From the NCBI RefSeq assembly GCF_004217095.1, contig NZ_SHKO01000001.1, positions 2,220,234 through 2,284,233 on the forward strand: a stretch of DNA of 64,000 nt, read 5' to 3'. Under the pieces are notes generated by a model. The model saw nothing but the letters and a program-made list of their open reading frames with translations, was not told where the DNA came from and searched no databases. The position numbers and the translations under genes were made by a program. Positions 1 through 64,000 of this stretch are shown here, in pieces (the first letter of the stretch is position 1; every line of letters starts with the position of its first letter). Source of the DNA: Advenella incenata. GTDB taxonomy: Bacteria > Pseudomonadota > Gammaproteobacteria > Burkholderiales > Burkholderiaceae_B.

Positions 1-2
1 TG

Positions 3-1322
3 GTCGAACGCTACGCCACACTGGGTGGCGTATGTCTGAACGTCGGATGTATTCCCTCCAAAGCGCTGTTGCACAGCGTGGCGGTACTGGAAGAGGCGAA
101 ACACCTGTCCCAAAATGGCATTACCTTTGGTGAGCCGACCATCGATCTGGACAAGCTGCGTGCCAGCAAAGACAAGGTGGTTTCCACACTAACTGGTGGT
201 CTGACCGGCATGGCCAAGGCGCGCAAGGTCAAGGTGATCCAGGGGTTGGGCGAGTTTGCCGACGAACATCATTTGACTGTAAAGAAAGATGATGGATCAA
301 GCGAAACAGTGGCCTTCAAGCACGCCATTATTGCGGCTGGCAGTCAGTCGGTGAAACTGCCGTTTCTGCCGGAAGACGAAAGGATTGTCGATTCCACCGG
401 CGCCTTGAAACTGCAAAGCATTCCGGAAAAAATGCTGATTATAGGCGGCGGCATTATCGGCCTGGAAATGGGCACGGTCTATTCCGCGCTTGGCGCACGC
501 CTGGATGTTGTTGAAATGCTCGATGGCTTGATGCAGGGCGCAGATCGCGATCTGGTCAAGGTATGGCAAAAGAAAAACGAAGGTCGTTTCGATCAGATCA
601 TGGTAAAAACCAAAACGGTTGCGGCCCAGGCCAAGCCCGATGGTATCTGGGTTACGTTCGAAGGTGACGCGGCGCCGGCCGAGCCGCAAAGATATGATCT
701 GGTTTTGCAGGCGGTGGGGCGTTCACCCAACGGCGCAAAAATCGGGGCCGACAAGGCCGGGATTCAGGTGTCAGAACGCGGGTTCATTGAAGTGGATGAG
801 CAGATGCGAACCAATGTGCCACATATATTTGCCATTGGCGATATCGTGGGGCAACCCATGCTGGCGCACAAGGCCGTACATGAGGCGCATGTGGCTGCCG
901 AAGTGATCGCAGGACATAAGAGTTATTTTGATGTGCGTGTGATTCCTTCTGTTGCCTATACCGATCCGGAAGTGGCCTGGGCAGGTTTGACAGAGGAAGA
1001 AGCCAAGAAGCAGGGCATCAAGTACGAAAAGGGTGTGTTCCCCTGGGCGGCGTCGGGTCGGGCCATTGCCAATGGTCGCTCCGAAGGCTTTACCAAGTTG
1101 CTGTTTGATGCCCAGACCCATCGGATCATTGGCGGCAGCATCGTGGGTACCCATGCTGGCGATCTGATTTCCGAAGTGGCGCTGGCTGTGGAGATGGGCG
1201 CCGATTCTGTTGATATTGGCAAGACCATCCATCCTCATCCAACGCTTGGCGAATCGGTGGGCATGGCAGCAGAGGTCGCGCATGGTACATGTACCGATCT
1301 GCCTCCGGTCAAACGCAAGTAG
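3..1322 (+). CDS. lpdA: Dihydrolipoyl dehydrogenase (E3), 5'-truncated by window edge
   Basis: FAD-dependent E3 component that reoxidises dihydrolipoamide in the 2-oxoacid dehydrogenase complexes, reducing NAD. The frame is open from the first bases, so the true start lies upstream; roughly 35 N-terminal residues including the FAD-binding glycine motif are missing. The redox-active disulfide motif CLNVGCIPSK is encoded at 33-62. An NAD-binding glycine motif (IIGGGIIGLEMG) follows in the middle, then the second FAD motif (FAIGDIVGQPMLAHKA). The C-terminal dimer-interface HPHPTLGE carries the catalytic His and Glu. Whether it serves the pyruvate or the 2-oxoglutarate complex cannot be told, because the upstream E1/E2 genes lie outside the window. 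Confidence 0.95.
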   Translation, partial: VERYATLGGVCLNVGCIPSKALLHSVAVLEEAKHLSQNGITFGEPTIDLDKLRASKDKVVSTLTGGLTGMAKARKVKVIQGLGEFADEHHLTVKKDDGSSETVAFKHAIIAAGSQSVKLPFLPEDERIVDSTGALKLQSIPEKMLIIGGGIIGLEMGTVYSALGARLDVVEMLDGLMQGADRDLVKVWQKKNEGRFDQIMVKTKTVAAQAKPDGIWVTFEGDAAPAEPQRYDLVLQAVGRSPNGAKIGADKAGIQVSERGFIEVDEQMRTNVPHIFAIGDIVGQPMLAHKAVHEAHVAAEVIAGHKSYFDVRVIPSVAYTDPEVAWAGLTEEEAKKQGIKYEKGVFPWAASGRAIANGRSEGFTKLLFDAQTHRIIGGSIVGTHAGDLISEVALAVEMGADSVDIGKTIHPHPTLGESVGMAAEVAHGTCTDLPPVKRK

Positions 1323-1333
1323 ACCGGTTGTCC

Positions 1334-1380
1334 TGCGCTGACGGCAGCGACACTTAGTATGTGCCGCGGCTGTCAGCGCA
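1334..1380 (+). terminator. Inverted repeat after lpdA, possible terminator
   Basis: Arms TGCGCTGAC (1334-1342) and GTCAGCGCA (1372-1380) are perfectly complementary over 9 bp with a 29-nt loop. The repeat sits just after the lpdA stop in the 205-bp gap before folC. There is no T-run directly behind it, so intrinsic termination is doubtful. Nothing else is recognised in the gap. Confidence 0.3.
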
Positions 1381-1527
1381 ACGATACCGTGGTGCTATCT
1401 GGTTTTCCGCTGGCTGCGCAGGCTGCAGGCAAGTACAGAACACTCTTATTTCCGGTTAACGCCGAAAATAGGGGTGTTTTTCATTTTGATGACTTAAAAT
1501 TCTGCTTTCGGGTATTTCATTTTTATT

Positions 1528-2832
1528 ATGTCTGCCGTTCCTACTAGTAAGCACTCGCTGGCCGATTGGCTGGCCTATCTTGAATCCCTGCACCCCAAGG
1601 CGATCGAACTCGGTCTGGACCGCGTCAGAACGGTAGCCCAGCGCCTGCAGGCCTGCGAGGGCGGCGGCGTCAAAATCATTGTGGGTGGAACCAACGGTAA
1701 GGGCTCCACCTGCGCCATGCTCGAGGCCATTTATCTGGCCGCCGGATACAAAACCGGCCTGTATACCTCTCCTCATCTGATCGATTTCAATGAACGCATC
1801 CGTCTTCGTGGCGAACTGGCCACAGACGAGCAAATTGTCCGGCAGCTGGCGCAAATTGAGACGGCGCGCGGCGAAATATCGCTCACATACTTCGAATACA
1901 CGACGTTGGCTGCGCTGTTGCTGTTCAAGGAACATCAAACCGACGTGGCTATTTTGGAAGTCGGCCTGGGCGGGCGGCTGGATGCCGTCAATATTGTGGA
2001 TGCAGATTGTTCCATCGTTACCAGCGTTGATGTAGATCATGTCGAATGGCTCGGGGATACCCGGGAGAAAATCGGCTGGGAAAAGGCGCATATTTTCCGC
2101 AAGGGAAAACCGGCCATTTGCAGCGACCCGCAGCCACCGCAATCCGTGCTTGACTACGCGCGTGAGATAGAAGCAGATCTGTGGTTATTCGGGCACGATT
2201 TTAACTATTCGGCGGACAAGCAGCAGTGGGCTTTTGCTGGTCGAAATCAGCGGCGCAATGCGCTGGCGTATCCTGCCTTGCGTGGCGCCAACCAGTTGCT
2301 CAACGCGTCGGCTGCGCTGGCCGCCATCGAGTCGTTGCGGGATCGGCTGGCTGTTCCACAGCAGTCGGTGCGCCAGGGCCTGATCCAGGCAGTGCTGCCC
2401 GGACGCTTTCAGATTATTCCCGGGCAGCCAACCGTGGTGCTGGACGTGGCGCACAACCCGCAAGCTGCGGCGGTGCTTGCCCACAATCTGGATAGCATGG
2501 CCTATTTTCCCTATACCCATGCGGTAGTCGGCATGGTCAATGACAAGGATTGCGATGAGGTCATCAAAAAGTTCGGCCGCAAGGTGGACCATTGGTATTG
2601 CGCAAGTCTTGACGGCGAGCGTGGTCGCAGCGGTCAGGATATTGCCGAAAGAGTGCGCGAGCAGTTGCCGGCGGATGCCGAAGGGTTACCAACCGTAACG
2701 GTTTTCGATTCTCCGGCGGCTGCCTATGATTCTGCACGTTCAAAGGCCGCCGACAATGATAGAATAGTCGTGTTTGGCTCGTTTTTAACCGTGGCCGCAG
2801 TTTTACAGCATTTGGGGCGTCCAGCCGTCTGA
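1528..2832 (+). CDS. folC: Bifunctional folylpolyglutamate synthase / dihydrofolate synthase
   Basis: Mur-ligase-family cytoplasmic enzyme that joins glutamate to dihydropteroate and then extends the glutamate tail of folates using ATP. The 434-residue length is normal. The P-loop GTNGKGST lies at residues 54-61, the folate/ATP loop LGGRLDAVN near 150, and the C-terminal Mur-ligase motif DVAHNPQAAA near 308. The ATG at 1528 gives a typical N terminus that begins with a short helix before the P-loop. It heads a run folC, SPOR protein, cvpA, purF that is common in Beta- and Gammaproteobacteria; gaps of 32, 15 and 48 bp suggest one transcript. Confidence 0.95.
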   Translation: MSAVPTSKHSLADWLAYLESLHPKAIELGLDRVRTVAQRLQACEGGGVKIIVGGTNGKGSTCAMLEAIYLAAGYKTGLYTSPHLIDFNERIRLRGELATDEQIVRQLAQIETARGEISLTYFEYTTLAALLLFKEHQTDVAILEVGLGGRLDAVNIVDADCSIVTSVDVDHVEWLGDTREKIGWEKAHIFRKGKPAICSDPQPPQSVLDYAREIEADLWLFGHDFNYSADKQQWAFAGRNQRRNALAYPALRGANQLLNASAALAAIESLRDRLAVPQQSVRQGLIQAVLPGRFQIIPGQPTVVLDVAHNPQAAAVLAHNLDSMAYFPYTHAVVGMVNDKDCDEVIKKFGRKVDHWYCASLDGERGRSGQDIAERVREQLPADAEGLPTVTVFDSPAAAYDSARSKAADNDRIVVFGSFLTVAAVLQHLGRPAV

Positions 2833-2864
2833 AGCTTATCTTTATAAATAGTCGGGAATAAGTT

Positions 2865-3821
2865 ATGGGTTTATTCAATTCACAAGATAATGATCGGCCG
2901 GGGCAACGCCGTACCCAGTCAGAACAGAACCAGGCCAATGACCTGCGGGTCAAGGCCAGAAACCGGCTGATTGGCGCGATTATTCTTGTTCTTGCTGCGA
3001 TCATTATCGTGCCTATGGTGCTCGATACCGGCGGCACAGACAGTACGCCGACACCGGCGCAGAAACCGCCTTTGGTCTCGGGCGGGGGTAGCGACAGCAA
3101 TTCCCTGTCCGTAACCACAACGCCGGGCGTTGAGTCCAGCGGTCCAAGTTCCACATCGCAGCAGGCCACCGTTGATGGCAGCGTATCGCAGACCCCGCCT
3201 GTGACAGGATCGGTCGCTGCAGGAACCGCTGAGCAGCCACAGGATCCAGGGGCTGCGCCGGAAGGCCAGGAGCCAGGCTTGACAGGACTGACAGAAGCTA
3301 TTGATCCGAACCGATCCATCGCTTCGGGTACGGCAAACCAGCCGGTAACGCCCGAGGATCAGGCCGAGCAGGCAAAGCAGGAAGCCGCTGCCCAGGCTAA
3401 AGCCCAGGCAGATGCCAAAAAGGCAGCTGAACGCAAGAAGGCCGCAGCCAACAAAGCTGCAGAGCAGCCTAAAAAGCCTGGTGTGATCCGGGATAACAGT
3501 CGCACCGATGATGGCTCCCGTGCGCTGGCCATCCTGGAAGGTCGTGAACCGGCACAGGCCGAGAAAAGCAAACCGAAGGTTACCTCGGGAGATTATTCCC
3601 TGCAGATCGCTTCCTACGGCTCTTCGGACGACGCGCAAAGTCGTCGCAGCAAACTGGCCGCCGAGGGCGTGTCCAATGTGTATGTTCAGAATTCTGTCGT
3701 AAACGGCAAGCAGATTTATCGTTTGCGCGTAGGTCCGTTCAAATCACGTGAGGCTGCACAGGCAGCGCAAACCCGCCTTCGTTCACTGGGTTATGACAAC
3801 GGTTTCATTTCGTCGAACTGA
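2865..3821 (+). CDS. SPOR-domain cell-division protein (DedD-like)
   Basis: Inner-membrane protein of 318 residues with a short cytoplasmic N terminus, one membrane segment at about 37-55 (LIGAIILVLAAIIIVPMVL), and a long low-complexity Pro/Ser/Thr/Gly then Ala/Lys/Gln linker (about 60-240). A C-terminal SPOR domain (about 244-318; begins YSLQIASYGS, ends with a LGYDNGFI strand) binds denuded septal peptidoglycan. DedD and FtsN share this architecture; the position between folC and cvpA matches dedD. The Ala/Lys-rich linker at 170-205 is probably helical. The protein should localise to the division site. Confidence 0.85.
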   Translation: MGLFNSQDNDRPGQRRTQSEQNQANDLRVKARNRLIGAIILVLAAIIIVPMVLDTGGTDSTPTPAQKPPLVSGGGSDSNSLSVTTTPGVESSGPSSTSQQATVDGSVSQTPPVTGSVAAGTAEQPQDPGAAPEGQEPGLTGLTEAIDPNRSIASGTANQPVTPEDQAEQAKQEAAAQAKAQADAKKAAERKKAAANKAAEQPKKPGVIRDNSRTDDGSRALAILEGREPAQAEKSKPKVTSGDYSLQIASYGSSDDAQSRRSKLAAEGVSNVYVQNSVVNGKQIYRLRVGPFKSREAAQAAQTRLRSLGYDNGFISSN

Positions 3822-3836
3822 TATCCATGAATCGAA

Positions 3837-4325
3837 GTGACCGAATTTGATTACACCTGCCTTGGGATTATCGCTATCTCGGGGCTCCTTGGATTAATGA
3901 GAGGGTTTCTCAAGGAAGCCTTCTCATTAATCGCTTATGCCGCCGCATTTATTGGCGCGATCTGGTGGGGCCCGGTGGTTTACCCCTGGGTGATGCAATA
4001 CATCAACAACGCGCTGATCAGCATGGGCATCGGATATGCGGTGGTGTTCATCGCCATTTTACTGGTTGTCGGTCTGGTCAACGTGACGCTGGCAACCCTG
4101 ATTGAAGCCACCGGCCTGGGACCAGCTGACCAGGGGCTCGGTATTTTGTTCGGCATCGCCCGCGGCGTCATGATTATCCTGATACTGGTTGTGCTTGCCG
4201 GATATACGCCATTTCCCAAGGAACCCTGGTGGGTCAATGCCAGGTTTTCGCCGATGGCGATGATGGCGGTGCATGAAATCAAGTTGCGCCTGCCGGACAG
4301 CATCGGATCGTATTTACCTTATTAG
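3837..4325 (+). CDS. cvpA: CvpA family membrane protein
   Basis: Small inner-membrane protein of 162 residues with about four hydrophobic segments (residues about 5-20, 27-50, 62-85, 101-123) and the family's conserved GLxRGFxKE motif (GLMRGFLKEAFSL) near the N terminus. The family is named for colicin V production in E. coli and is linked to envelope homeostasis; its biochemical role is unsettled. The start is a GTG at 3837, 15 bp after the SPOR gene; no in-frame ATG precedes the conserved region. It lies directly upstream of purF, the classic cvpA-purF pairing. Confidence 0.9.
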   Translation: MTEFDYTCLGIIAISGLLGLMRGFLKEAFSLIAYAAAFIGAIWWGPVVYPWVMQYINNALISMGIGYAVVFIAILLVVGLVNVTLATLIEATGLGPADQGLGILFGIARGVMIILILVVLAGYTPFPKEPWWVNARFSPMAMMAVHEIKLRLPDSIGSYLPY

Positions 4326-4373
4326 TTTGTTCCCTTAGTTTTTCTCTCTCGTATTTTTCAGGATAGGCTTTTT

Positions 4374-5891
4374 ATGTGCGGAATTATCGGTATCGTCGGG
4401 CGCGGTCCAGTGAATCAACTGGTGTACGACAGTCTGCTGTTACTGCAACATCGTGGACAGGACGCAGCCGGCATTGCGACCGCCTACGGCAACCACTTCA
4501 ACATGTACAAGGCCCATGGCCTGGTGCGCGACGTATTTCGCACTCGCAATATGCGCGATCTGCCCGGCCATTCTGGTATCGGGCAGGTGCGTTATCCAAC
4601 GGCAGGCTCCAGCGATTCGCTGGAAGAGGCGCAGCCATTTTATGTTAACGCGCCTTTTGGCATTACATTTGCGCATAACGGCAATCTGACCAACTGGCGT
4701 GAATTGCGCGAGTCGCTATTCAAGGTGGATCAGCGCCACATTAATACCAATTCGGATTCTGAAGTCTTGCTCAATGTATTGGCGCATGAGCTGCAGTCGG
4801 CGGCAAAGGGCAGTAGCCTGGATCCGGCCGCGATGTTCAGCGCGGTCGCTGCATTGCACCGACGTGTCAAGGGTGCATACTCGGTGGTTGCGCAAATCGC
4901 CGGATATGGACTGCTGGCTTTCCGGGATCCGTTCGGCATCCGGCCGCTGTGCCTGGGCAAGTTTGAATCGGAACTGGGTGCAGAATGGATGGTGGCGTCT
5001 GAATCGGTTGCGCTTGAAGGCAGCGGGTTTGATTTCGTTCGTGATATTGGCGCCGGTGAAGCCGTGTTCATCGATCTGGACGGTAATGTGCACGAGCAGC
5101 AATGCGCCGACAATCCGGTGCTCACGCCCTGCATTTTCGAATATGTCTATTTTGCCCGTCCCGATTCCACCATTAATGGTGTGAATGTGTACAATGCGCG
5201 CCTGAAAATGGGTGAGTACCTTGCTGATAAAGTGGCCAGGCAATTGCGCCTGCGGGAAATTGATGTCGTGATGCCTATTCCCGATTCTTCCCGGCCGGCC
5301 GCCATGCAGCTGGCATCCAAACTCAAGCTTGAGTATCGTGAAGGCTTCATCAAGAACCGTTATGTAGGGCGTACCTTTATTATGCCCGGGCAGGCGGTGC
5401 GCAAAAAATCAGTCCGCCAGAAATTGAACGCCATGAGCGTTGAGTTCAAGGACAAAAACGTGCTGCTGGTAGATGACTCCATTGTGCGTGGCACGACCAG
5501 CCGCGAGATTGTTGACATGGCAAGGGCGGCAGGGGCCCGGAAAGTGTTTTTCGCATCGGCCGCGCCGCCTGTCTGTTTCCCCAATGTCTACGGTATTGAC
5601 ATGCCAACCCAGGATGATCTGATTGCCAACGGCAGAACACCTGAAGAAGTTGCTGCCGAGATCGGGGCAGACGGCCTGGTGTATCAGGACCTGGCTGACC
5701 TGAAAGCGGCCATTACGGATTTAAATCCGGCGCTCACTCAGTTTGAAGCTTCCTGCTTTGATGGCCACTATGTTACTGGCGATGTTGATAGCGCCTATCT
5801 GGAAAGATTGCGTCTGACCCGGCACCAGGTCAAGGAAGGCCAGGCGGTTGGCGGGCTGCAATTTAATATGGGGTATGCAGCCAACGCTTAA
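4374..5891 (+). CDS. purF: Amidophosphoribosyltransferase
   Basis: First committed enzyme of purine synthesis; transfers glutamine amide nitrogen to PRPP to form phosphoribosylamine. 505 residues. The Met is followed directly by the nucleophile Cys2 (MCGIIGIVG), so there is no propeptide, as in the E. coli type. The N-terminal half is the Ntn glutaminase domain ([16 protein letters not shown]). The C-terminal half is the phosphoribosyltransferase domain with the PRPP loop [18 protein letters not shown] near 363-380. The Bacillus-type four-cysteine iron-sulfur ligand pattern is not evident. A 16-bp palindrome (CAACGCTTAAGCGTTG, 5882-5897) spans the stop codon. Confidence 0.97.
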
Positions 5892-5947
5892 GCGTTGCAT
5901 ATGCCTGGGTTTCTGTCCGTGCAAAGCGGCAGGGACGCCATTTATTT

Positions 5948-5977
5948 CGTCGCACCCGGGTTCAGCCGGGTGCGACG
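5948..5977 (+). terminator. Strong hairpin after purF
   Basis: Perfect 12-bp GC-rich stem CGTCGCACCCGG / CCGGGTGCGACG with the 6-nt loop GTTCAG, 57 bp after the purF stop. There is no downstream U-tract, so it may act with Rho or as an mRNA 3'-end stabiliser rather than as a simple intrinsic terminator. Confidence 0.55.
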
Positions 5978-6113
5978 GCTCTGACCAAACAAGCACAGTG
6001 CCGCCGCAATAAAACGGGCGTCATTCCGGCAAACCTTGGCAGGCTGCGGAATGTTAGCAGGCTGCAGAATTATTCCAAAGACTGATCCCATTTGCTTGGG
6101 CAGCATTAGCTCG

Positions 6114-6142
6114 TTGCCGTCCAGCGTATTTGAGAATATAAT
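6114..6142 (+). promoter_or_regulatory. Sigma70-type promoter for the MarR-MFS pair
   Basis: TTGCCG at 6114-6119 and a perfect TATAAT at 6137-6142 are separated by 17 bp. Transcription would start near 6149, only about 22 nt before the chosen marR ATG. This argues against start codons upstream of the promoter. A second TTGACA overlaps it at 6142-6147. MarR autorepression would be expected here, but no clear symmetric operator was identified. Confidence 0.5.
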
Positions 6143-6170
6143 TGACATATCATCTATTGGTAAGTCATTT

Positions 6171-6668
6171 ATGTCTCGCACAAATACAACTGCAAAGCCG
6201 GATGTCGGACGAGCGCTACTCTCTCTTTCGGGGCAAATCAATCGCCAGTGGCGCAGGGCGCTGGATCGTCGGCTGCAGCCTTTGGGGTTGACCGAGGCTA
6301 CCTGGTTACCGTTGCTGTACATCGCAAGGGCGACGCAGCCATTGCGTCAAAAGGATCTGGCCGCATTGATGGGGCTCGATAGCTCATCGGTGGTGCGCCT
6401 GCTCGATGGTCTGCAAACTGCGGGTTATATCCAGCGCCTGGAAGGCACGGACCGGCGTGAAAAAATCATCCACCTCACAGATACCGGTAAGCAAACCGTA
6501 TCCAGCGTCGAGCAGGTCGTGCTTGAAGGCCGGCGCCGCTTGTTCCTGGATATTGATGGCGCAGACCTTGAAACAACCCGATCGGTAATGCAACAGCTTT
6601 TGGGCACGCTTGAATCGCTGGACGGCGCGCTCTGGGCCGATACGGATGGCGCCGATTCACATGCCTGA
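6171..6668 (+). CDS. MarR family transcriptional regulator
   Basis: 165-residue winged-helix regulator. An N-terminal dimerisation helix (residues about 10-35, RALLSLSGQINRQWRRALD) precedes the helix-turn-helix (LRQKDLAALMGLDSSSVVRLLDGL, about 64-87) and the wing (GTDRREKIIHLTDTGK). An open frame extends upstream to 6036, but ATG 6171 lies just after the promoter and gives a standard MarR length. It overlaps the next gene, a drug exporter, by 8 bp. Such MarR-exporter pairs usually form self-repressed operons relieved by a small aromatic ligand; the ligand is unknown here. Confidence 0.88.
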   Translation: MSRTNTTAKPDVGRALLSLSGQINRQWRRALDRRLQPLGLTEATWLPLLYIARATQPLRQKDLAALMGLDSSSVVRLLDGLQTAGYIQRLEGTDRREKIIHLTDTGKQTVSSVEQVVLEGRRRLFLDIDGADLETTRSVMQQLLGTLESLDGALWADTDGADSHA

Positions 6669-7887
6669 AAAAATCGTCCTGCGCGCGCCATTGTGGTTGC
6701 TGGTGCTGGTAACTTTGAGCGGCACACTGGCTATGCATATGTTCGTGCCGGCCATGCCGGATGCTGCGGCCGATCTTGGCGCCAGCATGAGCGCCATGCA
6801 AATGACGATCAGCCTGTATATTCTAGGCCTGGCTTTCGGCCAGTTGATTTACGGTCCGCTATCTGACGGGTTCGGCCGGCGACCCCTGCTACTCGCGGGC
6901 CTGTCTATCTATGTGCTGGCCGGCGTTGCGGCTGCCTTGTCGCAAAGCGAGTCTACGCTGGTGCTGGCGCGGCTGTTTCAGGCGTTGGGCGGATGCGCCG
7001 GCCTGGCGCTTGGACGGGCCATTGTGCGCGATACGGCGGCAGGCGATAGCGCCGTCAAGGATCAGGCGTTGCTCAATCTGATCATGATGGCCGGGCCTGG
7101 CCTGGCCCCGTTGCTCGGTTCGTTTCTTACCTTGCATTTCGGTTGGCGAGCTGTTTTCTATGCGCTCGTATTGCTGGGTGTGATTACCTTGCTTTCGACC
7201 TGGCGAATGCTGCCGGAAACCGGCGCGCCAACCGGCAAAGTGCGGCCGGCCGCCTTGGCCTCGGATTACAAATCGCTGCTGCGTTCACCTTCGTTTTTGG
7301 CTTACGCATTTGGCGGTGGCTGCGCTACGACAGCCATCTATTCTTTTATTGCCGCCGCGCCTTTCATCATTACCATGGATCTGCATCGATCTGTACAAGA
7401 GGTGGGCTTATATCTGGCCCTGTTGATTGTCGGGCTGTCGGTGGGCAATGCAGCGACGCGGCAACTGATTGGTCGTTTTTCGCTGGAGCGGCTACTGATT
7501 GGCGGCAATGCACTAAGTGTTGTTGCGGCCTTGCTGCTGCTGGGTATTACGCTGGCCGATCTACTGCATATCGTGAGCGTGACCGCGCTGATGTTCGTGT
7601 TTGCTATCGGCGCCGGCATTGCCAGTCCGGCGGCCCTGACCAAGGGGCTGAGTGTCGATCGCCACCTGATAGGCTCAGCAGCAGGCCTGTATGGTTTTAC
7701 GCAAATGTTGGTGGGGGCCATCTGTACGTCGCTTGTCGGGCTTGGAAACAATCCCGCACTCACCGCATTTACGGTACTCGCATGTACAGCTATCCTGGGT
7801 CAGGCCGGATTATGGTTCGGCATGAAACAGGACCGGCGCATGGCCCATAACGTACTGGCTTCGGATGCGTCGACGGGTCACCACTGA
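6661..7887 (+). CDS. MFS drug-resistance transporter, Bcr/CflA type
   Basis: Major facilitator antiporter of 408 residues with 12 predicted membrane segments. The first-loop motif YGPLSDGFGRRPLLL and the helix-5 antiporter motif region (GPGLAPLLGSFL) identify the DHA1 Bcr/CflA branch, which exports drugs or amino acids in exchange for protons. The ATG at 6661 overlaps the MarR stop by 8 bp, so translation is probably coupled; an ATG at 6646 is an alternative start. The gene ends 28 bp before the convergent dsbB. Confidence 0.88.
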   Translation: MPEKIVLRAPLWLLVLVTLSGTLAMHMFVPAMPDAAADLGASMSAMQMTISLYILGLAFGQLIYGPLSDGFGRRPLLLAGLSIYVLAGVAAALSQSESTLVLARLFQALGGCAGLALGRAIVRDTAAGDSAVKDQALLNLIMMAGPGLAPLLGSFLTLHFGWRAVFYALVLLGVITLLSTWRMLPETGAPTGKVRPAALASDYKSLLRSPSFLAYAFGGGCATTAIYSFIAAAPFIITMDLHRSVQEVGLYLALLIVGLSVGNAATRQLIGRFSLERLLIGGNALSVVAALLLLGITLADLLHIVSVTALMFVFAIGAGIASPAALTKGLSVDRHLIGSAAGLYGFTQMLVGAICTSLVGLGNNPALTAFTVLACTAILGQAGLWFGMKQDRRMAHNVLASDASTGHH

Positions 7888-7915
7888 AGTTGTGTTCGGG
7901 TAACGCGGGGCAATA

Positions 7916-8404
7916 TTATCCAAGGCGGGAAGTGCGCTGCGTTTTTCCGAACAACGCGTAGCCACTCAACACCAGTAGTACGACAAACAACAGTAACGCC
8001 CACAGGACATATTCAACCCCAAACACGCTTACTTTGGCATCCATGCAGGTGGCGTAAATGCCGAAAAGCCAGGGCGCCAAGCCATCAAGTCCGGTCGTTC
8101 TGGACATGAAAATATCGGCAAATGTGCGATCGCACGAGACCATTTCTGACGCTACCGTATGCTGATACCACGCCGCTACGATGCCGGCGATGGACAGCGC
8201 GAACGATAACAGCGCCATCATGCGCTTGATTGCCCCAGGAACCAGGTTGCCCAACAGGCAGACGCCGGCGATGACCAATAGAATGAGCCGCTGTAACACA
8301 CACCACGCGCAGGGCGGCATATTGAAAACATGCTGGCTGACAAGCGCAACAGCCAATGCAAGCAGGCAGAGCAGGGCAATAAGATTCAGGCGAGACTGGG
8401 TCAT
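7916..8404 (-). CDS. dsbB: Disulfide bond formation protein DsbB
   Basis: Inner-membrane quinone reductase of 162 residues that reoxidises periplasmic DsbA. Four membrane helices are visible. The first periplasmic redox pair is C32-A-W-C35 right after helix 1 (NMPPCAWC). The second pair lies in the large periplasmic loop, at VSCDR and ATCMD. The quinone-proximal arginine follows the first pair (VLQRL). Its ATG overlaps the marC stop as ATGA, so it is the last gene of a map-glnD-marC-dsbB run on the minus strand. Confidence 0.95.
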   Translation of the reverse strand: MTQSRLNLIALLCLLALAVALVSQHVFNMPPCAWCVLQRLILLVIAGVCLLGNLVPGAIKRMMALLSFALSIAGIVAAWYQHTVASEMVSCDRTFADIFMSRTTGLDGLAPWLFGIYATCMDAKVSVFGVEYVLWALLLFVVLLVLSGYALFGKTQRTSRLG

Positions 8405-9114
8405 AAAGAGGTTCTGGAGTAGGTTGAATAAATATCGGCAAACAGGCGCATGATCAGCTCATGTGCGCCGTCCCACATAATCTGGACACCGATACACAGC
8501 AGAATGAAAGCGGACAGTCGCATGAATACGGCGGTCCCTGAAGCGCCCAGGCGGGCAAGAAATCTTGCGGCAAAACGCAAGCAAAAAAACAGGATAGCGC
8601 TGACGCTGATCACGGCCAAGATCATGGCGCTCACGCTCATGACGCCGGCGCCTGCACTGATAAAATCAAAAGATGCCCCAACAGTAATGGCAGCAGATAT
8701 ACTGCCCGGTCCGCAGGCGATCGGGAAGGTGAGTGGATAAAAGGCGCTGGATTTTACTTTTTCCTGCGAATAATTTTCCACCAGTTTTTCATGCGCATCG
8801 GTATCCGGATCTTTGGCATTGACCAGTTGCCAGGCGCTGGCCACGACCAGCAGGCCGCCACCGACACGGACAATGGGTAGTGATAGACCGAAAAAACTCA
8901 ATACCATATTGCCGAACAGTGCCGCAAGCGTGAGCATTACAAAAACGTTGATTGAAATGCGCTTGGCCAGTTGCCGTCGGGTTGAGGCGCTGGCCCCTTC
9001 GGTCATGGTCAGGAAAATGGGCGCAACTGCGGGCGGGTTTACGATAGGCAGCAGGGTGGCAAGGACAAACAGAAAACTGCGGCTGAAAATCAGGATATAT
9101 TCATTGATGCTCAT
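8401..9114 (-). CDS. MarC family integral membrane protein
   Basis: 237 residues with about six membrane segments and the family's conserved LLPIVNPPAVAPIFLTMTEG motif near residue 20 and PLTFPIACGPGSISAAITVG near 125. MarC/YhgN proteins have been proposed as transporters, but their substrate is not established, and the original link to multiple antibiotic resistance was withdrawn. It begins 6 bp after the glnD stop and overlaps dsbB by 4 bp. Confidence 0.88.
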   Translation of the reverse strand: MSINEYILIFSRSFLFVLATLLPIVNPPAVAPIFLTMTEGASASTRRQLAKRISINVFVMLTLAALFGNMVLSFFGLSLPIVRVGGGLLVVASAWQLVNAKDPDTDAHEKLVENYSQEKVKSSAFYPLTFPIACGPGSISAAITVGASFDFISAGAGVMSVSAMILAVISVSAILFFCLRFAARFLARLGASGTAVFMRLSAFILLCIGVQIMWDGAHELIMRLFADIYSTYSRTSL

Positions 9115-9120
9115 TGTTGT

Positions 9121-11724
9121 CTATTTCTGCGCGGTCAGGTTGTTGATTGCGGTGAGCAAGTCACGCTTGAACTGCATTTGGGTGCGGGGATTATCCAGCG
9201 CGCTGCCGCCAAGAATGAAAATATCCTCCACACGGTCGCCCAGCGTCATAACCTTGGCCATTTGCAGGTTAATCTGGTGCCGCTTAAAGGTGTTGGCAAG
9301 AGCATAAAGAATACCAGGGCTGTCCATCGCTGTAATTGACAATCGCCAGTACTGACTGTTTTCGTCGGGCAAAAGTTCAATCAGGGGTACCAAAGGAAAC
9401 GTGCGCGAGCGGCGAACATTGGCCCCCACCACATAGCGGTTGCTCGTTAAGGTCAAGGGTTCGTTCTGCGCAGGCAGTGGTTCGTTCAGCCGGTTGCGCA
9501 AGCCGTGCTCGATCAGCGGCACATTGGAGCGGATGTCCGCGTCAATGGCTGCGCTGTCCACCACGAAACTGTCCAGCGCGTAGCCCTGGCGCGTCGTGTG
9601 GATGCGGGCGTCCAGAATATCAATGCGCTGTTCGTAGAAGTAGGAGCAGATTTGCTCAAATAGATCAGGGCGATCGGGCGTGTACACCATCACCTGAATG
9701 CCTTCGTTATTTTCAGTAGGACGGGCGCGTACCTGGGCACCCACCTGCGGCAGCATGCGATATAAAAGGCGGGTATGCCACGCGATATCTCTGGCTTCGT
9801 GACGTAAAAAATAGGCGACATCCAGGGTATTCCAGAACCGGTCCCGATCCTGGTCGCTGATGCCCGAAAAACGTACAAGCGCAATCGCGTCGTTCTTGCG
9901 CTGCGTCAGTACCGATTGCCGGTCAAATACGTTGCTTCCCAAGGCGGTCAGCGTGTAATGATAAAGGTCTTCGAGCAGTTTTCCCTTCCATGCGTTCCAC
10001 ACTTTGGGGCTGGTGCCGCGAATATCGGCGACCGTGAGCAAATAAAGGGCGGTCAGGCGGCGTTCGGTACCAACGATATCTGCAAATTCCTGAATAACCG
10101 AGGGCTCAGACAGATCTCGTTTCTGGGCGAACGAGGACATGGTCAGGTGATGCTCTACCAGAAACTCGACCAGCGCCCGATCTTGCGGCTCCAGATTATG
10201 GTCGCGAGCGAACTTGCGCACTTCCAGTGCGCCCAATGTCGAGTGATTGCCGCCACGTCCTTTGGCAATATCATGGAACAGGGCAGCCACGTACAGCAGC
10301 CAGTGCTGGTCCATGTCGGCAATCAACCGGCTGGCCAGCGGATATTCCTGGGCATGTTCAGGCATGGTGAAGCGACGGATATTGCGGATCACCATGAGCG
10401 TGTGCTGGTCAACGGTATAGACGTGAAACAGGTCATGCTGCATTTGTCCCACGATTTTCCGAAACACCGGAATGTACTGGGGCAATATGCTGAGCATGGT
10501 CATTCGTCTGAAGCTGTGCACTATGCCGGTGGGCTGCTGCAATATCTGCAGAAACAACCATTTGTTTACGGGATTGCGGCGAAACTGTGCGTCAATCCGG
10601 TGGCGTGAGCTCCAGATCTGTCGTTGCAGCTTGGCCGACATGTCATTGACTTCAGGGTGTTGCTGCAATACCAGAAACGCTTTCAGAAGCAGTTGTGGTT
10701 TGCGTTCAAATGCATCGTCTGCGACAAGATCAAGCTGTTGGCCGACACGGCAGAAATCTTCATCGATCATGACGCTGCAATCTTTGACCGGGAAAAAATA
10801 CTCCCGGAAGCTTTGCATCATGATGTGGTTCATCAGATAGACGATTCTGGCAGCCCAGTAGTAGCGCTGCATGAGAATTTCGCCCGGGCGCCGGGTGTCA
10901 GTGGCCTTGATGCGGTACACCTCGGCCAGCAGCGGCTGGTTGTGGAACATCAAGCGATCATCACGTTTGCCCGCAAGCACATGCAGGTCTATGCGCAAGC
11001 GCTTGAAAGCCTGCTCGGCCTTGGCGCATTTGGCCGCTTCGTCGCGCGTCATCATGCCATGTGCGACCAGATCGCGCCAACTGCCGGACAGTCCGGCGGC
11101 AAGACTGATCCACCGGATCATTTGCAGATCGCGCAGCGCCCCCGGGGATTCCTTGCAATTGGGTTCAAGCGAATAGGGGGTGTCACTGTAACGTGCATAT
11201 CGCTGCTGCAACTCGAGCTGCTTGGCCAGAAAGAAATCCTGGGGATTCAATTGTTCGCGAAAGCGGGTCTCCAGCGTGGATACAAGCTTGCGATTGCCCA
11301 GAATGAAACGCAACTCAAGCAAGCCGGTTTCAATCGTGATGTCGGCGGCGCTCTCGCTCAGGCATTCGTCGATGGTCCGCACGCTATGGCCGATATCCAG
11401 GCCCAGGTCCCATAAGGACGATACGAATTGCTCCAGAAGTACTTTGTCGCCATCCTCGGGCGCTCGCTGCAAAAGAATAAGCAGGTCAATATCCGAATAG
11501 GGAAACAGTTCGCCGCGGCCATATCCGCCGATTGCGCACAGGCTGGCACCGGCCGGCAAGGGAAAACTGGCCGCCATCTCCTTCATGGCCTGGTCTGTGT
11601 GTTTTCTGAGCGCCACGAGCAATGAATCCGGACGCGAGCGGTGCTGGCGGTAATTGTCCAGGGCCTGTGTTTTCAGCGCCTGCAAACGGTTGCGGATCGC
11701 AATAGCCGGGCTCACGGTGTTCAT
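9121..11724 (-). CDS. glnD: PII uridylyltransferase / uridylyl-removing enzyme
   Basis: Nitrogen sensor that uridylylates PII proteins when glutamine is low and removes UMP when it is high. 867 residues from ATG 11724, chosen because AAGGA sits 7 nt upstream; a TTG 19 codons earlier has no such site. Domains in order: nucleotidyltransferase (GGYGRGELFPYSDIDLLIL, near 80), its helical GlnE-like region, an HD hydrolase domain (ALFHDIAKGRGGNHS, near 485), and two C-terminal ACT domains that bind glutamine (VMVYTPDRPDLFEQI and LSITAMDSPGILYAL). It lies 37 bp after map on the same strand. Confidence 0.96.
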   Translation of the reverse strand: MNTVSPAIAIRNRLQALKTQALDNYRQHRSRPDSLLVALRKHTDQAMKEMAASFPLPAGASLCAIGGYGRGELFPYSDIDLLILLQRAPEDGDKVLLEQFVSSLWDLGLDIGHSVRTIDECLSESAADITIETGLLELRFILGNRKLVSTLETRFREQLNPQDFFLAKQLELQQRYARYSDTPYSLEPNCKESPGALRDLQMIRWISLAAGLSGSWRDLVAHGMMTRDEAAKCAKAEQAFKRLRIDLHVLAGKRDDRLMFHNQPLLAEVYRIKATDTRRPGEILMQRYYWAARIVYLMNHIMMQSFREYFFPVKDCSVMIDEDFCRVGQQLDLVADDAFERKPQLLLKAFLVLQQHPEVNDMSAKLQRQIWSSRHRIDAQFRRNPVNKWLFLQILQQPTGIVHSFRRMTMLSILPQYIPVFRKIVGQMQHDLFHVYTVDQHTLMVIRNIRRFTMPEHAQEYPLASRLIADMDQHWLLYVAALFHDIAKGRGGNHSTLGALEVRKFARDHNLEPQDRALVEFLVEHHLTMSSFAQKRDLSEPSVIQEFADIVGTERRLTALYLLTVADIRGTSPKVWNAWKGKLLEDLYHYTLTALGSNVFDRQSVLTQRKNDAIALVRFSGISDQDRDRFWNTLDVAYFLRHEARDIAWHTRLLYRMLPQVGAQVRARPTENNEGIQVMVYTPDRPDLFEQICSYFYEQRIDILDARIHTTRQGYALDSFVVDSAAIDADIRSNVPLIEHGLRNRLNEPLPAQNEPLTLTSNRYVVGANVRRSRTFPLVPLIELLPDENSQYWRLSITAMDSPGILYALANTFKRHQINLQMAKVMTLGDRVEDIFILGGSALDNPRTQMQFKRDLLTAINNLTAQK

Positions 11725-11761
11725 GAATGTCCTTCGGGCCTCATGGGGTGCAAACTGGCGG

Positions 11762-12565
11762 TCAGGGCAGGTTCGCGACAAATGCGGGCGGGGCGGGCAT
11801 GCCCGGCGAGCGCGTCAATACATCGTAGCCATTCTCGGTTACGATCAGCGTATGCTCCCATTGTGCAGACAGGCTGTGGTCGCGGGTGACTACTGTCCAT
11901 TGGTCCGCCAATACCCGTGTTTCGCGGCGACCGGCGTTGATCATGGGCTCAATGGTAAATACCATGCCCTGTTTCAGGGTGAGGCCCTCGCCAGGCTTGC
12001 CATAATGAAGCACTTGCGGATCTTCATGAAAGCGCTGACCGATACCATGTCCGCAATATTCCCGAACGACAGAAAAGCCGTTGCTTTCGGCGTGTTTTTG
12101 AATCGCGTGGCCGATATCGCCAAGCGTTGCGCCGGGACGCACTTGTTCTATTCCGAGCCACATGCATTCATAGGTAATGTCGGTCAGGCGCCGGGCCAGA
12201 ATGGACGGTGCGCCCACGTAGAACATGCGGCTGGTGTCGCCAAACCAGCCATCTTTGATGATGGTGACGTCAATATTGAGCACATCGCCCGATTTGAGCT
12301 TTTTGTCACCTGGAATGCCATGACAGATGACATGGTTGACCGAAGTGCACACCGCACCGGTAAAGGGCGGGTAGCCAGGGGGCTGATAGCCGATGGTGGC
12401 CGATTCGACGCCCAGTTCTGTCATGAAATCGTGACAGATTTTGTTAATTTGGCCGGTAGTCATGCCCGGTTTGATGTGCCCGGCGACATGATCAAGGACC
12501 CGGGCGGCGTCTTCGCAGGCTGCCCGCATGGCGTCGATGTCTTGCTGATTTGTGAGTGTGGCCAT
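11762..12565 (-). CDS. map: Methionine aminopeptidase, type I
   Basis: Removes initiator methionine from nascent proteins. 267 residues from ATG 12565; the frame extends another 50 codons upstream, but type I enzymes are about 264 residues and conserved sequence begins after this Met. The pita-bread fold metal ligands are all present: two Asp in NIDVTIIKDGWFGDTSR, His in GHGIGQRFHEDP, Glu in FTIEPMI, and Glu in WEHTLIVTENG. The catalytic His lies in SVNHVICHGIP. It is divergent from rpsB, an arrangement conserved in many proteobacteria, and leads into glnD. Confidence 0.96.
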   Translation of the reverse strand: MATLTNQQDIDAMRAACEDAARVLDHVAGHIKPGMTTGQINKICHDFMTELGVESATIGYQPPGYPPFTGAVCTSVNHVICHGIPGDKKLKSGDVLNIDVTIIKDGWFGDTSRMFYVGAPSILARRLTDITYECMWLGIEQVRPGATLGDIGHAIQKHAESNGFSVVREYCGHGIGQRFHEDPQVLHYGKPGEGLTLKQGMVFTIEPMINAGRRETRVLADQWTVVTRDHSLSAQWEHTLIVTENGYDVLTRSPGMPAPPAFVANLP

Positions 12566-13053
12566 AACTGCTTGAGTAAATGAGTGAAATAATAGTAGAA
12601 TTATAGGCTTTCCCGGATTTGTTTGGCGAATCTTTGGTAGATGTGACTGGTTAAGGCTGGTTAAAAGCAGCCGGTAATCAGGTTGCCCGGGGTTGTAGTA
12701 TAGTTTACAGGGCAATGGCCCTGGCTTGCAAAACCGTGCGAAAACCGTGCATTACGCCCCGTCATGTCGAGCTTATAGCCACGCGATACCGCTGAATATC
12801 GCCTAATCCAAGGTCATTAAGCAAGGTCATTTAGGCCAATCGTTGATACCAAGAAGGCAGGTATTGAGGGGCACCACGTCAAGGCGTGCCTGCTTATGGC
12901 AGGTAGGGCGGGGTGGCGGGAAAAATGCCGAAAAATGTCAGTAAAGCTTGTTTTTTATTTAATAGCGCGCCGTTTTTCCTAGGGTGTTGATTATATACAA
13001 CAAAAATCAATATCAAGACGGTGCAGGAACCTAACCCTTTGGAGTTACAAATA
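12566..13053. other. 488-bp divergent intergenic region map / rpsB
   Basis: No gene is visible. The region must hold promoters for both map and the rpsB-tsf transcript. It contains two pairs of short tandem direct repeats: AAAACCGTGC at 12730-12739 and 12741-12750; CAAGGTCATTAAG at 12809-12821 followed directly by CAAGGTCATTTAG at 12822-12834. It also holds a competing-hairpin arrangement (separate entry). A T-rich stretch at about 12948-12962 precedes a GC-rich run. No promoter hexamer pair with good spacing was found. Confidence 0.6.
12856..12905 (+). promoter_or_regulatory. Competing hairpins in the probable rpsB leader
   Basis: GGCAGGTA occurs at 12856-12863 and again at 12898-12905. The single complementary segment TGCCTGC (12887-12893) lies between them. 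TGCCTGC can pair (7 bp, one G-U) with either copy but not both, giving a 4-nt-loop hairpin or a longer-loop alternative. Mutually exclusive stems are the hallmark of leader switches. In E. coli the rpsB leader mediates autoregulation by S2; homology to that leader is not shown here. Confidence 0.3.
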
Positions 13054-13803
13054 ATGTCATTAATGCGTGAAATGCTTGAAGCTGGTGTGCACTTTGGCCA
13101 CCAAACCCGTTACTGGAATCCTAAAATGTCTCAGTACATTTTCGGTCACCGTAACAAAATCCATATTATCAATCTGGAAAAAACCGTTGCTCACTTTCTG
13201 GAAGCCCAGAAATTTGCACGCCAAATTGCCTCACGTGGCGGCAACATCCTGCTCGTGGGAACAAAACGCGCTGCCCGTGAAATTATTGCCGAAGAAGCGG
13301 CACGTTGCGGTATGCCTTTTGTAGACAGCCGCTGGCTGGGTGGCATGATGACCAACTTCAAAACGGTCAAAACGTCCATCAAACGTCTCAAGGACATGGA
13401 AGCGGCCGTTGCCGACGGCAGCAAAGAGCGCATGAGCAAGAAAGAAGGCCTCATGTTTGATCGCGAAATGGACAAGCTGAACAAATCCATTGGCGGCATC
13501 AAGGATATGAACACCTTGCCTGACGCGTTGTTCATTATCGACGTCGGCTATCACAAAATCGCCATCCAGGAAGCCCGTACACTGGGTATCCCCGTTATCG
13601 CAGTTGTCGATACCAATCACTCTCCTGACGGCGTTGAGTACGTTATCCCAGGTAACGATGACTCTGCCAAGGCGATCGCGCTGTACGCAAAAGGCATTGC
13701 AGACGCAGTTCTGGAAGGCCGCGAGCAGAACCTGAATGGCGTGGTTGAAACCATCGTCGAAGGTGAAGAAGAGTTCGTCGAAGAAGTGCCGGAAAACAAC
13801 TAA
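13054..13803 (+). CDS. rpsB: 30S ribosomal protein S2
   Basis: Structural protein of the small subunit that is added late and helps recruit S1. 249 residues from ATG 13054, with GGAG 9 nt upstream. The N terminus [20 protein letters not shown] and the segments [21 protein letters not shown] and [19 protein letters not shown] are S2 signatures. The C terminus is acidic ([15 protein letters not shown]). Translation from an upstream in-frame codon at 13021 would add unconserved residues. It leads the rpsB-tsf transcript. Confidence 0.98.
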
Positions 13804-13818
13804 GCGTTACTGCAGCAC

Positions 13819-13845
13819 AATGCGCCCGTCGCTCTCGGGCGCATT
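13819..13845 (+). terminator. rpsB-tsf intergenic hairpin (attenuator candidate)
   Basis: Perfect 10-bp stem AATGCGCCCG / CGGGCGCATT with a 7-nt loop, 15 bp after the rpsB stop. No U-tract follows. In E. coli a partial terminator between rpsB and tsf lowers tsf transcription; this hairpin is a candidate for the same role or for protecting the rpsB 3' end. Confidence 0.5.
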
Positions 13846-13996
13846 CGTCAAATCCGTCAATACTTGCAGCGCGGTTTGCCGTTATCATGTCATCCGCGCC
13901 TGTTATTGTCACTATTTCGAGTGGCACGGGCCTGTTCCGGGTCGCTTCTCTTTCCTGCCATAGCAGGATCGTTTAATAAATTTAACTGGAGTTATC

Positions 13997-14872
13997 ATGG
14001 CTGTGATTACCGCCTCAATGGTCAAAGAGTTACGGGAAAAAACCGACGCCCCCATGATGGAATGCAAAAAAGCCCTCTCCGAAGCAGAGGGCGATATGGT
14101 GCGTGCAGAAGAAATTCTGCGTATCAAACTGGGTAGCAAAGCCAGCAAAGCCGCTACGCGTGTGACTGCTGAAGGCCTGATTGGCTTGTATATTGCTCCC
14201 GAAGCAAAAACCGGCGCCGTTGTCGAAGTCAATTGCGAAACAGACTTTGTTGCCAAAAACGAAGATTTCATTAATTTTGTCAACAGTGTTGCCCAGCTGA
14301 TCGCTGAAAAGAACCCTGCTGATGTTGCGGCCCTGGCCGACTTGCCGATGGGCGAGGGCACGGTTGAAACGACGCGCGCTGCGCTGGTCGGCAAGGTTGG
14401 TGAAAATATGGCCATTCGCCGTTTCACCCGTTTTGAAACCGAAGACCAACTGGCCAGTTATGTTCATGGCGGCCGCATTGGTGTTCTGGTTGACTACAAG
14501 GGTGATGCCGAAGTGGGTAAAGACCTGGCCATGCACGTTGCTGCTACCAAGCCTAAAGCACTGGATGCTTCTGGTGTTGCTCAGGCTGATATCGATGCCG
14601 AGCGCTCTGTTGCCGAACAGAAAGCGGCCGAGTCAGGCAAACCTGCCGAGATCGTTGCCAAAATGGTCGAAGGTTCTGTTGCCAAATTCCTCAAGGAAGT
14701 GACATTGATGAGCCAGCCTTTCGTCAAGAACGATAAGCAAAGCGTTGAGCAAATGCTTAAAGAGAAAAAAAGCGGCATCAATCGCTTCTCTCTGTTTGTT
14801 GTTGGTGAAGGCATTGAGAAGAAAACGACCGACTTTGCTGCAGAAGTGGCTGCCGCAGCAGCCGGTAACTAA
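13997..14872 (+). CDS. tsf: Elongation factor Ts
   Basis: Guanine-nucleotide exchange factor for EF-Tu. 291 residues. The N-terminal UBA-like domain carries [20 protein letters not shown]. The EF-Tu contact motif appears as [12 protein letters not shown] near residue 81, and the core ends with [18 protein letters not shown] precedes the ATG at 13997. The gene sits 193 bp after rpsB and is closed by a strong terminator, separating it from pyrH. Confidence 0.98.
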
Positions 14873-14956
14873 CTGCTCGCTATTGCGGTCGTGTTTTGCA
14901 GTAGCTTATGCAAATATGACCGGCAATAAAGCAGTCGCCAAATACAGGCCACCTGA

Positions 14957-15787
<831 letters not shown>

Positions 15788-15796
15788 AGGAAAGAA

Positions 15797-16357
15797 ATGA
15801 GTATCTCCGAATTGCAAAAGTCGGCCGAGAGCCGCATGAATAAATCACTGGACACCCTGAAAACAAACCTGTCCAAAATCCGTACGGGCCGTGCGCACGC
15901 AGGCATTCTGGATCAGGTCAATGTGGACTATTACGGCTCTGCGGTGCCGGTCAGCCAAGTGGCCGCAGTCAATGTTGTTGATGCGCGTACCTTGAGTGTC
16001 CAGCCTTGGGAAAAACAGATGTCCGGCCCGATTGAAAAGGCGATTCGCGAGTCCGATCTGGGTCTGAATCCGGTATCTATGGGTGAGACGATCCGCGTAC
16101 CCATGCCGGCCCTGACCGAAGAGCGCCGCCGTGATCTGGCCAAAGTGGTCAAGAGCGAAGGCGAAGATGCCAAGATTGCGGTGCGCAATCTGCGCCGTGA
16201 CGCGAATGAAAGTTTCAAGAAATTGCTCAAGGACAAGGAAATTTCTGAAGATGACGACCGTCGCGCCCAGGATGTCATCCAGAAAATGACGGACCGCTTT
16301 GTTGCTGAAATCGACAAGGTCGTTACACAGAAAGAAGCCGAAATCATGACGGTTTGA
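15797..16357 (+). CDS. frr: Ribosome recycling factor
   Basis: Works with EF-G to split post-termination ribosomes. 186 residues, the standard length. Features are the N-terminal helix ([22 protein letters not shown]), the conserved [16 protein letters not shown] strand region, and C-terminal helices with [30 protein letters not shown] lies directly upstream of ATG 15797. The 9-bp gap to pyrH indicates co-transcription. Confidence 0.98.
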
Positions 16358-16408
16358 TCGTGCCGGCACCTTTCCGACGGCATTGTTTTTAACTGAATAG
16401 ATCAACTC

Positions 16409-17176
16409 ATGAATCCAAGTTCCACACTCTGCGTTCCAGAGACTGGCAACATTCCCAGGCATATTGCAATTATCATGGACGGAAACGGGCGCTGGGCGAC
16501 GCGCCGGTTCATGCCGCGGACAGCGGGCCATGCCAAGGGCGTGCAGGCGGTGCGACGGGTTGTGGAATATTGCGGCGCCAATGGCATTGACTACCTGACT
16601 TTGTTTGCCTTCAGTTCCGAAAACTGGCGCAGGCCGCAAGAAGAGGTGTCGCTGCTGATGAAGCTTTTTGTGCAGGCGCTGGAAAAGGAAGTCTCCCGCT
16701 TAAACAGCAATAATGTCCGACTGCGGGTGGTAGGCGATCTGTCGCCGTTCGAACCATATTTGCAGAAACTGATCCGGGATGCTGAAGCTACGACGAGTGG
16801 TAACAGCGGCCTGACGCTGACTATCGCCGCCAACTACGGCGGGCGCTGGGATATCCTGCAGGCATTTCGCAAAATGTTGCAAGCGCACCCGGAATTGGCT
16901 CAGGATTCGACGCAGGTATCCGAGCAGATGCTCGGCGAGTATCTTTGCATGAACTGGGCTCCCGAGCCCGATTTGTTCATTCGCACTGGCGGCGAGAGCC
17001 GCATTTCAAATTTTCTTGTCTGGCAACTGGCCTATACCGAATTATATTTTACCGACTGTTACTGGCCTGATTTTGGCGCCAAGGACATGGATCGGGCCAT
17101 CGAGTGGTATCGTGGGCGTGAACGCCGATTCGGCCGAACCAGCGCGCAAATTTCGGATGATTCCCCGTCCGCCTGA
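16409..17176 (+). CDS. uppS: Undecaprenyl diphosphate synthase (cis-prenyltransferase)
   Basis: Adds eight isopentenyl units to farnesyl diphosphate to make the C55 lipid carrier for peptidoglycan and O-antigen. 255 residues. The catalytic Asp is in [12 protein letters not shown] (near residue 25). Downstream are [11 protein letters not shown] and the signature pair [20 protein letters not shown] and [15 protein letters not shown]. The metal-binding Glu is in the latter region. Next is cdsA after 10 bp. Confidence 0.97.
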
Positions 17177-17186
17177 AGGAGAGCGC

Positions 17187-18074
17187 ATGTTATTGCAGCG
17201 CATCATTACCGCGGTCGTTCTGTTGATCGTTCTGCTGCTGGTCAGTGTTTTTTTTGCGCCAGTCTACTTTCGCATCTTTGTCGCCATAGCGAGTGCCATT
17301 GCATTGTGGGAATGGCTGCGCCTGACTGCCTCGGCAAATGCTGCGCGAATTATCGCCATTATTTATCTGATTGTGGCGGGGTGGACTGCGGTCGCCGCTT
17401 TTGATAATGCCGTTGTGACCACCGCGGGCGCCGCGTTCGCCAATATGCCGTGGGCCGACTGGATCAGGCCTATTGCCGCTGTCGTTGCCACGCTGGGGGT
17501 GTTGTTCTGGACAGTGGCTGTGCCGCTTATCCTGAATCGCGCCGATACGCAGCGTGCGCCGGTTAGCGTGCTCAGCAGTCTGGCTGGTATTGTTGTCGTT
17601 GGCGGCAGTGCGCTTGCCCTGGCGATGCTACATCAGCAACATGGGGTCTGGTTCATTTTTTCGTTCCTGGGCGTGATCTGGTGCGCAGATACCTTTGCCT
17701 ATTTTGGCGGCAAACATTTTGGCGGTGCCAGGCTGGCGCCGGCCATCAGCCCGGGTAAAACCCGTTCGGGCGCGATCTGCGGCCTGATTGCAGCGGTTAT
17801 CTGGATGCTCGCGACAGTGTATGTCGATGGCAGCTTTGCCAGCTATGTGCACCAGTATTTTCCCATGCCTCTTGTGCTGTTGGTTGGGGCTGTGCTGGCA
17901 ACGTATTCCATGATCGGCGATTTGTATGAATCGCTGATCAAGCGCCGCGCAGGCATTAAGGATTCAAGCAATCTTTTGCCAGGACATGGCGGAGTCTGGG
18001 ACCGGTTCGATTCAATTCTCTCGGTCACCCCGCTGGTCCTTGCTTTATGGATGTTGATCCGGCATTTTCATTAA
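17187..18074 (+). CDS. cdsA: Phosphatidate cytidylyltransferase
   Basis: Makes CDP-diacylglycerol from CTP and phosphatidic acid at the inner membrane. 295 residues from ATG 17187, which has AAGGAGAG immediately upstream; the frame continues into uppS but without this site. About eight membrane segments. The C-terminal CDP-diglyceride synthase signature is present: [20 protein letters not shown] followed by [15 protein letters not shown], with the metal-binding Asp residues. Confidence 0.95.
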
Positions 18075-18114
18075 CGGCGCTTGCGCCCAAACACTTTTCC
18101 GGAAAAGAAAGTCC

Positions 18115-19287
18115 ATGCAGAATATTACGATTTTCGGAGCAACCGGATCGATTGGCGACAGTACTCTTGATATTGTGCGCCGGCATCCAGACCGATTCAG
18201 TGTGTATGCGCTCAGTGCCCAGCGACGCATGCAAAAACTGGCGCAGCTTGCGTTGGAGTTTTCGGCCAAAGTGGTCATTGTTCCCGATGTTGATGCTGTT
18301 GATGCGTTCCGCGAGCACTGGCCTGCCCAGCATGAGCTGCCAGAGATCAGGATGGGCGAACGCGGATTGTGCGAGACGGCCAGGGATTCCGAGACAGATT
18401 GCGTGGTGGCGGCGATTGTCGGCATTGCTGGCCTGGCATCGGCGTTCGAAGCCGCACAGGCGGGCAAGCGTATTTTGCTGGCCAACAAAGAAGCGCTGGT
18501 TGCTGCCGGCTCGTTATTTATGCACACAGTGCAAACCCATAACGCGCAATTGCTGCCCGTCGATAGCGAACACAATGCCATTTTTCAGTGCCTGCAAAAT
18601 GGCAGGGAAAAGCAGCAAATACAGCGATTGATCCTCACTGCCTCTGGCGGCCCGTTTCGTGATACAGCCATCAGTGAGCTGGAACATGTAACGCCTGAAC
18701 AGGCTTGCCGCCATCCGAACTGGAGCATGGGGCAGAAGATTTCCGTGGATTCGGCAACGATGCTCAATAAAGGCCTGGAAGTGATCGAGGCGCACTTTCT
18801 ATTCGGTCTGGCGCCAGACAAGATCGACGTGGTCATTCATCCCGAGAGTACGGTGCACTCCATGGTCGAGTTCATCGACGGCTCGTTGCTGGCCCAACTG
18901 GGCAATACGGATATGCGCATTCCGATTTCCTATGTCATGGGGTATCCTGAACGCATCGAAAGCAACACGCCAGCCTTCGATCTGCGCAAGTTGCAGCAAT
19001 TGAATTTTTCACTCCCCGATTTTGCGCGCTTCCCCTGTCTGAAACTGGCCTTCGATGCTTTGCACGCAGGCCAGGCCGAATGTATTGCCCTGAACGCTGC
19101 AAACGAGATCGCCGTGGCCCATTTCCTGCAGGGCGGTTTGCGCTTCACCCAAATTGCCCAAGTGATCGACCGGGCGCTGGACTGGCAAAGCGGCCAGACC
19201 AGCCCCATCGGCCACATTGATGATGTTTTCCAGCTCGACCTCCTGGTACGCGAACGCGCCAGGACGTTTTTACCTGCTTCGGCCTGA
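18115..19287 (+). CDS. dxr: 1-deoxy-D-xylulose 5-phosphate reductoisomerase
   Basis: Second step of the MEP isoprenoid pathway; converts DXP to MEP using NADPH. 390 residues. The N-terminal NADPH fold begins [18 protein letters not shown]. The catalytic/metal region is [11 protein letters not shown], followed by the flexible loop and the substrate-site motifs SGGPFRD and [21 protein letters not shown]. Its place between cdsA and rseP matches other Betaproteobacteria and supplies isoprenoid precursors for UppS. Confidence 0.97.
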
Positions 19288-19292
19288 CTATT

Positions 19293-20627
19293 ATGTTTTC
19301 CAGTATTATCTTTTTCATTGTCACGATCAGTATTGTGGTGGTTTTTCATGAGCTGGGGCACTATCTGGCTGCACGCCTTTGCGGTGTTCATGTGGAGCGG
19401 TTTTCACTTGGCTTTGGCAAGGTGCTGCTTAGCCGGCGCGATACCCGGGGCACAGAATGGGTTATTTCGGCGTTGCCGCTAGGTGGCTACGTAAAGCCCC
19501 TGGCTGAACCCGAGGCCGGTGCCATGGATCGGCCGGGCAGGGGAGCCATGAGCGAAAAATCTCCCTGGCAACGCATGCTGATTTTTGCTGCGGGCCCGGC
19601 ATTCAGCCTGCTGCTGGGCATTCTCATTTATTCGGTCATGTACATGGCCGGCAGTAATGTACCGCAGGCGATCCTGGGTACGCCGGCTGCCGGAACGCCT
19701 GCTCAGGTTGCGGGCGTCAAGAAAGGCGATCGGGTGATCGGCCTGAATGGCCGTAACGTTCACTCCTGGACCCAGTTGCAACAGCAACTGCTGGAACCCA
19801 TGATTCTGGGACAGTCGGTCACATTGCAATTGCGGGACCAGAGCAATAACGATCGTGATGCTACGATTGCCTTGCTGCCTGCCCCTAAAGATCTTGAAGG
19901 GGTCAATCTGTCCAGACTGAACGGGCTGGATATTGATGCACCGCCTCCCAGTGCCGCGCAGGTTATTTCCGGCGGCGCCGGCGAAGCCGCCGGGATAAAG
20001 CAGGGTGATGTTATTGTGCAGGCTGGCGCCCATACAGATTTGAATGCGCGTGCATTTATCGAGGAAATCGAGAAAAATGCAGGTCAGGATGTGCCCCTGG
20101 TTGTCTTGCGCGATGGTCAGCGTGTCACGCTCAATGTAACGCCGCGCCCGACCAAAGGCCCGGATGGCGTCTCGCAGGGTAAAATCGGCGTGGCGTTGCA
20201 GTCTGGCTACCCAATGACATTCGTGCGCTACGGTTTGGTTGAAAGTGTGGCCCTGGCCACCACGAGAACGCTCGATACCGCCTGGTTTTCGGTAAAAATG
20301 CTGGGCAAAATGGTTATTGGGCAGGTTTCCTGGAAAAATATCAGCGGACCGGTCACCATTGCCGACTACGCGGGCAAATCAGCCAGCCTGGGGTTCGAGC
20401 GATTCATCGAGTTCATTGCGCTGATCACGATCAGTATCGGTGTACTCAACCTCATCCCGATTCCCGGTCTGGATGGCGGGCAAATGCTGTTTGCATTTTT
20501 TGAAATTGTGCGGGGTCGTCCCTTGCCGGCATTTGTGCAGGAAAAAGGCCTGGCATTGGGTTATATGCTGTTGCTTGCCCTGATGGTGGTGGCATTTCTC
20601 AATGATGTCATGAGAATTACCGGATAA
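19293..20627 (+). CDS. rseP: Site-2 protease RseP
   Basis: Intramembrane zinc metalloprotease of 444 residues that cleaves anti-sigma factors and leftover signal peptides. The zinc motif HELGH is at residues 19-23 in the first membrane helix. Two PDZ domains occupy the periplasmic region (about 115-300; PAQVAGVKKGDRVIGLNG and AAGIKQGDVIVQAG). The third zinc ligand is in NLIPIPGLDGGQM within the third helix. ATG 19293 starts 5 bp after dxr. It is followed by bamA, which is also part of envelope-stress biology. Confidence 0.96.
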   Translation: MFSSIIFFIVTISIVVVFHELGHYLAARLCGVHVERFSLGFGKVLLSRRDTRGTEWVISALPLGGYVKPLAEPEAGAMDRPGRGAMSEKSPWQRMLIFAAGPAFSLLLGILIYSVMYMAGSNVPQAILGTPAAGTPAQVAGVKKGDRVIGLNGRNVHSWTQLQQQLLEPMILGQSVTLQLRDQSNNDRDATIALLPAPKDLEGVNLSRLNGLDIDAPPPSAAQVISGGAGEAAGIKQGDVIVQAGAHTDLNARAFIEEIEKNAGQDVPLVVLRDGQRVTLNVTPRPTKGPDGVSQGKIGVALQSGYPMTFVRYGLVESVALATTRTLDTAWFSVKMLGKMVIGQVSWKNISGPVTIADYAGKSASLGFERFIEFIALITISIGVLNLIPIPGLDGGQMLFAFFEIVRGRPLPAFVQEKGLALGYMLLLALMVVAFLNDVMRITG

Positions 20628-20669
20628 CCCTGGTGATGCCGCTAACGTATTAACATACAAGGAAAATTG

Positions 20670-20699
20670 CTGACAAGACGCTGTGTTCTGGCATACAAT
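20670..20699 (+). promoter_or_regulatory. Candidate promoter for bamA
   Basis: CTGACA (20670-20675) and TACAAT (20694-20699) are 18 bp apart in the 112-bp gap between rseP and bamA. No sigma-E type GGAACTT/TCTGA pair was found. Confidence 0.4.
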
Positions 20700-20739
20700 T
20701 TAGCGCTTATGCATATCCGAATCCACAAGGAAAGTCCGA

Positions 20740-23109
20740 ATGTCTTTGAGACAGCTTAGTTCAATGAAAAAGAAAGCGATCCCGGCTCTGATCGCGATGC
20801 TCATTCTTCCGCAGGCATCTTTTGCATTTGCGCCATTCGTGGTGCAGGATATTCAGGTAAAAGGATTGCGCAGTACCGATCCGGCTACCCTGTTCAATTA
20901 CGTTCCAGCCCGTGTTGGCAAACAATTTACAGAAGAGCAGGCTACAGACTCGGTCAAGCGCCTTTTTGCCACGGGCCTGTTCAATGATGTCAATATTTCG
21001 ACACGTAACCGTGTCGTGTATGTGGATGTGGTAGAGCGTCCGGTTATTTCATCGGTCACGTTCGACGGAATGAAGGCATTCGATAGTAAAACCATTACAG
21101 AAACACTGTCTGGCGTGGGCTTTGGGGCAGGCCGGGCTTATGATGAAGCCTTGCTTGAACGCGCCAAAAATGAAATTCGGTCGCAATATGTTTCAAAAGG
21201 ACATTATGGCACCGAAGTGAATTCGGCCATTACACCCTTGCCCAATAACCGGGTCGGCATCAGCTTCACCGTTCAGGAAAGCAGTATCTCCCGCATCCGG
21301 GACATCCATTTCGTGGGTAATGAAGTGTTCTCCGAGGGCACACTGCGTGATCAGATGGATATGACCACACCTGGTTATATGACCTGGTATACGGGCTCTG
21401 ACAAATACTCACGTGAAAAACTGGACAAGGACACTGAATCCATCCGTAAATATTACCTGGATCGTGGTTATCTGGATTTCGCCATGGATTCGCCACAGGT
21501 CAATATCACACCCGATCGTGAAGATATTTCAATCAATCTGACCGTCAACGAAGGCAAGCCGTACAAACTGCGCAAGGTGCAGCTGGCGGGGAACCTGATG
21601 GGACTGAACAACGAGCTGCAGGCGCTGATTGAACCGAAGCCCGGTGAAACCTACAGCGAAGAGCGGGCGCAGAAAACGACGGATGCCATCAAGAGTTATC
21701 TGGGTGGCCTCGGATATGCGTTTGCCAACGTCAATGCCAATCCGGTGACCGATAAGGAAACCCAGGAAGCCGATCTGACCTTTTTTGTGGACCCCGGTCG
21801 CCGCGTTTATGTAAACCGTATCAATATTGGCGGTAACGTACGTACGCGTGATGAGGTTATTCGTCGTGAAATGCGTCAGCAGGAAGCTGGATGGTACGAT
21901 GAAAACCGTCTTTCCCAGTCCAAGGACCGGGTCAATCGTCTGGGTTATTTCAACAGTGTCGACGTGACCCAGATGCCGGTTGCCGGCACGGATGACCAAG
22001 TCGACGTGAATGTAGACGTCAAGGAAAAGCCTACTGGCCTGATCAATCTTGGCGTGGGCTACGGCACGACCGACAAGCTGTCGTTTACCGCCGGTATCAG
22101 CCAGGAAAACGTTTTTGGTTCGGGCACCGATCTTGGTCTGCAGCTCAATACCAGCAAACGCCAACGTAATATCAGCCTGACCCACACCGATCCTTACTGG
22201 ACAACCAGTGGCATCAGCCGTACGACCTCGCTGTATTACCGTACCGAAACACCGCTTAACTACAACGTTGAGCAGGACGAAGATTCTTACCGCACCCGTA
22301 CGATCGGCCTGGGCATGAACTTTGGCGTACCCATTTCCGAAAATGACCGGATTATTATGGGTGCCACTTTCGAGAACAGCCAAATCAAGCTGCCCAGTGA
22401 GAACTCAGGCTATCTGATTCCCAAGGCTTATCGCGATTTTGTAGACGATTACGGTGATTCGACCAACGTGCTGATGCTCAATCTGGGTTGGAGAAAAGAT
22501 ACCCGCGACAACGCACTGGCGCCAACACGGGGCTATCTGAGCTCCGTACAGGGTACACTGGGTGTGGGTGATCTGAAATATTATATGTTAAGCGCTCAAC
22601 AGCAGTATTATCTGCCACTGGGCAAGGACTATACGCTGGCGTTCAATGTGAGTGCCGACTATGGTCGTTCGCTGTCCAACGACAAGCCATTCCCGGTCAT
22701 CAAGAACATTTATGCGGGCGGTATCGGTTCAGTACGTGGTTATGAAGGCGCCTCGCTGGGTGCGCGTGATCCTGTATCCGGAGACTATCTGGGTGGTTCA
22801 GCGCGAGTTGTCGGTAATGTGCAGTTGTATCTTCCATTCCCTGGCACGCATAATGACCGCACGTTGCGCTGGTTTGTCTTTGCCGATGCTGGTAAGGTGG
22901 GTACGACAGGCAAGGCAAGTTGCACCACCGGTAACGCGGATGAAGGCGGGATTGTCGAAGATCCTTGCGGCTGGCGTTATTCGGCCGGTGTAGGCCTGTC
23001 TTGGCAGTCACCGCTGGGGCCGCTGGAAATTTCCTATGCCCATCCGATCAGTCCCAAACCTGGTGATAACAAGCAGAAATTCCAATTCCAGATTGGTACG
23101 TCATTTTGA
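20740..23109 (+). CDS. bamA: Outer-membrane protein assembly factor BamA
   Basis: Omp85 barrel that inserts beta-barrel proteins into the outer membrane. 789 residues. The signal peptide ends near ASFA-FAP (about residue 30). Five POTRA domains follow (about 30-430; the first starts FVVQDIQVKGLRST), then a 16-strand barrel with the conserved VRGYEGASLG loop-6 motif near 662. The C terminus is the aromatic-ending strand FQFQIGTSF. AAGGAAAG precedes ATG 20740; an in-frame ATG at 20764 (MKKKAIPAL) could also initiate. Confidence 0.97.
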   Translation: MSLRQLSSMKKKAIPALIAMLILPQASFAFAPFVVQDIQVKGLRSTDPATLFNYVPARVGKQFTEEQATDSVKRLFATGLFNDVNISTRNRVVYVDVVERPVISSVTFDGMKAFDSKTITETLSGVGFGAGRAYDEALLERAKNEIRSQYVSKGHYGTEVNSAITPLPNNRVGISFTVQESSISRIRDIHFVGNEVFSEGTLRDQMDMTTPGYMTWYTGSDKYSREKLDKDTESIRKYYLDRGYLDFAMDSPQVNITPDREDISINLTVNEGKPYKLRKVQLAGNLMGLNNELQALIEPKPGETYSEERAQKTTDAIKSYLGGLGYAFANVNANPVTDKETQEADLTFFVDPGRRVYVNRINIGGNVRTRDEVIRREMRQQEAGWYDENRLSQSKDRVNRLGYFNSVDVTQMPVAGTDDQVDVNVDVKEKPTGLINLGVGYGTTDKLSFTAGISQENVFGSGTDLGLQLNTSKRQRNISLTHTDPYWTTSGISRTTSLYYRTETPLNYNVEQDEDSYRTRTIGLGMNFGVPISENDRIIMGATFENSQIKLPSENSGYLIPKAYRDFVDDYGDSTNVLMLNLGWRKDTRDNALAPTRGYLSSVQGTLGVGDLKYYMLSAQQQYYLPLGKDYTLAFNVSADYGRSLSNDKPFPVIKNIYAGGIGSVRGYEGASLGARDPVSGDYLGGSARVVGNVQLYLPFPGTHNDRTLRWFVFADAGKVGTTGKASCTTGNADEGGIVEDPCGWRYSAGVGLSWQSPLGPLEISYAHPISPKPGDNKQKFQFQIGTSF

Positions 23110-23139
23110 TTCTTTTGCCGTAAGTAGTCTGTTGTAACA

Positions 23140-23171
23140 CGTCTGCAGTCGCCCCAAGCGGGCGACAGACG
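23140..23171 (+). terminator. Hairpin between bamA and skp
   Basis: GTCGCCC (23148-23154) and GGGCGAC (23160-23166) form a 7-bp stem with a 5-nt loop, extended by CGTCTG / CAGACG outside a two-base bulge. A short T-run (23182-23187) lies about 15 nt beyond. It may attenuate bamA read-through. A perfect TATAAT at 23193-23198 suggests a fresh promoter for skp, though no good -35 is at 17 bp. Confidence 0.45.
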
Positions 23172-23225
23172 TCATTGCCTGCTTTTTAACGCTATAATCA
23201 ATTTTTTCTCTGAAGGTTAATGTAT

Positions 23226-23843
23226 ATGAGTTTTAGCTTGGCACATACGAAGTTCAACAAACGCACAATTAACCAGTTGCTTGTGGCTACTGTGCTCGGC
23301 GTTTCTGCATCTTCTGTTGCATTTGCACAAACTGCCGGCAAAGCTGCAGACAAAAAACCGGCAAATGCGTCTTCAGCATCCGCCGCGACTGAAGGTGCTC
23401 CGGTTTCCAATATCAAAATTGGTTTCGTCAATACGGAAAAAATTCTGCGCGATTCAGCGCCCGCGAAAGACGCCCAGACTAAAATCGAAGGCGAGTTCAA
23501 AAAACGCGATGCTGAACTTCAGAAGCTGGCCAGCACGCTGCGCACCAAATACGAAAGTTTCGACAAGAACGCGCCCGTCATGTCCGATGCGGATCGGACC
23601 AAGGCCCAGCGCGAACTGTCTGATCTTGATACCGACCTGCAGCGCAAGCGTCGCGAATTCCAGGAAGACTTTAATCGTCGTCGTAACGAAGCCTTTTCCG
23701 GTATTGTCGAGAAAGCAAACGCAGCGATCAAAAACATCGCCGAAAAACAGAATTACGATCTGATCGTGCAGGATGCGGTAACCGTCAGTCCACGTATTGA
23801 TATTACCGATACTGTTATCAAAGTTCTCGACAACGGTAAATAA
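23226..23843 (+). CDS. skp: Periplasmic chaperone Skp / OmpH
   Basis: Trimeric holdase that ferries unfolded outer-membrane proteins to BamA. 205 residues with a signal peptide (cleavage after ASSVAFA, about residue 37) and a low-complexity Ala/Lys/Ser stretch. The OmpH core follows: IKIGFVNTEKILRDSAPAK, then long coiled-coil tentacles rich in K, R, E and Q (about 80-160), then a closing strand region ending VIKVLDNGK. ATG 23220 also opens the frame, but AAGG at 23213-23216 is better spaced from 23226. It lies between bamA and lpxD as in most proteobacteria. Confidence 0.92.
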   Translation: MSFSLAHTKFNKRTINQLLVATVLGVSASSVAFAQTAGKAADKKPANASSASAATEGAPVSNIKIGFVNTEKILRDSAPAKDAQTKIEGEFKKRDAELQKLASTLRTKYESFDKNAPVMSDADRTKAQRELSDLDTDLQRKRREFQEDFNRRRNEAFSGIVEKANAAIKNIAEKQNYDLIVQDAVTVSPRIDITDTVIKVLDNGK

Positions 23844-23845
23844 AC

Positions 23846-24931
23846 ATGGTGCAGGATCCTGAGACTGTTCACGCGGTAACGCTGGACCGCCTGCTTAGTG
23901 CAGCCGATACACAGGGTCTGGAGTGGGAAATAAAAAATCCACAGGGCAGGGCGATGCCGGTGATTACTGGCATCGCATCCCTGACGCATGCGACTGCGCA
24001 ATCCATCAGTTTTCTTTCCAATCCCAAGTTCTTCGAACAACTGGCCACCACCAAGGCCGCAGCGGTCATGCTGCCTGCCCGTGCGCTTGAGCACCTTCCC
24101 TCGCAAACGCCATTCCTGGTGGTATGTTGTGAAGACCCGTACCTGCTGTATTCACGGCTGAGTCAATGGTTTGAGAAGCAGCGTCTGGCAAGGCTGTCGC
24201 GTACTATTCATCCTACGGCCGTCATTCATGAAAGCGCCCGCATTGGCAATGATGTTGCCATTGGTCCGCATGTAGTCATTGAAGAAAACGTGCAAATCGG
24301 CGATGGCGTTACCATCGGCCCCGGCTGCGTCATTGGCCGTCAATGCCATATCGGTGCAGATAGCCTGTTGCATGCCCGCGTGACGTTTTATGCCGATGTC
24401 CGTCTGGGCGAGCGCTGCATTATCCACAGCGGAGCGGTGCTGGGCGCGGATGGTTTCGGTTTTGCGCCGGACGCAACGAAAGAGGCGGGCGGCTGGTCCA
24501 AAATTGTCCAGTTCGGCGGCGTCGTTCTTGGCAACGACGTTGAGATTGGCGCCAATACCACGATCGACCGCGGTGCGCTGGACGATACCGTCATCGGCAA
24601 TGACGTGAAGCTGGATAATCTGATTATGATCGGACACAACGTGCAGATCGGCGATCATACGGCAATGGCCGGCTGCGTCGGCATCGCCGGTTCCACGACC
24701 ATTGGCAAACGCTGCACCATTGCCGGTGCGGCCATGCTTTCGGGACACATTGCGCTAGGCGATGACGTGCACATTTCCGGCGCGACGAGTGTCATGTCCA
24801 ACATCAGCAAGCCCGGGCGCTACACCGGCGTATTTCCTATGGCCGAGCATACTGTTTGGCAGAAAAATGCTGCCGTCCTGCTGCAGCTTGCCCAATTGCG
24901 CCGTCGCCTGCGCGATCTGGAAAAGGCATAA
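23846..24931 (+). CDS. lpxD: UDP-3-O-acylglucosamine N-acyltransferase
   Basis: Third step of lipid A synthesis; adds the N-linked hydroxyacyl chain. 361 residues. An N-terminal uridine-binding domain (ITGIASLTHATAQSISFLSN) precedes a long left-handed beta helix of hexapeptide repeats (for example IGNDVAIGPHVVIEENVQIG), and a short C-terminal helix (LAQLRRRLRDLEK). The catalytic His lies in IMIGHNVQIGDHTAMAG. It starts two bases after the skp stop. Confidence 0.97.
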   Translation: MVQDPETVHAVTLDRLLSAADTQGLEWEIKNPQGRAMPVITGIASLTHATAQSISFLSNPKFFEQLATTKAAAVMLPARALEHLPSQTPFLVVCCEDPYLLYSRLSQWFEKQRLARLSRTIHPTAVIHESARIGNDVAIGPHVVIEENVQIGDGVTIGPGCVIGRQCHIGADSLLHARVTFYADVRLGERCIIHSGAVLGADGFGFAPDATKEAGGWSKIVQFGGVVLGNDVEIGANTTIDRGALDDTVIGNDVKLDNLIMIGHNVQIGDHTAMAGCVGIAGSTTIGKRCTIAGAAMLSGHIALGDDVHISGATSVMSNISKPGRYTGVFPMAEHTVWQKNAAVLLQLAQLRRRLRDLEKA

Positions 24932-25026
24932 TATCCCGTTCGTTGCCGAAGGTTCGCTATTTCCCGGCGAAATTGTCTAAAATACCCTCATCCCTATAAC
25001 CATAGATTTCAATTACAGGATTATTC

Positions 25027-25485
25027 ATGCAAGTAGATATTCAAAGCATTATGGCGCGGCTTCCACATCGCTATCCGATGCTGCTTGTAGACAGAGTCCT
25101 GGAAATGGTACCTGGCAAAAGCATTATTGCCATCAAGAATGTGACCATCAATGAGCCGTTTTTCAACGGACACTTTCCTGGTCGGCCTGTCATGCCGGGC
25201 GTGCTGATCATTGAAGCGCTGGCTCAGGCCGCGGCGATATTTTCTTTCGCCGAAGAAGATGGTTCCTGCAGACAGGATATCTCGCGCAAGGCCTACTATC
25301 TGGTAGGTGTAGATGGTGCGCGTTTTCGCAAGCCGGTAATCCCGGGAGACCAGCTTCAGCTGGAAGTTACTGCTGATCGAGTCAGCAAAGTCATCTGTAA
25401 ATACAGTGCACGTGCCACCGTAGACGGGGCAGTTGTAGCTGAAGCTGCGATCATGTGCGCGATTCGTGATCTGGACGAACAATGA
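25027..25485 (+). CDS. fabZ: 3-hydroxyacyl-ACP dehydratase FabZ
   Basis: Hot-dog-fold dehydratase of fatty-acid elongation. 152 residues. The catalytic pair is His49 ([12 protein letters not shown]) and Glu63 (LIIEALAQA). N-terminal [13 protein letters not shown] is typical. It competes with lipid A synthesis for hydroxymyristoyl-ACP, so its place inside the lpx cluster is functionally sensible. The stop overlaps the lpxA start as ATGA. Confidence 0.98.
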
Positions 25486-26276
25486 CCAAACTTATTGATT
25501 CCACCGCCGTTATTCATGATGGCGCAAAGCTGCATCCCTCTGTCAAGGTGGGCGCCTATTCCGTCATCCACGGCAATGTCACGATCGGCGAGGGCACCGT
25601 TGTTGGTGAACATTGCGTCATCGACGGCCTGACGAAAATCGGCAAAAACAACGTGTTCTACCGTTTTTGTTCAATCGGCGGTAACCCGCAGGACAAAAAA
25701 TATTCCGGTGAACAAACATCGCTGGAAATCGGCGACTGCAACACCATCCGCGAGTTTGTGACCATCAACACCGGCACGACACAGGATGTGGGCACCACGC
25801 GCCTGGGTGATGACAACTGGATCATGGCGTACGTGCATATCGCCCATGATTGCCAGATCGGCAGCCATACCATTCTGGCCAATTCCGTACAGCTGGCCGG
25901 TCACATTCATATTGACGACTGGGCCATTGTTGGCGGCAGCTCTGCCGCACATCAGTACATTCATATCGGCGCCCACTCCATGACAGGCGGCATGAGTGCC
26001 ATTCGTCAGGATATTCCCCCGTATATTCTGGGCGCCGGTCAACCTTATCGGCCCGCCGGCATCAATTCTGAAGGGCTCAAGCGTCGCGGTTTCACGCCAG
26101 AACAGATTCATGCCATCAAAGACGCCTATAAAATCATTTACATGCGCAAGCTGAGCACTGCTGATGCCGCCGAGGAGATCGTCCGCTATCAGAAGGATCA
26201 TCCTGACACCGCCAGCGTGCTTGATCCATTTGTGAGCTTCTTTGAAACAGCCTCGCGTGGCGTTAGCCGGGGATGA
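25482..26276 (+). CDS. lpxA: UDP-N-acetylglucosamine acyltransferase
   Basis: First enzyme of lipid A synthesis; transfers 3-hydroxyacyl from ACP to UDP-GlcNAc. 264 residues. Left-handed beta-helix repeats occupy about 1-190, with the catalytic His in [15 protein letters not shown] helical C-terminal domain ([19 protein letters not shown]) follows. ATGA overlaps join it to both fabZ and lpxB. Confidence 0.98.
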
Positions 26277-27442
26277 GCCTGGTCTTGTCGATGGTTGCGG
26301 GCGAACCCTCCGGTGATCTGCTCGCCTCCAGGGTTATTCAAGGTATACGCGCGCGCGATCCGGGTTTGCAGGTCTCCGGAATCGGCGGCCCGGAGATGCA
26401 GCAGCAGGGAATGCAATTGCTGTATCCAATGGACGATCTGTCCGTTTTCGGATACGTGGACGCGCTTAAAAATCTTCCCCGACTTATTCACACGCATTTG
26501 CGCTTTCGTTCCTCAGTACTGAAGTTGCGGCCTGACGTCTTTGTTGGTGTTGACGCACCTGATTTCAATCTTCGTCTTGAGCATCATCTACGCCAGCGCG
26601 GCATTCCTACCGTTCATTTTGTAGGCCCGTCCATCTGGGCGTGGCGGTACGAACGAATCCACAAGATCCGTGCCGCTGTATCCCATATGCTGGTGCTGTT
26701 TCCCTTTGAAGAAGAAATCTATCGCAAGGAAGGTGTGCCTGTAACCTATGTCGGTCACCCGCTGGCTGCGCAGATTCCGGCGCAACCCGATAAGATGCGG
26801 GCGCGTCTGCGGTTGGGCATGGATCCGGACGGCGCGGTGCTGGCCCTTTTGCCCGGTAGCCGGGCCTCGGAAATTGCCGAACTGGCGCCGCGTTTTCTGC
26901 AAGCGGCCAGCCTGCTGCAAAAGGACGACCCGTCTTTGCGGTTTATTGTGCCGCTGGTCAACGAAGCCCGTGAGGCACAGTTCAATGCGATTGCCCAGCG
27001 TCATCCGGTGAAGAATCTGCATTGTTTTCGCAGCCGGGTGGCAGATCATCCCATTGCCTGGGATGTGATGGAGGCCTGTGATGCAGCGCTGGTGGCCAGC
27101 GGCACGGCGACACTGGAAACTGCGCTATTTCAGCGGCCCATGGTTATTTCCTATGTGCTCACACCATTGATGCGCCGACTGATGGAGTGGAAAGCCGGGC
27201 AGGATGGCCCGTCGCTACCATGGGTGGGCCTGCCCAATGTATTGCTGCGTGAGTTCGCGGTGCCCGAGTTGCTGCAGGAGGCCGCTACCCCCGCCAATCT
27301 GGCAACCGCATGCGCGCACGCGCTGACTGACACGACGTATATTGAACAAACCGAAGCGAAATTTCGTCAGTTGCATCGTGAGCTCAATCGCGATACGGCA
27401 AAACTGGCTGCGGAGGCGATCCTTGCGACTGCGAACGACTGA
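26273..27442 (+). CDS. lpxB: Lipid-A-disaccharide synthase
   Basis: GT-B-like glycosyltransferase (family GT19) that joins UDP-diacyl-GlcN and lipid X at the inner membrane. 389 residues. The N-terminal [16 protein letters not shown] motif, [17 protein letters not shown] and VGPSIWAWR are signatures. The donor-site region includes [15 protein letters not shown] and [12 protein letters not shown]. The ATG overlaps lpxA by 4 bp, and its 3' end overlaps the proposed TTG start of rnhB. Confidence 0.97.
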
Positions 27443-28079
27443 ACTTTCCCTGTTTGGCAATCTGCCTTTGCCGCGCATGACTGCGGGTATCGATGAGGCG
27501 GGCAGGGGGCCGCTGGCCGGAGATGTCTTTGCCGCCGCGGTTATTCTTGATCCCGGCCGTCGCATCAATGGGCTGGCCGATTCCAAAACACTGACCGCCG
27601 CCAAGCGTGAGAGCCTTGCGTTGCGCATTCGTGACAAAGCCCTTGCCTGGTCCATCGCCAGTGCCAGCGTTGCGGAAATAGACCAGTTCAATATTCTGGG
27701 TGCAACCATGCTGGCAATGAAACGCGCATTCGAAGGGCTGGCAGTATCCTGCGAGCAACAGCGGGCAGAACTGGTATTGATTGACGGGAACCAGATCCCC
27801 AAGGGGCTGGGTGTGCCATGCCATGCCGTGATCAAGGGTGATGCGCTGCACGCTTGCATTTCGGCCGCATCCATATTGGCAAAGACAGCCAGGGATGCGC
27901 AACTGCTGCAATTGCACGCGCAGTATCCCCAATATGCATTTGACCAGCACAAAGGCTATGGCACTGCGCTGCATCTGGCTCGCCTGAAAGCCCATGGTCC
28001 GTGCCCGGTGCATCGCAGTACATTTGCGCCAATCCGTACCCTTATGTCGTTACAGACAAACGAGGGCTTTTTAGCGTAA
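27423..28079 (+). CDS. rnhB: Ribonuclease HII
   Basis: Removes misincorporated ribonucleotides and RNA from RNA-DNA hybrids. The conserved core starts [16 protein letters not shown] with the first catalytic Asp-Glu; the others are in ADSKTL and ILIDGN-type segments (VLIDGNQIP). A TTG at 27423 is chosen as start: GGAGG at 27412-27416 lies 6 nt upstream, giving 218 residues and 20 bp of overlap with lpxB. The first in-frame ATG after it (27477) would leave only two residues before the core. It ends the lpxD-fabZ-lpxA-lpxB run. Confidence 0.93.
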
Positions 28080-28215
28080 AATTGGGGTTATTCTCTCAAC
28101 ATACATGCGTGTAATTTGTTTGATTGAGCCTTTAATGTCTGTAAACGGGCTTCAGAATGCACCGAAAATTGGTTTTTTCTCCTGAAACGTGCACTAAATA
28201 AAACATTGTATTAAA

Positions 28216-28243
28216 TTGACACGTAGCTGAAGCCCATTACAAG
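28216..28243 (+). promoter_or_regulatory. Candidate promoter for the desaturase gene
   Basis: A consensus TTGACA (28216-28221) with TACAAG at 28238-28243 (16-bp spacer); a better -10 hexamer TACAAT lies at 28244-28249 but with 22-bp spacing. It is in the 214-bp gap after rnhB, which is otherwise A/T-rich and without a visible gene. Confidence 0.4.
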
Positions 28244-28293
28244 TACAATATGCACTGCCTATTTGCGGGGACACCCGACATGAAAATCACATA

Positions 28294-29367
28294 ATGGAAA
28301 CGAAATTTACCCCTATTGCGCCCGATGCAGAATTGCCGCACCGGAAAATCATACGCAGCTGGCTGATTCCCATCTCCCAGCAGAATACGTTTCGCGCGTT
28401 TCTGCTGCTGTTTGTTGATTACACTTTGCTTCTGGCCCTGCTGGCAGGTACCATCTTTCTGTCGGCGTGGTGGCTCAAGCTGATTTGCGCACTGGTGGCC
28501 GGATTTGTGATTGGTCGTCTCTTTATTATCGGGCACGATGCCTGCCATCAAAGTCTGACGCCTCATCGCAAGCTCAATAAGTGGATCGGCCGTATTGCCT
28601 TTCTGCCCGCTGTGTCTCCCTACAGCCTTTGGGACGTGGGACACAATGTGGTGCACCACGGTTTTACCAATCTGAAGGGAATGGATTTCGTCTGGTGTCC
28701 GAAGACAAAAGAAGAGTATGACGCCCTGTCGCCCATGGGGCGCTTCATGGAGCGCGTCTATCGCGGCCCGCTTGGCGCTGGCATCTACTATATCATTGAG
28801 ATCTGGTGGAACCGCATGATGTTCCCCGGCAAAGGATATATGGGAACACAGCGCAAGGTGTTCTTCTGGGACGGCCTGCTGGTAAGCATTTTCGGGCTGG
28901 CCTGGCTCGGTGGCGTGATCTACGCTGCACATGCAACCGGACAGTCGGTTCTCATGCTGGTAGCTTTTGCCTGGCTGATCCCATTGCTATTCTGGTTCTA
29001 CATGATCGGCTTTGTGGTCTATATTCAGCACACACATACCCGCGTGGTATGGCACGATAATCGCGCGGTTTGGGCGAAAGCGCAGCCGTTTGTCTCAACC
29101 ACTGTCCACATGATGTTCCGATTCAAGTTCGGCGCGCTCATGCACCATATCATGGAGCACACTGCGCACCATGTGGACATGAGTATTCCGTTGTACAAGC
29201 TTAAAAAAGCACAGAAAACGCTGGAAGACATGTTGCCCAGCCGCATTGTGATTCAGATGTTCAGTTGGTCGTGGTACTTTCGCACCATCAAGGCATGCAA
29301 GCTGTATAACTACCAGGAAAGATACTGGACCGATTTTGACGGCAATAAATCGCCCGATGTCGTTTAA
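28294..29367 (+). CDS. Membrane fatty-acid desaturase
   Basis: Integral-membrane di-iron desaturase of 357 residues. Three histidine boxes are present: GHDACHQS (near 88), HNVVHHG (near 120) and EHTAHHVDM (near 290), with an extra HTHTRVVWH segment near 250. Hydrophobic pairs at about 40-75 and 190-245 fit the usual four-helix layout. Such enzymes introduce cis double bonds into membrane lipids, often in response to cold. The regiospecificity (delta-9 or delta-12/omega-6) cannot be decided. It is monocistronic: its own promoter and a strong terminator flank it, and no ferredoxin or regulator gene is adjacent. Confidence 0.85.
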   Translation: METKFTPIAPDAELPHRKIIRSWLIPISQQNTFRAFLLLFVDYTLLLALLAGTIFLSAWWLKLICALVAGFVIGRLFIIGHDACHQSLTPHRKLNKWIGRIAFLPAVSPYSLWDVGHNVVHHGFTNLKGMDFVWCPKTKEEYDALSPMGRFMERVYRGPLGAGIYYIIEIWWNRMMFPGKGYMGTQRKVFFWDGLLVSIFGLAWLGGVIYAAHATGQSVLMLVAFAWLIPLLFWFYMIGFVVYIQHTHTRVVWHDNRAVWAKAQPFVSTTVHMMFRFKFGALMHHIMEHTAHHVDMSIPLYKLKKAQKTLEDMLPSRIVIQMFSWSWYFRTIKACKLYNYQERYWTDFDGNKSPDVV

Positions 29368-29412
29368 ATGAAAGCGCAGGCCGGCATGTTCGGTCTGCAA
29401 CAGAAATACGTT

Positions 29413-29443
29413 AATATCCCTGCTGAGGCAGGGATATTTTTTT
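29413..29443 (+). terminator. Intrinsic terminator abutting the trmH-family start codon
   Basis: Perfect 11-bp stem AATATCCCTGC (29413-29423) / GCAGGGATATT (29428-29438) with loop TGAG, then a T-tract that runs to 29443. The ATG of the next gene starts at 29444. The 3' arm contains AGGGA, 9 nt from that ATG, so terminator and ribosome binding site coincide. Confidence 0.9.
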
Positions 29444-30217
29444 ATGAAACAGATTCAGTCAAAAGACAACTTAGTAGTCCGACAGGGCATGAAAGTGGCT
29501 GCAGGACGGGATAAGACCCGCATCCTGCTTGAAGGCGTACACCTGTGTGAAGAATGGCTGAAGCGTTACGGTCCGCCTGAGTCGGTATTGGTGCAGGCCT
29601 CTGCCGTTGACCAGCCCGATGTCGTCCGCCTGCTGGCCGCAAACGACGCTGCGCGCCAATATCTGCTTGCTGACGCGCTATTTAACGCTATTGCTACGGT
29701 GCAAACGCCGCAAGGCATCATGTTTGTGGCGACGCGTCCCATCCCTGCGGCCATTACGCGCCTTGCGACCACTGCCTTGTGGCTTGATCGCCTGCAGGAC
29801 CCTGGCAATCTGGGAACTATTTTGCGAACGGCGGCGGCCGCTGGCGTCAGGGACGTATTGCTTTCGGCCGGGTGCGTCGGCGCCTGGTCTCCCAAAGTGT
29901 TGCGCAGTGCGCAGGGCGCCCATTTTGCACTGGAAATTCATGAGCATCAGCACTTTCCCGACATCAGGGCTCGACTGGATATGCCGGTTCTGGCGTCCTC
30001 GTTGGGGCCTGGCGCGCGCAGTCTGTATGCGGGCGCATTGCCCGCAGCCTGCCTGTGGGTGGTTGGCAATGAAGGGCAGGGCGTCCACCCTGCCATTCTG
30101 GCCGATGCGGATCAGTGCATTTTTATCCCGCAGAGTGATGCCGTGGAATCGCTGAACGCCGCAGTTGCTGCTGCAATCCTGTTATTCGAGCAACGGCGCC
30201 AGCATATGCAGGTCTGA
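29444..30217 (+). CDS. TrmH/SpoU family RNA 2'-O-methyltransferase
   Basis: SPOUT-fold methyltransferase of 257 residues using S-adenosylmethionine. An N-terminal RNA-binding L30e-like domain (IQSKDNLVVRQGMKVA; RILLEGVHLCEEWL) precedes the three SpoU motifs: LDRLQDPGNLGTILRTAAAAGV (motif 1), LWVVGNEGQGV (motif 2) and IPQSDAVESLNAAVAAAILLFE (motif 3). The target, rRNA or tRNA, cannot be assigned. The N terminus aligns with the family from this ATG. The Shine-Dalgarno sequence is buried in the upstream terminator hairpin. Confidence 0.9.
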   Translation: MKQIQSKDNLVVRQGMKVAAGRDKTRILLEGVHLCEEWLKRYGPPESVLVQASAVDQPDVVRLLAANDAARQYLLADALFNAIATVQTPQGIMFVATRPIPAAITRLATTALWLDRLQDPGNLGTILRTAAAAGVRDVLLSAGCVGAWSPKVLRSAQGAHFALEIHEHQHFPDIRARLDMPVLASSLGPGARSLYAGALPAACLWVVGNEGQGVHPAILADADQCIFIPQSDAVESLNAAVAAAILLFEQRRQHMQV

Positions 30218-30231
30218 CCAACCCTGGCCGG

Positions 30232-30248
30232 CGATTGCCCCGCAATCG
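30232..30248. terminator. Hairpin between convergent trmH-like and ppsR genes
   Basis: CGATTGC / GCAATCG form a perfect 7-bp stem with a CCC loop in the 35-bp gap between two convergent stop codons. Symmetry would let it act on both transcripts; neither side has a U-tract. Confidence 0.4.
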
Positions 30249-30252
30249 GGTA

Positions 30253-31098
30253 TCAATAGGTTGCCGAGGAGTTGGATTTCAGCCCCAGGATCTGGATGAC
30301 CGTCGTGGAAATTTCCTCAATGGATTTGGTCGTCGTCGACAGCCATTCAATGCTTTCGCGTCTCATCAGGCGTTCGGCTTCGGCGACTTCATACAGACAT
30401 TGTTTGATCGACGCATATTGGCTGTCCGGGCGGCGCTCGTTGCGCACCTCGGAAAGACGGTCGGGCTGAATCGACAGGCCGAATAGCTTGTTGCGATACG
30501 GTAGAAGCGTTTTGGGCAGCGCGCCGCGCTCAAAATCCTCGGGGATCAAGGGAAAATTGGCTGCCTTGATGGCGTATTGCATGGCCAGGTAGAGACTGGT
30601 GGGGGTCTTGCCGCAGCGTGACACACCCACCAGAATGACATCGGCTTCTTTCAGGCCGTGCACGAACTGGCCGTCGTCATGCGCAAGCGTAAAATTAATG
30701 GCTTCGATACGGTTGCGATACTGTTTGGAGCTGGCGCTCAGGTGCGACAGGCCGATGGTTGGGCGCGATTTGGTTTCCAGCGCAGTTTCAAGCTGGTTGA
30801 CGCAGGCGCCGAAGATATCCAGAAAAATACAGTTCGATTGCTGCACCACGGCCAGAATTTCGGGCTTGACCAATGTACTGAACAGCAGTGGCGGCGTATT
30901 GTCAGTCAGGGCGGCCGCGTTGATTTTTTCGGCGACCTTGGCTGCTTTTTCCTCGGAAGTAATAAAAGGCTCGCGTAACAGCGTGAAATCAAAATCAGCG
31001 CTAAATTGCGACAAAACGGAGTGACTGAAGGTCTCTGCCGTGATGCCCGTGCCGTCTGATACGATGAAGACCGTCCGCTTTTTTTGTGATTCTGACAT
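30253..31098 (-). CDS. ppsR: PEP synthase regulatory protein (bifunctional kinase/pyrophosphorylase)
   Basis: DUF299-family enzyme that inactivates PEP synthase by ADP-dependent phosphorylation and reactivates it by phosphate-dependent dephosphorylation. 281 residues from ATG 31098 (E. coli PpsR is 277). N-terminal VFIVSDGTGITAETFSHSVL and the P-loop-like GVSRCGKTPTSLYLA (near 158) are diagnostic. The open frame extends 15 codons upstream without conservation. It is divergent from ppsA, its expected substrate, across 143 bp. Confidence 0.95.
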   Translation of the reverse strand: MSESQKKRTVFIVSDGTGITAETFSHSVLSQFSADFDFTLLREPFITSEEKAAKVAEKINAAALTDNTPPLLFSTLVKPEILAVVQQSNCIFLDIFGACVNQLETALETKSRPTIGLSHLSASSKQYRNRIEAINFTLAHDDGQFVHGLKEADVILVGVSRCGKTPTSLYLAMQYAIKAANFPLIPEDFERGALPKTLLPYRNKLFGLSIQPDRLSEVRNERRPDSQYASIKQCLYEVAEAERLMRRESIEWLSTTTKSIEEISTTVIQILGLKSNSSATY

Positions 31099-31171
31099 GT
31101 TCCAATTTGATCCTGTGAGTATAGAAAAAGACGGTACAATCATGGTACTTTGTACCTGGCCGATAGTTCAG

Positions 31172-31214
31172 GCTTATTTGACTAGAAAAGCGCGTATTTT
31201 CTAATCAAATAAGC
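31172..31214 (+). repeat. Near-perfect 18-bp inverted repeat before ppsA
   Basis: Arms at 31172-31189 (GCTTATTTGACTAGAAAA) and 31197-31214 (TTTTCTAATCAAATAAGC) are complementary at 17 of 18 positions, with a 7-bp centre GCGCGTA. It ends 27 bp before the ppsA ATG. It could be an operator for the divergent ppsR/ppsA pair or, if transcribed, an A/U-rich leader hairpin. A smaller repeat GGTAC-TTT-GTACC lies at 31144-31156. Confidence 0.6.
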
Positions 31215-31241
31215 TTTCATTTTAATCTAAGGGTGACTTAA

Positions 31242-33608
31242 ATGTCGTATGTTGTTCCATTCGAGAAACTCCGCATGTCGGATGTTGACTCTGTCGGCGG
31301 GAAAAATGCCTCGCTCGGCGAAATGATCAGCCAGTTGGCCAATGCCGGGGTTCGTGTACCCGGTGGTTTTGCCACCACTGCCGATGCCTTCCGCGATTTT
31401 CTCAAGACCTCCGGGCTGGATAAACGCATCGCTGATCGTCTTACTTCGCTCAACCCCGAGGATGTTCGCGAACTGGCTCAGGCCGGTGCAGAAATCCGCG
31501 GATGGATTACCGAAGCGCCATTTTCTGACGAATTTGAAAAACAGATCCGCCAATCCTACGCCGAGCTTGATGCCGATGGCAAGGGTTCATTTGCCGTGCG
31601 CTCATCTGCTACGGCGGAAGACCTGCCCGATGCCTCTTTTGCCGGCCAGCAGGAAACTTTCCTGAATGTCGCTGGTATTGATGATGTGCTGGATAAAATC
31701 CGCCACGTATTCGCGTCACTTTATAACGATCGTGCTATTTCCTACCGTGTCCACAAAGGCTACGCGCACGCAGAGGTGGCATTGTCTGCCGGTATCCAGC
31801 GTATGGTGCGTTCAGACAAGGGCAGTGCCGGTGTGATGTTTACTCTGGACACCGAATCCGGCTTTAGCGATGTGGTGTTTATCACGTCTTCCTATGGCCT
31901 GGGTGAAACCGTAGTGCAGGGCGCCGTCAATCCGGACGAATTCTATGTTTTCAAAACTACCCTGGCATCGGGCAAATATCCGATCGTCGGGCGCCGCATC
32001 GGTTCAAAACTGATCAAAATGGAGTTCAACGACCAGCGCAAACCCGGCGAGAACGCCGTCAGTACCGTCGAAGTACCGGTCTCCGAACGTAATCGCTATT
32101 CACTGACCGACGATGAAGTGATCGAGCTGGCCCGTTATGCAGTCATCATCGAGAAGCACTACCAGCGCCCCATGGATATCGAATGGGGTCGCGACGGCAT
32201 TGACGGCAAACTCTATATTCTGCAGGCTCGCCCCGAAACGGTGAAATCTCAGCAGACTGGCAACGATGTCCAGTTACGCTACAAATTGAAAGCAACCGGC
32301 AAGGTACTTATTACCGGTCGCGCCATCGGCCAGAAAATCGGCTCAGGCAAGGTTCGTGTCGTTTCTGATATCAACGATATGGATCAGGTGCAGGCTGGCG
32401 ATGTGCTGGTGACAGACATGACAGACCCCAATTGGGAGCCTGTTATGAAACGCGCTGCGGCCATCGTTACCAACCGTGGCGGGCGTACCTGCCATGCGGC
32501 AATCATTGCCCGTGAATTGGGTATTCCTGCTGTCGTCGGCTGCGCAACAGCCACAGAAGACCTCAAGGAAGGCGCCGAAGTCACTGTCTCATGCGCCGAA
32601 GGCGACGAGGGTCGGATTTACGACGGATTTCTTGAAACCGAAGTGGAAGAAGTGCGCCGCGGCGAAATGCCCGAGATCCCGGTCAAGATCATGATGAACG
32701 TGGGTAACCCGCAACTGGCTTTTGATTTTTCCCAAATCCCCAACGGCGGTGTCGGTCTGGCTCGTCTGGAATTCATCATCAACAACAACATCAATGTGCA
32801 TCCCAAGGCGGTGCTGGACTATCCGAACATTGATGCCGAGCTCAAGAAAGCGGTGGAGTCGGCTGCCCGTGGCTATGCCAGCCCGCGTGCCTTCTTTGTT
32901 GAAAAACTGGCCGAAGGTATTGCGACCATTGCTGCTGCATTCTATCCAAAACCGGTTATTGTGCGTCTGTCCGACTTCAAGTCCAATGAGTATCGCAAGC
33001 TGGTGGGCGGCTCTCGCTATGAGCCCGAGGAAGAGAATCCGATGCTGGGCTTTCGTGGCGCCTCGCGCTACATTGCAGAAGATTTTGCCGAATGCTTCCG
33101 CATGGAATGCGAAGCGCTGCGCTTCGTTCGCGAAGACATGGGGTTAACCAACGTCGAAATCATGGTGCCATTCGTGCGCACGCTGAATCAGGCAGAAAAA
33201 GTGATCGGCCTGCTGGCCGATAACGGCCTGAAACGCGGTGAGAACGGCTTGCGCGTCATCATGATGTGCGAAGTGCCGTCCAATGCCATCCTGGCCGATC
33301 AGTTCCTCGAATATTTCGATGGATTCTCTATCGGGTCCAATGACATGACCCAGCTTACGCTGGGGCTGGATCGTGATTCGGGCATGGAGCTGCTGGCTGC
33401 CGATTTCGACGAACGTGATCCTGCGGTGCAATTCATGCTGCAACGGGCTATCCAGGCGTGCCTCAAAGCCAATAAATACGTCGGTATTTGTGGCCAGGGG
33501 CCCAGCGACCATCCAGATCTGGCCGTATGGCTCAAAGACCAGGGTATTCTGACGATGTCGCTGAATCCCGATACGGTTGTCGATACCTGGCAGAAACTGG
33601 CCAAATAA
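31242..33608 (+). CDS. ppsA: Phosphoenolpyruvate synthase
   Basis: Gluconeogenic enzyme that converts pyruvate and ATP to PEP, AMP and phosphate. 788 residues. Order: ATP-grasp nucleotide-binding domain (N terminus, [25 protein letters not shown]), central phosphohistidine domain with [15 protein letters not shown] (His near residue 418), and C-terminal PEP/pyruvate TIM barrel ([26 protein letters not shown]). PpsR phosphorylates a Thr next to the catalytic His, and the T-C-H arrangement seen here fits that. It is closed by a clear terminator. Confidence 0.97.
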
Positions 33609-33657
33609 ACACTGGCCAGCGCCAACCCGCTGCTTCAGGGTAGCGGCCGAGGCATTT

Positions 33658-33704
33658 ACGGGCACCTTTTTCTGATCGCGTATCAGGGCAAGGTGCCCGT
33701 TTTG
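33658..33704 (+). terminator. Rho-independent terminator of ppsA
   Basis: ACGGGCACCTT (33658-33668) pairs perfectly over 11 bp with AAGGTGCCCGT (33690-33700). An inner CTGAT/ATCAG stem lies within, and TTTGTTG follows. It lies in the 194-bp gap between ppsA and the FKBP gene. Confidence 0.8.
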
Positions 33705-33802
33705 TTGTGCAGGGCAATCCCCGCCATGATCGTGGCTTTTTGTCGAATGCGTCAACGACTTACGGTACACTTGAGTTTTACCTCGTATTCAGGAAGATAC
33801 AC

Positions 33803-34132
33803 GTGAGCGAACTTATTATTGAAGATGTCACCGAAGGAAGCGGCGAACAGGCAAAAAGCGGTCAGCAAGTGTCAGTGCATTACACTGGCTGGCTCAAGGA
33901 CAATGGCCAGAAATTCGATTCCAGTAAGGACCGTGGACAGCCATTCTCATTTCCACTGGGCGCTGGCCACGTGATCAAAGGCTGGGATCAGGGTGTGCAG
34001 GGCATGAAAGTGGGCGGTACCCGCAAGCTGACCATCCCGGCTGAGCTGGGCTATGGTGCGCGCGGCGCAGGTGGCGTCATTCCGCCCAATGCGACGCTGG
34101 TCTTTGAAGTGGAATTGCTCGGTATCAATTAA
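33803..34132 (+). CDS. FKBP-type peptidyl-prolyl isomerase
   Basis: Small single-domain proline isomerase of 109 residues from GTG 33803, which has AGGAAG 6 nt upstream. Signature segments are [37 protein letters not shown], and the C-terminal [24 protein letters not shown]; the aromatic pocket residues (Y, F, D, W, Y, F) of FKBP12 are recognisable. There is no signal peptide, so it is cytoplasmic. A longer frame reaches 33707 but runs through the ppsA terminator tail. Confidence 0.93.
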
Positions 34133-34219
34133 TAGTTGTGGGGAGTGCGGCAGTCCTGATGGCTGCTGTGCTCCTGTATGCGGGCCATTGTGGCACGCAT
34201 TTGTTGCAGGAAAACGATC

Positions 34220-34672
34220 ATGTGGATCTGGTTTGTTGTTGCGGCCATCGCGCTTATTCTTGAGCTGCTCACAGGTACTTTTTTCCTGTTGCTGGTCGCG
34301 GTTGCTGCTGCTGGCGCCGGAGTAGTGAACTGGCTGGGTGGTGAGCTTGCCTGGCAATTGCTTGCCTTTAGTGTGCTGGGCATCGCCGGTTTTTTTATTC
34401 TCAAATCCAGCGGCTTTGTTAAACGGCGCTCGGGCCATGATGCCAGCCGAAATACCGATGTCAATTTGGACATTGGCCAGACTGTACACGTTACCGACTG
34501 GTCTCCCATGAAGACGGCTACAGTCCAATACCGTGGAGCAAAGTGGCAGGTGCGGCTGGATGCCGCTATCAGCGGCACGCCTGCTCCTGGCAGCTATCGT
34601 ATTACCGATATTGACGGCATCGTGTTTGTCGTGACACCTGTATCGGGACCTCTTACCCAAAGCAGTTTGTAG
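34220..34672 (+). CDS. NfeD-like membrane protein
   Basis: 150 residues from ATG 34220 with CAGGAAA upstream. Three membrane segments in the first half (WIWFVVAAIALILELLTGTF; LLLVAVAAAGAGVVNWLG; QLLAFSVLGIAGFFIL) and a C-terminal OB-fold domain (about 90-145; GQTVHVTDWSPMKTATVQYRG). Short NfeD proteins are encoded next to stomatin/band-7 genes and are thought to act with them in the membrane. That partner follows after 15 bp. Confidence 0.88.
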   Translation: MWIWFVVAAIALILELLTGTFFLLLVAVAAAGAGVVNWLGGELAWQLLAFSVLGIAGFFILKSSGFVKRRSGHDASRNTDVNLDIGQTVHVTDWSPMKTATVQYRGAKWQVRLDAAISGTPAPGSYRITDIDGIVFVVTPVSGPLTQSSL

Positions 34673-34687
34673 TTCAGGAGTCAAATT

Positions 34688-35653
34688 ATGGATACGTCGA
34701 TTATCTTTCTCGCCATACTGGTAGTACTGGTCCTGGTATTTCTGATCAAGTCCATTGCTATCGTACCGCAGCAGAATGCATGGATTATTGAGCGGCTGGG
34801 CCGCTATGATCGCACCTTATCGCCGGGCGCCCGTTTTATCATTCCCTTTGTCGACCGGGTTGCCTACAAGCATTCGCTCAAGGAAATACCGCTGGATGTA
34901 CCCAGCCAGATCTGTATTACCAGGGACAATACCCAGTTACAGGTCGATGGCGTTATTTACTTCCAGGTGACCGATCCCATGCTTGCCTCCTATGGATCGT
35001 CAAACTACATTTCGGCCATCACACAGCTGGCACAAACGACCTTGCGCTCGGTCATTGGTCGGATGGAGCTGGACAAGACCTTCGAAGAGCGGGATGCCAT
35101 TAACAGTACCATCGTAGCCTCGCTTGATGAGGCTGCTACCAATTGGGGGGTCAAGGTGTTGCGCTATGAAATCAAGGATTTGACGCCGCCCAATGAGATT
35201 TTGCGTGCCATGCAGGCCCAGATTACCGCAGAACGAGAAAAACGCGCCCTGATCGCGGCCTCGGAGGGGCGCCGGCAGGAACAGATCAATATTGCAACCG
35301 GTGAACGGGAAGCGGCCATTGCCCGTTCTGAGGGCGAGAAGCAGGCTCAGATCAACCAGGCCCAGGGTGAAGCGGCAGCGGTTATCGCCATTGCAGAGGC
35401 CACAGCCCAGGCTATCGAACAAGTGGCGCACGCCATTGAACAGCCTGGCGGCATGGCAGCGGTTAATCTGCGCGTAGCGGAAAATTATGTTGATGCGTTT
35501 GCCAATGTGGCCAAAGAAGGCAATACCCTGATACTGCCAGCCAATCTGGCTGATATGGGCGGTCTGATCGCCTCTGCCATGACGGTGGTCAAGGCCACAG
35601 GGCAAGGTAATCAGGGCAGTGCCGGTCTGACCACCCCTGGGCAGACCCGATAG
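34688..35653 (+). CDS. SPFH/band-7 (stomatin-like) membrane protein, QmcA type
   Basis: 321 residues. One N-terminal membrane helix (about 5-25), then the SPFH domain (AWIIERLGRYDRTLSPGARF to about 190), a Glu/Ala/Arg-rich coiled coil (about 190-260; EREAAIARSEGEKQAQINQA) and a Gly-rich tail. Paired with NfeD, such proteins oligomerise into membrane microdomain scaffolds and often modulate FtsH or other proteases. The exact client is unknown. Confidence 0.9.
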   Translation: MDTSIIFLAILVVLVLVFLIKSIAIVPQQNAWIIERLGRYDRTLSPGARFIIPFVDRVAYKHSLKEIPLDVPSQICITRDNTQLQVDGVIYFQVTDPMLASYGSSNYISAITQLAQTTLRSVIGRMELDKTFEERDAINSTIVASLDEAATNWGVKVLRYEIKDLTPPNEILRAMQAQITAEREKRALIAASEGRRQEQINIATGEREAAIARSEGEKQAQINQAQGEAAAVIAIAEATAQAIEQVAHAIEQPGGMAAVNLRVAENYVDAFANVAKEGNTLILPANLADMGGLIASAMTVVKATGQGNQGSAGLTTPGQTR

Positions 35654-35702
35654 ATAGCACTGCATCGGCGCGGGAATGACGCCATCTTCACGCGCCTGGC
35701 GG

Positions 35703-35740
35703 GCTTGCCGTCCTGATCCTGGCGGTCGGAGGCGGCAAGC
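35703..35740 (+). terminator. Weak hairpin after the band-7 gene
   Basis: GCTTGCCG (35703-35710) pairs perfectly with CGGCAAGC (35733-35740) around a 22-nt loop, 50 bp past the stop and before the convergent smpB 3' end. Only a short TTAGTCATTT follows. Confidence 0.35.
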
Positions 35741-35787
35741 TTAGTCATTTAAATGCAGAAACGCGGCTGGCGTTGCGCGGGCAGGGT

Positions 35788-36249
35788 TCAAGAGTCGCGT
35801 TTGCGCGTATCGTGTTTCATAATGCGCTCCTTTTCACGCAGCCAGTCTTTGTCGCGGGCGCTGTCCCGTTTATCGTGCAGCTTTTTGCCTTTGCCTAGAC
35901 CGAATTCCAGCTTGATTTTGCCGTTGCGAAAGTGCAGATTCAACGGGACCAGCGTATAGCCACGGATTTCCACCTTGCCAATAAGTTTGTCGATCTCGTT
36001 CTTGTGCAGCAGCAACTTGCGGGTGCGGGTGGCGTTGGGATGGATGTGCGTTGAGGCGGTTGCCAGCGGGCTGACGTGCATATTCAGCAACTGTAATTCG
36101 CCGTTGCGCACAATGACATAACTCTCGCCCAGTTGCACGCGGCCAGCCCGGATTGACTTGACCTCCCAGCCTTCCAGGACGATACCTGCCTCGAAGCGCT
36201 CTTCAATGAAATAGTCGTGGGTTGCCTTGCGATTGTCGGTAATGCTCAT
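35788..36249 (-). CDS. smpB: SsrA-binding protein SmpB
   Basis: tmRNA partner in trans-translation, rescuing stalled ribosomes. 153 residues. The OB-fold core shows [36 protein letters not shown] and [12 protein letters not shown]. The basic C-terminal tail ([20 protein letters not shown]) folds into the decoding site. It is divergent from ratA-rnfH, an arrangement widely conserved in Proteobacteria. A TTGCGC/TTTTAA hexamer pair with 17-bp spacing on the minus strand (36306-36278) could be its promoter. Confidence 0.97.
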
Positions 36250-36416
36250 GTTTGATTTTATAAATGGATTTGACCCGTTAAAATAGGGGTCTGTTTAATC
36301 GCGCAAAATGCAATGATTTCACGCAATTGTAATTGAATCAACCCGCTTGTGCTGCTTGTTGATTACACTGCAGGCGTATTTTGCCTTGTCACTTATCCAA
36401 CGTTGTCAATTAATTC

Positions 36417-36851
36417 ATGTCCACTACCGTTCATCGTTCCGTTTTGCTCCCATACTCTGCTGCCGATATGTTCGCGCTGGTTGCAGATGTAGAGAAATAT
36501 CCAGAGTTCATGCCCTGGTGCGGTGGGGCGCAGGTTTTGGAGACGGACGATGCCGGCATGACCGCCTCGATCATGATCAGTTTTGCCGGACTCAAGCAAA
36601 CGTTTACCACCCGCAATACCCATCACTTCCCCGATAAAATTCACCTGCACCTGGTTGATGGGCCGTTCTCGGCCCTCAATGGCACCTGGGAATTTATCGC
36701 GCTGGCGCCAGATGCGTGCAAAGTTCAGTTCGCGCTCGATTATGCATTCAACAGCCGTTCACTGGAAATGCTGGTAGGGCCGGTATTTAACCGCATCGCC
36801 AACAGCTTTATCGACTCCTTTACCAAGCGGGCCGAACAGATTTATGTCTGA
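36417..36851 (+). CDS. ratA: RatA / coenzyme-Q-binding START-like protein
   Basis: 144-residue SRPBCC-fold protein. N-terminal VHRSVLLPYSAADMFALVAD and YPEFMPWCGGAQVL are family hallmarks; the C terminus has VGPVFNRIANSFIDSFTKRA. E. coli RatA was described as blocking ribosomal subunit joining, while homologues bind coenzyme Q (Coq10-like). Which role holds here is not visible. It overlaps rnfH by 8 bp. Confidence 0.9.
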   Translation: MSTTVHRSVLLPYSAADMFALVADVEKYPEFMPWCGGAQVLETDDAGMTASIMISFAGLKQTFTTRNTHHFPDKIHLHLVDGPFSALNGTWEFIALAPDACKVQFALDYAFNSRSLEMLVGPVFNRIANSFIDSFTKRAEQIYV

Positions 36852-37230
36852 TGAGGATATAACCATTACGGTCTGCTACGCACATTCGGCAGGCCAGGTG
36901 TGGCTGTCTGCGGTCACGCTACCCAGCGGCAGCACCATCGAGCAGGCCATTGCGGCATCGGGTGTTTATCAGGCGTGCAAGCTTACTGCAGCAGATATCG
37001 CGGACACAGGCGTGTTCGGCTTGCGTAAACCGCGCGACCATGTGCTTGTCCAGGGTGATCGATTGGAGCTGTATCGCCAATTATCTTTTGACCCCATGGA
37101 GTCGCGGCGACGTCGCGCGGCCCATCGAAAAACCGGTATCCTCAAGCGCAAACATTTAAAAAAAAGCAAAGTGGCGTGGCAGGAATACATGGAGAGCTCG
37201 CCCGCAGATCCCAAGAAGGGATCTGATTGA
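36844..37230 (+). CDS. rnfH: RnfH family ubiquitin-fold protein
   Basis: 128 residues with a beta-grasp domain (about 5-90; ITITVCYAHSAGQVWLSAVTLP, GSTIEQAIAASG, FGLRKPRDHVLVQGDRLELYRQL) and a basic C-terminal tail (SRRRRAAHRKTG). The family pairs with RatA in a toxin-antitoxin-like arrangement, but its biochemical role is unsettled. Translation is probably coupled to ratA through the 8-bp overlap. Confidence 0.88.
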   Translation: MSDEDITITVCYAHSAGQVWLSAVTLPSGSTIEQAIAASGVYQACKLTAADIADTGVFGLRKPRDHVLVQGDRLELYRQLSFDPMESRRRRAAHRKTGILKRKHLKKSKVAWQEYMESSPADPKKGSD

Positions 37231-37265
37231 CCCGCCTCGCCTGTGAAGTGATCGATGCAGTGATG

Positions 37266-37304
37266 CCGCCTGCAGCAGCAACCCATCGAAGCGCCTGCGG
37301 GCGG
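37266..37304 (+). terminator. Hairpin after ratA-rnfH
   Basis: CCGCCTGCAG (37266-37275) and CTGCGGGCGG (37295-37304) form a 10-bp stem with one U-G pair and a 19-nt loop, 35 bp after rnfH. No U-tract follows. The rest of the 263-bp gap before the next gene holds nothing recognised. Confidence 0.4.
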
Positions 37305-37493
37305 TTCAATGCCGCGCCTGGAGCGCCATAGGAATCTTCCGTATTCCTGCCGGGGAGGACATCCATGGTGGCTGCATATATAATGATTGCCATTTATGGC
37401 AAGGCCGGATTTGCCCCAGACCTGCCTGGCTTGGTGCAAATGGAAACATCAGCCGGAGGATGCCAATCCGGTACCGGTATAACAGGAGAGACT

Positions 37494-38648
37494 ATGACCG
37501 CCCCCGTTTTATTTCAGGAAAAGCCGTTGACCAACCAGGGTCGCTACGGCATTGCCACGTTGAACCAGCCAGCCAAACTCAATAGTTTGTCACTTGAAAT
37601 GTGCCAGTTGCTGACCGAGCAATTGACGCTCTGGGAACAAGATCCTGCTATTGCATTTGTTATCTTTGAAGGGGCGGGGGAGAAGGCATTCTGCGCTGGC
37701 GGGGATCTGCACCAGTTGTATACCAGCATGCAGCAGTACGCCGGTAAGCCGGCAGCTGATAATGTCTACGCAGCTCAATTTTTTGATGTCGAATACCGTC
37801 TGGACTATCAGATCCATACCTACAGCAAGCCCATTATCTGCTGGGGCCATGGCGTGGTCATGGGCGGCGGTATCGGACTGATGGCGGGTACTTCACATCG
37901 CGTGGTCAGCGAATCATCGCGGCTGGCCATGCCCGAAGTCACCATTGGTCTGTTTCCCGATGTAGGCGGCAGTTGGGATCTGAATCATCTGGCAGGTCGT
38001 ATCGGTCGTTTCCTTGCCGCAACCGGCGCCATTCTGAATGCTGCCGACTCGCTGTTTACCGGTATGGCCGATTATTGCGTTCGTCATGCAGACTGGTCTG
38101 CCATTATTGCCGATCTGGAACGCATAGACGGCACGCACATTGCCGACCGGCGCCAGCTTGATCAGCGCATCCATGACGTGCTGGCGCAGCACAGCGCAGC
38201 GGCAACGCTCGATCCCGGGCCGCTGCAAACGCACTACGCCTTGCTTACCGCGCTCTGCGCCAATCGAGATGTTGTCAGCCTGTATCGTGCCTTTGCTGCG
38301 CTGGCCGATCATGCTGACCCCTGGCTGGCGCGCGCTGCGCAGACCATGCTCAAGGGTGCACCGCTATCGGTGGCGCTTGGCCTGACGTTGCAGGAACGGG
38401 CGCTACACCTGTCCTTGGCCCAGGTATTTCAACTGGAATATAAAGTCGCGCTCAATTGCTGCGCTCACGGGCAGTTGCAGGAAGGCATCCGGGCGCTGCT
38501 CATCGACAAGGATAAAAATCCGCAATGGCAGCCGGCAACAATTGAGCAAATCACGCCAGCCGACATCGACGCGTTGCTCAGTTCTCCGTGGCAGAACGCA
38601 TCGGACAATCCACTGGCAAGTTTAGGCCAGGGCGGGCTTGTCCAGTGA
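37494..38648 (+). CDS. Enoyl-CoA hydratase / 3-hydroxyisobutyryl-CoA hydrolase family protein
   Basis: 384-residue crotonase-fold enzyme from ATG 37494, with AGGAGAG upstream. The oxyanion-hole segments are FCAGGDLHQLYTS (near 66) and GHGVVMGGGIGLMAG (near 120), followed by MPEVTIGLFPDVGGSW with the catalytic Glu and Asp of 3-hydroxyisobutyryl-CoA hydrolases. The extended C-terminal helical region (about 210-380) also fits this subgroup. A role in valine breakdown is likely but unproven; no other valine genes are nearby. Its last 27 bp overlap the 3' end of convergent ygfZ. Confidence 0.85.
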   Translation: MTAPVLFQEKPLTNQGRYGIATLNQPAKLNSLSLEMCQLLTEQLTLWEQDPAIAFVIFEGAGEKAFCAGGDLHQLYTSMQQYAGKPAADNVYAAQFFDVEYRLDYQIHTYSKPIICWGHGVVMGGGIGLMAGTSHRVVSESSRLAMPEVTIGLFPDVGGSWDLNHLAGRIGRFLAATGAILNAADSLFTGMADYCVRHADWSAIIADLERIDGTHIADRRQLDQRIHDVLAQHSAAATLDPGPLQTHYALLTALCANRDVVSLYRAFAALADHADPWLARAAQTMLKGAPLSVALGLTLQERALHLSLAQVFQLEYKVALNCCAHGQLQEGIRALLIDKDKNPQWQPATIEQITPADIDALLSSPWQNASDNPLASLGQGGLVQ

Positions 38649-39587
38649 GTACGGAATAGTCAGCAGGGTAATGGGCGGACCATTTTCGTCTCCCAGTACC
38701 AGGCGATTATGTTCTGCGGCTTCAAGCCGCACTTCAAACAGCAGGTAGAGGGTGTCTGCCAGCGTTGCGGTATTGACGATCTGGCCACTGGGTTCCCGCG
38801 TATTGGTGCTGTCTGTGATATCTGTGCCTGGCGCCACTGTCGCAACTGGCGGGTTATCACATACGCCATTGAGCATCCGTCGCTTCAGTTTGCCCCGGTA
38901 ATGACTGCGGGCGACAATTTCCTGGCCAGGATAGCAACCTTTGGTAAAGCTGACTGCACCAATGGCGTCCAGGTTCAGATCCTGCGGAATGAACATTTCC
39001 TGGTTGGCTTTTTCCACCCAGGGCAAGCCAGCCAGAATATCCAGGACCGCCCACTGCCCGGGCTGGCCTGCCTGAGCCTGGCTGGTGTCAATCACAGTAT
39101 CTGAAATCAGAATGCCGCGCTGTATGCCAGCTGTGCCGGGCAATCCGAGCTGCATCATTGATTCCGTTGCAATAATCTGCCACGGCTCGGGGCGTGCCAG
39201 TGTGGTGCTCGTAATCGTATTGTCGCCAGCCCAGTAAGCGTAGGGAGTGATGTTCGTGTCTTCTACAGTGACCTTGGCGCGCAACACGAACATGCGCAAG
39301 CGCTTGGCAAAGCTCTCGGCAATATCGCTGCGCACCATCACTTGATAGGCATTTTCCTGCGACTGCGCTTGCTGCCAGAAAATAAAACTGGCCAGCATGC
39401 GACCCTTGGCGGTGCAATAAGCGGACAGCCGGGCCGATTCAGTGGTGGCGGCCATGACGTCCTGGGTAAACTGTCCCTGCAGAAATGTCTGGGCATCGGC
39501 GCCGCGGATCGTCAGGATGCGATAGTCGGGCAGCGGTGTGATATGCAGCGGAGTATCCGGTGTGAATCCGGTAGGGGCTGTGGACAT
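38622..39587 (-). CDS. ygfZ: Folate-binding YgfZ/GcvT-like protein
   Basis: Tetrahydrofolate-dependent iron-sulfur cluster repair/assembly protein, homologous to the glycine cleavage T protein. 321 residues. The signature SFTKGCYPGQEIVARSHYRG holds the conserved Cys of the K-G-C-Y-x-G-Q-E motif (near 220). N-terminal LTIRGADAQTFLQGQFTQDV is typical. It is divergent from mltG. Confidence 0.92.
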   Translation of the reverse strand: MSTAPTGFTPDTPLHITPLPDYRILTIRGADAQTFLQGQFTQDVMAATTESARLSAYCTAKGRMLASFIFWQQAQSQENAYQVMVRSDIAESFAKRLRMFVLRAKVTVEDTNITPYAYWAGDNTITSTTLARPEPWQIIATESMMQLGLPGTAGIQRGILISDTVIDTSQAQAGQPGQWAVLDILAGLPWVEKANQEMFIPQDLNLDAIGAVSFTKGCYPGQEIVARSHYRGKLKRRMLNGVCDNPPVATVAPGTDITDSTNTREPSGQIVNTATLADTLYLLFEVRLEAAEHNRLVLGDENGPPITLLTIPYSLDKPALA

Positions 39588-39805
39588 AAAATTATTCCTT
39601 TTCTTTACTGCAGAACCCAGGCAACATGCGATCGGGTCCCGCTCAGATTCTCATGTCTGATATCGTAACGTATTGAATAGGGTTTTTGCTGCTAAACAAT
39701 GAAGGGATCAGGGATTCCCGGGCCTCAGGCGCCGCCGGCAACTGCCAGTGCCTGATACAATAGTCGCTCTGTAGAAGTCGGGCCCGGCGGATTATTATTT
39801 CATCC

Positions 39806-40819
39806 ATGAAACTGTTCAAATATATTATTTTTTCGTTCTTTATTTGTGTCTTGCTACTGGCCGCCGGTCTTGCCGGAAAGGTATGGCACTGGACGAAAAC
39901 ACCTGCGCCCATGAGCGCCGATGTCATCGACTACAGCGTGCCGCGCGGCAGCACGATTGCCTCTGTCGCCCAGAACATGGTTGCCGCAGGCATCCGGATC
40001 GAGCCTTACCTGTTTGTCATGTATGCGCGTTATACCGGGCAGGATCGCCAGCTCAAGGCGGGCGCCTACGAGGCCAAACGAGGCGATACGCCTGTCGATC
40101 TGCTGACCCGCATGGCTTCAGGGCAGACCAGCAAAAGCCAGTTCCAGATTATCGAAGGCTGGTCCTATCGCCAGATTCGCACAACGTTGAAGAACAATCC
40201 GAATATTACGCACACGCTGGACAATTTGAGTGATGCCCAGCTACTGGAAAAGCTGGGCGCACCCTATGACAGCCCCGAAGGCCTGTTTTTCCCGGACACC
40301 TATGTCTTTGTGCCGGGAGACACCGATATGGATATTCTCAGGCGTGCCTATACCGAAGGACAGAAACGCCTTGCTGCGGTATGGGACGCGCGCGATAGCG
40401 AGCTGCCACTGAAAACGCCCTATGAAGCGCTGATTCTGGCTTCCATTATCGAAAAGGAAACCGGACACGAGTTGGATCGCCGGCGGGTCGCGGGCGTGTT
40501 TATCAACCGCCTTGAAAAAAGGATGTTGCTGCAAACGGATCCTACCGTTATTTATGGGATGAAAGAAGCCTATCAGGGTGTCATTACCAGGAACGATTTG
40601 ACAACCGATACCCCCTGGAACACGTATACACGCGGCGGACTGCCACCCACACCCATTGCAAGCCCGGGTTTGCTTTCGCTGCAGGCGGCGATCCATCCTG
40701 AACGTCATAAGTATCTGTATTTTGTGTCGCGGGGCGATGGCACCAGTGAGTTTTCCGAAAATCTGCGCGGGCATAACCGTAACGTCAATACTTATATCCG
40801 GAAGAAGGGCATACAATGA
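39806..40819 (+). CDS. mltG: Endolytic murein transglycosylase MltG
   Basis: Inner-membrane lytic transglycosylase that cuts nascent glycan strands. 337 residues. One N-terminal membrane helix (about 5-27), a LysM-like region (PRGSTIASVAQNMVAAGI), and the YceG catalytic domain with the Glu in ILASIIEKETG (near 217) and LQTDPTVIYGM. ATG 39806 lacks a strong Shine-Dalgarno. It is the first gene of the mltG-tmk-holB-tatD run; the 218-bp gap to divergent ygfZ should carry both promoters. Confidence 0.94.
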   Translation: MKLFKYIIFSFFICVLLLAAGLAGKVWHWTKTPAPMSADVIDYSVPRGSTIASVAQNMVAAGIRIEPYLFVMYARYTGQDRQLKAGAYEAKRGDTPVDLLTRMASGQTSKSQFQIIEGWSYRQIRTTLKNNPNITHTLDNLSDAQLLEKLGAPYDSPEGLFFPDTYVFVPGDTDMDILRRAYTEGQKRLAAVWDARDSELPLKTPYEALILASIIEKETGHELDRRRVAGVFINRLEKRMLLQTDPTVIYGMKEAYQGVITRNDLTTDTPWNTYTRGGLPPTPIASPGLLSLQAAIHPERHKYLYFVSRGDGTSEFSENLRGHNRNVNTYIRKKGIQ

Positions 40820-41445
40820 AGGGGTATTTTCTCACACTCGAAGGCGTGGACGGTGCAGGTAAAAGTTCGCATATCGGTCATTTGCGCGAGCTGTGCGAGT
40901 CACTGGGGCACGAGGTCGTGATGACCCGCGAGCCGGGTGGCACGCCCATTAGTGAAGCACTGCGCGCCATGTTGCTCAAAGAGTCAATGCACATGGAGAC
41001 GGAAACGCTGCTGATGTTTGCCGCCAGGCAGGAACATATTTTATCTGTGATTGGCCCGGCCCTGGCCTCAGGAAAAATCGTGATCAGCGATCGGTTCACC
41101 GATGCCACTTATGCTTACCAGGGCGGCGGACGTCATTTCCCGGCGCAGCGGATTCAAATCCTCGAAGACTGGGTCCAGCAGCAATTGCAGCCGGACCTGA
41201 CCATCCTGTTTGACGTTCCACTGGAAGTGGCGCGCGAGCGACTGGAAAAAAGCCGCGAGCAGGACCGGTTCGAACGCGAGGATAGCGGTTTTTTCGAACG
41301 CGTTCGGGCTGCGTACCATGCGCGAGTCAAGGCCGATCCGGCGCGTTTTTTTATTGTTGACTCCAGCCGCCCCAAAGCCGACATTACGCAGCAATTGCAG
41401 GACATGTTAAAGACAAGGCTGGCGCAGCATGCCGCGCAAGGGTAA
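40816..41445 (+). CDS. tmk: Thymidylate kinase
   Basis: Phosphorylates dTMP to dTDP. 209 residues. P-loop FLTLEGVDGAGKSSHI at the N terminus, DR(Y/F) motif VISDRFTDATYAYQGGG (near 95), and the LID region (RLEKSREQDRFERED). Overlaps mltG by ATGA. Confidence 0.97.
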   Translation: MKGYFLTLEGVDGAGKSSHIGHLRELCESLGHEVVMTREPGGTPISEALRAMLLKESMHMETETLLMFAARQEHILSVIGPALASGKIVISDRFTDATYAYQGGGRHFPAQRIQILEDWVQQQLQPDLTILFDVPLEVARERLEKSREQDRFEREDSGFFERVRAAYHARVKADPARFFIVDSSRPKADITQQLQDMLKTRLAQHAAQG

Positions 41446-41451
41446 TTATTC

Positions 41452-42513
41452 ATGACGGCAATCACATCCTTTTTCCCCTGGCAAACGGCAAGCGCTGGCA
41501 ACTGGCTGGGTGACCGCGAACGGTTTGCCCATGCCTGGCTGATTTACGGACCGCCTGGCATTGGCAAGCTTACGTTCGCTCGCGCAGCCGCAACCAGCCT
41601 GCTATGCGAGCGGCCAAGCGGCGCACTGGCTTGTGGAACGTGTGAGTCCTGCTCCTGGATTGCCAACGACGCCCATCCTGATCTGCGTCTGGTGCTACCC
41701 GACAGGTTGGCCCAGCACTATGGCTTGCAGGAGGCGGCCACGGCCTCGGATGCACAAGAAGGGGCGGCGACTAAAAAGGCCTCTGGCGAAATCCGCATTG
41801 ACCAGGTTCGGCAACTGGATTCGCTGCTGAGTGTCACCACGCATCGCAGTGGGATGCGTGTCATTATTCTTTTTCCTGCTGAGGCACTGAACACGGCCTC
41901 TGCTAACTACCTGCTCAAATCTGTGGAAGAACCGGCGCCAGGAACGGTATTCCTGCTGGTCTCGCACGCGCCGGATAAAGTATTGCCGACGCTCTTGTCA
42001 AGATGCCGCCGGCTGTGCCTGCCCATGCCCACCAAGGATGAGGGCATGGCCTGGCTGCAGGCGCAGGGGTTGTCACAGGCGGAAGCCGACACCTGGCTAC
42101 ATGCCAGTGGCGGGGCACCGGTGGGTGCATTGGCGCTGAGTCGCTCCAGCACCGAACCGGTCAGCTACTGGCTTGGCTCGTTTGCACAGACGCTGGCTGA
42201 CCGAACCATGCCCGATATGGCAGAGTACCTGCCCAAACTGGAAAAACTGCAGGCCGAAGAATGGCTGGGGTCTCTGCAACGTCTGTTCACAGACTTGATG
42301 TTGCAGAGCAACGGCCTGCCTTTGCGTTATTTCCCGCGCCTAGCCCCATTCATCAAGGCTATGGCGGCAGAACTGAGCCCGACCAGGATCAGCCAGACCT
42401 CAGTGTGGCTGGCCAAACAACAGCGTATTGCTGACCACCCGCTGAATGCCCGATTGTTCATTCAGTCGGTGCTGCAACGCGTTTGCGTCACGTGCCTGTC
42501 AAAAAACGGATAA
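41452..42513 (+). CDS. holB: DNA polymerase III subunit delta'
   Basis: Clamp-loader subunit of 353 residues. A P-loop-like YGPPGIGKLTFARAA (near 30), zinc-binding cysteines (LLCERPSGALACGTCESCSW), a sensor segment (NYLLKSVEEPAPGTVFLLVSH) and SRCRRLCLP with the SRC motif of clamp loaders. It starts 6 bp after tmk and ends directly against tatD. Confidence 0.94.
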   Translation: MTAITSFFPWQTASAGNWLGDRERFAHAWLIYGPPGIGKLTFARAAATSLLCERPSGALACGTCESCSWIANDAHPDLRLVLPDRLAQHYGLQEAATASDAQEGAATKKASGEIRIDQVRQLDSLLSVTTHRSGMRVIILFPAEALNTASANYLLKSVEEPAPGTVFLLVSHAPDKVLPTLLSRCRRLCLPMPTKDEGMAWLQAQGLSQAEADTWLHASGGAPVGALALSRSSTEPVSYWLGSFAQTLADRTMPDMAEYLPKLEKLQAEEWLGSLQRLFTDLMLQSNGLPLRYFPRLAPFIKAMAAELSPTRISQTSVWLAKQQRIADHPLNARLFIQSVLQRVCVTCLSKNG

Positions 42514-43293
42514 ATGGAACCGCTTATGTATGTAGACTCTCATTGCCATCTTGATTTTCCGCAATTGCAGGAAGATCTGCCGGCAATTCTGGATAATATG
42601 AAACGCAATCAGGTCAGCCACGCGCTATGCGTCAGTGTGAATCTGCCCGATTGGCCACGGATTGTGAGCCTGATTGAAGCCCATGAGAACCTCTGGGGCT
42701 CGGTAGGGGTGCATCCTGATTACGAGGATACGCCGGAGCCCGATGTCGAGATCCTGAGCCGCCATGCCCAGCACAGGAAAATCGTCGCGATTGGTGAGAC
42801 CGGGCTGGACTATTATCGCCTATCAGAACCGCTGGACTGGCAACGCAACCGCTTTCGTGTCCATATTCGTGCAGCCAATGAAACCGGGCTGCCGCTGATC
42901 ATTCATACCCGGTCTTCTGCAGAAGATACGCTGCGGCTGATGCGCGAAGAAAATGCTGCCGGGTGTGGTGGCGTCATGCACTGTTTCACCGAAAGCTGGG
43001 AAGTCGCGCAACAGGCCATGGAGCAGAATTTTTATATTTCGCTCTCGGGCATCGTAACCTTCAAAAACGCGGTTCAGCTGCAGGAAGTGGCGCGCCTCAT
43101 GCCACTGGAGCGCCTCCTCATAGAAACCGACTCTCCCTATCTGGCTCCCGTACCATACCGTGGCAAGCGCAACGACCCATCCAAAGTCATTCATGTTGCC
43201 GAAAAAATCGCCGAACTGCGGCAAATTTCCGTAAGTGAGGTTGCTGAAGCGACAACGAATAATTTTTTCAATTTATTCAAAAAGATACAATGA
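42514..43293 (+). CDS. TatD family metal-dependent DNase
   Basis: TIM-barrel hydrolase of 259 residues. Metal ligands: HxH in YVDSHCHLDFP, Glu in AIGETGLDYYRL, His in LIIHTRSS and MHCFTES, and Asp in LIETDSPYLAPVP. TatD proteins have 3'-5' exonuclease activity and are not part of Tat export. ATG 42514 follows the holB stop with no gap; an ATG at 42526 (MYVDSHCH) matches the usual family N terminus and may be the true start. Confidence 0.93.
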   Translation: MEPLMYVDSHCHLDFPQLQEDLPAILDNMKRNQVSHALCVSVNLPDWPRIVSLIEAHENLWGSVGVHPDYEDTPEPDVEILSRHAQHRKIVAIGETGLDYYRLSEPLDWQRNRFRVHIRAANETGLPLIIHTRSSAEDTLRLMREENAAGCGGVMHCFTESWEVAQQAMEQNFYISLSGIVTFKNAVQLQEVARLMPLERLLIETDSPYLAPVPYRGKRNDPSKVIHVAEKIAELRQISVSEVAEATTNNFFNLFKKIQ

Positions 43294-43390
43294 TTATTTG
43301 CTATATTGGTTTAAGTTTGTGGTGTGGCGGCTGATATTCTCCAATATTTAAATTATCTTAATGAATTCATCGAATTAGGAGATATATATA

Positions 43391-44044
43391 ATGTATTACA
43401 TGAATAATCGATTTTTACTGAAAAAAGCCATGCTGGCAGCCGCGCTGGCTGTCGCAGTAAGCGCATGCGCAGCAAACGCTGGTAGCAGCAGTGGCTTGTG
43501 GAATGATATAAAGAACAATCGCGCCAGCGAGGTAACGCAGGCGTTGTCCGAGGGGGCTGATCCTAACGCAGTCAACGAAAACGGCGAACCTGCACTGATT
43601 CAGGCGATCCGTGACCAGTCAATGGGTGTGTTCGACGCGCTGGCCGCCAATCCCAAGACCGATGTTAATGCGGTCAATCGCACGGGAGAAACGCCTTTGA
43701 TGTATCTGGCGATTATTGGCGATTTGCCACGTGCCCAGAAACTTGTCGCCCGGGGCGCAAAGGTTAACCGCCTGGGCTGGACCCCGTTACATTACGCAGC
43801 CTCCAAAGGGCATGCGGACGTGGTCAAGTTCCTGCTGGGCAAGGGCGCGTACCCGAATGCGCCGGCACCTGATGGCAGTTCACCCCTGTTGATGGCGGTA
43901 ACGTCGAAAAATGCCGATGCGGTGCGTGCATTGGTGGCGGCGGGCGCCGATCCGCGGGCAATCAACCAGAAGAACGTGAGCGCGCTTGATATGGCCCGTA
44001 AACTCGGTGATTCCTCGGTGTTAAGCGCCTTGGGTACAAAATAA
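43391..44044 (+). CDS. Exported ankyrin-repeat protein (probable lipoprotein)
   Basis: 217 residues. AGGAGA lies 8 nt before ATG 43391. The N terminus is a signal sequence with a lipobox-like V-S-A-C26, suggesting a lipoprotein; cleavage by signal peptidase I after AANA is an alternative. Four to five ankyrin repeats fill the rest (for example EGADPNAVNENGEPALIQAI, GWTPLHYAASKGHADVVKFL). Ankyrin repeats mediate protein binding; the partner is unknown. The next gene, also exported, starts 12 bp later and is the best candidate. Confidence 0.88.
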   Translation: MYYMNNRFLLKKAMLAAALAVAVSACAANAGSSSGLWNDIKNNRASEVTQALSEGADPNAVNENGEPALIQAIRDQSMGVFDALAANPKTDVNAVNRTGETPLMYLAIIGDLPRAQKLVARGAKVNRLGWTPLHYAASKGHADVVKFLLGKGAYPNAPAPDGSSPLLMAVTSKNADAVRALVAAGADPRAINQKNVSALDMARKLGDSSVLSALGTK

Positions 44045-44056
44045 GGATATACGACC

Positions 44057-44848
44057 ATGACCAGGTATTTGAAATCTCGTTTGGGCAGTAAGCAATTCCT
44101 TTATGCGGTGGTGGGCCTGGCGTGCACGCTGGCCGGCGGCACAGCTCACGCAGAACAGAGCTATTGCGACAGCCCATGGCTGGTGCCCAATACGCGTCTG
44201 TCCGGCTCGGTCGACGGGGCGACCGCCAGATTTTCAGTACTGGTCAATCAGGTAAACCGGGTCAGTGCGAATCAATGTACGGCCCAACTGACGGTCGATG
44301 CCGATGCACCGATTGCGGGACAACGAGTGCAAGGCACCGGACCCTTTACGCTGACGGTGGAGCAGGGCAGATCGACGCTTAGCGGTTCCTTTGATGCCTC
44401 TGGGCTGATGAATACGCTGATGAAAACATCGGTTGAAAGCGCATTGACCGGCTACTTCCTCAAGCCTGCAGACACAGTCAACCCAGGCGAGACGCTTTCC
44501 CCAATTTCCGGCCATTCCAATGTCAACCTGACCGTCACCCTGCAAAATGGCATCCCGCTGAACCAGATCAACGTGAGCAACGCGACCATTTCAACCGGTC
44601 CCAGAAAAGTCGGGAAGCTACAAAGCCATGCCACGTCTGTCGGAACCTTGCAATGTATGCCAGTCACCTATACGGCGACCACATCCAGTGGTAATCTTAG
44701 CGGAGCACCGGCTGGAAACGGCAACGCAGCCAGATCCGGCACTGCACAGGTCACCGATTGGTATTGTCCCGAAAAAGGGTTGACCATGGAATCGGTTGTC
44801 ACCCGCGGTAGCAAGAAAACGCGCGTTGTGATCAATTCCATCCAGTAA
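44057..44848 (+). CDS. Exported protein of unknown function
   Basis: I do not recognise this family. 263 residues. A signal peptide is clear (hydrophobic 14-27, cleavage likely after GGTAHA at 32). The mature part is Ser/Thr/Gly/Asn-rich and looks beta-strand-rich (ARFSVLVNQVNRVSANQC, SNVNLTVTLQNGIPLNQINV). It has four cysteines (SYCDS, NQCTA, LQCMP, WYCPE), enough for two disulfides. It ends in a basic strand (GSKKTRVVINSIQ). The 12-bp spacing implies co-transcription with the ankyrin gene. Confidence 0.75.
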   Translation: MTRYLKSRLGSKQFLYAVVGLACTLAGGTAHAEQSYCDSPWLVPNTRLSGSVDGATARFSVLVNQVNRVSANQCTAQLTVDADAPIAGQRVQGTGPFTLTVEQGRSTLSGSFDASGLMNTLMKTSVESALTGYFLKPADTVNPGETLSPISGHSNVNLTVTLQNGIPLNQINVSNATISTGPRKVGKLQSHATSVGTLQCMPVTYTATTSSGNLSGAPAGNGNAARSGTAQVTDWYCPEKGLTMESVVTRGSKKTRVVINSIQ

Positions 44849-44853
44849 TTCGG

Positions 44854-44896
44854 TCTTGCGGCGAGAACTAAAGCCATCATCGGCAAGGCCGCAAGA
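44854..44896 (+). terminator. Hairpin after the exported-protein pair
   Basis: TCTTGCGGC (44854-44862) pairs perfectly with GCCGCAAGA (44888-44896) across a 25-nt loop, beginning 5 bp after the stop codon. A T-rich stretch follows only loosely. Confidence 0.45.
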
Positions 44897-45022
44897 TGCA
44901 GTCTGCTATTGTTTGAAACATACATTCAATCTGTCCCTATTTAAATTTTCGCTAGCAAAAATGGGGACGCATTAAGTTGGCGTTACACTTGTGCTTTGTC
45001 TGATCATGTCAAGGAGACGATT

Positions 45023-46324
45023 TTGAGCCAGGATACATCCAGCAACACTCAGCATGCCTTACCTTCCTATCTGAATTCGGAAGATCTGGGGGCATGGGGC
45101 ATTTACCTGCAACAAGTGGATCGGGTCACGCCGTATCTGGGGTCACTGCAACGCTGGGTTGAAACACTCAAACGTCCCAAGCGGTCATTGATTGTCGATA
45201 TTCCCGTGGAACTGGACAATGGGACCATCGCTCATTTTGAAGGTTACCGGGTGCAGCACAATACCTCGCGCGGTCCGGGCAAGGGCGGGGTGCGATTTCA
45301 CCAGGATGTCTGCCTTTCCGAAGTGATGGCGCTGGCAGCCTGGATGTCAATTAAGAATGCGGCGGTCAATCTGCCCTTCGGCGGCGCCAAGGGCGGAGTA
45401 CGGATTGATCCCCGCAATTATTCCAAAGCCGAACTGGAAAAAGTGACGCGCCGCTATACCAGTGAAATCGGTGTAATTATCGGCCCCTCCAAGGATATTC
45501 CGGCGCCAGACGTCAATACCAATCCACAAACCATGGCCTGGATGATGGATACCTATTCGATGAACGTCGGCGCCACGGCGACCGGCGTCGTCACCGGCAA
45601 ACCCATTTCCCTGGGCGGCAGCCTGGGACGCGTAGAAGCAACCGGTCGTGGCGTATTTGTCGTCGGGTGTGAAGCGGCCAGGGACGTGAATCTGTCCATC
45701 GAAGGGGCCCGTGTGGCGGTCCAGGGTTTCGGTAATGTGGGCGGCACGGCGGCACGGCTGTTTTTCGAAGCGGGTGCCAAAGTCGTTGCAGTGGCCGATC
45801 ATACCGGCGCAATTAAAAACACCAACGGAATTCAGGTGCATGAACTGCTGGCGCATGTGGAAAAACATGCCGGCGTCAAAGGCTTCGCAGGCGCAGAGGA
45901 AGTCGCTATTGACGACTTCTGGTCGGTGCAGACAGACTTCCTTATTCCTGCCGCGCTGGAAAACCAGATTGATGCCCGTGTTGCCAATTTGGTTAACGCG
46001 AAAATCGTGGTCGAAGGCGCCAACGGTCCGACGACCCCCGAGGCCGACGACATCCTGAATGAAAAAGGCGTATACGTCGTGCCCGACGTACTTGCCAATG
46101 CGGGCGGGGTGACCGTCAGTTACTTTGAATGGGTTCAGGACTTCTCCAGCTTTTTCTGGACTGAAGACGAAATCAACCACAGGCTGGAACGCCTGATGCG
46201 TGAAGCCTATCGCGCGGTGTCCGAGGTGGCCAAGCATAACTCGGTCACATTGCGCACTGCAGCCTTCATCGTGGCGTGCTCCCGGATCCTGGAGTCGCGC
46301 GAGGTGCGTGGCCTGTATCCCTGA
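45023..46324 (+). CDS. gdhA: Glutamate dehydrogenase
   Basis: Glu/Leu/Phe/Val dehydrogenase family, interconverting glutamate and 2-oxoglutarate plus ammonia. The start is taken as TTG 45023: AAGGAG at 45011-45016 is 6 nt upstream, giving 433 residues; an upstream TTG at 44996 lacks this. The active-site Lys is in [14 protein letters not shown] (near 115), preceded by [12 protein letters not shown]. The Rossmann motif is [13 protein letters not shown] (near 235). The cofactor (NAD or NADP) is not decided from sequence. Confidence 0.93.
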
Positions 46325-46336
46325 TTAACCAGTAAG

Positions 46337-46369
46337 CTGGCCGTGGCGTTGCCATCGTTTCGCGGCCAG
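46337..46369 (+). terminator. Weak hairpin after gdhA
   Basis: CTGGCCG (46337-46343) and CGGCCAG (46363-46369) pair perfectly over 7 bp with a 19-nt loop, 12 bp past the gdhA stop, followed by TTGTCT. Confidence 0.35.
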
Positions 46370-46465
46370 TTGTCTCGGCATCGCTGACTAACTCATTGAC
46401 AGGAACGCGCCAGACGCGCGATTCTTGTCTCGTGCTAAGGCAACATGCTACTATTTGAGCCATGC

Positions 46466-46530
46466 GGAGAATGGCTATCCTTCCGGCATTGCCCGAACTG
46501 CTGCCCCCGGACAGATAAATGATACCTGCG
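46466..46530 (+). promoter_or_regulatory. Possible divergent fluoride riboswitch upstream of crcB
   Basis: Several short segments recall the crcB-motif aptamer in order. CGGAG / CTTCCG can form the first stem around ATGGCTAT. AACTGC follows, and ATGATACC near 46519-46527 can pair back to the loop (TATC/GATA). The segment between the first stem and AACTGC is longer than the family norm, and the consensus TGATGRCTCC is poorly kept. A TTGACA at 46396-46401 could drive a leader that includes it. Low confidence. Confidence 0.3.
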
Positions 46531-46618
46531 CAACCTTCTGCCTGCTGCTTGCATTCAGGCGCTGGAGATCGCGGGTATTTTTATGCCTGGACATTATTCA
46601 CCTCCACGGAGTCATTCC

Positions 46619-47008
46619 ATGTTGCAGTCTCTGGTCATGATAAGCATCGGCGCCTCTTGCGGGGCGGTATTGCGATGGGCCCTGGGTCTAGCGCTGAATA
46701 GCACCTTCCATTCCATTGCAATGGGTACGCTGGTCGCCAACCTGAGTGGTGGTTACCTGATCGGCCTGGCACTGGGCGTATTTGCCGCCTTCCCGTCATT
46801 TCCTGCGGAGTGGCGATTGCTTATTGTGACCGGCTTTCTGGGCGGACTTACAACCTTTTCTACGTTTTCGGCCGAAGTCACGATGCTACTGCATCAGGGT
46901 AAAATCCAGTGGGCATTGCTGGAAATTGGTTTGCACGTGCTTGGCTCACTGCTGATGACGGCCCTGGGCCTGTATACCGTTACCGCAATCCGTCGCTTGT
47001 ATGAGTAA
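46619..47008 (+). CDS. crcB: Fluoride channel CrcB/Fluc
   Basis: Small dimeric fluoride-export channel of 129 residues from ATG 46619 (CGGAGT upstream). Four membrane helices. Family motifs: GGxxGAxxRW ([16 protein letters not shown]), the pore Asn in [15 protein letters not shown], and the central Na-site/Phe-box region [16 protein letters not shown]. The open frame extends 12 codons upstream without conservation. Monocistronic. Confidence 0.93.
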
Positions 47009-47114
47009 CCCATACCAGATAAGTTTGCCTGGCCATCGTGGGCAAGCCATGCCATGGTACGACCAATGGTTCAAGCAATGCGAGTAAGCGCCAATTGGTA
47101 CACGAAAGGCTATG

Positions 47115-47136
47115 CGTAATTGCGTTTGTAATTACG
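47115..47136. repeat. Inverted repeat downstream of crcB
   Basis: CGTAATT (47115-47121) / AATTACG (47130-47136) with an 8-nt loop, in the 274-bp gap between crcB and the convergent gst gene. No gene is seen in this gap. It may be part of a crcB 3' end. Confidence 0.35.
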
Positions 47137-47231
47137 AAGGTGGATGGTCGATGCGATGGCCCGAGTCATGCAAAGAGGGCTATGCCTCATCGCAGATGCC
47201 ATAGCGGGTAACGTATTTCTATTTCTTGTCG

Positions 47232-47271
47232 CTCCGCGCATCTTGATTCTTGCGATGCAATCTGCGCGGAG
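47232..47271 (-). terminator. Hairpin downstream of the minus-strand gst gene
   Basis: CTCCGCGCA (47232-47240) and TGCGCGGAG (47263-47271) are perfectly complementary over 9 bp around a 22-nt loop, starting 11 bp after the gst stop on the minus strand. No U-tract follows. Confidence 0.4.
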
Positions 47272-47282
47272 AAAAGGCAGTC

Positions 47283-47978
47283 TTACTTCTTGTCGTCGTC
47301 AATGCCGAACAAAATCTTCTTGGCTTCATCGTCACTCGGCGGCTGTCCGGGGTTGATCCGATCAATCACCGCATAAGCTCGCTTGGTCGCCGGGCGTGCG
47401 GCGATCGCGTCAAACCAGCGCTTCAAATTAGGGAAGTCATCCAGATTCTGCATTTGGCGCTCATGCGGCACCACCCAGGGATAGCAGGCCATGTCGGCGA
47501 TGGAGTAGTCACCAACGATAAACTCGCGATCCTGAAGACGGCGATCCAGCACGCCATATAATCTGCCCGTTTCCTTAACGTAGCGGGCAATAGCGTAGTC
47601 GATTTTTTCCGGTGCGTATTGACCAAAGTGATGATTCTGGCCAGCCATGGGGCCGAGCCCGCCCATTTGCCAGTTCAGCCATTCCAGCGTCTGGGTTCTG
47701 GCGCGCAGATCGGCAGGCATGAACTTGCCGGTTTTTTCGGCCAGGTATTGCAATATGGCGCCCGATTCAAAGACCGGGATCGCATCGCCATGATCGTTGG
47801 GGTTATTGTCCACGATGGCGGGAATACGATTGTTTGGCGCAATCTTCAGAAATTCAGGCGCAAACTGATCGCCTTTGCCGATATTGATGGGATGAATGGT
47901 GTATTCCAGCCCGGCCTCTTCAAGAAACAGGGTAATTTTGTGTCCGTTGGGCGTAGTCCAGTAATAGAGATCAATCAT
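47283..47978 (-). CDS. Glutathione transferase, YfcG/Ure2p type
   Basis: 231 residues. Thioredoxin-fold N-terminal domain (IDLYYWTTPNGHKITLFLEE; NNRIPAIVD; FESGAILQYLAEKTG with the glutathione-binding E-S) and an all-helical C-terminal domain. The YYWTTPNGHK start, with Thr and Asn in place of a catalytic Cys or Tyr, resembles E. coli YfcG, a GSH-dependent disulfide-bond reductase. Its start overlaps the gpx stop as ATGA, so it is the third gene of a minus-strand operon. Confidence 0.88.
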   Translation of the reverse strand: MIDLYYWTTPNGHKITLFLEEAGLEYTIHPINIGKGDQFAPEFLKIAPNNRIPAIVDNNPNDHGDAIPVFESGAILQYLAEKTGKFMPADLRARTQTLEWLNWQMGGLGPMAGQNHHFGQYAPEKIDYAIARYVKETGRLYGVLDRRLQDREFIVGDYSIADMACYPWVVPHERQMQNLDDFPNLKRWFDAIAARPATKRAYAVIDRINPGQPPSDDEAKKILFGIDDDKK

Positions 47979-48457
47979 TTCAATGCTTCCTTGATGTCCT
48001 GTTCAATGTCCTGCGGTTTTACCGTCGGTGCGTAACGATGTAATACCTGGCCATCGCGGCCGACCAGAAATTTTGTGAAGTTCCACTTGATCGATTGTAT
48101 ACCCAGCAGTCCCGGTTTTTCTTTCTTGAGCCAGGCGAAGACCGGATGGGTCTGCGGCCCGTTGACCTCGGTCTTGCGGGCAAGCGCAAATGTTACGCCG
48201 AAGTTGAGCTCACAGAAGTCCTGAATTTCCTGGTCGGTCCCGGGCTCCTGGCTGCCGAACTGGTTACAGGGAAACCCCAGCACTACCAGACCCTGGTCGC
48301 GGTACTGCTCATGCAAATGCTGCAGGCCGGTGTACTGCGGCGTAAAGCCGCATCTGGAAGCTACATTCACCACCAGCACGACTTTGTCCCGCAAGGATGA
48401 CAGCGGCAATTGGCTGCCATCTTGCAAAGTGACGCTCATTGAATAAAAATCGCTCAT
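47975..48457 (-). CDS. Glutathione peroxidase (cysteine type)
   Basis: 160 residues from ATG 48457. The catalytic Cys is in NVASRCGFTPQYTGLQ, followed by FPCNQFGSQEPG (catalytic Gln and resolving-Cys region) and KWNFTKFLVGRDG (catalytic Trp/Asn). It reduces hydroperoxides; cysteine-type bacterial enzymes often use thioredoxin. ATGA overlaps on both sides (exporter upstream, GST downstream) indicate tight coupling, and GPx plus GST suggests a joint thiol-redox role. Confidence 0.92.
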   Translation of the reverse strand: MSDFYSMSVTLQDGSQLPLSSLRDKVVLVVNVASRCGFTPQYTGLQHLHEQYRDQGLVVLGFPCNQFGSQEPGTDQEIQDFCELNFGVTFALARKTEVNGPQTHPVFAWLKKEKPGLLGIQSIKWNFTKFLVGRDGQVLHRYAPTVKPQDIEQDIKEALK

Positions 48458-49353
48458 TGCTTGTCCCTTTCGGTATCGGTCACCGGTGGTGCAGGTGAGG
48501 TGGTGGCGCAGCCGATAGAGGCGGCGACGATGAAGGCGATCGCCAGCCACTGAGCCAGCGTAAGCTGTTCATGTAGTATAACCAGTCCGGCCAGTGCACC
48601 CATGGCCGGCTCCAGGCTAAGCAATATACTCATGGTTTTGCGCGGGAGCGAGCGCAGCGAAATCATTTCCAGGGAATAGGGCACTGCGCTGGACAAAATG
48701 GCAACCAGCAACCCCGAAATCATGAACGCGGGTGTAAGCAGCGTGGCACCACTATGGGCAATACCAAACGGTAAAACGAACATGGCCGCCACTGTGATTC
48801 CCAGCGAGGTTGCCTGGCCGGGATGAATATTACGCGTGCGCTGTCCGAAAACAATATACAACGCCCAGAATACGCCAGCGCCAATGGCAAACATCAGGCC
48901 CACCGGATCAATGGCAGATACGTCCTGCTGCGATTGCGGAATCAGTAAATAGAGCCCCAGCGCTACAAAACCGATCCACAGAAAATCAATTTTCCGGCGC
49001 GAGGAAAAAATGGCCAGCGATAACGGCCCCAGAAATTCTATGGCAATACACAGGCCCAGCGGAACCGTACGGATAGCCATATAAAACAGGAAATTGATCA
49101 GCCCCAGGCACAGGCCGTAACAGGCAATGGCCAGTGCATTCTTGCGCGAAAGGGGAAAACGCCAGGGCCGCCATATGCACCAAAGCAGCAGCGCGGAAAA
49201 CCCCAGGCGGTAGGCGGTGGTGCCCTGAGCACCCACGGCATCAAACAACGATTTGGCAAACGAAGTGCCAATGCATAGCGACGCCATGGAGCCGACCAGT
49301 GCGACGATCCCCATGGTCTGTGTGTATGTTCGTATTGAATTGCTCGCTGCCAT
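48454..49353 (-). CDS. EamA/DMT exporter, RhtA-like
   Basis: 299 residues with ten predicted membrane segments in two EamA repeats. The second repeat holds GLMFAIGAGVFWALYIVFGQ and the typical SLEPAMGALAGLVILHEQLT. The similarity in layout to RhtA suggests threonine/homoserine or other amino-acid export. It leads the gpx-gst operon by ATGA overlap. A link between an amino-acid exporter and thiol peroxide defence is unusual; it may export a thiol or amino acid linked to redox stress, but this is inference. Confidence 0.85.
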   Translation of the reverse strand: MAASNSIRTYTQTMGIVALVGSMASLCIGTSFAKSLFDAVGAQGTTAYRLGFSALLLWCIWRPWRFPLSRKNALAIACYGLCLGLINFLFYMAIRTVPLGLCIAIEFLGPLSLAIFSSRRKIDFLWIGFVALGLYLLIPQSQQDVSAIDPVGLMFAIGAGVFWALYIVFGQRTRNIHPGQATSLGITVAAMFVLPFGIAHSGATLLTPAFMISGLLVAILSSAVPYSLEMISLRSLPRKTMSILLSLEPAMGALAGLVILHEQLTLAQWLAIAFIVAASIGCATTSPAPPVTDTERDKQ

Positions 49354-49433
49354 GCCCTTTCATCCTTTGCGTCATTCTACCTGAAATCGGCCTTTGCTTA
49401 AGGGTTTATACCGAGGTGGATTGTGCAAGTATA

Positions 49434-49463
49434 AAGCCGTGCAATCGGACCGATGCACGGCTT
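49434..49463. terminator. Long hairpin downstream of the Bug gene
   Basis: AAGCCGTGCA (49434-49443) / TGCACGGCTT (49454-49463) form a perfect 10-bp stem that can extend inward by TCGG/CCGA with one bulged A. It lies in the 243-bp space between the Bug gene stop and the exporter gene start on the minus strand. There is no U-tract in either direction. The rest of the space shows nothing. Confidence 0.45.
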
Positions 49464-49596
49464 GGAAAAACCTCTGAATATCGCGTTATTGCGACTCCTG
49501 ATGATCAACGTCAGGTGACCATCACACAAATGCTACGCAGCATCAAGATGCGACAGGGCGGCGATCATGCAGTCAATCCACCCGGGATCGCGCCAA

Positions 49597-50580
49597 TCAG
49601 TTGCGCTTCATTTGCAGATTGCCTTTTTTCACAATGGCTTTGGCAATGTCGTATTGTTTTTTGATCTCTTCGGCAAAATGCGCTGGTGAACCGGGATCGG
49701 GAATGGCACCTTGTTTCTGCAACGCGGCAACCACGTTGGGCGCGGCAAGCGCTTCGGTCGCAGTCTTGTTTAGTTTGTCGATAATCTCTTTGGGCGTGCC
49801 TGCCGGGGCCAGCAAACCGTAGAATACGCCATTGTTCAAGTCGGGGTATCCCTCCTGGGCATACGTAGGCAGGTCCGGCAGCTCCTTGATGCGTTCCGGC
49901 CAGGCCAGTACGATAGGCTTGAGTTTGCCGCCCTGGATATTCGGCATGGACGAGGGCAGGTTATCAAACATGACTTTGACCTGGCCGCCCACTACATCGG
50001 TCAATGCCGGGCCAGCGCCCTTATAGGGCACGTGACTGATTTCTACGCCCAGTTGCTGTTTGAAGGCTTCCCCCATTAAATGGGCGATGCTGCATACGCC
50101 CGGCGAGGCATAGGAATATTCCTTGGGATTCTTTTTCAGCTCGGCGACAAATTCCTTGAAATTGCTGGCTGGAAAGGAGGGATGAACCTCGACGACATTG
50201 GGCGTATTGACGAAATTGGATACGGGTGCGAAATCCTTGACTGGGTCATATGTCAGGTCATCGGGACGACAGGCAGGATTGACCGCCATGGTAGACACCG
50301 TGGCAATGCTCAGCGTATAGCCATCAGGTTTTGCCCGGGCAGCTTCGGCTGCACCGATGGCGCCGCCGGCACCAGCCTTGTTTTCAATGACCATTGATTT
50401 GCCGATAATTTTCGACATTTCCTGAACCACGATACGCGCCACAATATCTGTAGAGCCACCAGGAGCAAAAGGTACGATGACCCGGATTGGTTGAGTCGGA
50501 TAAGCGTCAGCGGCATACGCGGACGAAGCCATAAGGCCGCTTATGGCAGCAGACAGGGCAATGCGGGACCAGAGTTGCAT
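49597..50580 (-). CDS. Bug (TctC family) periplasmic solute receptor
   Basis: 327 residues from ATG 50580 with AGGAGT upstream; the open frame continues about 150 codons further but only through the neighbouring gene's sequence in another frame. The signal peptide ends at SSAYA-ADA (about 23). Hallmarks: YPTQPIRVIVPFAPGGSTDIVAR, NKAGAGGAIGA, AKPDGYTL, and HVPYKGAGPALTDVVGGQV. Bug proteins bind carboxylates such as glutamate, aspartate or citrate analogues. No TctA/TctB membrane subunits are nearby. Confidence 0.93.
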   Translation of the reverse strand: MQLWSRIALSAAISGLMASSAYAADAYPTQPIRVIVPFAPGGSTDIVARIVVQEMSKIIGKSMVIENKAGAGGAIGAAEAARAKPDGYTLSIATVSTMAVNPACRPDDLTYDPVKDFAPVSNFVNTPNVVEVHPSFPASNFKEFVAELKKNPKEYSYASPGVCSIAHLMGEAFKQQLGVEISHVPYKGAGPALTDVVGGQVKVMFDNLPSSMPNIQGGKLKPIVLAWPERIKELPDLPTYAQEGYPDLNNGVFYGLLAPAGTPKEIIDKLNKTATEALAAPNVVAALQKQGAIPDPGSPAHFAEEIKKQYDIAKAIVKKGNLQMKRN

Positions 50581-50690
50581 ACTCACTCCTGAGGTATATA
50601 AAATTGAATAGAGCAGCAGGTTATTAGAAAACCGATATGAAATATATGAGTGAATACCATTAGCGCATGCCGGGCCAGACTCCCTGGCTG

Positions 50691-51629
50691 TTAACGAGTC
50701 GGCTTGGTCTGAGCCGTTCTGGCATGCGCGGACGCCCTGGTGCTGGCCAGCAATACGCCGGTGATAGCAACTGCCATACCGATCCAGCCAGCGGGCGCCA
50801 TGGTTTCGCCCAGCATGAACATGGCAACCACAGACGCGCAGGCCGGCACCAGAAAGAAGAGGGCTGACACTCTGGCCGCCTGCTGGCGCCTGATCATGGC
50901 CAGCAGCAAAGAGATAGTGATAATCGAATTGCACAACACCAGATAGGCCAGGGCGCCGCCGAACTGCCAGGTCAGCTCGACATGATTGGTTTCCATGAAC
51001 AGAGCCAGCGGCAGGCAGAACACCAGGCCAATAGCGCATTGAATGATATTGGCGGTGACTGGATGCGGCCCGGTAACGGCAGTACTGCTCACGCGTTCAT
51101 AGAGTACGCCTGCAGTCAGGGCGAACAAAGAGATGACAACCAGCACCAGGCCAACCCAGGAGCCAGCCTGCAAGGCAGACCCTGACGCAATGACGATGAC
51201 GGCGCCGATCAGGCCAAGGCCCAGTCCGAGCCACTGTAGACGGCTTTGGCGCTCCCCGGTCAGTTGCGGAGCGCAAATGCCAACCAGAATGGGTTGCAGC
51301 GAGACGATCAAGGCCACGGTTCCGGCGCTCACGCCTTGTTTCATGCCGACGTAGCTGAAACTGAAATACATGAACTGGATCAACAGACCGACGATGCAAA
51401 TATTGGTCCATTCCCGACGTGTCGCTGGCCAGGACAGGCCCAGCACCTGTTGTATCGGTAGCAGGGCAATCACCACGCAGGCATAACGCAGGGACAGCAA
51501 GGTCAAGGGTTCGGCATACTGCAGTCCGATTTTCCCGAAACTGAAGCCCGATGACCACAGTAGAATAAATACAATGGGCGCGCCCCAGGACCACCATAGA
51601 GTAGAGCTGGGAGAAGTTGCAGATGTCAT
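50691..51629 (-). CDS. EamA/DMT family permease
   Basis: 312 residues, ten predicted membrane helices in two EamA repeats. Segments include FILLWSSGFSFGKIGLQYAE near the N terminus and FFLVPACASVVAMFMLGETM in the second repeat. Start ATG 51629 lies one base after the lysR stop, so the two are translated from one message. Direction of transport is unknown. The C terminus is basic and cytoplasmic. Confidence 0.85.
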   Translation of the reverse strand: MTSATSPSSTLWWSWGAPIVFILLWSSGFSFGKIGLQYAEPLTLLSLRYACVVIALLPIQQVLGLSWPATRREWTNICIVGLLIQFMYFSFSYVGMKQGVSAGTVALIVSLQPILVGICAPQLTGERQSRLQWLGLGLGLIGAVIVIASGSALQAGSWVGLVLVVISLFALTAGVLYERVSSTAVTGPHPVTANIIQCAIGLVFCLPLALFMETNHVELTWQFGGALAYLVLCNSIITISLLLAMIRRQQAARVSALFFLVPACASVVAMFMLGETMAPAGWIGMAVAITGVLLASTRASAHARTAQTKPTR

Positions 51630-51630
51630 A

Positions 51631-52512
51631 TTAATTGAACAGGTTCCGGGCGTACATGGCAATGGATTTGCTGATAGTAACGCGCGGGCTCTGATTTGAC
51701 CATATCATGCCGATCTTGCGGATCTGTGTGCGGCCAGGCAGCGGGACTTTGTGAATGCTCTTTCCCAGACTTTCCAGCGAAAATGAATCGGGAACCAATG
51801 CCACACCGACACCTCGGGCAACCAGCGAGGCAATGGTGAGCAAACTGTCTATTTCCAGGCGCTGATTTGGCACGATACGGTTATCCTTAAGATAGCGATC
51901 AACCAGCTGGCCGCTATAAGAGCTTCGGGCATAACGGATAAACGGACTGGCACGCAAGAGGTCATGGGCATTTGTCGCTGTATTTGCCGTTGCGTATTGC
52001 GGCGGCACAATCAGCGTGAGTGGCTCATCCTGAATCTTCAGCCAGGAGCAATTCTTGTAGATCGCAAATTGTGGCTCGATAGCAAGTGCAATATCCAGCG
52101 TGCCTGAATGCACCTGGTGGCATAGTTCTACTGATGGGGCATAGGAAACAAAAATACTTACGTCCGGATGATGCTCATAGGTTTTTTCCAGCAGTCGCGG
52201 CAGGTGGGTGGTGAGCCCCGAAAAAAAAGAACCAAGCCGCAGTTCGCCCAGTACATTGCCGCTTTTGACCATCGCCGTCATATCGCGGGAGTCCTGTATC
52301 ATTTGCCGCGCCTTGTCACAGATCAGCAGACCATGTTCGGTGGGCCGCACGGTATGCCCGGAACGCCTGATCAAAGGCTGGCCGAGCTCCTCTTCAAGCG
52401 CTCGGATGCGCGCCGACACCGCGCCAGGGGTGATCCCCAGATAGCGCGCCGCGTCTGATATCGAGCCGCAATCCAGGGTTTTGACAAAGGTTTCCAGATA
52501 GTTCGTGTCCAT
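51631..52512 (-). CDS. LysR-type transcriptional regulator
   Basis: 293 residues. N-terminal winged helix-turn-helix (LETFVKTLDCGSISDAARYL, ITPGAVSARIRALEEELG) and a periplasmic-binding-like effector domain from about 90. It is divergent from the RraA-led operon across 130 bp holding a perfect inverted repeat, the usual LysR layout, so it most likely controls that operon and perhaps its own. Confidence 0.92.
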   Translation of the reverse strand: MDTNYLETFVKTLDCGSISDAARYLGITPGAVSARIRALEEELGQPLIRRSGHTVRPTEHGLLICDKARQMIQDSRDMTAMVKSGNVLGELRLGSFFSGLTTHLPRLLEKTYEHHPDVSIFVSYAPSVELCHQVHSGTLDIALAIEPQFAIYKNCSWLKIQDEPLTLIVPPQYATANTATNAHDLLRASPFIRYARSSYSGQLVDRYLKDNRIVPNQRLEIDSLLTIASLVARGVGVALVPDSFSLESLGKSIHKVPLPGRTQIRKIGMIWSNQSPRVTISKSIAMYARNLFN

Positions 52513-52552
52513 GGCGTATCCAGCTTCTGCGAATTAGGGAAATAAAATTCGT

Positions 52553-52583
52553 AATATTTTTGAATTGAAAAAGCAAAAATATT
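52553..52583. promoter_or_regulatory. Perfect 10-bp inverted repeat, LysR operator candidate
   Basis: AATATTTTTG (52553-52562) and CAAAAATATT (52574-52583) are exactly complementary with an 11-bp centre. Spacing and dyad match the T-N11-A architecture of LysR boxes. It lies 41 bp from the lysR start and overlaps the proposed promoter of the divergent operon. Confidence 0.6.
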
Positions 52584-52592
52584 TGGTATTGT
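52565..52592 (+). promoter_or_regulatory. Candidate promoter of the 2-hydroxyacid operon
   Basis: TTGAAA (52565-52570) and TATTGT (52587-52592) with a 16-bp spacer. The -35 falls within the centre of the inverted repeat at 52553-52583, so a bound regulator would directly affect polymerase. Confidence 0.45.
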
Positions 52593-52642
52593 TTTGGATT
52601 CTACGCCATAAAATCGTCTCAACTTATTTCAGGAGACAAATC

Positions 52643-53323
52643 ATGGTAGAAATCAAAATATGTCAGCGGACCCGCGCGGTCAGCGCAGCGCTGGTCAAAT
52701 CCTTTGCCGCCATTCCGGTGGCCAATATCAGTGACGTGATGCAGCGCCTGACGGCCGGTGGCCCTTCGCTGCGGCCAATGCATGCGGGCGGCGTGCTGGC
52801 CGGCCCAGCCTTTACCGTGAAATCGCGGCCGGGTGACAACCTGTTCGTGCACAAGGCCATTGCCATGGCTGCGCCAGGCGATGTGATCGTTGTGGATGCC
52901 GGTGGTGACCTTACAAATGCAATTATCGGCGAGCTGATGGTTCGCACCGCAAGCCGCAAGGGCATCGCCGGCATCGTTATCAATGGCGCCATTCGGGACC
53001 TGGATACCATCAGTCAGGGCGCCTTTCCCGTATACGCCGCGGGTGTGACACATCGCGGCCCCTATAAAAATGGCCCGGGTCAGATCAATACGGCCATCAG
53101 CCTTGACGGCATGGTCATTGAGCCGGGTGATCTTATTGTGGGCGATGCAGACGGGCTGCTATGCGTGCCTTATGCAGAGGCTGAAGACATTCTTAAATGG
53201 GCGAGTGACAAGAACGCGCTGGAGGCCGATATCATTCGTGATATTGACAATGATCGCCTGGATATCGACTGGATTGACGTCGAGCTGGCAAGGCTCGGTT
53301 TCGTATCGAAAGACGCCGGCTGA
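52643..53323 (+). CDS. RraA-like protein / HMG-type class II aldolase
   Basis: 226 residues from ATG 52643 with AGGAG 7 nt upstream. The RraA/menG fold is seen in VANISDVMQRL, GPAFTVKSRPGDN, GDVIVVDAGGDLTNAIIGEL and INGAIRDLDTI, the last holding the Arg-Asp pair of metal-dependent 4-hydroxy-4-methyl-2-oxoglutarate aldolases / oxaloacetate decarboxylases. The catabolic context favours aldolase or decarboxylase activity over RNase E inhibition. First gene of the operon. Confidence 0.85.
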   Translation: MVEIKICQRTRAVSAALVKSFAAIPVANISDVMQRLTAGGPSLRPMHAGGVLAGPAFTVKSRPGDNLFVHKAIAMAAPGDVIVVDAGGDLTNAIIGELMVRTASRKGIAGIVINGAIRDLDTISQGAFPVYAAGVTHRGPYKNGPGQINTAISLDGMVIEPGDLIVGDADGLLCVPYAEAEDILKWASDKNALEADIIRDIDNDRLDIDWIDVELARLGFVSKDAG

Positions 53324-53335
53324 GCAGGGAATATC

Positions 53336-54322
53336 ATGAGCGAAAAAGTTTGTGTAGTACGTACCAATTTGTGGATAGATCCGGTTTTTGACCAGTTGCT
53401 TACCGGCAATGACAAGGTTGAACTGCGAATTATAGATGTGAATGCCCCTGAACAGGAATGGTACGAAACCCTAAAACACGCCCATTATTATCATGTCTCG
53501 GCGGCCAAGGATGAACTGCCAGCCGGGCTGTTCGTCACAGAAGCATTACTGGCGCACTGTCCCAGGCTCAAGGGCGTTTCTTCGTCTGGTGCAGGTTATG
53601 ACACGATTGATGTTGCAGCATGCAACTTGCGCAATATTACCGTGGTCAATCAGGCTGGGGGAAACGCCAACTCGGTAGCGGAAATGGCGCTAGGCCTGTT
53701 GCTGGCCGTGTCGCGTCGGATCGTGGAGTCTGACCGCAGCTTGGTTGCGCAACAGGCAAGCAGCCGCGAAGCATTGATGGGACATGAGGTCGCAGGTAAA
53801 ACGCTGGGTCTGGTTGGCATTGGTCACATAGGCAGTCGCTTTGCACAGATGGCAACCGGTTTGGGCATGAATGTACTGGCGTACGATCCGCATCTGACGC
53901 ACCAGGAAATTGGCTTGCGGCAGGCCCAGCCTGTGTCCTTTGAAGCGCTGCTGGCGCAGTCTGATATTGTGTCGCTGCATTGCCCTCTGAATAATGACAC
54001 ACGTGATATGTTCAACGCTAAGGCGTTTGGTGCGATGAAGCGGGGGGCTATTTTTATTTCAACCGCACGTGGCGGCATTCATAACGAAGAAGACCTGCAT
54101 GCCTTTTTGCACAGTGGACACCTGGGTGGCGCCGGTCTGGATGTCTGGCGTCAGGAGCCGCCGGAAGCGAACAATCCATTACTGGGCCATCCTCGTGTGG
54201 TGGCTACGTTTCACACCGCAGGCGTATCCCATGAGGGCAGACACAACGTCGCTCGCATGGCCGCAGGGCAACTATTGCTGATGGTAGACGGAAAAACACC
54301 TCCGCACATCGTCACATCCTAG
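53336..54322 (+). CDS. D-2-hydroxyacid dehydrogenase (NAD-dependent)
   Basis: 328 residues. The nucleotide-binding motif LGLVGIGHIGSRFAQMA lies near 152, with Asp in AYDPHLTH suggesting preference for NAD over NADP. Catalytic residues: Arg in ISTARGGIHNEEDL, Glu in VWRQEPPEANN, His in ATFHTAGVS. It would interconvert a 2-oxoacid and a D-2-hydroxyacid in the cytoplasm. Twelve bases separate it from the aldolase-like gene. Confidence 0.9.
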   Translation: MSEKVCVVRTNLWIDPVFDQLLTGNDKVELRIIDVNAPEQEWYETLKHAHYYHVSAAKDELPAGLFVTEALLAHCPRLKGVSSSGAGYDTIDVAACNLRNITVVNQAGGNANSVAEMALGLLLAVSRRIVESDRSLVAQQASSREALMGHEVAGKTLGLVGIGHIGSRFAQMATGLGMNVLAYDPHLTHQEIGLRQAQPVSFEALLAQSDIVSLHCPLNNDTRDMFNAKAFGAMKRGAIFISTARGGIHNEEDLHAFLHSGHLGGAGLDVWRQEPPEANNPLLGHPRVVATFHTAGVSHEGRHNVARMAAGQLLLMVDGKTPPHIVTS

Positions 54323-54340
54323 CTATATCACTTACGGAGT

Positions 54341-54367
54341 GCCCACCAGGCTAACACTTCGGTGGGC
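54341..54367 (+). repeat. Intra-operon hairpin
   Basis: GCCCACC (54341-54347) / GGTGGGC (54361-54367) with a 13-nt loop, in the 86-bp gap before the Bug gene. Hairpins in front of binding-protein genes often stabilise or segment the mRNA; here that is inference. Confidence 0.4.
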
Positions 54368-54408
54368 CGCTAGCTGAAGCTTTCGCATTCTAATAACGGA
54401 GACAACAC

Positions 54409-55383
54409 ATGAAATATACACTCACACGCGTCCTTGCCGCGACAGCGCTGATCTTTGGTGCTGCCCAGGCTCATGCCCAGTACCCCGAACATGCCATCAG
54501 CATGGTGGTTTCGTATGCACCGGGTGGCGGCACTGATCTGGTGGCACGGGCCATCGCACCCTATATACAGAAATATCTGGGCGAAGGCGCCAACATTGTG
54601 GTGCTCAATCGCCCCGGTGCGGGTGGCGCCATCGGCTTTTCGGAGATCAAGCGTGCCAAACCAGATGGCTACACCATTGGTTTTGTAAACACCCCAAACA
54701 TGCTGACTATCCCGATTGAACGTAAAGCCAATTATCATTGGCGCGATTTCGACCTGATCGGCAACCTGATCGATGATCCGGACGGCTTTGCCGTCAGCGG
54801 TAAAGGCGATATCAAAACGCTCAAGGATCTTGAAAAATATGCTAAGGAAAATCCCGGCAAGGTCACGGTAGGCACCACCGGCGTAGGTTCGGACGACCAT
54901 CTGGCCATGATGAAATTCGAAAAACTGACCGGCACAACCTTGAATCACGTGCCTTTCAAGGGTGCCGGCGAAGTGCGTAATGCAATACAGAGCGGGCAGA
55001 TCATGCTGGCTGCCATGAACGTGGGCGAAGTACTGGCCTATCAAAAGGGCGGCACGGATATTCGTTTGCTGGGCTCGATGAGTCAACAGCGCAGTGCGCT
55101 TGCGCCTGACGTTCCGACCTTCAAAGAGCAAGGGTATGATGTCATCATGGCTTCTTTAAGAGGTATTGCTGCGCCCAAGGGTTTGCCGGAAGATATAGCG
55201 ACAAAACTCAGGGTAGCAGTACAGAAGGCATCAGCCGATCCGGAGTTCATTGCGAAAGCGAAAACCATGTTTGTCCCGCTACGCTATATGGATAACAAAA
55301 CCTACCACGATGAACTTGATCAGGCCGAAACAGACTTCAAGGCTTTGTGGCAGGCGAGCCCCTGGTCCGAGAAAACCCAATAA
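54409..55383 (+). CDS. Bug (TctC family) periplasmic solute receptor
   Basis: 324 residues; signal peptide cleaved after AAQAHA (about 23). Family hallmarks: SMVVSYAPGGGTDLVARAIA, NRPGAGGAIGFSEI, AKPDGYTIGF and HVPFKGAGEVRNAI. GGAGA precedes the ATG. It is embedded between two hydroxyacid oxidoreductase genes, so it probably delivers their substrate. It is the second Bug protein of this locus and differs clearly from the one at 49597. Confidence 0.93.
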   Translation: MKYTLTRVLAATALIFGAAQAHAQYPEHAISMVVSYAPGGGTDLVARAIAPYIQKYLGEGANIVVLNRPGAGGAIGFSEIKRAKPDGYTIGFVNTPNMLTIPIERKANYHWRDFDLIGNLIDDPDGFAVSGKGDIKTLKDLEKYAKENPGKVTVGTTGVGSDDHLAMMKFEKLTGTTLNHVPFKGAGEVRNAIQSGQIMLAAMNVGEVLAYQKGGTDIRLLGSMSQQRSALAPDVPTFKEQGYDVIMASLRGIAAPKGLPEDIATKLRVAVQKASADPEFIAKAKTMFVPLRYMDNKTYHDELDQAETDFKALWQASPWSEKTQ

Positions 55384-55398
55384 TCAGCGAGGGCAGTA

Positions 55399-56565
55399 AT
55401 GGCACGAACAGATCGGGCACTTTGTCTGGATGACTTTGAAGCGATGGCGCAACGGCACTTGCCCAGACCCATTTTTGAATATATACGGGGCGGCGTCGAG
55501 ACCAACGCGTCCGTTGAGGACAATCGTCGGGCCTTTCAGGAATATGCGTTCATTCCCAGGTCTCTGGTGGATGTATCGGCAATCGACACCACCGTCTCGC
55601 TGTTCGGGCAGCAATACCGATCGCCGCTGGGCATCGCGCCTATGGGGCTCAGTGCATTGTCTTCGTATCGGGGCGACCTGGTGCTTGCCCAGGCCACCAG
55701 GCTTGCCGGTATTCCGATGATCATGAGCGGGTCATCCCTGATTCGTCTGGAAGAAGTGGCATCCATCGCGCCACAGACCTGGTTCCAGGCCTATCTGCCA
55801 GGGGATGGGCAGGAGATTGCCAAGCTTGTCGATCGTGTCGCAAAGGCTGGGTTCTCCACACTTGTCATTACTGTCGATACGCCGGTTGCGGCAAACCGGG
55901 AGAACAATATCCGAGCGGGGTTCTCTACGCCGCTGCGGCCGTCTTTGCGCCTGTTGCTGGACGGCCTGACGCATCCACGCTGGGTCTGCAACACGTTTTT
56001 GAGAACCTGCGTAAAGCACGGTATGCCTCATTTTGAAAATAATTATGCAACCAGAGGCGCACCCATACTGTCGAAAAATGTATTGCGTGATTATTCGGAT
56101 CGCGGGCATATCAGTTGGGATCATCTGCGTACGATCAGGAAACAATGGAAAGGAACGCTGGTTATCAAGGGCATTCTGAGCAAACTGGATGCCGCCACAG
56201 CGATTGAGATCGGGGTTGACGGCATTATCGTTTCCAATCACGGCGGTCGCCAGCTCGATGGCAGTATTTCCCCATTGCGTGTATTGCCAGAAATTGCCGA
56301 TATCGCCGGATCTATTCCTGTCATGCTCGACAGCGGGGTGCGTCGTGGCACAGATGTCCTTAAAGCGCTGGCGTTGGGCGCGCGCTGTGTTTTTGTTGGT
56401 CGTCCTTTTGCGTACGCCACAGCAGTGGGTGGTCAAAATGGCACCGACAGAGCCATTCAGTTAATAACAAGCGAAATAACACGAGATCTGGGACTTCTTG
56501 GTGTTACTCGTGTGCAGGACCTGTCTGCCGACCATCTGCGCAAAATCCCTGGCGCCTGGGGCTGA
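55399..56565 (+). CDS. FMN-dependent L-2-hydroxyacid oxidase/dehydrogenase
   Basis: 388 residues of the glycolate-oxidase / L-lactate dehydrogenase family. Motifs: FEYIRGGVETNASVEDNR, SPLGIAPMGLS, TWFQAYLP, LVITVDTPVAANRENNIR, LVIKGILS (catalytic Lys), and the active-site SNHGGRQLDG with His and Arg (near 277), then VMLDSGVRRGTDVLKAL for phosphate binding. It oxidises an L-2-hydroxyacid to the 2-oxoacid. Next to a D-specific enzyme, it allows use of both isomers or their interconversion. Confidence 0.92.
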   Translation: MARTDRALCLDDFEAMAQRHLPRPIFEYIRGGVETNASVEDNRRAFQEYAFIPRSLVDVSAIDTTVSLFGQQYRSPLGIAPMGLSALSSYRGDLVLAQATRLAGIPMIMSGSSLIRLEEVASIAPQTWFQAYLPGDGQEIAKLVDRVAKAGFSTLVITVDTPVAANRENNIRAGFSTPLRPSLRLLLDGLTHPRWVCNTFLRTCVKHGMPHFENNYATRGAPILSKNVLRDYSDRGHISWDHLRTIRKQWKGTLVIKGILSKLDAATAIEIGVDGIIVSNHGGRQLDGSISPLRVLPEIADIAGSIPVMLDSGVRRGTDVLKALALGARCVFVGRPFAYATAVGGQNGTDRAIQLITSEITRDLGLLGVTRVQDLSADHLRKIPGAWG

Positions 56566-56630
56566 TGTGCTATTGCGCTTGACATCGTCTTGATGCGGGA
56601 ATAGAGTGCAATTTTTGGAGGAGACAAATC

Positions 56631-57953
56631 GTGTTATCACAAATGAAATTATTCCGCATCAGCCGGCTGTGTATCGGCGTTAGCGCTGCGCTTGCAATGA
56701 GCGCAGCCGTGGCCCAGCCACAGGATGTCAAAGCCACGTTAGCTTTGCTTAACGAGTCCAAGCAAGTTAAAGTGCTCATGACTGCACTGGAAAAAGATCA
56801 TGACCGGACTATTGAAGACCTTCGCAGCATTACCGAAGTTGAGGCGCCGCCTTTCAAGGAAAAGACGCGTGCGGAATATGTATTGAAGCGCTTCAAAGCG
56901 GTTGGGCTGACAGACGCGGCCCTCGATTCAGCAGGCAATGTAGTTGGCATTCGCAAGGGTAGCGGCAAGGGGCCGACATTGCTTGTGTCTGCGCATCTTG
57001 ACACCGTCTTTCCTGAAGGCACCGACGTCAAAGTCAAAGAGGAGAAGGGCAGATTGCTGGCACCGGGTATCGGCGATGATACGCGTGGTCTGGCAGTCCT
57101 CATCTCGTGGATCAAGGCGCTGAATGAACACAAAGTGGCGACCGTAGGCGATATTATGTTCGTGGCTAACGTGGGTGAAGAGGGACTGGGTAACCTGCGC
57201 GGCATGAAGGCGCTATTTAAGGAACATAAGAATATTGATGGCATGGTGGGGCTCGAACCCGGCGAGGGCGATAAAGTGCTAACTCAGGGCACCGGCAGTC
57301 ATCGTTATGAAGTGTCATTCAAAGGGCCTGGCGGACACAGCTTTGGTGCCTTTGGCAAAGTACCCAGCGCCATCCACGCCATGGGGCGCGCCATTGCGCA
57401 TATTGGCGATGTCCAGGTACCCACTGATCCCAAGACGACTTTCACGGTAGGCACCGTGGGCGGCGGAACATCAGTCAATACCATTGCCGGTGATGCAAAA
57501 ATGGCGGTTGACATTCGTTCGAATGAGACTCCATCGCTTCTTGAAGCTGAAAAGAACATCATGGCAGCGATCGAAAAGGGCGTAAAACAGGAGAATGAGC
57601 GCTGGAAGTCCGACGCTAAAATCACATTCGATGCAAAATTGATTGGTGATCGTCCTGCAGGGACGACACCGCCAGACAGCGTAATTGTCACTGCATCGCT
57701 GGAGTCGATCGCGCTGGCTGGCGGCAAGGGACAAACCAGAGCAGGCAGCACAGATGCAAACGTGCCAATGAGTCTGAATATTCCTGCAGTCATTCTGGGC
57801 AGCGGTGGAAAATCCGGAGGCTCTCACTCACTGAAAGAATGGTTTGATCCGACCGATGCCTGGAAGGGTTCACAAATCAGCTTTATCACCGTGTTGTCGC
57901 TGGTCGGTGTTGACGGGGTCAGTGAACCGCTGCTGAAAAGCGCTGCGAAATAA
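56631..57953 (+). CDS. Exported M20 family metallopeptidase
   Basis: 440 residues. Start GTG 56631 is chosen because GGAGGAGA ends 6 nt upstream; ATG 56643 is possible. The signal peptide ends after SAAVA (about 26). Di-zinc ligands: His/Asp in LVSAHLDTVFP, Asp in GIGDDTRG, Glu-Glu in VGEEGLGN, the acidic GLEPGEG, and His in GGSHSLKEW. The dimerisation domain is inserted (about 225-340). Relatives are carboxypeptidases or amidohydrolases (glutamate carboxypeptidase type). It probably releases an acid from an amide or peptide in the periplasm for Bug capture. Confidence 0.88.
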   Translation: MLSQMKLFRISRLCIGVSAALAMSAAVAQPQDVKATLALLNESKQVKVLMTALEKDHDRTIEDLRSITEVEAPPFKEKTRAEYVLKRFKAVGLTDAALDSAGNVVGIRKGSGKGPTLLVSAHLDTVFPEGTDVKVKEEKGRLLAPGIGDDTRGLAVLISWIKALNEHKVATVGDIMFVANVGEEGLGNLRGMKALFKEHKNIDGMVGLEPGEGDKVLTQGTGSHRYEVSFKGPGGHSFGAFGKVPSAIHAMGRAIAHIGDVQVPTDPKTTFTVGTVGGGTSVNTIAGDAKMAVDIRSNETPSLLEAEKNIMAAIEKGVKQENERWKSDAKITFDAKLIGDRPAGTTPPDSVIVTASLESIALAGGKGQTRAGSTDANVPMSLNIPAVILGSGGKSGGSHSLKEWFDPTDAWKGSQISFITVLSLVGVDGVSEPLLKSAAK

Positions 57954-57995
57954 TTAAAGCATATGGCGTGATTTGAACAAAGTGTAGCGGCGGGA

Positions 57996-58034
57996 CAAGC
58001 CAGTATTGCGCAGAACGCCGATACCCCTGGCTTG
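57996..58034. terminator. Inverted repeat between convergent operons
   Basis: CAAGCCAG (57996-58003) and CTGGCTTG (58027-58034) pair perfectly over 8 bp around 23 nt, in the 157-bp gap between the M20 gene and convergent SMP-30 gene. It is weak as a terminator. Confidence 0.35.
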
Positions 58035-58110
58035 GCCTGCCTGCTATGCTGCGGGCTCATACAGGCCAGCTTAGCGCATACGCGTTACGTGATAAGCAGG
58101 CACTGCGTTC

Positions 58111-58986
58111 TTATCCCGCAAATCGATGTTCAGGCAAACCGCGTATTCCCAAGCCGGTAATGGCGAATACACTTCCGCCCAGTACGCTGTCTGTCGGGAA
58201 GCGGGCAAGTGGTGGTCTGGACATACAGGTCACATATAAAATATCCAGGTCGGGCCCGCCAAACATGACGCTTGTCACATTTTTAACCGGCATGGGAATG
58301 GTCCGATCAATGGTGCCGTCGGGGCGATAGCGCACCAGATTTCCTTCGTAGACCTGGGCATTCCACAAGCAGCCTTCGTCATCGACTGTCGACCCGTCGG
58401 ATGACTTGAAATGTTCTCCCTGCAGGGTTGTGAATACCCGCTTATTGGATATGTCGCCAGTGCGCTGGTCATAATCATATGCCCAAATGTCGCCACACCA
58501 GGTATCCGAGAAATAGAAAGTATTGCCGTCAGGACTCCAGCATGGGCCATTGGACACAATGATATTGTCTTCCAGTTTGTGCACGGTCATATCCGGATCA
58601 AGCCGATACAGCGCGCCATTGGGGCCTTCCTCCAATGTGTCCATACTACCGAAAAGAAACCGGCCCTGTGCGTCGACCTTGCCATCATTCAGGCGGTTAT
58701 TGGTCAGTTCCGGCTCGGGATCCATAATCAATTGAACCTCACCGGTCTCAAAATCCAGTGTATGAATCCCTCGCGCCAGCGAGACAATGGCCCCGCCGTT
58801 TTTGCGCAGTGCCATTGATCCTATTTTTTGCGGCACCTGCCAGGCACGAACTTCATCTCCCTGAGCTGTTGCACGAAAGACCCGGCCGTCTGCACTGTCG
58901 ATCCAGTACAGGCGTTGTTCCTGAACGTCCCACAGCGGACCTTCGCCCAGTGTCGTCTTGACATCTACCAGCACTTCGATTTTCAT
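58111..58986 (-). CDS. SMP-30/gluconolactonase family lactonase
   Basis: Six-bladed beta-propeller lactonase of 291 residues from ATG 58986 (AAGGAGAG upstream). Metal ligands: Glu in TLGEGPLWD, Asn in SNGPCWSPDG, and Asp in SSDGSTVDDEG. Such enzymes open sugar lactones to aldonic acids. It is the last gene of the leftward sugar ABC operon, 77 bp after the permease, implying that the imported sugar is oxidised to a lactone. Confidence 0.9.
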   Translation of the reverse strand: MKIEVLVDVKTTLGEGPLWDVQEQRLYWIDSADGRVFRATAQGDEVRAWQVPQKIGSMALRKNGGAIVSLARGIHTLDFETGEVQLIMDPEPELTNNRLNDGKVDAQGRFLFGSMDTLEEGPNGALYRLDPDMTVHKLEDNIIVSNGPCWSPDGNTFYFSDTWCGDIWAYDYDQRTGDISNKRVFTTLQGEHFKSSDGSTVDDEGCLWNAQVYEGNLVRYRPDGTIDRTIPMPVKNVTSVMFGGPDLDILYVTCMSRPPLARFPTDSVLGGSVFAITGLGIRGLPEHRFAG

Positions 58987-59063
58987 ACCACTCTCCTTGG
59001 ATAAATATGTTCTTCTATCGATTTCCCGTTGTTGATCAGGAAGGTTTGGCATCAAGCTATGAG

Positions 59064-61094
59064 CTATCTCGCACGTTCACGTAGCATTGCGACAGCGCCC
59101 AATAAGACGATGCCAAATAGGATAGGGCGCACAGCATAGGGAAGGCCACTACCCGCCAGCAGAATTTGCAGGGTCGTCAGGAGCAGTACGCCGGCCAAAA
59201 TGCCCAGATAGTGTCCCCGGCCGCCTGTAATCAAGCCGCCGCCGACCACGATGACTGCAATAGAGGGAAGCAGATAATCGTCACCCATTCCCAAGCTGGC
59301 CTGCCCGGAAAAACCAGTCAGCAGGATGCCGGTAACAGCGGCACACACCGACGACAAGATATAAACCAGAATAAGCACGCGGCGCGTGGGCACGCCGGAT
59401 AGATAGGCTGTATTCAAATTACTGCCGGTCGCGTACACGTGACGACCGAAGCGCGTTTTATTTAACAGGAAGACTGAGCAGATCACAAATATAAGCAGTA
59501 GCACAATCACAGGTGTGATACCGGCAATGCGCGAAGTCATGAGCCAGCTGATCGACGGCGACGGGAATGCGCTGGGTGTACCGCCTGAGTAGAGCAGGGC
59601 AATGCCTTGAAGAATGCCGTTGCTCGCCAGTGTGGCAACGATCGGTGAAATACCGAGAACAGCGACCATCACACCGTTGCTCAGCCCTATCAGTACGCCA
59701 ATCAGCAGAATCACCGGTAGTGCATAAAGCAACGCTTCATTGGATCCCTGCGTTAGCCCGGTAAACAGGATGCCTGACAGTGCGATGGTCCAGGGAATGG
59801 ACAGATCAAGTCCCCCAGTGAACACCACCACGCCCTGACCCAATGCCAGGATGATCAGGAAGGTTGACAAGACCAGCATCGAGTTCCAGTACGACCATTC
59901 GTATACATTACGCCCCAGCAAAACCTGGGTGGCGACGAGCAGGATCGCCAGCCCGGCGAGCGCGGGCAATGAAATACGCAAGTCCTTGCGGTGCTTTTTG
60001 AAAAAGCTGATGCGACTGTCCTGCGAGTCTGGGCTATTGCCACTCACATCAATATATTTGGGCTGCGGACCAAGCTGCGATGCAAGCCGCCCCTGACGCA
60101 TTGCCCGCCACCGATGTCCGAGCAGTCGGAGGAATTTTCTGAGTTCAGAGTCTTTTCCCAGACCACCTATCATGACAGCGACGATCAGCACGCCCCCCTG
60201 GGCGATGGTTGAATAGTAAGCAGAGATATTAAACAGCAGCAAAATATTGACAATCAGCATGAGCACAAACGCGCCAAGAACCGATCCAACCGGTCCGCCT
60301 TTGCCACCTCCCAGACGGGTGCCGCCAATAACAATTGCGGCAAACACGGAAAGCAGCAGCGAATTGCCGACCAGCGGATCGCCGGATCCGGTCTGAGCGC
60401 TGAGAAAAAAACCTGCCAGACCGTAAAATGCGCCAGCCAGGGTGTACGTCAGTAAGTAGCTGCGCGCCAGTGGAACCCCAACGGCTTGTGCCGCATCGGG
60501 ATTGCCCCCGACGGCATACAGGTGCAGGCCAAATGGCGTTTTTTTTATCCATGCCCAGACAAGGAGGGAAAGAACAATGAGAAACAGCGAGGCTGGGAAC
60601 AACTCGGGCAACACGTCGCCCATCAGATAGGTGCCAAGCGAAGTGGGAACTGTTCCACCAGGTGAGTTCATGATCAGTAACGTGATTCCCTGAATGATGA
60701 ACATGGTCGACAGCGTGACGACAATTGGCTGAATCCGCGCATAGGCAACCAGCGCGCCGTTGACAAATCCGCAGGCTGCGCCGACCAGTAAGGCCAGTGC
60801 AAAGGAAGCGGCAAAAGCTGCCGGAGTGCTGTCATCAATATAGCCGGCGGCCAGAACGACATTCACAAGTGAAATAATAGCGCCAACGGAAAGATCAAAG
60901 CCGCCACTTAGTATCACCAACGTGCCGCCAAGGGCAGCCAATGCAAGCGTCGTACCGCCACTGGCAAGCAATGAAACATCAAAATAACTGAAACCGGCAC
61001 TGGTGGCGATGATGATGGCGACCAATATCAGCAGCACCACAAAGGCCGTGATCAGATTGCCATACTTATGCAACAAGGTGTATTGCTGATTCAT
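59064..61094 (-). CDS. Sugar ABC transporter permease, two permease domains fused
   Basis: 676 residues, about twice a normal RbsC-type permease (about 330). Two complete BPD_transp_2 halves are present, about 1-330 and 385-676. Each has the conserved Gly-Gly-x-Asp-Leu-Ser motif (LSGGFDLSVGAI; FTGGLDLSIPWTI) and a family core (LGTYLMGDVLPELFP; RFGRHVYATGSNL). A hydrophilic basic linker of about 50 residues (LRRLLGHRW to KKHRKDLR) joins them. The ATG at 61094 follows the ATPase stop by 2 bp; a TTG at 61100 overlaps that stop. Confidence 0.9.
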   Translation of the reverse strand: MNQQYTLLHKYGNLITAFVVLLILVAIIIATSAGFSYFDVSLLASGGTTLALAALGGTLVILSGGFDLSVGAIISLVNVVLAAGYIDDSTPAAFAASFALALLVGAACGFVNGALVAYARIQPIVVTLSTMFIIQGITLLIMNSPGGTVPTSLGTYLMGDVLPELFPASLFLIVLSLLVWAWIKKTPFGLHLYAVGGNPDAAQAVGVPLARSYLLTYTLAGAFYGLAGFFLSAQTGSGDPLVGNSLLLSVFAAIVIGGTRLGGGKGGPVGSVLGAFVLMLIVNILLLFNISAYYSTIAQGGVLIVAVMIGGLGKDSELRKFLRLLGHRWRAMRQGRLASQLGPQPKYIDVSGNSPDSQDSRISFFKKHRKDLRISLPALAGLAILLVATQVLLGRNVYEWSYWNSMLVLSTFLIILALGQGVVVFTGGLDLSIPWTIALSGILFTGLTQGSNEALLYALPVILLIGVLIGLSNGVMVAVLGISPIVATLASNGILQGIALLYSGGTPSAFPSPSISWLMTSRIAGITPVIVLLLIFVICSVFLLNKTRFGRHVYATGSNLNTAYLSGVPTRRVLILVYILSSVCAAVTGILLTGFSGQASLGMGDDYLLPSIAVIVVGGGLITGGRGHYLGILAGVLLLTTLQILLAGSGLPYAVRPILFGIVLLGAVAMLRERAR

Positions 61095-61096
61095 TT

Positions 61097-62617
61097 TCAA
61101 TGTGCTCCGGTCTGCCGCAAGTTCCCCATGGCAATATCCATGACGCGGGTCTCGCCAATGTCGTTGCCCGCTAGCGTTTCCCTGATTTCGCCTTTGTACA
61201 TGACATGGACCCGGTGACTCAGATTGACCACTTCCGGGATCTCCGTAGAATAAAAAAGGACAGAGCCGCCCATTGCTGCGAAGTCGGCGATCAATTCGTA
61301 CAGTTCATGTTTGGTGCCGACATCGATGCCACGAGTGGGATCAAACAGCAGGAGTATGCGGCTGCGCGCCAGTAGCCATTTTGCAATGACAATTTTTTGC
61401 TGGTTCCCACCCGAGAAAGAGGCGGCATCCATCCAGAGTGCCCGACGATCAAGCTCGATCCTCGTAAATACCTTAGCTGCCGATTTCGCTTCATTTTTTT
61501 CGTTGAGGGCGCCGTAGACGCTGAAGCGGGAGAGTACCGGCAGGGACGTATTCTTCAGGCCACTTTGATTCAAAAGCAGCCCCTCTGTTTTTCTGTCTTC
61601 CGGCACAAAGCCGATGCCGACATTCGGTCTGATGGCATCCACCGGCGACAGTAATGTTAGCGGCTGGCCATCGAGCAGCAATGTCCCGGACTCAGGCTGT
61701 TCAACGCCAAAACATATTTGGAAAAGGTCAAGCTGCCCCATGCCCTGCAATGCAGCAATACCAAGAATTTCGCCTTTTTTCAAATCAATATTGATATCGT
61801 TCAATCTTGATGTATGGACATTTTTCAGTGTCAGTACAGATTCGGTTATTGGCGGCAACCGTTTCTTCGGATACACCTGAGAGATCGAACGGCCAACGAT
61901 GGACTCGACCACTTCGATGTCCGAAAAGGCATCTGCCGGGCGTGTAGCAACATGATGACCATTACGCAGAATTGACAGATCATCGCAGAACTCGCGTACC
62001 TCTTTCATGCGATGAGAAATGAATATGATCGTCACGCCCCTGGCCTTGAGTTTGCCGATAATGTCGCCCAGCCAGTTGACGTCTGAAGCCGTCAGGGTGG
62101 ATGTGGGCTCATCCAGCAGCAGGATCTGTGGCTGGCGAAACAACGCGCGGGCAATTTCCAGTTTCTGTTGCAGGGCAAGATTGAAGCGGTTGACGGGCAG
62201 GTCCAGGGAGATAGGAAAACCCAGCTCGTCAAAATGTTGTTCCAATTGCTGGCGCAATGCGCCGCGCCTGAGCATACCGGTCCGATTGGTTGCCGAGTAG
62301 GGCAGCATCATATTATCGAAGACGGACAGATCGGGCAATAGCGTCATTTCCTGAAATGCGGTCTGTATCCCGACAGCCTGCGCGATGCGTGGAGAGGCAA
62401 GCCGCGTCGATTGATCAAAGATTTCGATCGTACCCTTTGTAGGTGTAATCAATCCAGACAGCAGTTTGACGGTGGTAGACTTGCCCGCGCCATTTTCTCC
62501 CAACAGCGCGTGGACACGGCCGCGCTTGACAGCAAGAGACACCTCACTCAGCGCTTTTATGGGCCCGTAGTTCTTTGAGACATCCGACAGACGTAAGGCA
62601 ATGGCGGACTCATTCAT
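61097..62617 (-). CDS. Sugar ABC transporter ATPase (RbsA/XylG type, double NBD)
   Basis: 506 residues from ATG 62617. Domain 1 has Walker A GENGAGKST, a non-canonical signature (LALQQKLEIARAL) and Walker B ILLLDEPTSTL. Domain 2 lacks a proper Walker A (GIAALQGMGQLD), has the signature SGGNQQKIVIAKWL and a Walker B with Phe-Asp in place of Asp-Glu (LLLFDPTRGIDVG). One degenerate site is normal in this family. It should power the fused permease. Confidence 0.93.
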   Translation of the reverse strand: MNESAIALRLSDVSKNYGPIKALSEVSLAVKRGRVHALLGENGAGKSTTVKLLSGLITPTKGTIEIFDQSTRLASPRIAQAVGIQTAFQEMTLLPDLSVFDNMMLPYSATNRTGMLRRGALRQQLEQHFDELGFPISLDLPVNRFNLALQQKLEIARALFRQPQILLLDEPTSTLTASDVNWLGDIIGKLKARGVTIIFISHRMKEVREFCDDLSILRNGHHVATRPADAFSDIEVVESIVGRSISQVYPKKRLPPITESVLTLKNVHTSRLNDINIDLKKGEILGIAALQGMGQLDLFQICFGVEQPESGTLLLDGQPLTLLSPVDAIRPNVGIGFVPEDRKTEGLLLNQSGLKNTSLPVLSRFSVYGALNEKNEAKSAAKVFTRIELDRRALWMDAASFSGGNQQKIVIAKWLLARSRILLLFDPTRGIDVGTKHELYELIADFAAMGGSVLFYSTEIPEVVNLSHRVHVMYKGEIRETLAGNDIGETRVMDIAMGNLRQTGAH

Positions 62618-62684
62618 AGTGAGCAATTCCAATATGTGTGCGAAGGAGGCGCACGCGTAGCATGCACCTCATACATGCATTGAT

Positions 62685-63812
62685 TTATTGTGCGTCTGGC
62701 TCTGATTTGAGTGCTGCGTTAATACCCAGTCCTTCTGTTTGCTCAGAATAGATCGAGGCGAACCAACCTGGTTTGCTCACTAGTTTAGGAGAAAAAACGT
62801 TGCAGCCATCTTTCAGATCTTTCCAGGTTCCGTCTTTACACAGTTTGATTGTTTCGTTGGTCACTTGCGGCAGGGGCAGTGTGATTTTTTGTGGAAACGT
62901 CTTACCCTCTATCGCCTGGACTGCCAGCTTCAGGGCCAATGCGCCTGAATAGGGTGGAGAGGCGTAGGAAATTCTGGGAGCACCAAGAGGACGATAGCTT
63001 CCAGTAGCGCCATCCAGTTGTGTGTCTGCGGGGAGCATCTGCACACGACCGCCGTTGGAGCCTTCGCCTGCGCATGGCAGCAGATCCTTGGCGTCTTTGC
63101 CTGCTTCCAGCTGCATGGAGTTAGCCGTGTAGCAGCCCACCTGAAGCCACAGCCCATCTATCTGGTCCCAGTTTCTGACGGCGACAATTTTTGATAACTC
63201 GGTTCGGGCAACGGCCTGGTTCCACATGCCGGGCGTCTCTGCCACAATTTTCATTTCAGGATGTTTGGCAAAAACTTCCTTGGCCGCTTCGGTTCGGTAT
63301 TTGTCCACCGATGTGCCGGGCACACCCGTGAGCATAACGACGTTGCCTTTGTAGTTCATTTTCTTTGCCAGCCATTCTGCGGTCACTCGTCCGGCCTCGT
63401 GCTGGTCGATGGCCACATTATGCGCGCACGGCTCAGTGACCTCACCGTCGTAGGCAAAGACTTTTACCCCTTTATTACACGCATTCTTGATCACACGGTT
63501 CAGCGCGGTGGGAGAGATCGGAAATACCACGATAGCTTCGGCGCCGGCCTGAACCATGGCGTTGATTTGTTGAATCTGCTTTTGCGCATTTTCCCCGGAC
63601 ACCTGGACCTGAAGGTCTACCTTATCGGCCAGTTCAGGCGTTTTGGCCATGGCTTTGACCATATTGGCCGCTTCAGCCTGCCAGTCGTTCCCGATGAAAC
63701 TCATGCTCAGATAAATCTTGTGTTTTTTTGTCGTCTGAGCGTGCGTCACCGCGCTCAGAGGGGCTAATGTAAATGCCAGCAATGTTGCCAGTAGTACAGA
63801 TTTGGTTTGCAT
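62685..63812 (-). CDS. Periplasmic sugar-binding protein, type I
   Basis: 375 residues. The signal peptide is cleaved after VTHA (about 25). The ribose-binding-like fold has IYLSMSFIGNDWQAE, INAMVQAGAEAIVVFP, VAIDQHEAGRVTAEWLA and NVVMLTGVPGTSVDKYR. Cysteines occur in CAHN, GCYTA, LPCAG, LCKDG and GCNVF, more than usual. GGAGA precedes the ATG. First gene of the operon; 67 bp separate it from the ATPase. The ligand is probably a pentose or hexose. Confidence 0.9.
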   Translation of the reverse strand: MQTKSVLLATLLAFTLAPLSAVTHAQTTKKHKIYLSMSFIGNDWQAEAANMVKAMAKTPELADKVDLQVQVSGENAQKQIQQINAMVQAGAEAIVVFPISPTALNRVIKNACNKGVKVFAYDGEVTEPCAHNVAIDQHEAGRVTAEWLAKKMNYKGNVVMLTGVPGTSVDKYRTEAAKEVFAKHPEMKIVAETPGMWNQAVARTELSKIVAVRNWDQIDGLWLQVGCYTANSMQLEAGKDAKDLLPCAGEGSNGGRVQMLPADTQLDGATGSYRPLGAPRISYASPPYSGALALKLAVQAIEGKTFPQKITLPLPQVTNETIKLCKDGTWKDLKDGCNVFSPKLVSKPGWFASIYSEQTEGLGINAALKSEPDAQ

Positions 63813-63892
63813 CTTATGTCTCCGGTAAGATCCAACTTCAAATTGAATGAATGTTGTTTTTTCTTTGATTTGCCCATTATTATCAGGCTATT

Positions 63893-63911
63893 GTATGATC
63901 TGTGATCACAC
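63893..63911. promoter_or_regulatory. Palindromic operator candidate upstream of the sugar operon
   Basis: TGTGATCACA (63901-63910) is a perfect 10-bp palindrome. A wider dyad GTATGATC-TGT-GATCACAC (63893-63911) has 7 of 8 matching positions. It lies between the divergent binding-protein gene and the gene starting near 63973. GntR/FadR-type or LacI-type regulators use such sites; a CRP site would need a wider spacing. Confidence 0.4.
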
Positions 63912-63972
63912 TATGAACGGACGTTAGCATGAGATTTGCGATACTGTCAACATTTGCGAGGGAACTATTTCG

Positions 63973-64000
63973 ATGATGGAAATGAGCAATAAATTGAAAA
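63973..64000 (+). CDS. Start of a divergent gene, truncated by window edge
   Basis: ATG at 63973 (or 63976) with GAGGGA 9 nt upstream opens an uninterrupted frame, MMEMSNKLK, to the end of the window. Being divergent from a sugar ABC operon with an operator between, it could be the operon's regulator, but nine codons do not identify a family. Confidence 0.4.

Follow-up and report, generated by a model that had tools for sequence, protein, structure and literature searches.

The window, that is, the whole 64-kb stretch of Advenella incenata DNA analysed here, carries an inverted repeat at positions 31172-31214, upstream of the phosphoenolpyruvate (PEP) synthase gene ppsA. The features of this intergenic region are collected in Table 1. 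The sequence-only reading had described two 18-bp arms with one mismatch and a 7-bp centre, situated 27 bp before ppsA and between ppsR and ppsA, and all of this was confirmed: the sole arm mismatch opposes C31182 to A31204, the gap to the ppsA ATG (31242) is 27 bp, and a PF03618 protein on the minus strand and PEP synthase domains were found on the two sides. The repeat is also far beyond chance, as had been claimed. With a scoring of +1 per match, -2 per mismatch and loops of 3-12 bases, it reached 15, the highest value in the window, followed by runners-up of 12, while among 20 dinucleotide shuffles of the window, 19 held no score of at least 11 and one held a single 11.

Table 1. Features of the ppsR-ppsA intergenic region and its flanking genes (window positions).
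Feature	Position	Strand	Basis or remark
ppsR, PEP synthase regulatory protein (kinase/pyrophosphorylase), divergent neighbour	30253..31098	-	PF03618
Probable ppsA -10 element TACAAT	31135..31140	+	Recurrence in family upstream regions
Basal stem, 5' strand AGGC	31170..31173	+	Partner strand 31213-31216; contains the kept G-U pair 31171-31215
Hairpin 5' arm	31172..31189	+	Sequence, fold, shuffle scan
Apical loop (GCGCGTA)	31190..31196	+	Neither sequence nor length conserved among relatives
Hairpin 3' arm	31197..31214	+	Sequence, fold, covariation
3' basal strand and U-rich tract GCTTTCATTTTA, immediately 3' of the stem	31213..31224	+	T counts in relatives
ppsA ribosome-binding site AGGGTGA	31230..31236	+	Sequence; similar GGTGACT in many relatives
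ppsA, phosphoenolpyruvate synthase, 788 aa	31242..33608	+	PF01326, PF00391, PF02896

When folded as RNA of the + strand, the stem extends two pairs beyond the ends of the repeat (G31171-U31215 and A31170-U31216), with a z-score of -3.60 and none of 200 shuffles folding equally well. A comparably good fold is obtained for the minus strand (z-score -3.52), the C/A mismatch becoming a G-U pair there; therefore, the window sequence by itself does not discriminate between the two strands when folded.

Upstream regions of ppsA in the family share one layout, in which AAGGC, two variable bases and (G/A)TTTG are followed by a variable centre, CAAA(C/T), two variable bases and GCTTTC, and then by T-rich sequence, the ribosome-binding site and ATG. 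The named loci carrying this hairpin belong to Advenella, Pelistega, Bordetella, Achromobacter, Candidimonas and Pigmentiphaga, which we take to be Alcaligenaceae. The sequence-only reading had named absence from relatives as an outcome that would speak against the element. A covariance model built from 26 family ppsA upstream regions instead matches 219 of 268 family genomes. In an order-wide sample of 399 genomes, the model gave ten matches, nine of them in family members; the tenth was weak (E 0.0066) and lay at a place without a ppsA start. Inspection by eye of the ppsA upstream regions of 70 named non-family loci, among them Burkholderia, Polynucleobacter and Oxalobacteraceae, did not reveal the hairpin.

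The position of the hairpin is equally regular. In all 100 loci scanned, 51 fetched via ppsA or its flank and 49 via the model, the best match lay on the ppsA strand and ended 16-24 nt before the start codon. Loci retrieved around model matches, 110 in all and partly from shared genomes, each had a ppsA start. A permissive re-search covered 18 genomes, namely the window's own and 17 with two matches listed, and returned 21 further matches, of which 17 were opposite-strand readings of a place already matched, scoring 16.7 to 33.8 bits lower. The remainder comprised one off-site match (E 4.9e-4) between two ORFs and three with E 0.08-0.09. That off-site match, at 501-552 of locus L250, was the only one with E < 1e-3 in the re-searched genomes, and the second of its adjoining ORFs presumably resembles ribosomal protein L13. 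A long inverted repeat might also be a mobile or scattered intergenic element. Its probability is negligible, given the constant company of ppsA at the fetched loci and the single copy in the window genome, where the genome-wide search that the earlier reading had called for found one occurrence both by sequence and by covariance model; a dispersed palindromic repeat was ruled out by this copy number.

In an anchored search, the hairpin was found in 137 of 144 family regions, a biased rate, as the regions were partly chosen by model match; regions sharing their last 150 bases were merged. Among the seven exceptions, L164 fell just under the score limit, L186 has no hairpin, and L170, L183, L185, L187 and L188 lack the anchor. 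The model left 49 family genomes unmatched, and 20 of these were inspected: five had no ppsA hit, and the 15 with ppsA comprised nine with an anchored hairpin (mostly with long centres), one without a hairpin, two reduced genomes with an A/T-rich hairpin and three of one genus with a different hairpin. The reduced 0.8-Mb genomes (L170 and L183) have an A/T-rich hairpin and a T run before ppsA and no AGGC foot, and one of these hairpins is under the terminator cut-off described below. The three loci of one family genus (L185, L187 and L188) carry a hairpin of another sequence, GAAATAAT ... ATTATTTC in L185, with a T run at about the usual place, and one of the three is above the cut-off. In L023 (1816-1977), the apical segment contains two large inverted repeats of the GGGGTCAGACCCC type, as if inserted into the loop.

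The sequence-only reading had proposed that compensatory changes would favour an RNA structure and strict base conservation a protein site. Run in relatives, this comparison gave compensatory changes and thus favours RNA. In the 26 sequences, 89.2% of the cells are paired, whereas shuffles gave 76.0% and sliding the partners left no more than 54.9%; 11 of the 21 pairs are altered on both sides, compared with 8.0 in shuffles, of which 3 in 500 reach 11. One pair position reads CG in eight sequences, GC in eight, UA in five and AU in four. The count of further pair types in these sequences (26) did not exceed that of shuffles (26.3). For a larger alignment, fitted to the model, 50 of 150 rows from the opposite strand were left out and the remaining 100 sequences were reduced to 94 by merging identical pair patterns; 88.8% pairing was obtained across these distinct sequences. 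Furthermore, RNAalifold recovers 18 of the 21 pairs without a supplied structure. Along a ppsA tree, 21.2 co-changes were counted at partner columns versus 5.5 at non-partners; in 15.7 of the 21.2, one standard pair replaced another. The maximum among 2000 random permutations of the partners was 16.9 co-changes. Within the window genus itself, alignment columns 17 and 71 hold A-U in four of the ten species, U-A in three, G-C in one, C-G in one and an unpaired C/A in one.

At the base of the stem, the pairs A-U, G-U, G-C and C-G are present in 26 of 26 sequences, and the wobble of the AGGC/GCUU foot remains G-U in 93 of 94 distinct sequences, with A-U in the remaining one. The retention of this G-U pair points to the + strand as the one that pairs. 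As a counterpoint, the C/A mismatch of the window would be G-U on the minus strand, although this concerns a single species. Where both strands were listed, the ppsA strand scored 12.5 to 36.1 bits above the other, with a model that was itself built on the ppsA strand. The segment between two 14-nt arm windows measures 5-130 nt among 137 family regions.

Together, the compensatory changes, the kept G-U pair and the 5-130 nt between the arms argue for an RNA hairpin and against a DNA operator. The RNA stem among the options of the sequence-only reading is thereby upheld as a structure, whereas its double operator or regulator site is disfavoured by the variable segment. A binding site for a transcription factor would suit a palindrome beside a promoter-like element, between a regulator and its target. 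However, neither fixed half-site spacing nor base conservation was found, the inner arms are compensated and the wobble is kept, so that this possibility is largely refuted and highly improbable. A family-wide RNA hairpin on the ppsA strand, preserved by compensatory change, is well supported by these alignments.

The sequence between the hairpin and ppsR suggests how it could be transcribed. Of 139 upstream regions from the family, 136 have TACAAT or TATAAT somewhere ahead of the hairpin, and in 79 of these 136 it precedes the hairpin foot by 36-42 nt. No -35 consensus emerged among 113 aligned family regions, and the TACAAT of the window was absent from the output of a simple promoter scan. 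If this TACAAT is the -10 element, transcription would start near 31146-31148, approximately 25 nt before the window hairpin, which would then be transcribed as part of the ppsA mRNA. Since the stem lies downstream of a conserved -10-like element and upstream of the ribosome-binding site, we conclude that it is very probably a leader hairpin of this mRNA. A relative of PpsR is encoded divergently upstream in all 95 family loci that have at least 900 nt of upstream sequence; therefore, no co-directional neighbour is present that would need a terminator here. In a search by eye for a leader peptide, ATG 31142 was rejected as a start, for it lies between the -10-like element and the expected transcription start and, being upstream of the latter, would stay untranscribed from there.

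The same outline of a promoter-like element, a short leader, a hairpin and a U tract is that of a small regulatory RNA, which might arise from the ppsA 5' UTR, end at the hairpin and act elsewhere. Parts of the leader are indeed alike across several genera. Against this, the leader preceding the hairpin differs greatly between genera when the list is read by eye, and ppsA is not mentioned, according to a word search, in the body text of a paper on the Hfq interactome of Bordetella pertussis. Such a small RNA seems unlikely.

Immediately 3' of the stem, a U-rich tract recurs throughout the family. In 138 of 138 family regions, the third base after the stem GC is T, the first two T being set by the search anchor, and the eight bases after GC contain four to eight T. 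These regions were scored on a terminator scale of the d-score type (cut-off 0). When the best of four anchored stem ends was taken, 122 of 138 family regions passed, as did 8 of 10 in the window genus. An unanchored scan of 60 of the 138 regions gave 38 passes, whereas two of the 60 shuffles and one of the 60 reverse strands passed. Outside the family, passes in the unanchored scan numbered 3 among 69 loci, compared with 2 among their 69 shuffles and 10 when the reverse strands were scanned. The window copy itself scores -1.7, just under the cut-off. Two ordinary-looking strong intrinsic terminators between ORFs of the window, at 29415-29436 and 14981-15002, served as a yardstick and score 28.3 and 46.0. 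The hairpin was therefore not filed as an intrinsic terminator; the favoured reading is that it functions in the manner of a weak attenuator.

We propose that the hairpin and the U-rich tract may form a weak, conditional terminator that controls ppsA in cis. A share of the transcripts would end in the U-rich tract while others would continue into ppsA, and the ratio between ended and read-through transcripts would be set by conditions or by some factor. The terminator-like family regions, whether counted with or without the anchor, speak for this step, while the sub-threshold window copy, its A/U-rich stem, its U tract interrupted by CA and an invariant GGC that exceeds what a terminator needs speak against it. 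We tentatively regard attenuation as the leading mechanism.

A structure that does not terminate transcription is a close rival, if somewhat less probable than attenuation. The hairpin could shield the mRNA against decay, present the ribosome-binding site or be bound by an RNA-binding protein, with the U-rich tract serving as a translation enhancer. The invariant AGGC/GCUU foot and the window score below the cut-off fit such a function in translation or mRNA stability, as does the predicted fold of the window leader, in which the stem leaves the ribosome-binding site uncovered. T-rich stretches 15-40 nt before the start are present in 90 of 138 family regions and likewise in 32 of 67 ppsA loci outside the family (33 of 68 when L186, the family locus without a hairpin, is included), compared with 10% in shuffles and 12 of 49 in ppsR controls. 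Because these stretches are also frequent outside the family, where the hairpin was not seen, a role in translation stays a strong rival. Two observations speak against this alternative: the U tract immediately adjoins the stem, whereas the hairpin-ATG spacing is variable, and terminator-like scores in the family far exceed those of shuffles.

An attenuator might be countered if the early leader paired with the GGC foot. The combination CCAGC/GCTGG looked attractive by eye in several genera, but after near-identical leaders were merged, 7 of 78 leaders reached p < 0.1, without excess over shuffles, and 45 of 78 lay above the shuffled mean. This antiterminator was rejected, a result that counts against attenuation.

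A second leader element was found in many genera of the family, where an early-leader AGUC(A/G)CC is complementary to the ribosome-binding site GGUGACU. Leaders without a -10 match in range were excluded, which kept 128 of 137 for this comparison (the same exclusion applied to the -35 and antiterminator tests). At least six exact complementary bases were present in 76 of the 128, and 51 of the 128 gave p < 0.05 against 100 shuffles each, close relatives being counted repeatedly in both numbers. AGTC(A/G)CC is kept while its neighbours differ in 12 of 12 leaders, which were chosen for having it; examples with AGTC(A/G)CC or GTCACC include L008, L009, L018-L023, L034-L036 and L103. In many relatives outside the window genus, this sequence could pair with the ribosome-binding site in addition to the attenuator step. 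None of the ten window-genus leaders reached p < 0.05, so the complementary sequence is not part of the window element, and the pairing was rejected for the window itself (p 0.80).

Such pairing around the hairpin is also what a ligand-sensing riboswitch hiding the ribosome-binding site would display, and the complementarity counts and its retention in the selected leaders lend this idea some weight. On the other side stand the window genus, where the pairing is not significant, an early leader that in many cases, including the window, spans only about 25-30 nt from the expected start to the hairpin, and the leaders read by eye, in which a conserved unpaired core was not seen. We consider a riboswitch very unlikely, slightly more so than the small RNA.

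Beyond the family, another arm pair of the TTGTGCAAG ... CTTGCACAA type was noticed within 150 nt before ppsA in Burkholderia, Paraburkholderia and Caballeronia (L045, L046, L055, L060, L061, L063, L065, L067, L068, L071, L072, L078 and L079). Judged by eye, its arms seem to covary. Leaders of ppsA may therefore have gained hairpins more than once.

Taken as a whole, a ppsA leader hairpin acting as a weak, conditional attenuator is the best explanation overall, put forward with some reserve. The hairpin probably tunes the amount of PEP synthase made. A wider reading, in which an undescribed RNA family would sense the state of central carbon and set PEP synthase output in the Alcaligenaceae by a conditional terminator, joined in many genera by masking of the ribosome-binding site, is doubtful. 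Gluconeogenesis from pyruvate begins with PEP synthase, an enzyme under the control of the PpsR protein. A family-wide RNA element would add control of ppsA at the RNA level in a group that includes Bordetella and Achromobacter, and it would do so with a compact, single-copy hairpin.

The ppsA hairpin very probably belongs to the structured leader RNAs and is without an Rfam 15 match. In the 64-kb window, no Rfam 15 family reached its gathering score; in the loci of eight relatives, three matches were obtained, all far below gathering scores and none overlapping the hairpin, and one of the three (L022 1224-1297) lies upstream of it. Titles and the beginnings of abstracts in the open-licence literature yielded no ppsA leader RNA, which is not proof of its being unpublished, and word searches of PMC2965389, PMC2864571 and PMC12235514 returned no ppsA.

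Intrinsic terminators acting as attenuators in 5' leaders have been surveyed across genomes (PMC2965389). Like these, the ppsA element consists of a hairpin with a U-rich tract immediately behind it, located ahead of the coding sequence, and the gene upstream of it is divergent rather than co-directional. Unlike them, the window hairpin combines a long, A/U-rich stem with an interrupted U tract and scores below the cut-off, and neither an antiterminator nor a ligand site was found at the ppsA leader, where leader peptides were sought by eye. Regulators of the same metabolic area are known elsewhere. In enterobacteria, Cra/FruR controls ppsA. The Vibrio sRNA Vsr217, derived from the malK 5' UTR, targets gluconeogenesis according to the title of its report (PMC8265627). 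The hairpin described here shares this metabolic area with Vsr217 and Cra/FruR and differs from both as a cis element within the ppsA leader itself.
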